Of a stretch of DNA of 43,785 nt, positions 1 through 43,785 are shown piece after piece. The DNA is taken from the NCBI GenBank assembly GCA_016789755.1, contig JAEUQG010000339.1:1-43785 (forward strand). The letters run 5' to 3'. Positions within the stretch are counted from its first letter, which is position 1. Every line of letters begins with the position of its first letter. A program made the translations under genes and the position numbers. Below the pieces are notes generated by a model. That model searched no databases. It was not told the DNA's origin and saw only the letters and a list, made by a program, of their open reading frames with translations. The stretch is from Bryobacterales bacterium (GTDB taxonomy: Bacteria > Acidobacteriota > Terriglobia > Bryobacterales > Bryobacteraceae).

Positions 1-2239
1 CGCCGACGGGGTTGATGCCATCGACGGAGCTGAAGAATGTCGTGGTGGCGGCGAAGCCCTGATTGGAATTGTTGACGTAGCGGCTGGTGGTGGGGAGGAA
101 CGTCATGCCGTATCCGGCGCGGAGGGCGAGTTTGCTGGTGATGGAATAGGCGAGGCCGAGGCGAGGACCGAAATTGTTCCAGTCGATGTCCTGTTGTTTG
201 CGCGGATTGCCACTGACGCCGACGAATTCGAGTCCGCCGCGGAGGTTGGGGAGGCCCGTGGGTGTGGCGAGTGGGGAGGCGACATCGGGATTGAAGTAGC
301 TGAGGCGATTGAAGCGCTCCCAGCGCGGGGTTTCGACATCCCACCGGATGCCGGCATTGATAGTAAGGCTGGTGTTGACGCGGATGTCGTCCTGGACGAA
401 CAGGCCGTGATAGAGCTGTGGCGATGCGGAAGGTTCGAGAATGATGATGTTGCCGCTGGCCGGATTGCCAAGCATGAAACTGGCGAAGGAATTGCCGCCG
501 CCTCCGGTTTGGGCGTTGGGGCCGCGGGTGAAGCCGGTATTGAAGGCGAACTGTCCGGCGGCGGTGCCGTTGTTAACCCAGTTGGCGCGATAGACTCGCC
601 AATCGGTGCCGAGTTTGAGGGAATGACGCCCGCGCACTTCACGAAAAGTCACGGCGAGGGCGTGGACTTCGGCGATGCGCTCAAAGAGATGATTGGAGCT
701 GAGGCCGAAGTATCCCGCCGGCGAAATGCGAGGGAGCGACGTATCCTGGCGGGCGGCGGAGAAGGCGGCCGGCCAGCCGTAGGTGGTCAAGTCCGTGCCG
801 GTGCTGCGCGGTTCGCGCACGTTGCTCTGGCGGGTGAACCCGTAGCGAATGTTCAACAAACGCGTGGAGGAGAGTGTCAGTGTATCGTCGAGGACTCCAT
901 TGTGATTGCGGATCTGCTGGGCGAAGACGCCGGGAGAGGCGATGTTGCCGAACCAATCGGGCAGCAGGCCGTTGTTGTGGTTGTAGGAATGGCGGCCGTA
1001 GAAGCGGTGAGTGGGGGAGAAGAGGTGATCGATACGTCCCGTAAGTTGCTTTTCCTTGTCGGTGGCCGAGGCGTTAGAGATGAAGTTGTTGGTGCCGGAC
1101 GTGTTCGGTTCGGGCCAGAGGGGGGAGATCTTGACTGCGACGGAATCGAAGCGGGTTGCGGGAATGCGGTTGCCTGCGAAGGGCTGACGAGTGAAGGTAG
1201 TGCCAGATTGGGTGACGGCGAGGGGATCGAAGATGCTCTGGGCGAACTGACCGTTCTTTTCAGCCGCAGTGGGTGTGATGCCGGACAGGAAGGCGCCGCG
1301 GCGGTTTTCAATGCCTTCGTAGTTGGCGAACCAAAACGTCTTGTCGCGGACGATGCGTCCGCCGGCGCGTCCGCCGAATTGGTTATAGACGAAGTGGCCT
1401 CGGCTCACGCCGGCGCGGTTGCTGAAGAAGTTATTGGCGTCGAGGTTGCGGTTGCGGAGGAACTCGAAGAGGCTGCCGTGGAACTCGTTGGCGCCGCCGC
1501 GGGTGGCGTATGTGATGACGCCACCGCTGGTGCGGCCGAATTCAGCGTCATAGAGATTGGTGCGGACACGGAATTCCTGGGTGGCGTCGATGGAGGGGAT
1601 GAAGGCAATCTGGTTCTGGCAGCAGAGTGAGAGAGGGACACCGTCGACGAGAACATCGTTATGGGCGCTCATGCCGCCGTTGACAACAAGGTTGGCAGTG
1701 GCGGCTTGGATGAGGGCGGCGCGGCCGTCGGGGGTTCCGATGCCGAAACTGGTACCGGGCACGACACCGGTGACCAGGGCGGCGAGTCCGACGACGTTGC
1801 GGCCGTTAAGGGGGAGTTCGAGGATTTTTCGATTCTCGATGGCTTGGCCTAGGGATGCTTCGCTGGTGTCGAGCAGCGGGGTTTCGGCGGTGACTTCAAT
1901 GGATTCGGTGACCGCTCCGATGCTCATCTGGATATCGACGCGGGCGCGTTGACCAACCTGAATGGTGACGCCGTTGCGGACGAAGCGCCGGAAGCCCTGC
2001 GTTTCGGCGGTAAGTTGATAGTCTCCGGGCAGCAGTTGGCTGAGGATGTAGCCTCCGGTGGCGTCAGTGGTGGCTTCGCGCGATTCACCCGTGGCGGTAT
2101 TGCGGAGGGCAACTTTGACGCTGGTAATAGGGGCGCTTTGTTCATCGGTGACGTTACCCGACAATTCCCCGGAGGCCGATTGCGCCATGCAGGCGGCCGC
2201 GGGAAGCAAGGAGCAGAGTAGGAGACGTGAGACTCGCAT
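1..2239 (-). CDS. TonB-dependent receptor, Oar-like, with carboxypeptidase-regulatory-like N-terminus (3' end beyond window)
   Basis: The frame is open from the ATG at 2239 down to base 1, so about 746 residues are present and the C-terminal half of the barrel is missing. The product starts with a signal peptide ending near ACMAQS, followed by a carboxypeptidase D regulatory-like (Ig-like) domain with the typical GNVTDEQSAPI and GYILSQLLPGDYQL segments (about residues 25-110). A plug domain with ELPLNGRNVVGLAALVTGV follows, then barrel strands with NEFHGSLFEFLRNRNLDANN, YNQFGGRAGGRI and LFVQDDIRVNTSLTINAG. This is the layout of acidobacterial outer-membrane TonB receptors thought to import oligosaccharides or other large nutrients; the substrate cannot be told. 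It is divergent from the regulator-like gene at 2362. A possible -10 (TACAAT, 2255-2260) lies upstream. The opposite strand is also open for long stretches, which is a GC-rich shadow. Confidence 0.9.
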   Translation of the reverse strand, partial: MRVSRLLLCSLLPAAACMAQSASGELSGNVTDEQSAPITSVKVALRNTATGESREATTDATGGYILSQLLPGDYQLTAETQGFRRFVRNGVTIQVGQRARVDIQMSIGAVTESIEVTAETPLLDTSEASLGQAIENRKILELPLNGRNVVGLAALVTGVVPGTSFGIGTPDGRAALIQAATANLVVNGGMSAHNDVLVDGVPLSLCCQNQIAFIPSIDATQEFRVRTNLYDAEFGRTSGGVITYATRGGANEFHGSLFEFLRNRNLDANNFFSNRAGVSRGHFVYNQFGGRAGGRIVRDKTFWFANYEGIENRRGAFLSGITPTAAEKNGQFAQSIFDPLAVTQSGTTFTRQPFAGNRIPATRFDSVAVKISPLWPEPNTSGTNNFISNASATDKEKQLTGRIDHLFSPTHRFYGRHSYNHNNGLLPDWFGNIASPGVFAQQIRNHNGVLDDTLTLSSTRLLNIRYGFTRQSNVREPRSTGTDLTTYGWPAAFSAARQDTSLPRISPAGYFGLSSNHLFERIAEVHALAVTFREVRGRHSLKLGTDWRVYRANWVNNGTAAGQFAFNTGFTRGPNAQTGGGGNSFASFMLGNPASGNIIILEPSASPQLYHGLFVQDDIRVNTSLTINAGIRWDVETPRWERFNRLSYFNPDVASPLATPTGLPNLRGGLEFVGVSGNPRKQQDIDWNNFGPRLGLAYSITSKLALRAGYGMTFLPTTSRYVNNSNQGFAATTTFFSSVDGINPVG

Positions 2240-2323
2240 GGGGGTGTGGACTCGATTGTAAAGGCGAGGTTCCGGGCGCGGAAGTGACGGGCGGTTCCAA
2301 CACCCACCAAACATACGCGTAAC

Positions 2324-2352
2324 TTGTTCAAACATGGACCACTTGATATGAT
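2324..2352 (+). promoter_or_regulatory. Candidate sigma70-type promoter for the 2362 gene
   Basis: TTGTTC (2324-2329) and TATGAT (2347-2352) are separated by 17 bp. The predicted start of transcription falls about 2-3 bases before the ATG at 2362, so the mRNA may be nearly leaderless and the GGGGAGA just upstream of the ATG may lie outside the transcript. Confidence 0.4.
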
Positions 2353-2361
2353 CGGGGAGAA

Positions 2362-3621
2362 ATGGTGGAAACGCGCGGCCGCGAGCAGAAACGGGAAGCT
2401 CTGGATGCCGTGCTGGCGAGCCGGACCTTTGAACGCAGCCCTCAGTTGAAGGCATTTTTGCGCTTTGTGTGCGAGCGCGAAATGGAGGGTGCGGCGGAGA
2501 CGTTGAGCGAGTATGTAATCGGGGTAGACGTCCTGGGGCGGCCCGACGGATACTCACCGACGGAGGACGCAATCGTGCGGAACCGTGCGTTCGCGTTGCG
2601 GCGGAAACTGGATGAGTATTACCTGCATGAGAACGCTGGGGCTCGGGTGCGGATTGAGATACCGCGGGGACAGTATGCTCCGATCTTCGTGGCTGTGGAG
2701 GCCGAGGCGGGGGAGGAAGCGGAAGGGCCGGACGTTCCGGTGAAGGAGAAAGCCGGGCCGTGGAGAGGCGGTTTGGCCATTGCGTTTATGGCGGGATTGG
2801 CGGTGGCTTCGCTCGTATGGTGGATTGGGCGTCCGGCAGAAGCTGAAAGGGTGGACGAGGCGTTGCGGGCGTCGTGGGGACCGCTTTTACTGGGGCCAGA
2901 AGCCACAATCGTCCATATCTCAGCCCCGCTGCATCTGTTCGTGCGTCCCAACGATACGCGGATGCCGGATGAGCGGCCGCGGATTGAGCAGGAGGATCTG
3001 CTGCGGTGGTACCGGCACTTTCCGCAGTTGCCGCCGGCGGAGCGGCTGTTCGTGCGGCCGACACCGAATGCTCCGTTGTGGGGGGATGCGTTGTCGATGT
3101 CGATTGTGGGGCGGGTGTTGGAACGGTCGGGGGTGGCATGGGAGGTCATGCCGGCGCGGGTGGGATCGGAGCCGCTGTTGCGGAATCGGAATGCGCTGGT
3201 GCTGGGACGTCCGGAGTATAGCCGGGTGGCGGGAAAGCTGCTGGAGCGGCAGCCGCTCACGGTGGAGTATCACGAAGGGTTGCGGGAGTACGCGGTGCTG
3301 GATCGGGGTAAAGGGGAGCGGTGGTTTCTACCGAGGTATGGAGCGAACGATTATGCGGAGGTGGTGTACGGTTTGATAACCGTGATGCCGAGCGAAGGAT
3401 CGCCGGCGGGGGACCGCAGGACGGTGGTGCTGACCGGGACGAATTCGGCGGGAGCGCAGGCGGCGGCGGAGTTCTGGAGTTCGGCGCGGGAGATGGGGGC
3501 TTTGCGCGCACGAATGGAAGGGGTGCTGCCTCGCGGTTACCAGGTGCTTGTGCGTGCGACGTCCAGCGCTACGATGACGCTGGACGTGTTTTACGAAAGC
3601 CACCGTGTGGTGGAGCGTTAG
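2362..3621 (+). CDS. Membrane-anchored regulator-like protein of acidobacterial type
   Basis: 419 residues. Residues 10-110 resemble the N-terminal domain found in many Solibacter-type proteins: a segment like FERSPQLKAFLRFVCE, then LSEYVIGVDVLGRPDGYSP, then DAIVRNRAFALRRKLDEYY and RVRIEIPRGQYAPIF. That domain looks like a helical, possibly DNA-binding, unit. A linker leads to one membrane helix (about 136-155, AIAFMAGLAVASLVWW), and residues 160-419 would be outside the cytoplasm. The outer part has no family I can name; it alternates strand and helix like a ligand-binding fold. The topology (cytoplasmic possible DNA-binding part, membrane helix, outer sensor) and the divergent TonB receptor suggest a one-component membrane regulator, but this is inference. 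The stop overlaps the convergent msrP stop by 4 bases. Confidence 0.75.
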   Translation: MVETRGREQKREALDAVLASRTFERSPQLKAFLRFVCEREMEGAAETLSEYVIGVDVLGRPDGYSPTEDAIVRNRAFALRRKLDEYYLHENAGARVRIEIPRGQYAPIFVAVEAEAGEEAEGPDVPVKEKAGPWRGGLAIAFMAGLAVASLVWWIGRPAEAERVDEALRASWGPLLLGPEATIVHISAPLHLFVRPNDTRMPDERPRIEQEDLLRWYRHFPQLPPAERLFVRPTPNAPLWGDALSMSIVGRVLERSGVAWEVMPARVGSEPLLRNRNALVLGRPEYSRVAGKLLERQPLTVEYHEGLREYAVLDRGKGERWFLPRYGANDYAEVVYGLITVMPSEGSPAGDRRTVVLTGTNSAGAQAAAEFWSSAREMGALRARMEGVLPRGYQVLVRATSSATMTLDVFYESHRVVER

Positions 3622-4547
3622 AACTCTTTTCCGTTGTACAAGGCAGAGACGTGTTTTTCGTACCCGTTGTACATGAGAGTGGGGCGCCGCTCCATGGTGG
3701 GGATGACCTTCTCGAACGCTTGAGACCAACGCGGGTGGGACTTCTGGGGATTGACGTTGGAATAGAAGCCGTATTCGGAAGGCTGCAACTGATGCCAGAG
3801 GGTTTCCGGTTCCTTGGCCACGAATTCAATTTTTACGATGGATTTGATGCTCTTGTAACCGTACTTCCAAGGCACGACGAGACGGATGGGAGCGCCGTTC
3901 TGCTTGGGGAGCGGCTTGCCGTACATACCGGTGACGACCAGTGTGAGCGGGTTCATGGCTTCGTCCATCCGGAGGCCTTCGGTGTAGGGCCAGGGATAGA
4001 AGGGCATGATTCGGATGCCAGGCATTTCCTTGGGGCGGTTGGCAGTCTGGAAGCGGATGTATTTCGCCTCGGACTTCGGCTGGAGAGCTTTGACAAGATT
4101 GGCCAGCGGGAAGCCGGTCCACGGGACGGCCATGGACCAAGCCTCGACACAGCGGAAGCGGTACAGCCGTTCTTCGAGGGGGTACGTTTTGAGGATATCG
4201 TCGAAGTCGAGGGTCTGCGGCTTGGCGACGAGGCCACTCACTTCGATTTTCCAGGGGCTTGTGACAAAGTTGCCGACCTTGTGACGGACGGCCTGTTTGT
4301 CCTGCGCGTCGAATTCGTAGAAGTTGTTGTAACCGGTGGCGGCGAACTCTTCGGTGACAGGCCGATCGAGCGCGAACTCGGAGTTACGCTTGGCGGGATA
4401 GAGGGGTTGGCCTTCGGCGGCAGCGAGCAGGCGTTCCACACCGAGGAAGCCGGCAGCCTTGAGGATTTGGCGGCGGTTGAGGAATACGTGCTCCGGAGTC
4501 GCTTCACGCTCCGGGATCTCCCAGCCATTCGGAATCTTAATCAGCAT
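3618..4547 (-). CDS. msrP: Periplasmic protein-methionine-sulfoxide reductase, catalytic subunit MsrP (YedY)
   Basis: 309 residues, close to the roughly 330 of the E. coli protein. MsrP is a molybdenum-molybdopterin enzyme that repairs oxidised methionines in periplasmic proteins. A Tat signal is visible (NRRQILKAAGF, twin Arg at 25-26). The core carries YNNFYEFDAQD, the PLEERLYRFRCVEAWSM block with the Mo-ligand cysteine C133, VPWTGFPL, NGAPIRLVVPWKYGYKSIKSI and YGFYSNVNP, all near identical to known MsrP. The start has a GAAAGG ribosome site about 7 bases upstream. In proteobacteria msrP is followed by msrQ, the haem-containing membrane electron donor; none is present here, so the donor must be encoded elsewhere. 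It is divergent from the propeller gene at 4615 and convergent with the 2362 gene. Confidence 0.95.
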   Translation of the reverse strand: MLIKIPNGWEIPEREATPEHVFLNRRQILKAAGFLGVERLLAAAEGQPLYPAKRNSEFALDRPVTEEFAATGYNNFYEFDAQDKQAVRHKVGNFVTSPWKIEVSGLVAKPQTLDFDDILKTYPLEERLYRFRCVEAWSMAVPWTGFPLANLVKALQPKSEAKYIRFQTANRPKEMPGIRIMPFYPWPYTEGLRMDEAMNPLTLVVTGMYGKPLPKQNGAPIRLVVPWKYGYKSIKSIVKIEFVAKEPETLWHQLQPSEYGFYSNVNPQKSHPRWSQAFEKVIPTMERRPTLMYNGYEKHVSALYNGKEF

Positions 4548-4577
4548 CGTCGAGCCTTTCTTTCCCTATTCTATCCC

Positions 4578-4607
4578 TTTACTATGGCCACATATTCCCG
4601 ATATGCT
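4578..4607 (+). promoter_or_regulatory. Candidate promoter of the propeller gene
   Basis: TTTACT (4578-4583), an 18 bp spacer and TATGCT (4602-4607). Transcription would begin at about the ATG at 4615, which argues for a leaderless mRNA and supports 4615 as the true start over several upstream in-frame codons that lie inside msrP. Confidence 0.4.
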
Positions 4608-4614
4608 GCCTTTC

Positions 4615-5616
4615 ATGCAACACAGACATTGGACGGACGAACGAGCACGGGGAGGCCGGTGCGGGCTGTTGTTCGCGCTGGGGGTCTGCCTGCTGGGCGC
4701 CCAGGACATCGCCGTTGTGGAGAAGAAGGCCGGCATGGTGGCCTTCTATGACGCAACGGGCAAGCGCACGGGGGAGGTGAAAGTCGGCAGCCATCCTCAT
4801 GAACTGATGTTTTCGGCGGACCGGAAGTTTCTCTATGTATCGGACAACGGGATGCTGTGGATGACGGACAAGGGGGAGGGGTGGAACACGATCTCCATCA
4901 TCGATGTGTCGAAGCGGAAGAAGGCAGGGGTGATCGATTTGGGGAATTACCGGCGTCCGCACGGTCTGGATCTGAATCCGAAGACCGGGCAGATTCTTTC
5001 GACAATCGAAAATCCATACGGGTTGCTGCTGATCGATCCGGTTGCGCGGAAGGTGCTGCGCAAGTTCGATGTGCAAGGGACGAGCCCGCACATGGCGATC
5101 TACGGGCCGAGGCACGAGACGGCTTGGGTCAGCAACTCGGGGACGGGGACGCTGGCGATCGTGGACCTGACGAGCGGGGCGGTGAAACTGGTGGCGGTGG
5201 GCAAGAATCCGCAGGGGGCGGTGATGACACGCGATCAGAGGACGGTGTATCTCACGATATCGCAGGAGAACCGGATTGCGATCATCGACACGGCGAGGCA
5301 AGAGGTGACGGGGAACATCCCGACGGGAGGCGCTCCGGCGCGGCTGGCGCTGACTCCGGACGAGAAGATGCTGGTCTACAACTGGCAAGAAGACGGGGTG
5401 GCGTTCGCCGATATCGCGGCGCGCAGGGAAGTGGGGCATGCCAAACTGCCTGGGCGTCCGTTGTCGCTGTATTTGTCGCGTGACGGCAAGCGGGCGTACT
5501 TGGGGATTCAGGACAGCGACAAGATTGCAATTGCGGATGTTACGACGCGGAAGGTGACGAGAATTTTCGACACGCCGAAAGGGCACGGGCCGGACACGAT
5601 CGTAGAGGTACCGTAG
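4615..5616 (+). CDS. YncE-like secreted seven-bladed beta-propeller protein
   Basis: 333 residues from the ATG at 4615 (an ATG at 4603 would add four). The N-terminus holds a signal peptide (CGLLFALGVCLLGAQ). The rest is built of roughly 40-residue units with the YncE/YVTN pattern: HPHELMFSADRKFLYVSDN, TISIIDVSKRKKAGVIDLGN, GTLAIVDLTSGAVKLVAVG, RIAIIDTARQEVTGNIPTGG and KIAIADVTTRKVTRIFDTPKG. Such propellers are periplasmic or secreted binding proteins; no catalytic residues are evident and no ligand can be assigned. The gene is divergent from msrP and its stop lies 4 bases from the convergent thiol-oxidoreductase stop. Frames running further upstream overlap the msrP start and have no secretion signal at their own N-terminus. 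Confidence 0.85.
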   Translation: MQHRHWTDERARGGRCGLLFALGVCLLGAQDIAVVEKKAGMVAFYDATGKRTGEVKVGSHPHELMFSADRKFLYVSDNGMLWMTDKGEGWNTISIIDVSKRKKAGVIDLGNYRRPHGLDLNPKTGQILSTIENPYGLLLIDPVARKVLRKFDVQGTSPHMAIYGPRHETAWVSNSGTGTLAIVDLTSGAVKLVAVGKNPQGAVMTRDQRTVYLTISQENRIAIIDTARQEVTGNIPTGGAPARLALTPDEKMLVYNWQEDGVAFADIAARREVGHAKLPGRPLSLYLSRDGKRAYLGIQDSDKIAIADVTTRKVTRIFDTPKGHGPDTIVEVP

Positions 5617-5620
5617 GGGA

Positions 5621-6499
5621 TCAGCGGGCGTTCTTCAGCTCCTCATCGAGGATGGGCTTGAGCAAATCGGGCTCGATCTGGGCGCGGAATTGCTTGCCGT
5701 TTATAAAGAATGTGGGGGTACCGGAGACGCCAACGGCTCGGCCTTCGTTGAGATCCTGCTCAACCTGGCGGCGGTACTTGCCGGATTCGACATCGGCGGC
5801 GAAGCGAGTCATGTCGAGCCCGAGTTCCTTGGCCCAGGTGAGGATATTGGCCTTGTTGATGGCCTTGGAGTTGGCGAACATTTTGTCGTGCAGAGGCCAG
5901 AACTTGCCTTGGGCGTGAGCGGCGAGCGCGGCTTGGGCCGCCAATTCGGCTTGGGAATGGGTATCGAGGGGAAACTGTTTGAAGACGAGGCGGATTTCGT
6001 TGGGATACATCTTCAGGATGTCGTAGATTTTGGCGGCGGCGATGCGGCAGTAGGGGCACTGGAAGTCGGAGAATTCGACGATGGTGATGCGCGGCCTGGA
6101 GGCGCCTGTGGAGGGTGCACCGGTAGTGTTGAGGGCGACCTTTTCGCCGAGCAGGGAGGCGCGGCGGGCCTTCATGAGTTCGGAGTTGCGGAGCGAGGCG
6201 CGCACTTGTTCAGGGGAGCGTCCGGCGCGCATTTCGGCGGCGGCCATGGAGGCGAGCAGGCGGCTATCGGAACAGGCAGGGTCTTTGATGCGGCATTCGG
6301 CGACCTTCATGCCACAGGTACAGGCACAGGATTCCTCGCGAAGGATTTTGAGCACGGCGGACTTCTGCACGGCGGTGAGGCCGGACATGTCGAGGGCCGG
6401 GAGGTCGGTGGCGGCTTTCCAATCCTGAGCGGCGAGAGAGGCCGCGAGGAGCGCGAGAAGGGGGAAAAGGCGGTGGATGCTCAAGTTCTCATTATCCAT
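5621..6499 (-). CDS. DsbA-family thiol oxidoreductase with a cysteine-rich, CcmH-like N-terminal segment
   Basis: 292 residues. After a signal peptide (LFPLLALLAASLAAQ), residues 50-105 contain a cysteine cluster, C58-A-C-T-C62-G-M and C69 and C76, in the pattern CxCxCGM..ECxxxDPxC, followed by an acidic helix and GRSPEQVRASL. This resembles the N-terminal part of CcmH/CycL-type cytochrome c maturation proteins, but with more cysteines. Residues 135-292 are a DsbA-like thioredoxin fold (Thioredoxin_4 type) with active site C148-P-Y-C151, the KQFPLDTHSQAELAAQAALAA helix and the cis-Pro loop VSGTPTFFINGKQF. The likely role is disulfide formation, isomerisation or haem-ligand thiol handling in the periplasm. 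The ATG is about 30 bases from the tRNA-Arg gene, which is transcribed the other way. Confidence 0.88.
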   Translation of the reverse strand: MDNENLSIHRLFPLLALLAASLAAQDWKAATDLPALDMSGLTAVQKSAVLKILREESCACTCGMKVAECRIKDPACSDSRLLASMAAAEMRAGRSPEQVRASLRNSELMKARRASLLGEKVALNTTGAPSTGASRPRITIVEFSDFQCPYCRIAAAKIYDILKMYPNEIRLVFKQFPLDTHSQAELAAQAALAAHAQGKFWPLHDKMFANSKAINKANILTWAKELGLDMTRFAADVESGKYRRQVEQDLNEGRAVGVSGTPTFFINGKQFRAQIEPDLLKPILDEELKNAR

Positions 6500-6513
6500 C
6501 AGGCGGTGGCTGG

Positions 6514-6519
6514 TAGAAT
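6514..6519 (+). promoter_or_regulatory. Candidate -10 box of tRNA-Arg
   Basis: TAGAAT preceded by TGG (extended -10 like), 10 bases before the first base of the mature tRNA. No good -35 hexamer is visible at the expected distance. Confidence 0.3.
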
Positions 6520-6529
6520 GTGTGTATGG

Positions 6530-6606
6530 GGGCCCGTAGCTCAGGTGGATAGAGCATCTGCCTTCTAAGCAGAGGGTCGCTGGTTCGAGTCCAGCCGGGC
6601 CTACCA
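6530..6606 (+). tRNA. tRNA-Arg, anticodon UCU
   Basis: A 77-base cloverleaf can be folded by eye. Acceptor GGGCCCG (6530-6536) pairs with CGGGCCT, leaving a G:U at the first pair, followed by discriminator A and an encoded CCA (6604-6606). The D stem is GCTC/GAGC (6539-6542/6552-6555), the anticodon stem TCTGC/GCAGA (6557-6561/6569-6573), and the anticodon TCT (6564-6566). The T arm is GCTGG-TTCGAGT-CCAGC. It reads AGA codons. Confidence 0.97.
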
Positions 6607-6628
6607 GCCTTCGCCTTCGGCGAAGGCT
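6606..6628. repeat. Perfect 10 bp inverted repeat directly after tRNA-Arg
   Basis: AGCCTTCGCC (6606-6615), loop TTC, GGCGAAGGCT (6619-6628). The stem begins at the last base of the tRNA CCA. A second, imperfect GC-rich hairpin follows at about 6629-6660 (GCCCGCC ... GGTGGGC). There is no T-run, so it is a poor intrinsic terminator on sequence alone; it could serve as an end-processing or termination hairpin for the tRNA and for the convergent TonB gene, or be a dispersed REP-like element. Confidence 0.7.
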
Positions 6629-6697
6629 GCCCGCCGAAGCCCAAGGGCGAAGGTGGGCTCTACGATCCCTGCAAGAACAGGCTGAAACCCATCTGTG

Positions 6698-9600
6698 TCA
6701 AAAATAGAGCTTCAAGCCGAGCTGCACGACACGGGCGTCGGCGGCGGTGTTGATGGCGCCGAAGTTCGGGCTGCCTAGGGCCGTACCGGGAACTCCGAGA
6801 TTGACGTAGTTGAAAGCATTGAACATTTCTCCGCGGAATTGTACGCGGAGACGCTCGTTCACAAGGAAGTTCTTCATGATGCCGAGATCGAATTGGGTTG
6901 TGCCGGGAAGGCGTCCGACCGAGCGTGCGGAATCTCCGAACAGAAAACGCCCCGGTTGCGCGAAGGCTGCGATGTCGAACCAGCGGGCGGCGGTGCGCTG
7001 TTGTTCGGGCAGTTCGGGATCGCGGAGAATGTTGGCGCGCTGCGCTCCGGCGGAGGAACACTCGCAGGTGTTGTTTTGCGTCACGACTCCATAGGGAGCG
7101 CCGGTGAGCAGGGTGCCGAGGACGGAGATTTGCCAGCCTCCCAGGATTTGGGCGGCGGGTCCGGCGGTGAGCCACTTGCGGCCGGCGCCGAGCGGGAGGT
7201 CCCAGATGGCGTTGAAACGGGCGTTGTGGCGGATATCGTTCGGGCTGAGGGCCTTGTCCAGACGGCGATTGTAGAAGTCCTGATACCCGGCGCCAGGGGT
7301 TCCACCGAAATCGCCGCTGGCGATATGATCGACGTTGTCGATGAATTTGGAGAAAGTGTAGTTGAACAGGAACTGCAAGCCGCCCTGGTAACGCTTCTCG
7401 GTATGAAGCACGAAACCGTGATAGCTGGAGGCGCCCCAATTGGGGGCAACCATGGTTACACCGCTGAACTGCGGATAAGGCCTGCGGGATTGAATGGTGC
7501 CCGCACCACCGAGAAGTTCCGGGCGCACCTGGTTGATGTTGACGTCGGAGGCAGTCAGCTTACGCCCGAGGTTGCCGATGTACTGCAACTCCACCAGCAC
7601 GCCCTTCAGTTCCTGCTGTAGGCCGAAGTTGAATTGCTGCGAGTATGGGGCGAGGCGGCGCCGCTCATAGTACGTGATGTTGTTATTCAAGCCGAAGGCG
7701 GGTGTGCGGCTCTGGGGCCCTGGGAGATCGAAGCGGGGCAAGCCATCCTTAAGGAAGAACGCCGCCGTCTGGTTCTGGTCGGGGCTGACGAACGCGGCTT
7801 CGGTGGAGAAGCCAAGATTGGTGCCGGTGAGATAGCCGATGTCGTTGGTGTTGCCGAAAAAGATCCCGTAGCCGCCCCGAATGACGCGGCGGTCGTTACC
7901 GGCGGGACGCCAAGCGAACCCGAAGCGGGGAGCGATGTTGTTGCCGTCGACATCGGCCAACCGCCGCGGGTAGCCGTCGACACCGGCGAACTTCACCACT
8001 CCAGGGACGCGCGCGGTGGGGTGGATCTCCGTCATGCTGAATCCGTTGAAGGTATCGTCGGGCGAGGTGGGCGGGGGTTCGATGTCGTAGCGCACTCCGA
8101 GGTTCAATGTGAAGTTCGGAGTCACCTTCCAGTCATCCTGGAGGAAGCCGCCCAGAGAATAGTTTTCGGTGCTGAGCGGGATCTGATCGCGGAGGGTGGC
8201 GCTGGTGACGAAGCCTAGCAGAAACGTCGCGAAACCATCGCCGCTGCGGGCGTTACCTTGGAGGCCGGTTCCCTGAGAGGCGAAGATCATGTCGCCGGAG
8301 GGGATGGTGTCGAATTCGTCGGTTTGTCCGTTCCAGCGGTATTCGAAGCCGGTTTTCAAATTGTGCTTTCCGCGGCTGTAGGTAAACACCTGGTTGATCA
8401 TGTAGGTGGGGCCGCGCTGTTCGCGGAAGGCGTTGCGGGCTCCGACGAAGGTGTAATTCTGCGGGGCGAAGGCTGGGAACGCGCGGTCGCTGGCGGTGCG
8501 GAAGCCGAGCTTTGCGGGCCATCCTTGATCGATGCTTTCGTGCAGGACGCTGCGGCTTTGCTTGAGCCAAGAGAGGCGCGTCTCGCTGACGAGAGAGGGG
8601 GACATGGTGCGGGTGAAGTTGCCCATGGCGGTATGGGCCAGGTTGCGGATGGTGCGGGTCTGCGGGCCGGACGAAGAGGCGGCGGGTTCGGGGAAGACAT
8701 TCACCTGGGGAGTGAAATTGTGCTGATTGATGTAGCGGAAGAAGATGCGGTTTCTGTCGGAGAGAACGTGATCGAGACGTGCGGTGCCGTGGTGCTGGGT
8801 GCGCTTGGGAGTAGCGTTGACGTTGAAGTTGTTAGCGCCGGCAAGATTGCCTTGGACGTTGGGCTCGGGGTAATAGGACATGGCTTTGACGGCCACGGGG
8901 TCGAATAGGGAAGAAGGAATCAGGTTGTTGGGGAAGGGATCGCGAATGCGGAGTGTGGCGTTGGCGGGCGATTGGCGGGTGGTGAAGGGATTGTAGAGTT
9001 GCAGCACGTTGCCGCTGGCGTCGGTAAGTCCGGTGAACACGCCGCGCTTGCGATTGGCGTCGGGGACGGTAAGGATGACGGGAGTGCCGCGGGATTGCCT
9101 GGTCTGTTCGTAGCCGGCGAAGAAATGGGTACGGTCCTTGCGGACGGGTCCGCCGAGGGTTCCACCGAACTGGTTGTAGCGAAGCGGGGCCTGGGTGAGG
9201 GAGAAGGTGTTGCGGGCATCGAAAGCGTTGTTGCGGAGGAAGTGGAAGACGGTTCCTTTGAACTGGTTGGTACCGGATTTAGTGACGGCGGTGAAGACGC
9301 CACCGGCGCTACGGCCGTATTCGGCGGCGTAGTTGTTGGTGATGACTTTGAACTCTTCGACGGAATCGACCATGGGGCCGAGTTCGGCCATGGCTCGGGA
9401 CATGCCGGACTTCTGGACGGAGCCGCCATCGACGTAGAGACCTTGAGAGAAAGCGCGTCCGCCGGCCATGCTGGCAACGGGGATTTCGGCCGCATCGCCG
9501 ATGCCACCCACGAACACGGTGGCTGCGGAGAGTTGGACGAGATGCCAGGCATTGCGGCCGTTCAGGGGCATCTCAACAATGGACTTGTTGTTGATGACCT

Positions 9601-9979
9601 GGCCGACGGTGGAGGTTTCCGATTCGATGAGGGGAGCCGTACCCACGACATCGATGCGATCGGCGACGGCGCCGACTTCGAGGGTGAAATCGAGGCGGGC
9701 GATCTGTTCCACTTGCAGGCGCACGCCGGATCGGACAGCGGCTTTGAATCCGCTCTTCTGGACTTGGACTTGATAATTGCCGGGGTTGAGGAAGAGGACG
9801 GTGTAGTAGCCCTGATCATTGGTTATGGCGTTGCGTTTGTCGCCGGTGTCGGTATTGGTGACGGTAACATCGGCGCCGGGTGTGAGCGCGTTGCTCGGAT
9901 CGGTAACGCGGCCGGTGATCTGTGCATTTTGGGCGTACATCGACACGCCCAGAAAGAGGAGGAGAAAAGTGTGCTGCAT
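6698..9979 (-). CDS. TonB-dependent receptor, Oar-like, complete
   Basis: 1093 residues, the usual size of acidobacterial Oar-like receptors. Signal peptide MQHTFLLLFLGVSMYAQ; carboxypeptidase-regulatory-like domain at about 20-105 (ITGRVTDPSNALTPGADVTVTN, GYYTVLFLNPGNYQVQVQKSGF); plug at about 110-240 (EMPLNGRNAWHLVQLS, VDSVEEFKVITNNYAAEYG); and a large barrel ending in the aromatic terminus VVQLGLKLYF expected for outer-membrane proteins. It is the only transporter in the CE15/bicupin/Gfo-Idh gene group, so a lignocellulose- or uronate-derived oligosaccharide is a reasonable guess for the substrate, but nothing in the protein proves it. A TATAAT (10001-10006, read on the minus strand) lies 21 bases before the ATG without a clear -35. 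No ribosome site is evident. Confidence 0.95.
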   Translation of the reverse strand: MQHTFLLLFLGVSMYAQNAQITGRVTDPSNALTPGADVTVTNTDTGDKRNAITNDQGYYTVLFLNPGNYQVQVQKSGFKAAVRSGVRLQVEQIARLDFTLEVGAVADRIDVVGTAPLIESETSTVGQVINNKSIVEMPLNGRNAWHLVQLSAATVFVGGIGDAAEIPVASMAGGRAFSQGLYVDGGSVQKSGMSRAMAELGPMVDSVEEFKVITNNYAAEYGRSAGGVFTAVTKSGTNQFKGTVFHFLRNNAFDARNTFSLTQAPLRYNQFGGTLGGPVRKDRTHFFAGYEQTRQSRGTPVILTVPDANRKRGVFTGLTDASGNVLQLYNPFTTRQSPANATLRIRDPFPNNLIPSSLFDPVAVKAMSYYPEPNVQGNLAGANNFNVNATPKRTQHHGTARLDHVLSDRNRIFFRYINQHNFTPQVNVFPEPAASSSGPQTRTIRNLAHTAMGNFTRTMSPSLVSETRLSWLKQSRSVLHESIDQGWPAKLGFRTASDRAFPAFAPQNYTFVGARNAFREQRGPTYMINQVFTYSRGKHNLKTGFEYRWNGQTDEFDTIPSGDMIFASQGTGLQGNARSGDGFATFLLGFVTSATLRDQIPLSTENYSLGGFLQDDWKVTPNFTLNLGVRYDIEPPPTSPDDTFNGFSMTEIHPTARVPGVVKFAGVDGYPRRLADVDGNNIAPRFGFAWRPAGNDRRVIRGGYGIFFGNTNDIGYLTGTNLGFSTEAAFVSPDQNQTAAFFLKDGLPRFDLPGPQSRTPAFGLNNNITYYERRRLAPYSQQFNFGLQQELKGVLVELQYIGNLGRKLTASDVNINQVRPELLGGAGTIQSRRPYPQFSGVTMVAPNWGASSYHGFVLHTEKRYQGGLQFLFNYTFSKFIDNVDHIASGDFGGTPGAGYQDFYNRRLDKALSPNDIRHNARFNAIWDLPLGAGRKWLTAGPAAQILGGWQISVLGTLLTGAPYGVVTQNNTCECSSAGAQRANILRDPELPEQQRTAARWFDIAAFAQPGRFLFGDSARSVGRLPGTTQFDLGIMKNFLVNERLRVQFRGEMFNAFNYVNLGVPGTALGSPNFGAINTAADARVVQLGLKLYF

Positions 9980-10030
9980 GTGACGCCCGTTGTGCCCGCC
10001 ATTATATAGGAGGGCAGAGGGGGACGGCGT

Positions 10031-11293
10031 CTATAGATGCTTTTTGAGGAACTGCAAGTAGATATCCCAATCGGAAGGCACGGTGCCATGACCGCCGTCG
10101 TGCATGAGATAGCCGAGGGTGTTGAGGATTGCCGTGCCAGGCGCGGGGAGTTGGGCTGTACCGAGGTCCTGCTTGCCGAAGAGGCGGTAGACGGGACCTG
10201 CGGCGACGGCGGCGAGGAACTCGCCCATAGGATCGGACCACTTGTCGGTGTTGCCGGTTTGCAATAGGAGAGGACGTGGGGCGATGAGGGCGACTAGCAG
10301 ATTGGCATCGACGGGGAACTCCTCGACGCGCTTGCCGTAGTCGGCGTACTTGGGGGTGAACTGGTAGGGGTAGCGCGAAGCTTCGGTCAAATGGGCTATC
10401 GTCTCGCCGTAGTTGCGGCGGCTGAGCGCAGCGCCGCCTTCGCCGGAGCAACTGGCGATGACGGCGGCGAAGCGGGTGTCGCGGGCGCCGGCCCACATGA
10501 CGGTCTTGCCGAGGCGCGAGATGCCGGTGATGGCGACGCGTTTGGCGTCGACCGCGGCGTCGGTTTCGAGGTAATCGAGAGCGCGGCTCATGCCCCAGGC
10601 CCAGGCGGCGATGGCGCCCCAGGACTCCTTGAATTGGCCGCGTACACCAAAGGATTCGCCGCCGGCGAAGTCAGGTTCGACATCGCCGTAGTAGAAGGTG
10701 GCGACACCGATGCCGGCTTCGAGGAAGGGGAGAATCTTGAGGCTTCCGAAACGGCGCCCCGTCGCGGCGGGGACTCGTTTTTTCTCGCGGCTCCAGACCT
10801 CGCCCTGTTTCACGCCGGGATCGTCGACCATGTTGGAGTTGGCGGTGAAGGCGATGTTGAGGAGAACAGGGACGCGCTTGGCTGCGTTGGCGGGGAGATA
10901 GAGGAGCAGGTCGAGTTTGGGGCCGGATTTCACTTCGGAAAAGTGAATGGTGATTTGACGGCGGAGGGCCTTTCCATCGTAGGCGGGCGTGCCTTTGTCG
11001 AAGACGTCGAAGCTCATTTTCGGGGGACGTTGCGGAGCCTGGCCGTATTGATTTTCTTCGAAGAGCCGGACGATTTCCGGGCGCCGCTTGGAGACCCAGG
11101 CTTTGGCGTCGCGCACGGGCTTGCCGTTGGCGAGCTTGAGCGGGTCGGGCAGCGTGTAGGCGCCTGCCTGCGATTCGGTGTAGTTGACGGGGATGCCGGC
11201 CACCTGGGCGGATGGCGAATCGGCGATTTGCGGCAGGGCGGATGCGGCGAGGAAAAGCGCGGCGCACACAGAGCGGCTGAACATGAGCCCCAT
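10031..11293 (-). CDS. CE15-family glucuronoyl esterase (4-O-methyl-glucuronoyl methylesterase)
   Basis: 420 residues from the ATG at 11293, or 417 from the ATG at 11284; both keep the signal peptide FSRSVCAALFLAASALPQIA. The alpha/beta-hydrolase core shows the CE15 nucleophile motif GISRLGK (S259), the acid motif SCSGEGGAALSRR (E285) and the C-terminal histidine region LMHDGGHG (H398/H402). CE15 enzymes cut ester bonds between glucuronic acid side chains of xylan and lignin alcohols. The start at 11293 overlaps the stop of the upstream PEP-CTERM gene as TAATG, suggesting translational coupling. Against that, a TATAAT sits exactly there (11292-11297), which would favour a leaderless start at 11284. 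The next gene downstream is a TonB receptor. Secretion to the periplasm or beyond is expected. Confidence 0.9.
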   Translation of the reverse strand: MGLMFSRSVCAALFLAASALPQIADSPSAQVAGIPVNYTESQAGAYTLPDPLKLANGKPVRDAKAWVSKRRPEIVRLFEENQYGQAPQRPPKMSFDVFDKGTPAYDGKALRRQITIHFSEVKSGPKLDLLLYLPANAAKRVPVLLNIAFTANSNMVDDPGVKQGEVWSREKKRVPAATGRRFGSLKILPFLEAGIGVATFYYGDVEPDFAGGESFGVRGQFKESWGAIAAWAWGMSRALDYLETDAAVDAKRVAITGISRLGKTVMWAGARDTRFAAVIASCSGEGGAALSRRNYGETIAHLTEASRYPYQFTPKYADYGKRVEEFPVDANLLVALIAPRPLLLQTGNTDKWSDPMGEFLAAVAAGPVYRLFGKQDLGTAQLPAPGTAILNTLGYLMHDGGHGTVPSDWDIYLQFLKKHL

Positions 11294-11957
11294 TATAGGG
11301 CAGGCTTGCGTCTTCGGCGGACGGCGAGGATAGTAAGGGCACCGGCCGGCAGGAGGAAGAAGGACGCAGGCTCTGGGACTGCGCCTGGAGCGTAGAGGAT
11401 CTCGGAGATGCCGTACATGGGTCGCGGATCTAAAGGATCTCCACGGGTGTACGATACCGGTCGTCGGTGAGCCAAGATATCCCAACGCCAGGAAGATCGG
11501 AACCGAGAGGCCACACGGCACCGTACTGCGTGCCATCGGCTTGCGTGCCGGTCCAAACGGAGTTGTTGTTGATCGTGTCGAGTTCGGTGATCACTATGCC
11601 CGCCAGAATCGATCCGTCGAACAGGTCTGCAGCTCCGTTGGCCACGAGCGTTCCATCCAGCCGGTAGATGGCGTGGGATTCGAGCCGCCGAGATGGCGAC
11701 AGCCGTGACAGCAATGGTAGATCCGACGGCCTTCCAGGAGGCGCCGAGCGGCTGGAGATAGGACCCTCCGGCATTGGCGGCGTCATCGACGAAGGTATTG
11801 TAGTCGGCGATGTTGGATGACAACGCATCGCGATTGCCGGCGGTGATGAAGACCAACCGGTAGGGATCGCCAGGATTCAGCCCCGGGGGAACCGTGAAAA
11901 CAGCGGCGAATGACACCGCCGGGAGCAAGGAGAAAGGAAGAACGTGGCGGAGCGCAT
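11293..11957 (-). pseudogene. PEP-CTERM sorting-domain protein gene with multiple apparent frameshifts
   Basis: The family pattern can be followed only by switching frame three times. An N-terminal start at 11957 gives MRSATFFLS. From about 11928 the next frame gives LLPAVSFAAVFTVPPGLNP, then YRLVFITAGNRDALSSNIAD and NTFVDDAANAGGSYLQPLG. From about 11690 the first frame resumes with HAIYRLDGTLVANGAADLFD, then VITELDTINNNSVWTGTQAD and SWLTDDRYRTPVEIL. From about 11425 it returns to YGISEILYAPGAVPEPASFF, ILAVRRRRK and the stop at 11293-11295. The end is a classic PEP-CTERM signal: VPEP, hydrophobic helix, arginine cluster. The body resembles the common secreted PEP-CTERM proteins of Acidobacteria, whose function is unknown. 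Either it is a decayed gene or this 700 bp region has sequencing errors; compensating shifts that conserve residues on both sides make errors quite possible. Confidence 0.75.
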
Positions 11958-11998
11958 CGAGCCTCGGCTACGCATGCGTCGAACGGCGCAAACAGGGG

Positions 11999-12853
11999 TC
12001 AATTTCGCCGGAAGGGAAATTTCGAGCGGACGGCAAGGACGAGGTCGTGCTCATCGCCGGGTTTCGCTCCGCTGTAAAAGCCGACGGTGGTGTTCAAGCG
12101 AAAGAAATAGGCGTCGCCGGCCTTAGCGGGGTAGCGCCCTTCGTTGCCGTCAGCGCCCCCACCGGCGACCATGTCGCCCTTGCCGCGGAGGACGAAGTAG
12201 ATTTCTTCCTCCGTCTCATGGTGATGAGGGATATTGGTGCCGCCGGGGGCAAAGTCCATGATGAACAGACTCGCCATCTGGCTGGCGGCGGCGAGTTTGT
12301 CGCGAGTGCTTTCGGTGGTCCCCATGAGCAGCTTGAACTGGGCGGTGGGACCGTGGCCGCCGAGAATTTGGAGAGGCACGTCGCCGGCGTTGGCAACCAT
12401 GGCTTTTTCCCGGCGCGCGGTCTTGACTCCTTGGGGAATCTTGAAGCCCATGACAAGCAACCGCACGGGCGCGGAAGAAAAGTTCGCCATGCCGTGGCGG
12501 ATGCCGGGAGGCAGATACATGAAGTCGTGCTGGCGGACGGGACCTTTATCGGCGCCATAGAGCAGGTCGCCGTTGCCTTCGAGGATGAAGTAGAGTTGCT
12601 CTTCGGCGGGGTATTCCACCAGAGCGCTGGACCCGCCTGGAGAGACTGTCAATTCCCCGTAGCGGGCGACACCTTTCAACTGCCTTGCCTGAGAGTCGCC
12701 GATGCCGAAGATGGGCTTGTAGGACGCACTTTTGGCATTTTCGGTGAGATCGCAAGCGGCGGGCTGGATTTCATCCAGCGACCGCCGCAGAAACGTAGGA
12801 TCTGCCCCACCCAGCAGGGCGGCGAAGCATGCGGCCATCGCCAGGCGCAGCAT
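11999..12853 (-). CDS. Secreted bicupin protein
   Basis: 284 residues with a signal peptide (MLRLAMAACFAALLGGA) and two cupin barrels. Cupin 1 (about 65-140) has YFILEGNGDLLYG and the second cupin motif PPGIRHGMAN (H120), but its first motif lacks the usual HxH (VEYPAEEQ). Cupin 2 (about 185-275) has a full first motif, IPHHHETEEEIYFVLRGKG (H210, H212, E216), while its second motif (PAKAGDAYFFRLN) lacks the histidine. The two barrels are thus degenerate in complementary halves. A ribosome site GGAAGGA precedes the start at 12853, which is only 13 bases after the stop of the oxidoreductase gene upstream, so the two form an operon. Function is unassigned; metal-dependent sugar or uronate enzymes are the likely relatives given the neighbours. 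Confidence 0.85.
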   Translation of the reverse strand: MLRLAMAACFAALLGGADPTFLRRSLDEIQPAACDLTENAKSASYKPIFGIGDSQARQLKGVARYGELTVSPGGSSALVEYPAEEQLYFILEGNGDLLYGADKGPVRQHDFMYLPPGIRHGMANFSSAPVRLLVMGFKIPQGVKTARREKAMVANAGDVPLQILGGHGPTAQFKLLMGTTESTRDKLAAASQMASLFIMDFAPGGTNIPHHHETEEEIYFVLRGKGDMVAGGGADGNEGRYPAKAGDAYFFRLNTTVGFYSGAKPGDEHDLVLAVRSKFPFRRN

Positions 12854-12866
12854 ACGTTTTTCCTTC

Positions 12867-14405
12867 CTAGACGAACGACCAACCCTTGCGGAAAGAGGGC
12901 TTGATGTACTTGTTCGCCGCCGGATGGTTGGTAATGCGCATCTTCACGGGATCCCATTCGAGCTTGCCTTCGACACGGAGCGCAATCACCCCAAGAAGCA
13001 TCCATTCGACGAAGGGGACGGCGTTATTGAAATTGGAGCAGGCCGGGTCGCCGCCTTTGCATGCCCGGATCCAATCGCGATAGTGACCGGGGGAGCGAGT
13101 GAGGAACGGGTCGGGGAACTTGTAGTCCTTCATGCGATCAACCGGGAGCAGGCGAGTCTGCTCGCCATAAGTGCCGGTAGTGATCATACCCTTATCGCCG
13201 ATAAAGAGGCTGCCGTTTGGGGGAGGAGTGCGGGCCTCGGGGTCGTTCCTGACCGCCTCGAAGCCGGCATAGTCGAAGACACGGCCGACGAATCCTGTGG
13301 GAGCTTGGGCAGGCCTCGGCGGGGGTGCGCCTTGCGCCTGACCCTGGCCGCGGCGGCCGCCCGCACCGCGTCCGAAGCCGCGCATCGGAAGATCGCCAAG
13401 GATTTCGCCGGGGGCCACGCCTTCGATCTTCGGATTCTCTTTCAATCCGTCATACCAGAACAGCTTCAAGGCAGGCATGTTGCCCCGGGCGGGAAAATCG
13501 AAACGGGTGACAGATTGGCGGGGGAACTGAATGTCGCTGGTGCCTTCTTTCTTGATGCATTCGACACTGGTAGGAGAGCCGAGTTGCAGGGCAAGGTTGG
13601 GCGCCCCGAGGATGTGGCAAGCCATATCGCCGAGGGCTCCGCAGCCGAAGTCGTAAAAGCCACGCCAATTGAAGGGCTGATAGAAGCCGCCGTACTGATT
13701 GGGGTAGCCTTCGCCGCCCATGGTAAAGGGGCGGTTTTCGGCGATGCCCAGCCAGAGATCCCAGTCGAGGGTGGAGGGCACGTCGGATGGGGCAGGGGCG
13801 GCCGTCAGTCCTTGGGGCCAGAGCGGGCGGTTAGTCCAGGCATGGACTTCCGTGACGTTGCCGATGGCGCCGCTCCAGATCATTTCGGCGACCTGGCGGG
13901 TACCTTCGTTGGAATAGCCTTGGTTGCCCATTTGGGTGGCGACCTTGTATTTGTTGGCCGCCTCCATCAATTGGCGCGCTTCCCAAATGGTGCGGGTGAG
14001 AGGCTTCTGCACGTAGACGCCTTTGCCACGTTCCATGCACCACATGGCAGCCGTGCCATGCATGTGATCCGGCGTGCTGACGATGACCGCATCGATGCTC
14101 TTGCCTTCTTTATCCAGCATCTTGCGGAAGTCTTTGTACTTCGGCGCCTTTTCGTACTCCTTGAATTTACGGGCGGCCTGCTTTTCATCGACGTCGCAGA
14201 GGGCGACGATATTCTCCGATGCACAGCCATCGATGTCGCTGCTGCCCTTGCCCCCGGAGCCGATGGCGGCAATATTGAGCTTTTCGTTCGGGGAGCGGTA
14301 GCCCATGCTGCGCAGCGATGCGGAACTGCCGAACCCGCCGCTGGGAACCGCGCCGGCCAAGAGCGTGCCGAAAAAGAAATGCCTTCTGCTGGATTCGAAT
14401 GCCAT
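12867..14405 (-). CDS. Tat-exported Gfo/Idh/MocA-family oxidoreductase
   Basis: 512 residues from the ATG at 14405, chosen because it puts a Tat signal right at the N-terminus (SSRRHFFFGTLLAGAVP). The Rossmann domain starts with LNIAAIGSGGKGSSD and continues with NIVALCDVDEKQA and DAVIVSTPDHMHG. The conserved EKP is replaced by VYVQKPLT, as in the exported subfamily common in Acidobacteria and Planctomycetes. The C-terminal dehydratase-like domain (about 180-512) carries WDLWLGIAENRPF and GFYDFGCGALGDMACH. The Gly/Pro/Ala-rich insert FGRGAGGRRGQGQAQGAPPP (about 325-350) is low complexity. These enzymes reduce or oxidise sugars with a tightly bound NAD(P); the substrate is unknown. The gene heads the minus-strand operon leading to the bicupin and is divergent from the SDR gene across a palindrome-rich control region. 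Confidence 0.92.
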   Translation of the reverse strand: MAFESSRRHFFFGTLLAGAVPSGGFGSSASLRSMGYRSPNEKLNIAAIGSGGKGSSDIDGCASENIVALCDVDEKQAARKFKEYEKAPKYKDFRKMLDKEGKSIDAVIVSTPDHMHGTAAMWCMERGKGVYVQKPLTRTIWEARQLMEAANKYKVATQMGNQGYSNEGTRQVAEMIWSGAIGNVTEVHAWTNRPLWPQGLTAAPAPSDVPSTLDWDLWLGIAENRPFTMGGEGYPNQYGGFYQPFNWRGFYDFGCGALGDMACHILGAPNLALQLGSPTSVECIKKEGTSDIQFPRQSVTRFDFPARGNMPALKLFWYDGLKENPKIEGVAPGEILGDLPMRGFGRGAGGRRGQGQAQGAPPPRPAQAPTGFVGRVFDYAGFEAVRNDPEARTPPPNGSLFIGDKGMITTGTYGEQTRLLPVDRMKDYKFPDPFLTRSPGHYRDWIRACKGGDPACSNFNNAVPFVEWMLLGVIALRVEGKLEWDPVKMRITNHPAANKYIKPSFRKGWSFV

Positions 14406-14417
14406 AGATGAAGAAGC

Positions 14418-14429
14418 CTCGTTTACGAG
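14418..14429. promoter_or_regulatory. Palindrome in divergent control region
   Basis: CTCGT-TT-ACGAG, a perfect 12 bp inverted repeat 13 bases before the oxidoreductase start. It lies 2 bases from a second palindrome and may be an operator. Confidence 0.45.
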
Positions 14430-14431
14430 AC

Positions 14432-14448
14432 TACAACGTTGCGTTGTA
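14432..14448. promoter_or_regulatory. Candidate operator between oxidoreductase and SDR genes
   Basis: TACAACG-TTG-CGTTGTA, a perfect 7 bp inverted repeat with a 3-base centre. Its size and its position between two divergent sugar-enzyme genes fit a repressor site of LacI or GntR type; the regulator is not in the window. Confidence 0.5.
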
Positions 14449-14498
14449 AATTGCATCCGCATAGGGGCCGGGCACGGTACGTTAAGATGAAACTTCGC

Positions 14499-15275
14499 AT
14501 GAACACGACACCGTTTTCGCTTGAAGGGAAGACCGCGCTGATCAACGGAGCAAGCCGTGGGATCGGGTTAGCGATTGCGCGCGGGATAGCAGCCGCAGGG
14601 GCAAGGACGATACTGGCATCCCGCAGCCTGGAGCAACTGGAGGCCAACGCCGCCGAGTTGCGGGAGCAGGGCTATCAGGCCGAGGCGTTGCGCCTGGATA
14701 TGGCAGATACGGCGAGCATCGAAGCCGCCGCGGCGGCGGTGGGCGATGTCGACATCCTGGTAAACGTCGCGGGTACGAATATCCGGAAGCGATTCACGGA
14801 CTATTCGCCACAGGAATACGAGCACCTGCTGCAGACGAATTTGCACGGCATTGTCCGGCTGACGCAGTTGGTGGGCGGCAGGATGGTAGAGCGGGGCAAG
14901 GGCGGGAAGATCGTGCATATCGGCAGCCTGATGTCGGTGCTTGGGTTGCCGTTTCTTACGGTATACGCGATCACGAAGAGCGCGCTGGCGGGCTTCACCC
15001 GGACGCTCGCTGCCGAATGGGGACGGTATAACATCCAGGTCAATTGCATCGCGCCGGGGTTCATCATCACCGATCTGAACCGGAAGATGTGGGAGGCGGA
15101 GCACATGAAGAACTGGTTGAAAGGGTGCCAGGCGAATCCGCGGACGGGGACGCCGGAGGACATCGGAAACGTGGCTGTTTTCTTGAGCAGCCCGGCTTCC
15201 GACTACATTACGGGCCAAGTGATTGCCGTGGACGGCGGGTACACAACCACGGCGGTATGGCCGTTCGAGGGGTGA
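14499..15275 (+). CDS. SDR-family dehydrogenase, gluconate 5-dehydrogenase/KduD-like
   Basis: 258 residues from the ATG at 14499; an ATG at 14487 adds MKLR. It is a classical short-chain dehydrogenase: cofactor loop G17-ASRGIG-23, NVAG at 89-92 (usually NNAG), N114, and catalytic S143, Y156-AITK-160. The C-terminal part has IAPGFIITDLNRKMW and FLSSPASDYITGQVIAVDGG. The closest named patterns are gluconate 5-dehydrogenase and 2-dehydro-3-deoxy-D-gluconate 5-dehydrogenase (IRKRFTDYSPQEYEHLLQTN, QLVGGRMVERGKGGKIVHIG), so a hexonate or uronate-derived ketose is the probable substrate, with NAD(P). It is cytoplasmic. The stop overlaps the region giving the ribosome site of the next gene (GAGGGG, 15267-15272), so the two are co-transcribed. 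Confidence 0.9.
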   Translation: MNTTPFSLEGKTALINGASRGIGLAIARGIAAAGARTILASRSLEQLEANAAELREQGYQAEALRLDMADTASIEAAAAAVGDVDILVNVAGTNIRKRFTDYSPQEYEHLLQTNLHGIVRLTQLVGGRMVERGKGGKIVHIGSLMSVLGLPFLTVYAITKSALAGFTRTLAAEWGRYNIQVNCIAPGFIITDLNRKMWEAEHMKNWLKGCQANPRTGTPEDIGNVAVFLSSPASDYITGQVIAVDGGYTTTAVWPFEG

Positions 15276-15280
15276 CCGCC

Positions 15281-16159
15281 GTGCCCTTCCCGCTGTTACT
15301 GCTGGTTGCCTTCGTTCTGCCGGCACAGCAGGTTCCTGAAGCGGTGGCAGAAAAAGAAACTGTGGAATTCGGTTTTTTTTGTCCCATGGACAAAGACATC
15401 CGTTCCAAAGGACCGGGCAAGTGCGGTAAATGCGGCATGAAGCTGATTCCCGAGATCGCCGATCCGGTGGAGTATCCGGTTCATCTGCACCTTACGCCAC
15501 GCGTGGCGAAACCTGGAGCACCAGTGGGCATGGAGTTCCGGGTGGAGAATCCGGCCGACGGCAAGACCGTGGAGAAATTCGAGATTGTCCACGAGAAACT
15601 ATTCCACTTGTTCCTGGTGAGTGAAGATCTTTCTTATTTCGCGCACGAGCATCCGGAATACGAACCGGGCGGCGTGTTCCGCTTTCGCACGGCATTGCCG
15701 AAACCTGGAGCGTATCGGGTGGTGACGGATTTCTTCCCGGCGGGAGGCACGCCGCAGATGAATACGAGTACGCTGTTTGTGGCTGGAAAGGCGGAGAAAG
15801 TTCGGCCGCCCGAGGCGGATACAGCGCCGCAGCAGGGTGCGAATCTGGAGGCTTCTCTCGTGATGGAACCGGCGCAGCCGCTGGCTGGATTCAAGACGCT
15901 GCTCTTCTTCACCTTGAAGCCTCGGGAGGGCGAGTTGAAGCTGGAACAGTACCTGGGGGCGTGGGGCCACATGCTGGCGGCGAGCAGCGACTTAATCGAC
16001 TTGGTGCACACGCATCCGTTTATCGCCGACGGAGGGCCGAAGGTACAGTTCAACATGATCTTCCCTCGCGAGGGTGTGTACCGGGTTTGGGTGCAGTTTC
16101 AGAACAAGGGAGAAGTGAACACGGTTGCGTTCAACGTGCCGGTGAAGCAGTTGCGGTGA
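15281..16159 (+). CDS. Secreted heavy-metal-binding-domain (HMBD) protein with duplicated histidine module
   Basis: 292 residues from the GTG at 15281, chosen because GAGGGG (15267-15272) sits 8 bases upstream; a GTG at 15272 overlapping the SDR stop is the alternative. After a signal peptide (PFPLLLLVAFVLPAQQ) comes a heavy-metal-binding domain, residues 32-57: FCPMDKDI ... GKCGKCGMKLIP (C34, C48, C51). Two related modules follow, about 66-168 and 190-287. Each is predicted beta-rich and carries H-x12-H-x-H-P (H109/H122/H124 and H230/H243/H245), then a strand pair ending in GAYRVVTDFFPAG or GVYRVWVQFQNKG. HMBD domains occur in copper and other metal efflux proteins. A periplasmic metal-binding or metal-transfer role is likely, and the metal is unknown. 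The gene is downstream of the SDR gene and convergent with the pirin gene (1-base gap). Confidence 0.85.
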   Translation: MPFPLLLLVAFVLPAQQVPEAVAEKETVEFGFFCPMDKDIRSKGPGKCGKCGMKLIPEIADPVEYPVHLHLTPRVAKPGAPVGMEFRVENPADGKTVEKFEIVHEKLFHLFLVSEDLSYFAHEHPEYEPGGVFRFRTALPKPGAYRVVTDFFPAGGTPQMNTSTLFVAGKAEKVRPPEADTAPQQGANLEASLVMEPAQPLAGFKTLLFFTLKPREGELKLEQYLGAWGHMLAASSDLIDLVHTHPFIADGGPKVQFNMIFPREGVYRVWVQFQNKGEVNTVAFNVPVKQLR

Positions 16160-16160
16160 A

Positions 16161-16856
16161 TCAGGCCGGCAGATCGAGCAACACGAAATGGGTATTGGCA
16201 TCGGCGGCAAAGTGCAGCACAGTCTCTGCGTCGATGCGAGCCTGATCGCCCATGGCCAAACGTTCCCGATTGAGGGAGAGAGTCCCTTCGTTGACGAAGA
16301 GATAAGCCTTGCGTCCGGTGCGGAGTTCGTGGGTCAACGTCTTCCCTGCCCCGAGGCGCGACACGTAGACGACGGCATCCTGATCGATGACGAGGGTTCC
16401 GGGGATGTCGCCAGAGGAAACAACCGGTAGGAGTTTGCTGTCGCGGTCAAGAAACTCCCGCTGCTCCCACCGAGGGGTCAGACTCTTGTGGCGCGGCTCG
16501 ATCCAAAGTTGCAGGAAGTGAACGGTATCGGTGGAGGAGGCGTTGTATTCGGAGTGGCGGATCCCCGCCCCTGCCGACATCACCTGCACTTCTCCGGCCC
16601 GCAGGACCTGACGAGTGCCGATGGAATCAGCGTGTTCGAGGGCGCCATCGAGAACGATACTGACGATCTCCATGTCGCGGTGGCCGTGCGTGCCGAAACC
16701 CTGCCCGGGCTGAACAACATCGTCATTGAACACGCGTAGTGGGCCCCAGCTCACGTTCTCGGGGTCCCAGTAGCTGTCGAAAGAGAAATGCCAGCGGGTG
16801 GAAAGCCAGCCGAAGTCGGCATGATGTCTTTGTTCGGACGGGACAATGCGGATCAT
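16161..16856 (-). CDS. Pirin-family protein, YhhW type (quercetin 2,3-dioxygenase-like)
   Basis: 231 residues, the same length as E. coli YhhW. The metal ligands known for YhhW are present at the same positions: H57 and H59 in FGTHGHRDMEIVS, and H101 and E103 in AGAGIRHSEYN. The second half is the degenerate cupin of pirins (VSRLGAGKTLTHEL, AYLFVNEGTLSLN). Members are soluble cupin proteins, some with quercetinase activity in vitro; the physiological role is uncertain, often linked to stress or aromatic compounds. The gene has its own strong promoter with a palindrome in the spacer, so it appears to be tightly regulated. The mRNA leader would be about 12 bases with only a weak ribosome site (CAGG). 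Confidence 0.93.
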   Translation of the reverse strand: MIRIVPSEQRHHADFGWLSTRWHFSFDSYWDPENVSWGPLRVFNDDVVQPGQGFGTHGHRDMEIVSIVLDGALEHADSIGTRQVLRAGEVQVMSAGAGIRHSEYNASSTDTVHFLQLWIEPRHKSLTPRWEQREFLDRDSKLLPVVSSGDIPGTLVIDQDAVVYVSRLGAGKTLTHELRTGRKAYLFVNEGTLSLNRERLAMGDQARIDAETVLHFAADANTHFVLLDLPA

Positions 16857-16874
16857 GTCATTTTACCTGTGTTG

Positions 16875-16903
16875 AGCATATTCGTTATCACGAATATTGT
16901 CAA
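16875..16903 (-). promoter_or_regulatory. Strong sigma70 promoter of the pirin gene
   Basis: Read on the minus strand: consensus -35 TTGACA (16898-16903), a 17 bp spacer and -10 TATGCT (16875-16880). Transcription would start about 12 bases before the ATG at 16856. Confidence 0.75.
16878..16897. promoter_or_regulatory. Operator palindrome within the pirin promoter spacer
   Basis: ATATTCGT (16878-16885), TATC, ACGAATAT (16890-16897): a perfect 8 bp inverted repeat that fills the spacer between the -35 and -10 boxes and overlaps half of the -10. A bound dimer here would block RNA polymerase, so a repressor site is the natural reading. The repressor is not recognisable in the window. Confidence 0.75.
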
Positions 16904-16940
16904 GACGTGATTCTCAGGCCGGTACGGATCGGGATGAGGT

Positions 16941-17300
16941 TCAGAGGCAGGCGCGGGCAATGTGGCCTGCCAGAGGCAGGTTCCATTCCTTGCCTTCCAA
17001 GGCACGCCAGATGGCGAAAAACCAGGTGAGGGTCAGGATTAGGCTCGCGGCAAACGCCGCAAACAGCGCCCATGCCACATATTCGAGCGGAAGAAGCGCG
17101 GAAACGGCGATCGCTAGGGCAATGGCGACAACGGCGCCGAGGCTGAAGAAGATGGACTGCCAGGCGTGGAATCGGACGAATCGGCTGGTGCGATAGCGGT
17201 GCGACAACAAAAAGAAAAGAGCACTGACGGGGCCGAGTATATAGCAGAGACCGCCGGCCATGGGCTCCGGGAAGTTCGTGCGCCTGTCCGCCATGAACAT
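16941..17300 (-). CDS. Small inner-membrane protein, DUF4870-like
   Basis: 119 residues (or 117 from a second ATG at 17294). The motif MAGGLCYILGPVSALFFLLSHR, then RTSRFVRFHAWQSIFFSLG, then WALFAAFAASLILTLTWFF and the ending GKEWNLPLAGHIA are typical of the DUF4870/Tic20-like small membrane proteins. Three membrane helices can be placed at about 15-33, 48-68 and 74-96. The function is unknown. It is divergent from prfB, with only 28 bases between the two starts, and lies upstream of the pirin promoter. Confidence 0.8.
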   Translation of the reverse strand: MFMADRRTNFPEPMAGGLCYILGPVSALFFLLSHRYRTSRFVRFHAWQSIFFSLGAVVAIALAIAVSALLPLEYVAWALFAAFAASLILTLTWFFAIWRALEGKEWNLPLAGHIARACL

Positions 17301-17328
17301 ATTGTACGCTTTGCTACCATAAGAACTT

Positions 17329-18463
17329 ATGACCCTGGAAGAACTTCAGAGGGAGTACGTTCCGCTCCGCCAGCAGGCAGACGCTGTGCGGAGCTATCTT
17401 TGACGCTCCCGCCAAGCGAAAGCAGTTCGAGCAGATCGATCTAAGAGTATCCCACCCTGATTTCTGGAATAACCCCGAGCAGAGCCAAAAGGTCATGCAG
17501 GAGCGCAAGCGCCTGGAAGAGGCGTTGGCAAGCGATGCCCAAATCACGGCAATGACATCGGACATCGACACGTTATTTGAGTTGGCGGGGGAAGGGGAAG
17601 CGGTGGGCGCGGAGATTGAGCAGAGCATCCGGCAGCTTTCCACGCGGCTTCACGTGCTGGAGACAGGAATGCTGCTGAGCGGAGAGAACGACTCCCACAG
17701 CGCGATTGTGACCATCCACCCCGGGGCAGGCGGGACGGAGAGCCAGGATTGGGCGGAGATGCTGCTGCGCATGTACTTGCGCTGGGCCGAGCGCATGGGG
17801 TTTGAAGCCGTCATTACCGACCGGTTAGAAGGCGAAGGGGCAGGCATCAAATCGGCCACTTTCGAGGTCAACGGTGAAAAGGCATTCGGGCTGCTGGCAA
17901 GCGAAGTGGGAGTGCACAGGCTGGTGCGCATTTCGCCGTTCGACGCCGCGGCGCGCCGGCACACCTCGTTTGCCTCCGTATTCGTCATTCCGCAGGTCGA
18001 CGATGAGATCAAGATCGAGATCAAAACGGAAGACTTGCGTGTAGACACATTCCGCGCGTCGGGGGCGGGCGGGCAGCACGTGAACCGTACCGACTCGGCG
18101 ATCCGAATGACACACCTGCCGACGGGGATCGTAGTACAGTGCCAGAATGAGCGGTCGCAGCACAAGAACCGTGCGGGTGCCCTGAAGCAACTGCGGGCGC
18201 GGCTGTACGAGTTGGAGATCCGGAAGCGGCGCGAAGAAGAGAAAAAGCTGGAAGACGCGAAGCTCGACATCAACTTCGGTTCCCAGATTCGGAGCTACGT
18301 GCTGGCGCCCTACCGGATGGTGAAAGACCACCGGACGAAGCTGGCGATCGGCGACGTCGACCGGGTGCTGGACGGGGATTTAGAGGATCTGATGCACTCC
18401 TATCTGGTGTGGCGGAAGACCGGGAAGACGGCGGGTGACGCGAAGGACGACTTGCCCGAGTAG
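17329..18463 (+). CDS. prfB: Peptide chain release factor 2, expressed through a programmed +1 frameshift
   Basis: The reading is join(17329..17400, 17402..18463), 377 residues. The first 24 codons (MTLEELQREYVPLRQQ...RSYL) end at an in-frame TGA (17401-17403). A +1 slip on CTT resumes at GAC (17402-17404) with DAPAKRKQFEQIDLRV. RF2 recognises UAA and UGA and releases the nascent protein on the ribosome. The SPF tripeptide for stop recognition is encoded at 17933-17941 (RISPFDA) and the catalytic GGQ at 18068-18076 (GAGGQHVNRTDSAIR). Calling the gene from the internal ATG at 17495 would lose about 55 N-terminal residues. tsaC starts 2 bases after the stop, indicating an operon. Confidence 0.96.
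17390..17404 (+). promoter_or_regulatory. prfB programmed +1 frameshift site
   Basis: An SD-like GGAG (17390-17393) lies 4 bases before the slippery CTT (17398-17400) and the stop TGA followed by C (17401-17404): CTT-TGA-C, the classic RF2 autoregulatory signal. Low RF2 slows reading of UGA and favours the shift. Confidence 0.93.
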
Positions 18464-18465
18464 CG

Positions 18466-19398
18466 ATGATTTCCAAAACAGAATTGGAGCACGCAGCACG
18501 TCTGCTCAAGGAGGGTCAACTGGTGGCCATTCCGACGGAGACGGTGTACGGGCTGGCGGCGAACGCATTAAATGCGGAGGCAGTGGCGCGGATTTACGAA
18601 GTGAAGGGGCGTCCGGCGAGCAGTCCGTTGATTGTGCATGTGGCGAGCGTGGAGATGGCACGCGGACTGGCTCGGGACTGGCCGGAGGCGGCCGAGGCGC
18701 TGGCTGCGCGGTTCTGGCCTGGCCCGCTGACTCTGGTGGTGGAGAGAACTGAGGCGGTACCCGGCATAGTGACTGCGGGGCTGGGCACGGTGGGGCTGCG
18801 GATGCCGTCGCATCCCATAGCGCTGGCATTGATCCGCCTTGCCGGAGTGCCGGTGGCAGCACCCAGCGCGAACCGGTTCACGGAGTTGTCGCCGACAACG
18901 GCGGAGCATGTGAGGGCCTCATTGGGAGACCGTATCGAGTGCATCCTGGACGGCGGCCCATGCGAAGTGGGGATCGAATCGACGGTGTTGTCGGTAGCCG
19001 GCGGAGCACCGGTTCTGTTGCGCCCGGGGATGATTTCACACGCGCAATTGGAAGCGGTCTTAGGGCGTACGGTGGCGATTGGCGGCGCGGTAGAGGGAGC
19101 GCATCCGTCACCGGGGATGCACGAGCGTCACTATGCTCCGCGGACCACGGTGTATTTGGTGCGGAATGGGCAACTGCCTGCGGGGCGCGGCGCTTATCTC
19201 TACGTGGATCGCCGGGCCGAGGCGGAGTTCGCGGTGGCAATGCCGCCGGATGCGGTGCGCTACGCACAGGTTTTGTACGAAGCGCTGCACCGTGCCGACG
19301 AGGCTCGCCTGGAGTGGATTGCCGTGGAAGCGCCGCCGGACGGCGCCGAATGGAGCGCCGTGCACGACCGGTTGCGCCGCGCCGCTACCAGGGAGTGA
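18466..19398 (+). CDS. tsaC: Threonylcarbamoyl-AMP synthase, Sua5 type
   Basis: 310 residues. It makes L-threonylcarbamoyl-AMP from threonine, bicarbonate and ATP, the first step of t6A37 modification of ANN-decoding tRNAs. The YrdC domain (about 1-190) has IPTETVYGLAANA, IYEVKGRPASSPLIVHV, FWPGPLTLVVER, LRMPSHPIA, PVAAPSANRFTELSPTTAEH and GIESTVLSV. The linker SPGMHERHYAP (about 215-225) and a C-terminal Sua5 domain to residue 310 show the long Sua5 form rather than the short TsaC. It is cytoplasmic and co-transcribed with prfB. The stop overlaps the convergent SLH-protein gene by 14 bases. Confidence 0.94.
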   Translation: MISKTELEHAARLLKEGQLVAIPTETVYGLAANALNAEAVARIYEVKGRPASSPLIVHVASVEMARGLARDWPEAAEALAARFWPGPLTLVVERTEAVPGIVTAGLGTVGLRMPSHPIALALIRLAGVPVAAPSANRFTELSPTTAEHVRASLGDRIECILDGGPCEVGIESTVLSVAGGAPVLLRPGMISHAQLEAVLGRTVAIGGAVEGAHPSPGMHERHYAPRTTVYLVRNGQLPAGRGAYLYVDRRAEAEFAVAMPPDAVRYAQVLYEALHRADEARLEWIAVEAPPDGAEWSAVHDRLRRAATRE

Positions 19399-22330
19399 GA
19401 AACATTCGAGTTAGGAATGCCGCCATCTGTGCGCGGGTGGTTGGATCGTTGACGCAAAACGCAGTCGCCGTGCAACCGAGCGTAACGCCTGTCTGACGCA
19501 GCTTCTGGATGTGCGAGAAGAAGGTGTGCGAGGCAGGCACATCCGTGAAGGACTGGGTCAGGTTGTACTGAAAGTTGTTGCCGTATTTCGCGCGGATGAG
19601 GAACGCCGCCATCTGGCCGCGGGTAACGGAGTCGTTAGGGCAGTACTGAGTCAAGTTGCAGCCCTGGGTGACGCCGATCTGGCGAAGCTTCTGAATCCAC
19701 TTGTAGAAGGGATGCGTCGCCGGAACGTCGGTGAAATAGGGTGCCGCCGGGAACTGGAAATCGTCGCTGCCGAGGAGGCTGCGAACAATGAAAACAGCCA
19801 TTTGGCCTCGCGTCGTGTTCTGTGTGGGACAGTAGTTTACGGCATCGCAGCCGGATGTGATGGCGTTGCTTTTCATGATGCGGACATAGTCCACGAAGGC
19901 GTCGGAATTGGGGACGTCGCTGAACGGGGGCACGGTGGAGGTACCCTTCTGAAGAAGGTGTACCTGGTTGCCCGCGACGTGAACGAGGGCCGTGCGGGGT
20001 CCGGCCGAGGCGTTGTCGGCGAGTGTGAAGTTAAGCGAGCCGGGCCCCTGAGACAGGGCGTTGGAGGTAAGCGCAACCCAAGGCGTACTGGAGAATGCAT
20101 ACCAGGGGCAGAACGAGCCCGCCACGCCGATGCCGCTGCCGCCTCCCTGCGAGGGGAAGGTGGTTCCGGCGGGAGTGGCGGTGGATACGCATTCGACGTA
20201 GTTGAATCCGGTGGCGCGAGTGACGAAGACGTCGGAAAGGCCGTTGAAGGTCTGATCGTAAGCCTCCCCGGTGACCGTAAGGCCGCCGCCTGTAGTACCG
20301 GCAAAGACCACGTCCCCGCCCGGGGCGGATGCGGATACTTTGACGATGTCTTCGGCCGAGCCACCGAGAACGGAGGAAAAGGCCAGAGAGTTCAGCATGG
20401 GAGTGAAGACGGAGACAATGCCGTCCCCGGCGAACCCGCCCGAGAACTGCCAGGCGTCCAGAGTGGTGGGGTAGGAATTGGAACTGGAGAACCCTGTGAT
20501 GAGAACATGGGCAGCATCAAGAGACCGGGCGGAAGAAGCAAAGTCGAGACTGGTGGTCCCGATCAAAGTGCTGGCAATCACCTTCGAGGCTGTGGAATTG
20601 AGCCGCGAAACAAAAGCATTGGTCACGCCGCGCATGTTGGTCTGATAAGCGCCGGTGGTGGTGGGGAAATCGTTGCTGGTCGTTTGGCCAGCCACTAGGA
20701 TACGGCCCCCAGGCTCAATGGATACCCCGAACGCCACTTCCTGACCAACGCCGCCAAGGAGGGTGCTGAAGACGACGCGTTTGCCAGATTGGCTGAAGCG
20801 GGCGACAAAGGCGTCCTGGATGCCCCGCTGGGTGCGTTGGATGGCCCCCTCAGTTGTAGGGAAATCGGTGGACTGAGTGTAGCCGGCCAAGTAGATATCC
20901 CCGCCGCCGTCCACGACGAGTGCGCGCGGAATTTCATGGGAGTTACCGCCATAGAGCGTGGAGAAGACGAGTTGCTGGCCGGTGGCGTTGAGCTGGGTCA
21001 GGAAGATGTCGGTTGCACCGTTGTAACTGGTATCGACCGCGCCGTCGGTGGTGGGGAACGCGAAGGATGTCGTGAAACCGGCGATCACTGCGTTGCCGGC
21101 GGCGTCGACGCCGATAACAGTGGCGCGGTCTTCCGAATCGAACGCTCCGACATAGGTGGAATAGACAAGTTGATTCCCGTTCGGACTGAGCTTGGTGACG
21201 AAGCTATCCACCAGGCCGCGCAGGTCCTTTTGGTACGGGTTGGTGGTGGTAGGGAAATTGTCGGAAGTGGTTTCCCCAGTCACGTAAGCGTTGCCGGCGG
21301 AGTCGACGGCGACACCGCTTATGGCATCCTCGATGTTTCCACCGATGAAGGTGGAGTAGAACAGTCCCTGCCCGTCGGCGGAGAGTTTGGTGATGAATCC
21401 GTCGCTGTTTCCGGTTAGTTGCGAGTTCGGGGGCCCGGAAACGAGAGGATAATTGGCGGAGCGTGTGCTGCCGCCGACAAAGGCGTTGCCGGCCGCGTCA
21501 AGGGCAAGGGCGAACGCGTCGTCGAGTTGCGAACCACCGATGTAGGTGGAGTAGAAGATGGTGGGGTCGATGACAAGGGCCAGTTCTCTGCGGTATTCGC
21601 CCAGTGTGAAGGCGAAGCGGTGCTCACCCTGCGCGGTATAGCGGCCCTCGACTGGAATCCGGACGCCACCTACTTCCTGGTAAATGACCGGGCGCTTATG
21701 GCGGATGTCGCCGGCGGCGGTGCGCAGGAGGATATCGCCATTCTTGTCGATCTGGGAACTTTCGACCCCGTCCCACGCCATTTGGATTTGCCGCGGGTCG
21801 GCACCCGGGGCGACCACGAAATCGTACTCCATCCGTTGTTCGGTGCTGTAGTAGACAAGATCGATGCCGGGGTAGACTTGCTTGAACCGGACCTTGGCGT
21901 AGTGGGGGACATCGGTGTGCCAGTTGGCCGGATCTTTACCGTAAAAATAATTGCTAATGCCGCGCAGGGGCTGCTCGAATTCAACGGAAATCGGGGAGGC
22001 AGCGCCGACTAATTGCATGGTTATGGGGTCGGCGGTGTTGGAGTTGAGGTAGAGGGTTTCGCGCCCGCTAAGGAGGGTGAGGAATCCGCCGCCACGGCTG
22101 ACGGCGAGGATGGATTTGCCGGCTTGGCCGCGGTTGGGTTCGAAGTAGAGGGAGGAGTTGCCCGTCAATTGCTTGGCTCGCTGACGGACGGAAGAAAGAT
22201 CAGGGGATTTGGGGGGAGAGGAGGATGGAGCGGACTTGCCGGCAGCCCAGGCGGAGACGGCAGAAGCTGCGAATACGGTAAGACACACGAACCTCCGAAG
22301 CGCTCGCCTTGACGGCGATGTTGTTTTCAT
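19385..22330 (-). CDS. Large secreted SBBP-repeat protein with BACON-like domain and three SLH domains
   Basis: 981 residues. Signal peptide (RRFVCLTVFAASAVSAWA). An N-terminal domain (about 50-250) has SLYFEPNRGQAGKSILAVSR, LRGISNYFYGKDPANW and YPGIDLVYYSTEQRMEYDF, the start typical of SBBP proteins. Then come seven or so SBBP beta-propeller repeats (about 255-690) with the pattern STYIGGS-DDAFALALDAAGNAFVGG-T-S-FPTT. A BACON-like Ig domain follows (about 715-800, CPWYAFSSTPWVALTS, GPRTALVHVAGNQVHLLQKG). Three S-layer-homology repeats close it (about 805-981: FSDVPNSDAF, FTDVPATHPFYKWIQKLRQI, SFTDVPASHTFFSHIQKLRQ), each with TRGQMA or TRAQMA. Each SLH repeat holds a C-x5-C pair. It is likely cell-surface attached. 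A ribosome site AAGGAG lies 11 bases upstream of the ATG. Confidence 0.9.
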   Translation of the reverse strand: MKTTSPSRRALRRFVCLTVFAASAVSAWAAGKSAPSSSPPKSPDLSSVRQRAKQLTGNSSLYFEPNRGQAGKSILAVSRGGGFLTLLSGRETLYLNSNTADPITMQLVGAASPISVEFEQPLRGISNYFYGKDPANWHTDVPHYAKVRFKQVYPGIDLVYYSTEQRMEYDFVVAPGADPRQIQMAWDGVESSQIDKNGDILLRTAAGDIRHKRPVIYQEVGGVRIPVEGRYTAQGEHRFAFTLGEYRRELALVIDPTIFYSTYIGGSQLDDAFALALDAAGNAFVGGSTRSANYPLVSGPPNSQLTGNSDGFITKLSADGQGLFYSTFIGGNIEDAISGVAVDSAGNAYVTGETTSDNFPTTTNPYQKDLRGLVDSFVTKLSPNGNQLVYSTYVGAFDSEDRATVIGVDAAGNAVIAGFTTSFAFPTTDGAVDTSYNGATDIFLTQLNATGQQLVFSTLYGGNSHEIPRALVVDGGGDIYLAGYTQSTDFPTTEGAIQRTQRGIQDAFVARFSQSGKRVVFSTLLGGVGQEVAFGVSIEPGGRILVAGQTTSNDFPTTTGAYQTNMRGVTNAFVSRLNSTASKVIASTLIGTTSLDFASSARSLDAAHVLITGFSSSNSYPTTLDAWQFSGGFAGDGIVSVFTPMLNSLAFSSVLGGSAEDIVKVSASAPGGDVVFAGTTGGGLTVTGEAYDQTFNGLSDVFVTRATGFNYVECVSTATPAGTTFPSQGGGSGIGVAGSFCPWYAFSSTPWVALTSNALSQGPGSLNFTLADNASAGPRTALVHVAGNQVHLLQKGTSTVPPFSDVPNSDAFVDYVRIMKSNAITSGCDAVNYCPTQNTTRGQMAVFIVRSLLGSDDFQFPAAPYFTDVPATHPFYKWIQKLRQIGVTQGCNLTQYCPNDSVTRGQMAAFLIRAKYGNNFQYNLTQSFTDVPASHTFFSHIQKLRQTGVTLGCTATAFCVNDPTTRAQMAAFLTRMFLTPW

Positions 22331-22363
22331 TTTGCGTAAGCTCCTTACTACGGAATGTCTTTT

Positions 22364-23440
22364 TTATCTTAAACCCTTTGTTCCGGCGAGCGGTTCGCTC
22401 GACCGGCAGAGAAAGCCGGAATCGGTGGCAAGCCAGAGGACGCCCTGAGGCGTCGCGGCAAGCCAGACACGATTTCCGGTTACACCTTGTAACACGTATT
22501 CCGTCCAGTCTCTTAGCTCGTTGGAAATGTAAACAGATACGGCGCCTGGCCGGTCCGGCGCGGCGGTGGGATGGACGGTTGCAAGGCAGCCGAGGCCTGA
22601 GAACAGCCAGGTGTCCGTGACCGCGCGGTCTTTGCGCCGAAAGACTCGCTCGCTCGATCCGGACTTGAGGTCAATGGCGAAGACCTCGCTGGGATACTCA
22701 AACTCATCGTGGAACTCGACGAGGGCAAGGCCGCGGCCGTCGCGGGCGTAGCGGACGCGGGTGATCTTGCCGAAGATGGAGGTAACCGAGTGACGCCAAG
22801 TGAGGCCGGCATCCCGCGTTTCGAGGGTGACGGAGGCGCCGGGCCATTCTTTTCGCCGTGATGCGCGGTCGGGATCGAGCCATGCAGGGTAGGATTCGGT
22901 GCGCCCTTTGCGCGGAGGGCGGGAAGCCCCGGAGATGACTCCCACACGGGGGGTTAGGAAAGAAATCCAATGATAGGCGGTGTTCGCGGTATTGGTGGTG
23001 GGCTCGTCGGCGGCGGGGATACGCCGCCATTCGCCGTCTTCACCATACTCCAGGATGGTTTTGCCGGCCCCGGCCGCGTAGCCTTTGGGCCCAATGAAGA
23101 CGATGTGCTCAAGCCCTTCGCCCTCCCAGCGTTTCTGCCATTTGGCGCCGCCGGCCGCGCGGGTAAAAATGCCGGAGCGGGCGGCGATCCAGAAAGCACC
23201 TTGGGAAGAGGAGACGGAGGAAGCTGCTTCCGGAAGGGGCTCACGCCGCCAATCGCCGTTGAAGTGATGAATGATGTAGGAGGACGACGGCCCGCTGGCG
23301 AGGAGGACAGGGGTTTCCCCTTCGCCTGGAGCCACGGAAACGACGCTGAGCCCCGATTCGAGACGCAGTACACGTTCGAAAGTAGGCTGACCGGTCGCCG
23401 CAGCGGCCGCGCCCAAGGAGAGAAATGCGCGGCGGCGCAT
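22364..23440 (-). CDS. Secreted BNR/YCF48-like beta-propeller protein
   Basis: 358 residues with a short twin-arginine-like leader (MRRRAFLSLGAAAAATG). The body has propeller strands: EGETPVLLASGPSSSYIIH, GAFWIAARSGIFTRAAGG and GYAAGAGKTILEYGEDGEW, then an Asp-box-like LETRDAGLTWRHSVTS and GVLWLATDSGFLCRSSEPL. This fits the BNR or YCF48 type of propeller; no enzyme activity can be read. The ATG (23440) follows the GAF-gene stop (23442-23444) by a single base, so the two are one transcript; the SLH-protein gene may be the third member. Confidence 0.75.
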   Translation of the reverse strand: MRRRAFLSLGAAAAATGQPTFERVLRLESGLSVVSVAPGEGETPVLLASGPSSSYIIHHFNGDWRREPLPEAASSVSSSQGAFWIAARSGIFTRAAGGAKWQKRWEGEGLEHIVFIGPKGYAAGAGKTILEYGEDGEWRRIPAADEPTTNTANTAYHWISFLTPRVGVISGASRPPRKGRTESYPAWLDPDRASRRKEWPGASVTLETRDAGLTWRHSVTSIFGKITRVRYARDGRGLALVEFHDEFEYPSEVFAIDLKSGSSERVFRRKDRAVTDTWLFSGLGCLATVHPTAAPDRPGAVSVYISNELRDWTEYVLQGVTGNRVWLAATPQGVLWLATDSGFLCRSSEPLAGTKGLR

Positions 23441-23441
23441 G

Positions 23442-24038
23442 CTACATTCTCGGCGTGATCGGGCCGGCAGAGAGAACGAGATCGGCGTGATTTGACTCCT
23501 CGATAACGGCGCTGGGCATGCGGGCCAGTACGAGGAGGCAGCCGACTTGTTCGCCGACCGTCGTGATTACTTCCATCTCGTTGCCGGAGTGGGAGTGGGG
23601 TTGGCGGTGGTGGACGTTGATGACGCCGACGACCCGGTTGCGGGCAATGACGGGGGCGGAAAGGAAGGCTTCGAAGGTGTCTTCCGGCAGGTCGCCGAAG
23701 AATTTGAAGCGAGGGTCTTTGAAGGACTCGCGCGAGATGGCAACCATTCGCCGTTCGCGGGCAACCCATCCGGTCAAACCTTCGGTGAGTTTGAGACGCA
23801 CCTTGCCGATGACCGAAGGGTGAGGCGTGTTGGAGGCGCAGAGGACGAGTTCCTTGTCTTCCATAAGGTAAAGGAGACAGGAATCGCAGGCGGTGAATTC
23901 AACGACGAGGTCAACGATGCCCTGGAGTACGTCCTGTAGAGGCATTTCGCGAACCATGAAGCGGCTGATTTTCTGGAACATACGCAGTTGCTTCTCGGTA
24001 CGCTCCAGGCGCTCCTCGATGTCTTTCTGTTTCGCCAC
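23442..24038 (-). CDS. GAF-domain protein
   Basis: 198 residues from the GTG at 24038 (VAKQKDIEERLERTEKQ); an ATG at 24080 is possible but adds residues that look non-coding. A short coiled coil (residues 3-30) is followed by a GAF domain (about 35-185): VVEFTACDSCLLYLMEDKEL, LTEGLTGWVARERRMVAIS, DTFEAFLSAPVIARNRVVGV and NVHHRQPHSHSGNEMEVI. GAF domains bind small ligands and often sense signals; this one has no attached output domain, so it may act by dimerising with partners. Its expression appears coupled to the propeller gene immediately downstream. It is divergent from pdxH. Confidence 0.85.
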   Translation of the reverse strand: MAKQKDIEERLERTEKQLRMFQKISRFMVREMPLQDVLQGIVDLVVEFTACDSCLLYLMEDKELVLCASNTPHPSVIGKVRLKLTEGLTGWVARERRMVAISRESFKDPRFKFFGDLPEDTFEAFLSAPVIARNRVVGVINVHHRQPHSHSGNEMEVITTVGEQVGCLLVLARMPSAVIEESNHADLVLSAGPITPRM

Positions 24039-24086
24039 GCTGTTATTATCACATCCCGGCGGGGTTCGCGTTGATACCATGAGAGG

Positions 24087-24719
24087 GTGAACTTCGCGGA
24101 AATTCGGCGTGAGTACGAGGGGACGCCGTTGGGTCCTGACTCGGTTCATCCTGACCCCGTGGTGCAATTCCGGCGTTGGTTCGATGAGGCGCTGGATGCG
24201 GGGATCGGGCAGGCGAATGCGATGGCCTTGGCGACGGCTTCGGCGGACGGAGCACCTTCGGCACGGATGGTGCTTCTAAAGGGATTCGACGAGCATGGGT
24301 TTGTGTTCTTTACAAACTACGGGAGCCGGAAGGGGCGGGAGTTGGAAGAGAATCCGAGGGCGGAACTGGTGTTTTATTGGGAGGAATTGCACCGCCAAGT
24401 GAGGATTTACGGGCAAGTGGAGCGGGTGAGTGCACTGGAGAGCGAGGAGTACTTCCAGACCCGGCCTTATGAGGCAAGGGTTGGGGCAGCGGTGTCGCGG
24501 CAAAGTGAGGAACTAGGGAGCAGGGAGGAGTTGGAGGCTGCGATCAGGGACAGGCGTCGTAAGAACCCGGCGGGAGTGGAGCGGCCGCCGCATTGGGGGG
24601 GATATAGGGTGAGACCGGTGCGGTTAGAGTTCTGGCAAGGAAGGGAGAGCAGGCTTCACGACCGTGTGGAGTACTGTTGGGAAGGTTGCGGGTGGAGGAT
24701 TGTAAGGCTGTTCCCTTAG
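24087..24719 (+). CDS. pdxH: Pyridoxamine/pyridoxine 5'-phosphate oxidase
   Basis: 210 residues from a GTG at 24087, the usual length. It is an FMN enzyme that oxidises pyridoxine or pyridoxamine phosphate to pyridoxal phosphate, the last step of vitamin B6 synthesis and salvage; cytoplasmic homodimer. Family blocks are clear: ANAMALATASADGAPSARMV, LLKGFDEHGFVFFTNYGSRK, AELVFYWEELHRQVRIYGQV, EYFQTRPYEARVGAAVSRQS and the C-terminal substrate/FMN block PHWGGYRVRPVRLEFWQGRE with RLHDR. GAGAG touches the GTG directly, too close for a normal ribosome site; a TACCAT 6 bases before the GTG hints at a leaderless mRNA. Confidence 0.95.
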   Translation: MNFAEIRREYEGTPLGPDSVHPDPVVQFRRWFDEALDAGIGQANAMALATASADGAPSARMVLLKGFDEHGFVFFTNYGSRKGRELEENPRAELVFYWEELHRQVRIYGQVERVSALESEEYFQTRPYEARVGAAVSRQSEELGSREELEAAIRDRRRKNPAGVERPPHWGGYRVRPVRLEFWQGRESRLHDRVEYCWEGCGWRIVRLFP

Positions 24720-24773
24720 GTTATCGCTTTTCCTTCCCTATCCGACAAACCCATATTTATCTGTAGGTTAGAG

Positions 24774-24816
24774 TGTGTCGTACGGACACAGCGGTGTGTC
24801 ATTTTGCCTTGACACA
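24774..24816. repeat. Alternating hexamer repeats (TGTGTC/GACACA) upstream of the M23 gene
   Basis: TGTGTC (24774-24779), GACACA (24785-24790), TGTGTC (24795-24800) and GACACA (24811-24816): two inverted pairs with 5- and 10-base centres in a 216 bp intergenic region that holds no gene. The last copy overlaps a perfect TTGACA (24809-24814), though no good -10 follows at 17 bp. This could be an operator array or a terminator-like structure after pdxH. Confidence 0.5.
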
Positions 24817-24935
24817 GGGAACGTAATCCTGGTAAGGTTGGATGGTTGTAGTTGCTCTTTCGTAATCTTTCGGTTGTGGGTTGGGCGTAGTCCTGCCCCT
24901 CTACAGGACTAGCTCGGCTTTCTCTAGAATTCCAA

Positions 24936-25817
24936 ATGAAGCAGCAATACTTCATCTTAGTAGTGGCCCATTCCCTGCATGGGCGTCTGCGCCGCTTTCA
25001 CGTTCCTCATTCCGCTGTGTACGTCGTGCTCGCGCTTGCCCTCCTGGGCAGCTTCTCTTTGTTCGGCATGGTATCGAGCTACCTTCGAATGGTCTGGAAG
25101 GTAACTAATTACAACACTTTGCGGGCGGAAGTGGACTCATTGCGGCAGCGTTATTCGCAACTGGAAAAGACCGCCAATCAAACCAACCAGCAGCTCGCGA
25201 ACCTACAGTTGTTCGCCAGTGAAGTTTCGATGGCTTACGGGCTAAAAAGAAAGCTGGAAGGCCCCCCGGACATCGTGAACGAGGGAAGGCTGGTACCGAC
25301 GCTCAGGGAGAGTCTGGCCGAGTATGACTTTCTCAAGTCGGCCCGGATTGCGCGACATACACCTAATACGGCGTTATACCTGAACACGAAACCGATGATC
25401 TGGCCGGTACAGGGACGCCTGATGAGCTATTTTGGCGCAAGAATTGACCCGTTCTCGGGAGACGGCGCGTTCCATGCGGGCGTGGACATTTCGGCGATGA
25501 CGGGAACTCCGGTGCGCGTGACTGCGGACGGACATGTGCGATTTGTGGGAAACATGTCGGGGTACGGCAGGATTGTGATCGTGGAACATCCAGCCGGAAC
25601 GCAGACTTATTATGCTCACCTGTCGCGATTCAATGTACTGCCGGGGCAATCGGTACGCATGGGCGAAGTGGTAGCGTTTTCGGGCGCTACGGGACGGGCA
25701 ACAACCCCCCATCTGCACTATGAAGTGCGGGTCAACGGGAGTCCGATCAACCCCTACAAGTACCTGCAGAGCGCGAGCTTTGCGGCATCGGCGCCGAAGA
25801 AGGACATTCCCTTCTGA
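24936..25817 (+). CDS. Membrane-anchored M23 (LytM) endopeptidase
   Basis: 293 residues. One N-terminal membrane helix (about 27-47, VYVVLALALLGSFSLFGMV) with a basic stretch before it places the rest in the periplasm. A coiled coil (about 58-95, TLRAEVDSLRQRYSQLEKTA) leads to a LytM domain (about 150-280) with zinc ligands H180-AGV-D184 and H259-L-H261, plus FGARIDPFSG and GYGRIVIVEHPAGTQTYYAH. Both metal motifs are intact, so it should be an active peptidoglycan DD- or LD-endopeptidase of the MepM kind or an envelope divisome factor. A TAGAAT lies 5 bases before the ATG, another possible leaderless start. Confidence 0.92.
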   Translation: MKQQYFILVVAHSLHGRLRRFHVPHSAVYVVLALALLGSFSLFGMVSSYLRMVWKVTNYNTLRAEVDSLRQRYSQLEKTANQTNQQLANLQLFASEVSMAYGLKRKLEGPPDIVNEGRLVPTLRESLAEYDFLKSARIARHTPNTALYLNTKPMIWPVQGRLMSYFGARIDPFSGDGAFHAGVDISAMTGTPVRVTADGHVRFVGNMSGYGRIVIVEHPAGTQTYYAHLSRFNVLPGQSVRMGEVVAFSGATGRATTPHLHYEVRVNGSPINPYKYLQSASFAASAPKKDIPF

Positions 25818-25904
25818 GCAGCCTCGGGCGTAGCGAGTTTTGCATCCACGTCCCAGGCTAGGTTTGATATACTCCTGAAGTTACCTGAAAGGAGCTTTAT
25901 CCAC

Positions 25905-26972
25905 GTGTTGTGCTGTTCCCGCGCTTCCCTGTTCCTGCGAGGCGGTTTGATCCTCGCCTTCGGATTTCTGCTGTCATCGGCCTACCTGCGTGTTTCGTCA
26001 CCGGCGGTGATGTCGGAGGCGGCGAAGGCCTATCTTGCCAGTCTGAATGCCGACCAGCGGAGCAAGGGCACCTTCGACATCAAAGATCAGGAGCTGTTTT
26101 TCTGGCATTTCGTGCCGGACAACAACTTGGTGCAAACCGTGAAGCGAGGGCGGAAAGGGCTGACGTTGCGTGAGATGACGCCGACCCAAAGGCACCTGGC
26201 GCAGGCGCTCCTGTCGGCTGGATTAAGCCAGCGCGGTTACATCAAGGCAACTTCCATCATGAGTCTGGAAGATATTCTCCGGATCATGGAGAAGGACGAT
26301 GGGGAACGGCGCAATCCGGAGAAGTATTACTTCTCGGTATTCGGCGAGCCATCGGAAACCGGCGCGTGGGGCTTCCGGGTGGAAGGCCATCACTTGAGCC
26401 TGCACTTCACGATCGTGAATGGGAAGGTGGCGAGCACACCGATGTTCATGGGTACGAACCCGGCACATGTTAAGGAAGGACCGCGGAAGGGCCTGCGAGT
26501 GCTGGGACGGGAAGAGGATTTGGGCCGGGAATTGGTGCAATCGCTCAGCGCTGACCAGAAGAAGACAGCGATCGTTGCGGCGGAGGCTTATAAGGACATT
26601 CTCACGGGGGCCGACCGCAAGGTGGCGCTGAGCGGACAGCCGAGCGGTCTTTCGGCGGCGAAGATGACCGCCAAGCAACGGCAAGCGCTGCAGGCATTGC
26701 TGGAAGAGTACGCGAGCAATCTGCCGGAGCAGGTGTCGCAGCATAGGATGGATCAGATCCGGAAGGCCGGAACGAATGTCAACTTCGCCTGGGCCGGAGG
26801 CGAGGCGGTTGGAGCGCCGCATTATTACCGTGTCCAATCGGCGACGTTTCTGGTGGAGTACGACAACACGCAGAACGGGGCGAATCACGTGCATTCCGTG
26901 TGGCGCGATCTTACCGGCAATGAGTGGGGAGAGGATCTGCTGAAGGCGCATTACGCAGCGGCTCACAAGTAG
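25905..26972 (+). CDS. DUF3500 domain secreted protein
   Basis: 355 residues from a GTG at 25905, with a strong AAAGGAG (25888-25894) 10 bases upstream that settles the start. A hydrophobic leader (LRGGLILAFGFLLSSAYL) indicates export. The rest matches the DUF3500 family pattern: AYLASLNADQRSKGTFDIKD, WHFVP, GLTLREMTPTQRHLAQALLS, YYFSVFGEPSETGAWGFRVE, HHLSLHFTIVNG, and near the end WAGGEAVGAPHYYRVQSATF and NHVHSVWRDLTGNEWGEDLL. The family has no established function; a heme- or copper-type role should not be assumed. It stands alone between the M23 gene and the SulP operon. Confidence 0.85.
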   Translation: MLCCSRASLFLRGGLILAFGFLLSSAYLRVSSPAVMSEAAKAYLASLNADQRSKGTFDIKDQELFFWHFVPDNNLVQTVKRGRKGLTLREMTPTQRHLAQALLSAGLSQRGYIKATSIMSLEDILRIMEKDDGERRNPEKYYFSVFGEPSETGAWGFRVEGHHLSLHFTIVNGKVASTPMFMGTNPAHVKEGPRKGLRVLGREEDLGRELVQSLSADQKKTAIVAAEAYKDILTGADRKVALSGQPSGLSAAKMTAKQRQALQALLEEYASNLPEQVSQHRMDQIRKAGTNVNFAWAGGEAVGAPHYYRVQSATFLVEYDNTQNGANHVHSVWRDLTGNEWGEDLLKAHYAAAHK

Positions 26973-26982
26973 CGTTTTGGCG

Positions 26983-27012
26983 TTGACTCCACACTCGTAC
27001 GAAACGTATATT
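26983..27012 (+). promoter_or_regulatory. Promoter of the SulP-carbonic anhydrase operon
   Basis: TTGACT (26983-26988), an 18 bp spacer and TATATT (27007-27012). The spacer contains the palindrome TCGTACGA (26995-27002). Transcription would start near 27019, giving a 17-base leader before the GTG at 27036. Confidence 0.6.
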
Positions 27013-27035
27013 AAAGAGGATTCATTCCTGAAATT

Positions 27036-28592
27036 GTGAGTTCCTCTACAACGCTACAGCCTACGTCAGGCAACCTCTTCAAATACGACGGCCCTGCCGG
27101 CACGGTAGTATTTCTAGTAGCTCTTCCGCTGTGTCTGGGGATTGCACTGGCCTCAGGTGCGCCTTTGTTTGCCGGAATTATCTCCGGAATTGTGGGGGGC
27201 CTGTTGGTCTCCCTCTTATCGGGATCGCAGTTGAGTGTGAGCGGACCAGCGGCGGGTCTGACCACGATTGTTTCCGCGGCAATTGTGGATTTCGGCAATT
27301 TTCAGGTGTTTCAAATGGCGGTGGTGGCGGCCGGCGCCATGCAGATCGGCCTGGGGATGTTACGGGCCGGCGTGGTAGGCGATTATGTGCCGCACGCCGT
27401 CATCAAGGGAATGTTGGCGGGCATCGGGTGGGTGATTATTTTGAAGCAGATTCCGCATGCACTGGGGCGGGACAAAGATTACGAGGGCGATTTTGGATTT
27501 TTCGAAACGGGCTCAAGCAACACGATCACCGACATTTTGGAAGCGATAGTGACAATGAGTCCGGGGGCAGCTTTGATTGCCGGAATCAGCTTAGCGCTGA
27601 TTGTCGGCTGGGAATGGCGTGCGTCGAAGGGGTCTAAATTTTTCAAGATTGTGCCCGCGCCGCTGATCGCGGTAGGGACTAGCGTGATGCTGAACGAAGC
27701 GTTCCGCATGTTTGCACCGGGAATTCACGTGAGCGCCCAGGAGCACATGGTAAGTCTGCCGGTGATCTCTTCGGCTCACGAGTTCGCTTCGCAGTTCACG
27801 CTGCCCGACTGGGGGCAACTGACGAATCCGAAGATATGGAAGGTCGGCTTCGTCATTGCGATCGTGGGGAGTATTGAATCGTTGTTATCGTTGGAAGCGG
27901 CGGACAAGTTGGATCCCTACCGGCGCATCTCACCGCCTAACCGCGAGTTACTGGCGCAGGGTATGGGAAACACGGTGAGCGGACTGATCGGCGGGCTACC
28001 GTTAACTTCGGTGGTAGTTCGGACATCGGCGAACATTTACGCGGGCGGGCGCACACGGATGGCCTGCTTCACACATGGGGCGCTGCTGTTGATTGCCGTA
28101 GTTGCGATTCCGGGGCTCCTGAACCGGATTCCGCTGGCGTGCCTGGCTTCGATTCTGATTCTTGTGGGATACAAGCTGACGAAGCTGGACATCTACAGGG
28201 AGCAGTACCGGGCCGGGTGGGCACAATTCCTGCCGTTTATCTTCACGGTGGCGGCGATTGTGTTCACGGACTTGCTGACCGGTGTGATGCTGGGACTCGC
28301 ATTCGGGTTGTTTTTCGTAATCCGGTCGAACCATCACGCAGCGATCACGCTGGTGCATCAGGAGCGTTTCTACCTGATCCGGTTCAACAAAGACGCGACA
28401 TTCGTGAACAAGTCGGATCTAAAGACGAAGCTGCGAAGCATACCTCCGGGTTCGCACTTGTTCATTGACGGAACACGGGCGTTTTACATGGATCACGACA
28501 TTTACGAAGTGCTGCATGATTTCGAGAAACTGGCGCCGTACGAGGGCATCACACTCGAGTACCGGAACATTGATGACCCGCACAGGAAGTGA
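27036..28592 (+). CDS. SulP/SLC26-family anion transporter, probable bicarbonate importer
   Basis: 518 residues from a GTG. The SulP membrane core spans about 15-425, with [51 protein letters not shown] (the family's anion-site region), [20 protein letters not shown] and [20 protein letters not shown]. The C-terminal tail (about 430-515, [34 protein letters not shown]) is STAS-like. SulP proteins carry sulfate, bicarbonate or dicarboxylates. Here the next gene, whose ATG is 3 bases past this stop, is a beta-carbonic anhydrase, which points to bicarbonate or CO2 handling (inference). Substrate specificity cannot be read from sequence alone. Confidence 0.9.
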
Positions 28593-28594
28593 CC

Positions 28595-29224
28595 ATGGAT
28601 TCCTACAAAAAACTGCTGCTGGCGAACAAGGCATGGGTGCAGGACAAGCTGAACATCCGGCCGGACTATTTTGAAGTGACGGCGGAAGATCAGAAGCCGG
28701 AATTCCTGTGGATCGGGTGCTCGGACAGCCGCGTGCCGGCAGAAGACATCACCGGCACGGAGCCGGGAGAATTATTCGTCCACCGAAACATTGCCAATCT
28801 GGTGGTGCATACGGACTTCAACATGCTTAGCGTGGTGCAGTACGCGGTGGAGGCTCTGAAGGTGCGGCACATTATCGTGTGCGGACACTATAATTGCGGC
28901 GGTGTTCGAAACGCACTAACGCATCAGGATCTCGGTTTGCTGAACAAATGGCTACGGCACATCAAGGACATCTACCGCATTCATGCGCGAGAGTTGGAAA
29001 CCATTTCCGACGATAAACAACGCTACGACCGGCTGGTGGAGTTGAACGTCAGCGAGCAAGTGCAGAACCTGGCGGAGATGTCGATTGTGCAGAAGGCATG
29101 GAAGGCGGATCAACGTCCGCATCTGCACGGGTGGGTATACGACTTGAAGACGGGATATCTGCGGGAGATCGCGCGGATGGACCCCGGAGCGAGGATCGAG
29201 GAAATCTACCGGTTCGATTGGTAG
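28595..29224 (+). CDS. can: Beta-class carbonic anhydrase
   Basis: 209 residues from the ATG at 28595, which AGGA (28584-28587) precedes by 7 bases; the GTG at 28589 is less likely. The enzyme interconverts CO2 and bicarbonate with zinc. Zinc ligands C42, H98 and C101 and the D44/R46 dyad sit in [20 protein letters not shown] and [14 protein letters not shown], at the same residue numbers as E. coli Can. [20 protein letters not shown] is also conserved. It is cytoplasmic and co-transcribed with the SulP gene, so it probably sets the bicarbonate pool supplied by or to that transporter. Confidence 0.96.
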
Positions 29225-29237
29225 GCAGGGTTGAGGA

Positions 29238-29258
29238 CGCAGGCGCGGGAAGCCTGCG
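29238..29258. terminator. Possible bidirectional terminator hairpin
   Basis: CGCAGGC (29238-29244), a 7-base loop and GCCTGCG (29252-29258), between the carbonic anhydrase stop and the end of the convergent small gene. There is no T-run, so termination by this stem alone is uncertain. Confidence 0.35.
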
Positions 29259-29273
29259 CCGGGTGATGTTGCG

Positions 29274-29486
29274 TTATTCCTCGGAGGATTCGAGGGCGGC
29301 GATGGCAGCGGCGCGGACGAAGTATTTGTTGGTGCCGAGATCGCGGATGGTCTTGATGCCAAAAGCCGCATCGAGGTTCTTCGCATCGGCGTCGGAAACA
29401 CCGCTAAGAGCGGCTACGGGTGCATCGAGAACTTCCTTGAGGGATTTCCCTTCGTAGGCTTTGTCGAGAGCTTTATTCAGGTTCAT
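29274..29486 (-). CDS. 70-residue protein with helix-hairpin-helix-like pattern, coupled to the FAD monooxygenase
   Basis: 70 residues, acidic, with two blocks: NLNKALDKAYEGKSLKEVLD and a helix-hairpin-helix-like repeat ALSGVSDADAKNLDAAFGIK followed by TIRDLGTNKYFVRAAAIAAL. I recall small proteins of this pattern in several bacterial phyla but know no function. The ATG (29484-29486) overlaps the stop of the upstream FAD-monooxygenase gene as ATGA, so translation is almost certainly coupled and the product is likely made in proportion to the enzyme. A partner, adaptor or scaffolding subunit is possible (inference). Confidence 0.82.
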   Translation of the reverse strand: MNLNKALDKAYEGKSLKEVLDAPVAALSGVSDADAKNLDAAFGIKTIRDLGTNKYFVRAAAIAALESSEE

Positions 29487-30862
29487 GTTTTCTCCGAATG
29501 TGGAATTGAGCCGGATACGCGGCTCTGCCTATTGAACACCAACGGAGGCCGCGGAGACAAGAGGTTCCGAACGACGCGCGCGACCACGGATGGAGCCAGG
29601 ATGCTGAGAGGCGGCGCGAGCAGGTTGGCGACCTTGTGGAATGCCATAGCGACCACAGGATCGGCATGGGCAGCCCGGTGCAGTTTCTGCATGTACCAAT
29701 TGACAAAACGAACCTGAGCGGGGCGAGGCCCCTTGGCTTCCGGCATGCGCAGGTCATTGCCAACGGCGATGCTCCAAGGGATGTCGATCAGTTTGGCGGC
29801 CTCGACGAAGAACCGGCCGGCGAGGCGATGGGGACTTTCTTCCAGGCAGCGGCCGAGCACCTGAGCCTGAAGTGTCGAGACAGACATGCCTTGTCCGTAG
29901 ATCGGATTGAAGCTGCAGATGGCATCGCCTGCGACAAGAAAGCCTTCTGGAAAGTCTACGAGACGCTCATAGCGGCGTCGCAGGCTGGAAGGGAACCGCG
30001 CCGAAACAGCGTCCCCCAGGGGTTCGGCGCTACGAACAACTTCGTAGATATAGGGCGCGGGCAGGCGTTTGGCGTAGTCGATGAAGCCGGAAAGGTCTTC
30101 GGGAGCATGGGGACCGAAGTGACCGATGAGGGTGACGGTCCACCGGCCATGTTCCTGGCGGACCATCACTCCCCCCATTTTGCCGGTGGGGGTTGGGGGC
30201 ACTACGGCGCCTGCGTCGCCATCAAGGTGGTGCGACTGATGACGGAACAGGCGAGTAGTGTAGGCGAGGGCGATATGAAGACGCTCCTCCGCAGGAGGAG
30301 CATAGCCAAGCGAGGCAAGCCAATTCGGGGATTGGGAACCCCGGCCGGTGGCGTCGACAACGAGGTCCGAGGCAAGTTCCTGGCCGCGGATGGCGACCCC
30401 GGTGATGCGTGTTCGGTCAGAAGTGGCGAGAAGGCCCTCGGCGCGGTGCCCGCAGAGGAAACGGACATTTGGGAGCGCTGCCACACAGCGGCGAACGTGC
30501 TTTTCGAGCAAGGGGCGGCCAACGACAAAGCCGTCGAGTCCACTGGCGAATCTGGCCAGGCAGTTACCCGCCTGAAACCACCGAATATCGCGGGCCATGT
30601 CGGCGGGAATGGCGCCAGCCTCGAGCAAGTCTCGGGATAGGCCGGGGAACATCTGTTCCAGAGCTTGGCCGCCGCTGGCGAGCAGGCCGTGGGTGTGGCG
30701 CGCTTGCGGAGTACCCCGACGGTGGAGTGGATCTTCGGGAAATTGGTCCTGATCGACTATAGTGATGCGGGCAAAGTGGCTGGAGAGGATACGTGCGGCG
30801 GTGAGGCCGGCGATGCTGCCTCCAAGTACCACCGCGTGAGTTGGCTGACTGCTGCTGTACAC
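29483..30862 (-). CDS. FAD-dependent monooxygenase/oxidoreductase
   Basis: 459 residues from a GTG at 30862 (VYSSSQPTHAVVLGGSIAGL). An in-frame ATG at 30919 would add 19 residues but lies within the terminator hairpin of the upstream PEP-CTERM gene, so I reject it. FAD-binding motifs of the PHBH/squalene-epoxidase-like group are clear: VVLGGSIAGLTAARIL with ITIVDQD at the N-terminus, a middle VVDATGRGSQSPNW, and GFLVAGDAICSFNPIYGQGM near residue 330. The segment RRGTPQARHTHGLLASGGQA is typical of the subfamily that hydroxylates or epoxidises lipid-like or secondary-metabolite substrates. No signal peptide. The substrate is unknown. It is translationally coupled to the 70-residue gene that follows. 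Confidence 0.86.
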   Translation of the reverse strand: MYSSSQPTHAVVLGGSIAGLTAARILSSHFARITIVDQDQFPEDPLHRRGTPQARHTHGLLASGGQALEQMFPGLSRDLLEAGAIPADMARDIRWFQAGNCLARFASGLDGFVVGRPLLEKHVRRCVAALPNVRFLCGHRAEGLLATSDRTRITGVAIRGQELASDLVVDATGRGSQSPNWLASLGYAPPAEERLHIALAYTTRLFRHQSHHLDGDAGAVVPPTPTGKMGGVMVRQEHGRWTVTLIGHFGPHAPEDLSGFIDYAKRLPAPYIYEVVRSAEPLGDAVSARFPSSLRRRYERLVDFPEGFLVAGDAICSFNPIYGQGMSVSTLQAQVLGRCLEESPHRLAGRFFVEAAKLIDIPWSIAVGNDLRMPEAKGPRPAQVRFVNWYMQKLHRAAHADPVVAMAFHKVANLLAPPLSILAPSVVARVVRNLLSPRPPLVFNRQSRVSGSIPHSEKT

Positions 30863-30910
30863 ATGGAAGGTTACGGCCGGAAGGCCGGAACTGGATGCGG
30901 TGAAACGGAA

Positions 30911-30946
30911 AAACGGCACATTCGCAAAGGAGCGAATGTGCCGTTT
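30911..30946 (-). terminator. Strong intrinsic terminator of the PEP-CTERM gene
   Basis: A perfect 15 bp inverted repeat: AAACGGCACATTCGC (30911-30925), loop AAAGGA, GCGAATGTGCCGTTT (30932-30946). On the minus strand the stem runs into TTTTT, 25 bases after the stop of the gene at 30972. Confidence 0.9.
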
Positions 30947-30971
30947 GTCTGAAAACGAGGATGAGAAACGG

Positions 30972-31778
30972 TTACCGGCTACGGCGGTATAGACCGAGAC
31001 CGATCAAACCGAGGGCAATCATGGAGAGGGTCATAGGCTCCGGCACCGGGTCGGCATTAGCTGACAGGATTTCAACTCGCAGGCCAGTTGGATTTGCCCC
31101 GGCAACGACTGGCGAGTTGAAGACAACAAAGTCAATCGCCATTTGCTGGGCAGTAAAGACTGACGGCCCAAGGGTGACTGCCGGCTGGCTGTTGAACGGG
31201 TTCACGTTGTGTGCCCCGCTGTTGGAGGAGGCGACGCGAGTACCGGCTCCGCAGACAGGGCTGGTCGGATTGGCGGCGGCGCAAACGCGGATGTGGGATT
31301 GCTCAGTTGGAACATTGACATTGTTGATGTTGTTGTCGCTGAGCCAACGCAACTGCACGGTAGCAGTGTTGCCATAGAGCCCCAAAGCGCCGAAGTTGAC
31401 GAACAGCCGGTAAACGAAGAAATCGCTACTGCTATTGAAAATCGTGTTGGCCTGAACGTTGCGCTGATCGCCGATGGGTCCAACCCACGCCGAATTCGCA
31501 TCGTTTGCCGTCCAGATGGGGTTCGCGCCGTCGGGAGGACCGATGACCGTGACGGCGTTGGGTCCGAAACCAGTGCAATTAGAGGGCGCGGGCACAGCAT
31601 CGCAACCGGCCGGCTTGATCAAGAAATAATGGCTGTCAACGGTATTTCCAGCAAGTACTACGGCCGCATTGTCGAGCCCGGTACTCCAGACTCCGCTGGC
31701 GGTGTTCTTGAAGCTGACTGCCGTAGCGGCAGAGCTCAGGCACAACAGTACTAGACTGCTCAAGACGAATGAACGCAT
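30972..31778 (-). CDS. PEP-CTERM sorting-domain secreted protein
   Basis: 268 residues. Signal peptide (MRSFVLSSLVLLCLSSAATA), a beta-rich body (about 22-240) with NTVDSHYFLIKPAGCDAVPA, FFVYRLFVNFGALGLYGN and HIRVCAAANPTSPVCGAGTR, and a C-terminal PEP-CTERM signal: DPVPEPMTLSMIALGLIGLG then YRRSR. Such proteins are cut and processed by an exosortase and exported or attached outside; the exosortase is not in the window. The ATG has a textbook GGAGGA ribosome site, its own promoter and a strong terminator, so it is a single-gene unit. Biological function unknown. Confidence 0.92.
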   Translation of the reverse strand: MRSFVLSSLVLLCLSSAATAVSFKNTASGVWSTGLDNAAVVLAGNTVDSHYFLIKPAGCDAVPAPSNCTGFGPNAVTVIGPPDGANPIWTANDANSAWVGPIGDQRNVQANTIFNSSSDFFVYRLFVNFGALGLYGNTATVQLRWLSDNNINNVNVPTEQSHIRVCAAANPTSPVCGAGTRVASSNSGAHNVNPFNSQPAVTLGPSVFTAQQMAIDFVVFNSPVVAGANPTGLRVEILSANADPVPEPMTLSMIALGLIGLGLYRRSR

Positions 31779-31813
31779 GTTTCCTCCGCAAAAATGTCTC
31801 GAGAGACGATATC

Positions 31814-31843
31814 AGTATAAGCGGAGGAGCTAGTACTAATCAA
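31814..31843 (-). promoter_or_regulatory. Promoter of the PEP-CTERM gene
   Basis: Read on the minus strand: TTGATT (31838-31843), an 18 bp spacer and TATACT (31814-31819). The leader is about 29 bases with GGAGGA before the ATG. The -35 sits inside an inverted repeat GTACTAA (31833-31839)/TTAGTAC (31852-31858). Confidence 0.65.
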
Positions 31844-31882
31844 GAAGAATCTTAGTACGACAGGCCTAGAAAGGACTAGTAT
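31830..31882. repeat. Three CTAGTA-like boxes around the PEP-CTERM promoter
   Basis: CTAGTAC (31830-31836), TTAGTAC (31852-31858) and CTAGTAT (31876-31882), spaced 22 and 24 bases, about two helical turns each. They may bind an activator; short sites of this kind can also arise by chance. Confidence 0.35.
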
Positions 31883-31893
31883 CCCTGAATCTC

Positions 31894-33327
31894 TCAAGCA
31901 AGGAGCGCCTTGATGACGTTCGCTTTTTCCACGCCCGTAAGCCGCTGGTCCAAACCCTGATACTTGTAGGAGAATCGTTCATGATCGATACCCAGCAAGT
32001 GGAGGAAGGTCGCCTGGAAGTCGCGAATGTGGACGGGGTTGCGGACGATGTTGTAGGAAAAGTCGTCCGTTTCTCCGTGAACAGTACCGCCTTTGAAACC
32101 TCCGCCAGCCATCCAGAGACTAAAGCATCGCGGGTGATGATCGCGGCCGTAGTTGTTGGCGGTCAGCTTCCCCTGGGAGTAGATTGTGCGACCGAATTCT
32201 CCGCCCCAGATGACAATGGTATCGTCAAGCATTCCGCGCTGTTTGAGGTCCTGAACAAGGGCGTAGCAGGCCTGATCGACGTCTTTGCACTGGCTGGGGA
32301 GCACGTCGGGCAGGTTGTTATGGACGTCCCAGCCTCGGTGGTAGATCTGCACGAAACGAACGCCCCGTTCAGCTAACCTGCGGGCCATGAGGGCGGCGTT
32401 GGCGAAAGTTCCCCCTTTCTTCGCCTCTTCGCCGTATAGTTTGTAGGTACTCTCGGGCTCCTTGGACAAGTCCGTTAATTCCGGCACGGAGGTTTGCATC
32501 CGGAACGCCATTTCGAACTGCTCGATGCGGGCACGAGTCTCGGGGTCAGCCACCTTCTCGTACTGTATCTGGTTCAACTGGTTGAGGCCGTCGAGCATGC
32601 GGCGGCGCACTTTCGCATCGACTCCATTGGGGTTGTTGATATAGAGGACGGGGTCGCCCCCTGCCCGCAAGGACACGCCTGCATACTGAGCCGAAAGGAA
32701 CCCGGCGCTCCACAGCCGCGCGGAAATCGCCTGTACACCGGCGCGGGGGTGTGTGTGCTGGGCGTTGATGACGACGAAGGCCGGCAGATCCTGGTTCATG
32801 CTGCCGAGCCCATAAGAAATCCAGGAGCCGATGCAGGGCTTTCCGGCAATCTGATTCCCGGTCTGGATGTAGGTGATGGCCGGTTCGTGGTTGATTGCCT
32901 CTGTGTGCATGGTGCGCACGATGGCGATGTCGTCGACCATCTTCGCCTTCCAGGGAATCAACTCGGAGAGCCAGGTTCCATTCTGGCCGTACTGTTGAAA
33001 TCTGAAGATGGTGGGAGCAATGGGGAACCGGCTCTGCCCGGATGTCATTGTGGTGAGCCGCTGTCCATTGCGCACCGATTCCGGCAGGTCCTTGTCGTAC
33101 CATGTCTTCATCTGGGGCTTGTAATCGAACAGATCGTGCTGTGGCGGGGCGCCTACCATGTGCATGTAAATCACCCGTTTGGCCTTCGGGGTGAAGTGAG
33201 GCAAGCCGTTCACATTGGCCCCTTGCAGCAGGCTTGCTAGAGCTGCGCCGCCGATGCCTCTGGCCGAGCGCCCGAAGAACTGGCGGCGGGTTTCGACCAT
33301 TACGGATTCTTGAATCGGGTTTATCAT
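31894..33327 (-). CDS. DUF1501 domain Tat-exported protein (sulfatase-like fold)
   Basis: 477 residues. Tat signal ([21 protein letters not shown]). DUF1501 pattern: [94 protein letters not shown] and the C-terminal [10 protein letters not shown] with [20 protein letters not shown]. The start at 33327 has GAGGGG 5 bases before it. Stop-to-start spacing with the upstream PSD1 gene is 12 bases, so the two form an operon. The pair is well known in Planctomycetes and Acidobacteria; a role in processing sulfated or other complex extracellular compounds is suspected but unproven. Confidence 0.93.
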
Positions 33328-33339
33328 TGAGCCCCTCGC

Positions 33340-36300
33340 TTACTTGTTCAATGCTTCGTCGAGATTCAACATTTGGTTAGCCATCATGGTCCAGGCGGCG
33401 AACTCATCCACGGGCAGGCTGGGATCAGGCTTGGAATCGCCCATACCCGTCAGGCGCACGGCGGCGCCGGTCTGTTGGCGGAAGTGCGTACGGAAATCCT
33501 GGAAAGACGCCTGGGCGATCTGCCGCTCTGCGGCGTCGAACGGCCGCGACAGCACATAAGCGGTGAGCAGATCGAGCCGCTGATCGAAATTCTTGCCGGC
33601 CTCGCGGAGGACGCGTTGCGCCAAATGCCGCGCTGCCTCCACGTACTGCACGTCGTTCATGGTCACCAGCGCCTGCAACGGAGTGTTGGTGCGTTCCCGC
33701 CGCACGGTGCAATTCTCACGAGTGGGGGCGTTGAAGATCTCCATTGAGGCGGGCGGCGCGCTGCGCTTCCAGAATGTGTACATACTGCGGCGGTAGAGCG
33801 CATCGCCTTTGTCCTGTTTATAGAAGCGGGTATCGCTGCCCTTCATGGCCACGGTCTCCCAGATGCCTTCGGGCTGGTAGGGGCGAACGCTGGGGCCGCC
33901 GATTTTACGGTTGAGCAAGCCGGATGCGGCCAGAGCGGTATCGCGAACCATCTCGGCATCCATGCGATGCCGCGGCCCGCGTGACAGCCAGCGATTCTCC
34001 GGGTCTTTTTTCAGCTTTTCGCGAGTAGCCTGAGCCGACTGGCGGTAGGTTGCCGACATGGCTATTGTCTTGTAGAAGGCTTTCACGTCCCATCCGGACT
34101 GGCGAAACTCGACGGCTAGGGTATCGAGCAGTTCCGGGTGTACCGGTGCCTCACCCTGCGAGCCGAAGTCTTCGGCGGTCTTGACCAACCCCGTTCCAAA
34201 CATTTCCTGCCAGAAGCGATTTACGGTGACGCGCGCCATCAGCGGATGCGCCGGGTCCACCAGCCACTTGGCCAGACCCAGCCGGTTGCGCGGCAGATCC
34301 CTGGCCATGGCAGGCAGCACCGACGGCACGTCGGCAAAGACCTCGTCGCGGGGTTGATCGTACATGCCGCGGTAGAGCACGCGAGCCGACGGCCTGGAGT
34401 CCATCTTCTCCTGCATGACGTGAGTGATGGCGCCGCGCCTGCGGATCTCGCGACGCTCCATCTCTACTTCCTGGAGGGCCGCGCGCACCTGCCTATATTC
34501 GGCATCCTTGCGGTTCAAGAACATCAGCAGCAAGGACTGGCGGTCAGGTTCGGCATCGCGTTTCCAACGAGCGAGCAACTGGACTTCATCGGGCGACAGG
34601 GCTTCGCGATAGATGCGGACGCCGGCCAGGGCGCCGCCCTTGAAATAGCGCCGGCCATCGGAGCCCAGGCGAAGCGCCATGCGGGCGGGGTCGCCATCCT
34701 TGAGAACCTCCTCCGGATCGCGAGGAACCCGGCTCGAGTCGAGCAGACGCCCGTTGAGGTACATGGTCACGCCTGCCGTTTCTTTGCTTCCGTCGTAGGT
34801 CACCGCGAGGTGAGTCCAGGCATCCACTTTCATGCGCTGCACATTGCTGCCGCGCTGCTGCACCTTGTCGGTTTGCCCAGGGATGGTGAACAGGAAGCGG
34901 GGAATACGGCCACCTACATCGAGCAGCCATCCACGGGCCTGGTTCCGCGCATCCGTATGACTGGCGATCACGGCGGCGTCCTCCCCGCCGGGAAGGTAGA
35001 CCCAGGCCGCGAAGGTGAAGGGCTTGGACGGATCGAACTCCGGCACATCCGGCACGGTGAGCATGGCCTTCTCGCCGAAGTGCAGCGCGCCGGGTTCCTG
35101 CGCAGGACCTTTGCCCGCTGTAACGCCCTTGGCCGGGGCTAGTTCCAACTTCATGGGTTGCGCGGCCACAGGCGCCGGCCAACTCTTGTGCTCTCCGGTG
35201 GCAATCCACGCATCGAGGCCTTGCACGGCCGATCTGCGGCGGGCCTCGCTCCTCTTCTTCAACTCCTCTTCCTTCGCCGAGGTGTCCATCCATCGTTCGG
35301 TGTCTTCGGCGCGCGGCACGACGATGACGGGCGGCGTATCGGGGATGTTGCCGTCCATGGGCTTTTGCACGGTGTTTTTGAAGAAGGCCACCATCTGGTA
35401 GAACTCCTTCTGAGCGATGGGATCGAACTTGTGATCGTGGCAAGTGGCACAACCGGCGGTGAGTCCCATCCAAACGGTAGCAGTGGTCTCGACCCGATCC
35501 TTCTGATAGATGGCATCCACCTCTTCCGGAATCGAGCCGCCTTCGTTGGTGGTGATGTTGCATCGGTTGAACCCGGAGGCAATTTGCTGCTGCAGCGTGC
35601 GACCGGGGAGCAGATCGCCGGCAAGTTGCTCGATGGTGAATTGATCGAACGGCAGGTTACGGTTGAGGGCCTGAATGACCCAGTCGCGATAGGCCCACAT
35701 CTCACGGTAGTTGTCGATGTGCAGGCCGTGGGTATCGGCATAGCGGGCAGCATCGAGCCAGTAACGGCCACGATGCTCGCCCCACTGGGGAGAGGCCAGC
35801 AGACGGTCTACTAGTTTCTCGTAGGCGTTGGGGGCGTGGTCGTTGAGGAAGGCATCCACTTCCTGGGGCGAGGGAGGGAGGCCGGTGAGGTCGAGGCTCA
35901 CACGCCGGATGAGCGCGCGCCGGTCCGCTTCGGGGGCGGGGGTCAAGCCCTCCTGTTCGAGTTTGGAAAGGATAAAGCGGTCCAGCGAGTTTCGGACCCA
36001 AGCAGTGTTCTTCACGGGAGGTGCTTCACGCTTCACGGGCGTGGTAAAGCTCCAATGCTCCTTCCAATCGGCGCCTTCGGAGATCCACTGGCGGAGGGTT
36101 TGTTTCTGGGCTTCGGTGAGTTCCTTCTTCGTTTGTGCCGGAGGCATCCGTAGCGTGCCGTTCGGATGCATCACACGGGCCATCAACAGGCTTTCTTCCG
36201 GCTTACCCGGCACGATGACCGTGCCTGTGTTACGGGTGGCGAACGCTCCCTCCCGTGTATCCAGACGCAGGCCGGCCATGCGAGTCTTGGCGTCTGGCCC

Positions 36301-36429
36301 GTGGCAATGGAAGCAGGCGTTGGAGAGAATCGGACGAACCTGCCTTTGGAAATCGATGCCATGCGGAGCAGCCGAGGCCATGCCCGCGAAGAGCACAACG
36401 GCCCCTGCAATGGGTTGGAGGTAAGGCAC
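33340..36429 (-). CDS. PSD1 / DUF1549-DUF1553 protein with cytochrome-c haem sites and LamG insert
   Basis: 1029 residues from a GTG at 36429 (MPYLQPIAGAVVLFAGMASA, signal peptide). A planctomycete cytochrome-c-like domain (about 27-130) carries C39-FHC-H43 (NACFHCHGPDAKTRMAGLRL). DUF1549 (about 150-360) has RNSLDRFILSKLEQEGLTPA and RYWLDAARYADTHGLHIDNY, and a second CATCHDHK haem-type motif. A LamG/concanavalin-like insert (about 450-610) contains FTFAAWVYLPGGEDAAVIAS and DAWTHLAVTYDGS. DUF1553 (about 690-1000) has RNRLGLAKWLVDPAHPLMAR, VNRFWQEMFGTGLVKTAEDF and NTPLQALVTMND. It is likely a periplasmic redox or carbohydrate-linked protein paired with the DUF1501 partner; the reaction is unknown. 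It is divergent from the 36480 gene. Confidence 0.93.
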   Translation of the reverse strand: MPYLQPIAGAVVLFAGMASAAPHGIDFQRQVRPILSNACFHCHGPDAKTRMAGLRLDTREGAFATRNTGTVIVPGKPEESLLMARVMHPNGTLRMPPAQTKKELTEAQKQTLRQWISEGADWKEHWSFTTPVKREAPPVKNTAWVRNSLDRFILSKLEQEGLTPAPEADRRALIRRVSLDLTGLPPSPQEVDAFLNDHAPNAYEKLVDRLLASPQWGEHRGRYWLDAARYADTHGLHIDNYREMWAYRDWVIQALNRNLPFDQFTIEQLAGDLLPGRTLQQQIASGFNRCNITTNEGGSIPEEVDAIYQKDRVETTATVWMGLTAGCATCHDHKFDPIAQKEFYQMVAFFKNTVQKPMDGNIPDTPPVIVVPRAEDTERWMDTSAKEEELKKRSEARRRSAVQGLDAWIATGEHKSWPAPVAAQPMKLELAPAKGVTAGKGPAQEPGALHFGEKAMLTVPDVPEFDPSKPFTFAAWVYLPGGEDAAVIASHTDARNQARGWLLDVGGRIPRFLFTIPGQTDKVQQRGSNVQRMKVDAWTHLAVTYDGSKETAGVTMYLNGRLLDSSRVPRDPEEVLKDGDPARMALRLGSDGRRYFKGGALAGVRIYREALSPDEVQLLARWKRDAEPDRQSLLLMFLNRKDAEYRQVRAALQEVEMERREIRRRGAITHVMQEKMDSRPSARVLYRGMYDQPRDEVFADVPSVLPAMARDLPRNRLGLAKWLVDPAHPLMARVTVNRFWQEMFGTGLVKTAEDFGSQGEAPVHPELLDTLAVEFRQSGWDVKAFYKTIAMSATYRQSAQATREKLKKDPENRWLSRGPRHRMDAEMVRDTALAASGLLNRKIGGPSVRPYQPEGIWETVAMKGSDTRFYKQDKGDALYRRSMYTFWKRSAPPASMEIFNAPTRENCTVRRERTNTPLQALVTMNDVQYVEAARHLAQRVLREAGKNFDQRLDLLTAYVLSRPFDAAERQIAQASFQDFRTHFRQQTGAAVRLTGMGDSKPDPSLPVDEFAAWTMMANQMLNLDEALNK

Positions 36430-36479
36430 CCAAACATTGAATCACAACCGGCGGCTTGGGAGAATAAGGCTTACTGCTC

Positions 36480-38144
36480 ATGAAAACCACACGCAGGGCC
36501 TGGATGCAGGCAACCGCGGCAGCCCCGTTGCTGGCCGCTGACGCATCGCTCGATCTCGAAACCACCGCAGCCCGGAACCATGACAAGGGGGTGGAGAACC
36601 TACTCCGCATCCAGATCACGGAGCCGGGGCATCGGCATCGGGGCTCGTGGCCGGACGCATTTGGCATCCACTACCCGGCATCTCCGGCAGCATCGTCGGA
36701 CACGTTCACGGCGGCGTTTCTGCATCCGAAATCGAAGTTCCACAAGAACCCGCTGATGTTGGAACGCATGAAACTGGGCATCGACTACGCCGTGAGCACA
36801 ATGACTCCCGACGGCAACATCCATTTGCCTTTCACCAACTTCAACTCGCCACCCGATACCGCGTTCGCCGTGTGGGGCGCAGGCAACGCGGCTTGTCTGG
36901 CAAAGAAGCACGGCGCACGGGAGATCCTGCAGACTCTGGATCCGTTCCTGACCCGGGCCAAGAGGGGCTTGCTGAACGGCGGCATGCACACGCCGAATCA
37001 CCGCTGGGTGGCATGCTCGGCGATGGCACTGTTGCACGAGGCGAACCCGGACCCGGCGTTCCTCAAGCGCATCGAACAGTGGCTGGCCGAAGGGATCGAC
37101 ATCGATGAAGACGGACAATACGACGAACGGAGCATTATCGGCTACAACGTCATCGTCGACCGTTCGCTGGTGATTATGGCCGACAAGCTGAAGCGGCCGG
37201 AACTGTTGGAGCCGCTGCGGAAGAACCTGGATGCGGCGTTTTACCTGATGCATCCAGGTGACGAGATGGTGACTGAGATCAGCCACCGCCAGGATCGCAA
37301 CGCCATCGGGAATATCGGGGTTTACTGGTTCCCCATGCACTACATGGCGACGCGCGACAACAACCCACGTTATGCCTGGGTGGCGCAGAAATACGCACCC
37401 GCCCATGCGGCGCTGTCGATGCTGATGTCTTATCCGAACATGCTCAAACCGCTGCCGGCGGTGGAAGCGCCCTCGGAGAACTATGCGAAGGAGTTCAAGG
37501 CCCTGGAAATTGTCCGCATCCGGCGGGGCGAGAAGAGCGCCACCATCATGTTGCGAGGCGACAGTCGTTTTCTCATGCTGCGCAGCGGCGATGCCGTCGT
37601 TGGCGCGCTCCGCTTCGCCAGCGCCTTTTTCGGCAAGGCGCAGTTTATCCCTCGCACCTGGACGAAGTCAGGCAGCGGCTACGTGCTCAAGCAGGAACTG
37701 AGCGGTCCATACTATCAGCCGCTCAACCCACCGCATCGAGTGAAGGCCGGCGAATGGAACGAGACAAGGCCGGAGCGCCAGCGGACGGAGGTTTGCCACC
37801 TGGAACAGATTGCGACCATCACCGAAACAGAGAGGGGCTTTCGTGTTCGGATACAGGCGCACGGCACGGACAACGTTCCACTGGCGATCGAGATCAGCGC
37901 GCGCGACAAAGACCAGCTCAACGTCAGCAGACTGGCGGCGGCTCCGCAGGCAGCGGGCGCATGGCTGCTTGGGAAGGGCACGGGAAGCATCAAGAGCGGG
38001 CGGCACGAAGTCCGTTTCGGCCCGGGAGTGGAAGCGCACCAGTACACGCAGGTACGCGGGGCTGAGGCGATGATGCCGGGCCAGAGTGTGTATCTCACGG
38101 GATTCACGCCCTTCGATCACACTATCGAGTTTGAATGTCTTTGA
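36480..38144 (+). CDS. Tat-exported protein, possible polysaccharide lyase with helical toroid and beta-sandwich
   Basis: 554 residues with a Tat-like signal (KTTRRAWMQATAAAPLLAA). Residues about 40-330 look all-helical, with repeated aromatic and charged stretches: DTAFAVWGAGNAACLAKKHG, GLLNGGMHTPNHRWVACSAM, WLAEGIDIDEDGQYDERSII and MVTEISHRQDRNAIGNIGVY. Residues about 345-554 look beta-rich. That layout, with conserved NHR and GYN-type Tyr/His candidates, fits an (alpha/alpha)-toroid polysaccharide lyase or a heparinase II/III-like protein, but I cannot assign a family and the catalytic residues are guesses. A weak AAGG precedes the ATG. The stop overlaps the end of the convergent esterase/sialidase gene by 23 bases. 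Confidence 0.72.
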   Translation: MKTTRRAWMQATAAAPLLAADASLDLETTAARNHDKGVENLLRIQITEPGHRHRGSWPDAFGIHYPASPAASSDTFTAAFLHPKSKFHKNPLMLERMKLGIDYAVSTMTPDGNIHLPFTNFNSPPDTAFAVWGAGNAACLAKKHGAREILQTLDPFLTRAKRGLLNGGMHTPNHRWVACSAMALLHEANPDPAFLKRIEQWLAEGIDIDEDGQYDERSIIGYNVIVDRSLVIMADKLKRPELLEPLRKNLDAAFYLMHPGDEMVTEISHRQDRNAIGNIGVYWFPMHYMATRDNNPRYAWVAQKYAPAHAALSMLMSYPNMLKPLPAVEAPSENYAKEFKALEIVRIRRGEKSATIMLRGDSRFLMLRSGDAVVGALRFASAFFGKAQFIPRTWTKSGSGYVLKQELSGPYYQPLNPPHRVKAGEWNETRPERQRTEVCHLEQIATITETERGFRVRIQAHGTDNVPLAIEISARDKDQLNVSRLAAAPQAAGAWLLGKGTGSIKSGRHEVRFGPGVEAHQYTQVRGAEAMMPGQSVYLTGFTPFDHTIEFECL

Positions 38145-40707
38145 GCGCGACGCGAAGCAGCACGATGTCTTCCATGTTTTCGGAGTGGATGACGTAGAGG
38201 TAGCCGCCGTGCTCGAGCAACTGCGGATAGTGGTAGCCGGCGTAGCCCGGGTCTTTGCCGGCGTAGCGATAGACAGTGTCGCGGCCGCGGAGGATCATCA
38301 TCCAGTCAAACACGACGCCGTCGTCTGAAAGGGACAGGCACAGGGGGATTCTTTTTCCGGAAGGATTGGGGCAGGACGCCATGGCGTAGGCTCCGTTCGA
38401 GAGCCGCAGAACGTTGAACTTGGCCATCGCATCGGGAAAGTCCGTAGGTACGGGAGAACTCCAGCGGCCGCCGCCATCTGTACTGAAGGAGCGGAACAAA
38501 CGGCGTGACCGGCTGCCATCGCGGAAGGCCGTCGAGAGCGCCCCATTGGGCAGGGTCCACCATTCGGGCTCGTCGAGCATGGCGCCACCGGCGGGTTTGG
38601 GCACCTCGACTGCTTTCCAAGCCGATGGGGACGTACGGCCACCGATGAGCAGTGAAGCACGCATCTTATGGTCGCGCCGGGTCATCATCCAATCGCCAGA
38701 AGCCAACAGGCGCGGAGCGAAGTTGTTGATGGCATCCTTGGCGACAAGGAACGGTTCACTCCAACGTCCGTTCCAGCGGTAGCCGCGCAGTTCGAGTCCG
38801 GGTCCGAATAGCGGCCGCACGGCTTCGTCACGAGCCGCCAGTGCGATCAACTCCCCGTTGCGCACCCAGAGGCCACGAGCGAAGTAGCGATAGTTCTCTT
38901 TCTCCTCGCTGGGAGTCAGCATGCGGGACTCCGACCACGTCACACCATCGCGGCTCGTCGCATAGCGAACATATTGACCGGCCTGCAAATCGCGAATCTT
39001 GTTGCAACTCCAGATGGCCCAGAACCGGCCATCGAACCACGCCAGGTACGGATGCATGTTGAAGCCAGTCATCGTTTCGACGCCACGGTAGACGGTGATG
39101 GTCTCCACCGGCACCGGCAGCAGCGCATCGAGGGCAGGCCCCGCATACATGTGCGACTCCACCTTGGCGATGAAGGCGTTCGCCCTTCGGGCGGCGTCTT
39201 CTGGCACGTCGCGGGGAATGCCATGCCCCGAACCAGCCATCCATGCGAGTTCAATGTTCGGGCGATCCGGCACACGCAGCAGCTTGCGCGGCGGGCGATC
39301 CGTACGGCCTCGATCACCCCACATCGACAGCAGCGGCAATTTGGTGGATTGGAGGACGGCCGAGCCATCCCACTGGCGCCACACCGAGCCGAATGCCTTG
39401 CGCTGCGACTCAGTCAACTGCCCCAGCACGTCCAGCATCTGCGGCGTACGCTTCGATGGCTCGCCCACTTCGAAGGCTTCGGCCTGCACCTGATGATGCG
39501 TCCAGCCCTCCATCGCGATTCCGCCTGCCACCTGTTTCGGGCGCAAGCCCATCAGTTCAATGGTCAGCATCCCGCCGATGCTGTGGCCACCGACGTAGTA
39601 CCGCTTCAAATCGAGGGCGTCCACCACTGCCAACACATTCTCCGCAAGACTGCGCATGGTAGGCGCCTCGTCCGCGGGTTGCGTGGCGCCGTGACCCGGC
39701 AGTTCCACGATGATCACGCGGAGATCGGGCCGCAGCACATCGAGCATGCGGTGAAAAGAGGAATGATCGCCCCAGCTTCCCGGGATGAGCACCACGTTCG
39801 GCCCGTTGCCGTCGCGCACGTAGTAGGCAACACGCCCGGCAAAGCCGGGACGAAGCCGGACCGTGTCTTTGAGCCACTCGCGCAGCCTGCGCCGTTCGGG
39901 GAGGTCGCGCAATGTCCAGGCGTCGTTGTGGTTGCGGAAGGGGATGGGGACAAAGGTGAAGGGGGCCTTGACGCCGGAGGCTTTCACATACTGGCGGGTC
40001 GCCTCGATCGACCCTTCGTGGCAAACAAACACGGGCCGGCCGTTGAGCCGCTGCAACCTCCGGCGCGCCGACTCGGGATCGCTGCCTTCGTATGGCCAGG
40101 CGCGAACACCGTCGTAGTGACTACAGGCGACGAAACCGCGCCAGAGCGTGGCGATCTCATCGTCATGAAGCCCGATGAAGTTGCAGGCAATGGCGCCGCG
40201 GGAGAATCCGCAGAGGATCACTGCATCGGGGTCACCGCCGAAGCGGGCGCAGACATCGCGCACGGTGCGCTTGCAGTAATCGACGGTGGCTTTGACGTCT
40301 CCCCACCAAGTCTCCTGATTGCGCCCCTCCGCCTTGTTCACGTAGGGCATGCATACCCAGATAAAGCCGCTCCCCGCGCTCATGCCGTAGCCGAGGTTGC
40401 TGCCTTCCACCGTGCCATGCGACACGTCGCCGAAGCGATTGCGGTAGTTGCCATTGCCCGCGTATTCAACGATGACTGAATACTTCTCACCCTGGCGCCA
40501 ATCGGTGGGCAGATACAGCGCGTGATGTACGCCGGCCCCTTCGTATCCGGCAGTGGTCTGCCGTACCCGCGTGCCCGCAGCGGGCTCGCCTGCGGTCATT
40601 GGAGGAGTGACCAGATCGACGGGAATCGTAGCAAGGTCGGGCAATTCCTGCTGGGCGTTGGCGAGGGGAACCAAGCTAGCAAGCACAAGATCACGGCGGC
40701 GCAACAT
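38122..40707 (-). CDS. Three-domain secreted protein: alpha/beta-hydrolase, second alpha/beta-hydrolase, sialidase-like propeller
   Basis: 861 residues. Leader LRRRDLVLASLVPLANAQ. Domain 1 (about 40-285) is an esterase of the PHB-depolymerase/Esterase-D type: YSVIVEYAGNGNY, nucleophile motif ILCGFSRGA (S169) and candidate histidine H260 in FRNHNDAW. Domain 2 (about 290-520) is a complete classical alpha/beta-hydrolase: VVLIPGSWGDHSSFHRMLDV, VGGHSIGGM (S376), LSMWGDRG (D465) and MAGSGHGIP (H495). Domain 3 (about 530-861) is a BNR/sialidase-type propeller with Asp boxes SRDGVTWS and STDGGGRWSS plus SDDGVVFDW. Acyl groups on a glycan or glycoconjugate would be a logical substrate for such a combination, but this is inference. 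It is divergent from the 40751 gene. Confidence 0.85.
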   Translation of the reverse strand: MLRRRDLVLASLVPLANAQQELPDLATIPVDLVTPPMTAGEPAAGTRVRQTTAGYEGAGVHHALYLPTDWRQGEKYSVIVEYAGNGNYRNRFGDVSHGTVEGSNLGYGMSAGSGFIWVCMPYVNKAEGRNQETWWGDVKATVDYCKRTVRDVCARFGGDPDAVILCGFSRGAIACNFIGLHDDEIATLWRGFVACSHYDGVRAWPYEGSDPESARRRLQRLNGRPVFVCHEGSIEATRQYVKASGVKAPFTFVPIPFRNHNDAWTLRDLPERRRLREWLKDTVRLRPGFAGRVAYYVRDGNGPNVVLIPGSWGDHSSFHRMLDVLRPDLRVIIVELPGHGATQPADEAPTMRSLAENVLAVVDALDLKRYYVGGHSIGGMLTIELMGLRPKQVAGGIAMEGWTHHQVQAEAFEVGEPSKRTPQMLDVLGQLTESQRKAFGSVWRQWDGSAVLQSTKLPLLSMWGDRGRTDRPPRKLLRVPDRPNIELAWMAGSGHGIPRDVPEDAARRANAFIAKVESHMYAGPALDALLPVPVETITVYRGVETMTGFNMHPYLAWFDGRFWAIWSCNKIRDLQAGQYVRYATSRDGVTWSESRMLTPSEEKENYRYFARGLWVRNGELIALAARDEAVRPLFGPGLELRGYRWNGRWSEPFLVAKDAINNFAPRLLASGDWMMTRRDHKMRASLLIGGRTSPSAWKAVEVPKPAGGAMLDEPEWWTLPNGALSTAFRDGSRSRRLFRSFSTDGGGRWSSPVPTDFPDAMAKFNVLRLSNGAYAMASCPNPSGKRIPLCLSLSDDGVVFDWMMILRGRDTVYRYAGKDPGYAGYHYPQLLEHGGYLYVIHSENMEDIVLLRVALKDIQTR

Positions 40708-40715
40708 CGCCCGGA

Positions 40716-40744
40716 TTGTATCATTCGGGCCGCCACGCTATGAT
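40716..40744 (+). promoter_or_regulatory. Candidate promoter giving a leaderless mRNA
   Basis: TTGTAT (40716-40721), a 17 bp spacer and TATGAT (40739-40744), six bases before the ATG at 40751, which should be at or next to the first transcribed base. There is no ribosome site between them. Confidence 0.5.
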
Positions 40745-40750
40745 CGCCGC

Positions 40751-41296
40751 ATGTTGCCGCAGTTGCTGTTGCTTTTCGCGGAATGCATCACCGTACAGGA
40801 AATCCGATACGGCGAACTTGAGGTTGTTCCCATCGACCACTTGGGACAGAGACTTGAGACAGCGGAGTTGGAAGTTCATGAGAACGGGCGCCCGATTGTC
40901 AGAGCGGTGCAAGGACAGGAACTCCCCAAGCTCCGATATGGCACATACCGAATCAGAGTTCGCGCGAAGGGGTTCGCGGATTCCTGGCTCGATGTGACAT
41001 TGGCACAGCCGCGCACTTTCGTTCGTGCGCACCAGGAAGTTGGTTTCGAGTGCGGCCCGCTTAGAGCGGAACTGAAAGGCATCATCACAAGCTCAGCCAC
41101 TCGAAGAGATCTGTGGATCAAAGCCATCCCTCTGCGAGGCTCCGGTGGTTACGAGACACGGGCCGGGCCGAACGGTAGATTCCTATTTGCAGGGCTGCCT
41201 ATCACCGAGTACGTCGTTCTCGTTCTGAAGGACGGTGAAGTTGTTCACCAGCAGATCTTGCGTCCAGAGCGGCCCGTGACGATCGAATTGGACTAG
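40751..41296 (+). CDS. Small secreted protein with carboxypeptidase-regulatory-like domain
   Basis: 181 residues from the ATG at 40751, chosen by the promoter and a short leader (MLPQLLLLFAECITVQ). The body is predicted beta-rich in two Ig-like parts: RYGELEVVPIDHLGQRLETA with LPKLRYGTYRIRVRAKGFAD, and GPNGRFLFAGLPITEYVVLV with VTIELD. The second is like the carboxypeptidase D regulatory or 'PEGA-like' type seen at the N-terminus of the TonB receptors. The likely role is a periplasmic or surface accessory protein; no specific function can be given. It is convergent with the ADOP permease gene (1-base gap between stops). Confidence 0.75.
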   Translation: MLPQLLLLFAECITVQEIRYGELEVVPIDHLGQRLETAELEVHENGRPIVRAVQGQELPKLRYGTYRIRVRAKGFADSWLDVTLAQPRTFVRAHQEVGFECGPLRAELKGIITSSATRRDLWIKAIPLRGSGGYETRAGPNGRFLFAGLPITEYVVLVLKDGEVVHQQILRPERPVTIELD

Positions 41297-41297
41297 T

Positions 41298-43721
41298 TTA
41301 TTCGTAGCGCAGCGCCTTTACCGGATCGAGCTTCGAGGCTCTGCGCGCGGGGAGCCAGCAGGCGGCCACTCCGGCCATCCCTAGCACTCCGCTGACGAGG
41401 GCCAGTGTTACCGGATCTCGCGGCGACACTTTGAACAGCAACCCGGCCATCAACTGGCAGACCCCGACGGCCGCTGCGATGCCTAATGCCATTCCGATGC
41501 CCAACTGCTTCAGGCCGCGGCCGAGCACGAGGGCGACGATGTTGCGCATTTCCGCTCCGAGGGCGAGGCGGACACCGATTTCCTGAGTGCGCCGCACCGT
41601 GGCGTGAGCCATTACAGCGTAAATGCCCACGGCGGCCATGCCCATCGCGATTGCAGCGAAGATTACGAACACGGTTCCGAAGACACGCAGATGCCAGCGC
41701 CCGCGCTCGAACCACTCCTGCAACGGCCCGGTCTGGAACAAGGGCAGATCCTGATCGAGTTGTTGCACTTCACGGCGCAGCGCCGTCGCAAGCGACGCGG
41801 GTGCTCCGGCGGTGCGCACCAGCAGCACCATGGAATCGTAGCTGTCCATGCGATAGGGCACGAACAGGATCGCGTTTCCGGTAGTGCCGCTTGGGCCGGG
41901 GCTCATCTGTTCGAAGTCCTGCACCACACCGACAATGGTCATCCATGGCCGGGGTACGTTCTCCGGATTGAACAAGCGAATGCGTTTGCCGATTCCGTCT
42001 TCGCCAGGCCAATTCCTGGAGATGAACTGCTGATTGACGATGGCCACTTCCTTGCCCAGTTCGCCATCGCGATCGTTGAAATCACGCCCGCGCAACAGGC
42101 TCAGACCAACCACCGGAAAGTAGCGCGGCGCGGCGGCAATCCCGGCCGCGGATGGGCGATTGTCACGCTCGAGCGGCTTGCCCTCCACTTCGTAGCGCCA
42201 GGCTCCGGCGCCGGTGCCAGGGGGATTCGACGCCATGCCGACGGATTGGGCGCCGGGCAGCGCCTGCAAACGAGGGAGGAGCCGATCAAAGAACTGCTGC
42301 CGCTCCTCGGGCTTCGCGTAGCGCGAGCGTGGCAGGTTGAGAATCGCCGCCAGGATCTTATCTCCCGGAACGTTGGGGTTGATCTGCTGGGCATTGACGA
42401 AACTGCGCATCATCAGTCCGGCGCCGCTCAGCAGCACAACAGCCAACGTGAACTGAACTACCACGAGCACTGCGGAGAGATAGCCGGCGCGCAACCCTCC
42501 GGAGGTGCGCGTACCGTCTTTGAGGCTGGTATTGATATCCACCTTCGAGGATTGCCAGGCCGGCGCGATGCCAAACAGGACTCCGGCAAGGATGCTGACC
42601 AGGGCGAAGTAGAGGAAGACCACATAGTCCATGGAGAAATCGATCCAGTATGGCTTCCCTACGTTCTCCACAGCCTTGGAGAACGCGGCTACGCCCCAGG
42701 TGGAGAGAGCGAGCCCGATGGCCCCTCCGAGGAACGAGAGCAGCACGCTTTCCGTGAGCAACTGGCGGATGATCTGCCAGCGGCTGGCGCCCATCGCCGC
42801 TCGGATGGACATCTCACGGGCCCTGGCAACGGATCGGCTAAGCAGCATATTGGCGACGTTGGCACACGCGATCAGCAAAACGAAACCGACCGCACCCAGC
42901 ATCAGGAGGAACACAAGGCGAATGGGGCCGCCATTCATGGCTTGATGAAACGTGTTGACTCGGACGCCATGGTCTTTGTGAGTGGCGGGGAATTGTTGTT
43001 CCAGACGCTTGGCAACGATGGTCAGATCGGCCTGCGCATCGGTAAGCGAGCGGCCGGGCTTGAGGAGACCGATGAGTTGAAAATCCCGGCGATCGCGCTT
43101 CTCCCATTCGGTTTCGGGGGCAGCGGCCAACCAGAGATCCTGATTGGAGGGGAACTTGAATCCTTCGGGCATGACGCCGACGATGACCGTCGGCTTCTCA
43201 TCCAACCGCACTACTCTGCCGATGACGTCGGAGGCTTTTCCATAGCGGTCCTTCCAAACGCCATAGCCGATCAGCGCCACACGTTCCGCGCCTGCTTTGC
43301 CATCAGAGGCTACGAAGCCACGGCCCGTCACGGGCTTCATCTGCAGCATGTCGAACATGCCAGGAGTGATGACCGCCCCCTGCAGTTGCTCGGGAGGATT
43401 ACCCTTTTCGCTGATGCGGGCCCGGGTAAACCGGAAGGCCTCCAGCCGCTCGAATGCACCGGCAGCCTGCTGATAGTCCCGATAATCGGCCCATGACATG
43501 GGCATGCGGTCGCGGCCACGGGCGATGTTGTCGGCGAAGACCATCACCAGACGCTCACCGCCTGGGAACGGCAGCGGCTTGTGCAGGACAGCGTTCACCA
43601 GCGTGAACACCGTTGTGTTGACACCGATTCCCAACGCCAGCGTCGCGACGACGGCGGCGGAAAACCAGGGGTTGGTGCGGATCATGCGAATGGCAAAGCG
43701 GAGATCGAGCGCCCAATTCAT
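41298..43721 (-). CDS. ADOP-type ABC permease (duplicated MacB/FtsX fold, no ATPase)
   Basis: 807 residues. The first half begins MNWALDLRFAIRMIRTNPWF, SAAVVATLALGIGVNTTVFT and a MacB-type periplasmic domain (about 45-240, VIGRVVRLDEKPTVIVGVMP). FtsX-type helices follow with VGFVLLIACANVANMLLSRS and AREMSIRAAMGASRWQIIRQ. The second half repeats the plan (about 420-807) with SAVLVVVQFTLAVVLLSGAG, AIVNQQFISRNWPGEDGIGK, then TVRRTQEIGVRLALGAEMRN and the end WLPARRASKLDPVKALRYE. This is the acidobacterial duplicated orphan permease architecture. No ABC ATPase gene is adjacent, so any ATPase partner is elsewhere; the exported substrate is unknown. Confidence 0.93.
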   Translation of the reverse strand: MNWALDLRFAIRMIRTNPWFSAAVVATLALGIGVNTTVFTLVNAVLHKPLPFPGGERLVMVFADNIARGRDRMPMSWADYRDYQQAAGAFERLEAFRFTRARISEKGNPPEQLQGAVITPGMFDMLQMKPVTGRGFVASDGKAGAERVALIGYGVWKDRYGKASDVIGRVVRLDEKPTVIVGVMPEGFKFPSNQDLWLAAAPETEWEKRDRRDFQLIGLLKPGRSLTDAQADLTIVAKRLEQQFPATHKDHGVRVNTFHQAMNGGPIRLVFLLMLGAVGFVLLIACANVANMLLSRSVARAREMSIRAAMGASRWQIIRQLLTESVLLSFLGGAIGLALSTWGVAAFSKAVENVGKPYWIDFSMDYVVFLYFALVSILAGVLFGIAPAWQSSKVDINTSLKDGTRTSGGLRAGYLSAVLVVVQFTLAVVLLSGAGLMMRSFVNAQQINPNVPGDKILAAILNLPRSRYAKPEERQQFFDRLLPRLQALPGAQSVGMASNPPGTGAGAWRYEVEGKPLERDNRPSAAGIAAAPRYFPVVGLSLLRGRDFNDRDGELGKEVAIVNQQFISRNWPGEDGIGKRIRLFNPENVPRPWMTIVGVVQDFEQMSPGPSGTTGNAILFVPYRMDSYDSMVLLVRTAGAPASLATALRREVQQLDQDLPLFQTGPLQEWFERGRWHLRVFGTVFVIFAAIAMGMAAVGIYAVMAHATVRRTQEIGVRLALGAEMRNIVALVLGRGLKQLGIGMALGIAAAVGVCQLMAGLLFKVSPRDPVTLALVSGVLGMAGVAACWLPARRASKLDPVKALRYE

Positions 43722-43731
43722 ACCGATCTAC

Positions 43732-43757
43732 AACGGAGCCGGGCCGCGAAAAGTTCC
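43732..43757 (-). promoter_or_regulatory. Possible ECF-sigma-type promoter of the ADOP gene
   Basis: On the minus strand, GGAAC (43753-43757, within GGAACTTTT) and CGTT (43732-43735) are 17 bases apart, matching the general GGAAC-N16/17-CGT layout of ECF sigma promoters. The -10 ends 10 bases before the ATG at 43721. Confidence 0.3.
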
Positions 43758-43785
43758 AAGGGAGTGATAAAAAGGTATTCAGCAT

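Follow-up and report, generated by a model that had tools for sequence, protein, structure and literature searches.

A fused protein of two predicted serine hydrolases and a sialidase-fold propeller in a Bryobacterales draft genome

The locus described here encodes, within a single open reading frame, two putative esterases followed by a propeller that resembles those of sialidases, which raises the questions of whether the three parts form one genuine protein, how many of them may be active enzymes, and whether the propeller deserves the name sialidase. The window, i.e., the whole analysed stretch of 43,785 nucleotides, is contig C558 of the 8.2-Mb draft genome of a soil acidobacterium (596 contigs, 87% complete), whose relatives carry the names Acidobacteria and Bryobacterales. 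The reading frame and its N-terminal stretch are located as follows:

38122..40707, minus strand: three-domain open reading frame of 861 amino acids (ATG at 40707, stop at 38122; homologue in a sister species 85% identical over the full length)
40648..40707, minus strand: putative N-terminal signal-like peptide, residues 1-20, MLRRRDLVLASLVPLANAQQ (sequence reading; pLDDT 55-64)

An earlier sequence-only reading had proposed this frame, and its boundaries proved exact; it lies on the minus strand, and stops are present in the matching frame of the plus strand. The proposal that two distinct alpha/beta-hydrolases and a sialidase-type propeller occur in one chain was borne out by Pfam, structural models and conserved candidate residues. 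In the Pfam search with the 861-residue protein, Abhydrolase_6 matched residues 305-503 (E 4e-13; the span of Abhydrolase_6/1 being 303-503) and BNR_2 matched residues 557-838 (E 1.5e-20), while the first 290 residues were without any match. The predicted nucleophile motifs GFSRG (S169) and GHSIGG (S376), as well as D465 and H495, were located at the proposed positions, and BNR/Asp-box-like motifs were found towards the C-terminus at residues 585, 742 and 794. The N-terminus, read directly from the fusion sequence as MLRRRDLVLASLVPLANA, is signal-like and contains a pair of arginines, and omega within residues 1-20 is 0.32, above that of the rest of the protein. We infer that the protein may be exported by a Tat- or Sec-dependent route.

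A matching frame of 859 amino acids (85% amino-acid identity) was identified in a sister species (G059, locus L038, JAFDVS010000014.1, counted as one record). Homologues split by stops had been put forward as a sign of assembly error; the sister copy is unbroken. The dN/dS ratios between the two copies are 0.039 for the first domain (D1), 0.098 for the second (D2) and 0.052 for the third (D3), and each of the three is under purifying selection. For structure prediction with AlphaFold2, D1 and D2+D3 were modelled as two separate units. D1 and its candidate catalytic residues are:

39856..40647, minus strand: D1, residues 21-284, predicted alpha/beta-hydrolase of an un-named family (AlphaFold2 pLDDT, invariant residues, match to Est1E)
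40201-40203, minus strand: candidate nucleophile S169
40015-40017, minus strand: candidate acid E231
40111-40113, minus strand: alternative candidate acid D199
39928-39930, minus strand: candidate histidine H260

No Pfam or NCBIfam family matched D1 above the cut-off, matches to COesterase/Esterase being weak; a sequence search against solved structures gave nothing convincing, and a PHROGs search returned generic esterase matches only. The AlphaFold2 model, built from 47 sequences, has the alpha/beta-hydrolase fold with a mean pLDDT of 94.3 and places S169 at the nucleophile elbow, and the solved structures that match its fold (VIA) are generic esterases, Est1E (2wtm) at Z 17.5 and, at about Z 16, esterases acting on feruloyl groups or on acetyl xylan. 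Within the model, S169 follows the strand 158-168, E231 ends the strand 226-231, D199 follows the strand 191-195 and H260 follows the strand 250-255. This predicted arrangement corresponds to the serine-esterase pattern of an elbow serine, a histidine past the last strand and an acid past strand 6 or 7. All four residues are invariant in 85 relatives from Acidobacteria, Verrucomicrobia, Planctomycetes, Lentisphaerae and others; a missing triad in D1 had been named beforehand as a possible refutation, and with serine, histidine and acid conserved throughout, D1 stands. Glu231 is more likely to be the acid than Asp199 because it is positioned after strand 7, the usual place. The fold, together with the placement and invariance of serine, histidine and acids, makes it very likely that D1 is an active serine hydrolase, belonging to a family without a Pfam entry.

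The second domain was assigned to a known family:

39136..39843, minus strand: D2, residues 289-524, predicted alpha/beta-hydrolase, Abhydrolase_6/1 (Pfam, PDB sequence matches, alignment, Foldseek)
39580-39582, minus strand: S376 of the putative D2 triad
39313-39315, minus strand: D465 of the putative D2 triad
39223-39225, minus strand: H495 of the putative D2 triad

The Pfam scores of D2 (50.8 bits for Abhydrolase_6 and 49.1 bits for Abhydrolase_1) are above the cut-off. The serine and histidine are invariant, and Asp465 is present in all copies except that of the sister species (L038), in which it is Glu; omega is higher in D2 than in D1 or D3. Judged by its sequence, D2 is an ordinary alpha/beta-hydrolase with a Ser-Asp-His triad and is unrelated to D1. 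An origin of D1 and D2 by tandem duplication of one esterase was considered and rejected, as their profiles match weakly around the nucleophile elbow with an hhalign probability of 2%; a recent tandem duplication does not account for the two domains. Sialate O-acetylesterase families were not among the Pfam and NCBIfam matches of either domain.

The propeller follows directly:

38137..39129, minus strand: D3, residues 527-857, predicted six-bladed sialidase-fold propeller (BNR_2; BT_1020/GH143-like; Pfam, VIA, HMMER, hhalign)
38569-38571, minus strand: candidate active-site residue E713
38521-38523, minus strand: candidate active-site residue R729
38350-38352, minus strand: candidate active-site residue R786
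38227-38229, minus strand: candidate active-site residue Y827
39058-39060, minus strand: N550, at the place of the first sialidase arginine

The AlphaFold2 model of D2+D3 (pLDDT 91.5) places D3 close to the Micromonospora sialidase 1w8o in fold (VIA; Z 33.1, 2.5 A over 309 residues). By sequence, the closest solved protein is BT_1020 (5mqr), with a profile E of 5e-25 vs 9e-5 for the best sialidase; BT_1020 is the B. thetaiotaomicron founding member of GH143. The absence of an enzyme-like pocket from the propeller had been named as grounds for dropping the proposal; the alignments suggest that D3 has kept the equivalents of the sialidase Glu, two Arg and, probably, the Tyr. In the HMMER alignment, LDEP (E713) and FRDG (R729) of D3 pair with MDE and SRDS of 1eur, of which, in the published numbering of that enzyme, the Glu is the nucleophile's partner and the Arg the second arginine. 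E713 and R729 also align with the Glu and the second Arg of 4bbw, whose third-Arg region (SNP..R) aligns with R786, and hhalign against 31 GH33-like proteins of the order that carry YRIP gave the same assignments of E713 and the arginines as HMMER. The GH33 tyrosine is placed by hhalign at Y825, the neighbour of Y827. We nevertheless prefer Y827 as the probable tyrosine because it does not vary among 16 D3 domains and falls within a QYP/HYP motif common to BT_1020. Glu713 and Arg729 are invariant among D3 domains, and R786, R814, Y827 and an N-x-E-D end motif, all invariant in the 16, align with BT_1020.

The arginine triad of GH33 is incomplete in D3: the second (R729) and third (R786) are kept, and the FRIP/YRIP arginine is missing. 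Its position is taken by Asn550, within FNMHP/FNLHS, in all 16 D3 domains; this register was set by alignment on the motif and on G560 as an anchor, and by the matching motif in BT_1020, which has YNHQP. Even with Asn in place of the first Arg, D3 may act on an acidic sugar, since the carboxylate in GH156 enzymes, the fold of which is unrelated to that of D3, is held by two Arg and one Asn (PMC6811678).

Taken together, the reading that we favour, and hold to be probable, is that of a single enzyme, exported and equipped with three active sites, that strips a decorated glycan containing acid sugars. D1 and D2 would be serine esterases of different families removing ester-bound acetyl, methyl or aromatic acyl groups, and D3 would be a retaining exo-glycosidase of the six-bladed sialidase fold, nearest to the GH143/BT_1020 type, removing an acidic sugar of the ulosonic-acid type or one like it. 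The fusion would couple the steps, since loss of the ester groups would uncover the sugar on which D3 acts. What was observed is the presence of three domains with their predicted folds and conserved candidate residues, purifying selection on each and the recurrent linkage of the modules; from this we infer that all three are catalytically active, on which substrate and in what order they act, and that the protein is exported. Several findings count against this reading: Asn550 in place of the FRIP arginine, Glu in place of the D2 acid in the sister species, the confinement of the three-domain form to two species of one genus, the lack of a conserved operon partner of D1, and the Y825/Y827 register, which rests on motif spacing and conservation.

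The first two of these findings would also fit a protein of which some domains only are enzymes, the D3 propeller serving to bind glycans (or D2 having degenerated as a hydrolase) and targeting the active esterase or esterases to a polysaccharide; the omega of D2, the highest of the three, points the same way. However, Glu713, Arg729, Arg786 and Tyr827 are invariant, D3 has an omega of 0.05, and a sialidase set of Glu, Arg, Arg and Tyr would be unexpected in a pure binding module. We regard this explanation as unlikely. Rather improbable is a genuine sialidase function of D3, with D1 and D2 as sialate O-acetylesterases and O-acetylated sialic acids as the substrate. The fold match (Z 33), the retained Glu, two Arg and candidate Tyr, and other BNR_2 proteins with YRIP in the same genome (L146 and L149) are in line with such a function, but the first Arg is Asn in 16/16 D3 domains, as in BT_1020, the best sequence match, which is not a sialidase; moreover, neither D1 nor D2 matches a sialate esterase family, and a NanA-type sialic-acid lyase was not found above the curated cut-off in the window's genome at 87% completeness. 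The sialidase proposed by the sequence-only reading is therefore not upheld, and the label is unsupported and unfit for annotation of the fusion. That assembly or a frameshift joined two adjacent genes has next to no probability: the sister copy stems from a MAG, the window from a 596-contig draft, and the parts occur separately elsewhere, but an artefact is ruled out in practice because the sister contig has the same open frame at 85% identity with low dN/dS, the same genes on either side and a downstream gene that converges on it with the same overlap of 23 bp, the D1-D2 linker of a few residues contains neither a stop nor a second signal peptide, and the nucleotide differences fall mostly on third codon positions throughout the gene.

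Returning to the proposed three-site enzyme, we traced its modules through 257 genomes of the order. The three-domain order is rare, as had been supposed: the full protein is present in 2 of the 257, the window's genome and one sister of the same genus, at least one of the two (the sister) being a MAG. D1 occurs in 22/257 genomes, and stand-alone relatives with about 49-70% identity are found in records named Acidobacteria, Verrucomicrobia, Planctomycetes, Lentisphaerae, Kiritimatiellaeota and a few others. In the tree, the fused D1 nests within the stand-alone acidobacterial D1 proteins (support 0.86-0.89), and a D2+D3 two-domain protein is present in about a dozen genomes, one of them from another family of the phylum. 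The fusion probably goes back to an existing two-domain D2+D3 gene that acquired a stand-alone D1 gene at its front end. D1 and the D3 subfamily co-occur with an odds ratio of 7.6 (p 3e-4, Fisher, two fused genomes excluded, uncorrected for relatedness or genome size); for D1 vs D2+D3 alone the co-occurrence is not significant (p 0.06).

The modules are also found in other combinations. D1 is fused to SGNH/GDSL esterases in L057, L065 and L072 (Lentisphaerae and Planctomycetes records), an independent pairing of D1 with another esterase. A fusion of D1 to an acetamidase/formamidase-like domain was seen in L043, and L077 has D1 and a GH43/GH32-like domain in one frame, with an in-frame stop in the D1 part. 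Among 79 loci with stand-alone D1 no conserved operon partner was found; the commonest neighbour family, in 14 of them, is sulfatase-like judged by its start. Two loci, L125:4603-7464 and L213:1524-4376, encode D3 and FAD_oxidored (PF12831) as one protein, and in L211:2233-4830, where a D3 gene adjoins, it is D2 that is joined to this domain; such fusions suggest that FAD_oxidored works together with the D2/D3 modules. In L122 and L129, a FAD_oxidored gene comes after the D2+D3 gene. Doubled D3 propellers occur in the window's own genome (contig C6), L217 and L212. The C6 paralogue (2773-4848; loci L002, L003, L131) has 729 amino acids and two tandem D3 propellers, one of them above the cut-off of PF24067, the BT_1020 family; a sulfatase gene lies before it and a FAD_oxidored gene farther after it on the opposite strand. 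The same genome has 31 BNR_2 matches, at least two of them proteins with a canonical YRIP (L146, L149), a large sialidase-fold expansion for an acidobacterium with no NanA above the curated cut-off.

The gene lying tail-to-tail with the fusion had been regarded as a possible lyase:

36480..38144, plus strand: convergent neighbour of 554 amino acids, overlapping the fusion by 23 bp, no family found

The convergent gene does adjoin, and the lyase or partner role is not supported. Searches of Pfam, NCBIfam, PHROG and PDB gave no match, and the gene is present in 109/257 genomes of the order, most of which are without D2+D3, and it was seen adjoining the fusion, or parts of it, in none but the two species that carry the three-domain protein. 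A role as functional partner was rejected on this distribution; judged by its conservation, the gene probably represents an unclassified conserved family that is not part of the fusion's system. The other neighbours in the window (Pfam: DUF1501, PSD1/PSCyt, FtsX/MacB permease) give no functional clue.

Fusions indicate which enzymes act on the same substrate. Here a large un-named family, D1, which has no Pfam entry and is conserved in several phyla, is linked to a glycosidase of the sialidase clan, and in related fusions a FAD oxidoreductase is joined to these modules as well; for the otherwise unannotated D1 this provides a testable class of substrates, ester-decorated acidic-sugar glycans. 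Tentatively, and with some doubt, the modules could belong to an undescribed modular system of Acidobacteriota in which a new D1 esterase family, a lipase-like D2, a new Arg-Arg-Asn subfamily of the sialidase clan (D3) and a FAD oxidoreductase, shuffled among many fusions, act on one acidic-sugar polysaccharide; as part of that joint reading, serine carbohydrate esterases of the D1 type would form a new family, widespread among Acidobacteria, Planctomycetes, Verrucomicrobia and Lentisphaerae. Every part of the fusion has a known fold; for the architecture itself, a limited search of the literature found no report of an esterase-esterase-sialidase fusion. With Asn where sialidases have their first Arg, D3 is reminiscent of GH156 (PMC6811678) and could represent a further way of achieving such chemistry.

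With regard to known systems, D1 shares its fold with CE1-like/feruloyl esterases (Est1E, 2wtm) and acetyl xylan esterases (Z 16-17.5), but identity over these fold matches is 9-19%, and D1 belongs to no Pfam family and has conserved motifs of its own (NQETWWGD, GFSRG, SHYDG, FRNHNDAW). BT1017, a pectin methylesterase and serine alpha/beta-hydrolase of the pectin RG-II pathway (PMC7939467), comes from the organism that also has BT_1020; its likeness to D1 is a functional analogy, with no sequence link found and BT1017 absent among the structural matches listed for D1. With the GH33 sialidases (Micromonospora viridifaciens, 1w8o/1eur), D3 has the six-bladed fold, the Glu, two Arg and a probable Tyr in common, at 14% identity and with the first Arg absent. 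The closest known protein to D3 is the N-terminal propeller of BT_1020 (GH143; Dha hydrolase of rhamnogalacturonan II; PDB 5mqr; Pfam PF24067), which shares with it the Asn at the FRIP position and the motifs RxPL, RYxG, QYP/HYP and N-x-E-D. D3 of the window scores 16-18 bits with PF24067, below the 27-bit cut-off, whereas D3 paralogues in the same genome and in relatives pass it. Unlike BT_1020, D3 has the sialidase-like pair E713/R729, the R729 stretch facing a gap in the BT_1020 alignment, and whereas BT_1020 is joined to another glycosidase domain (PMC6811678; 5mqr entry name), D3 is joined to putative esterases.
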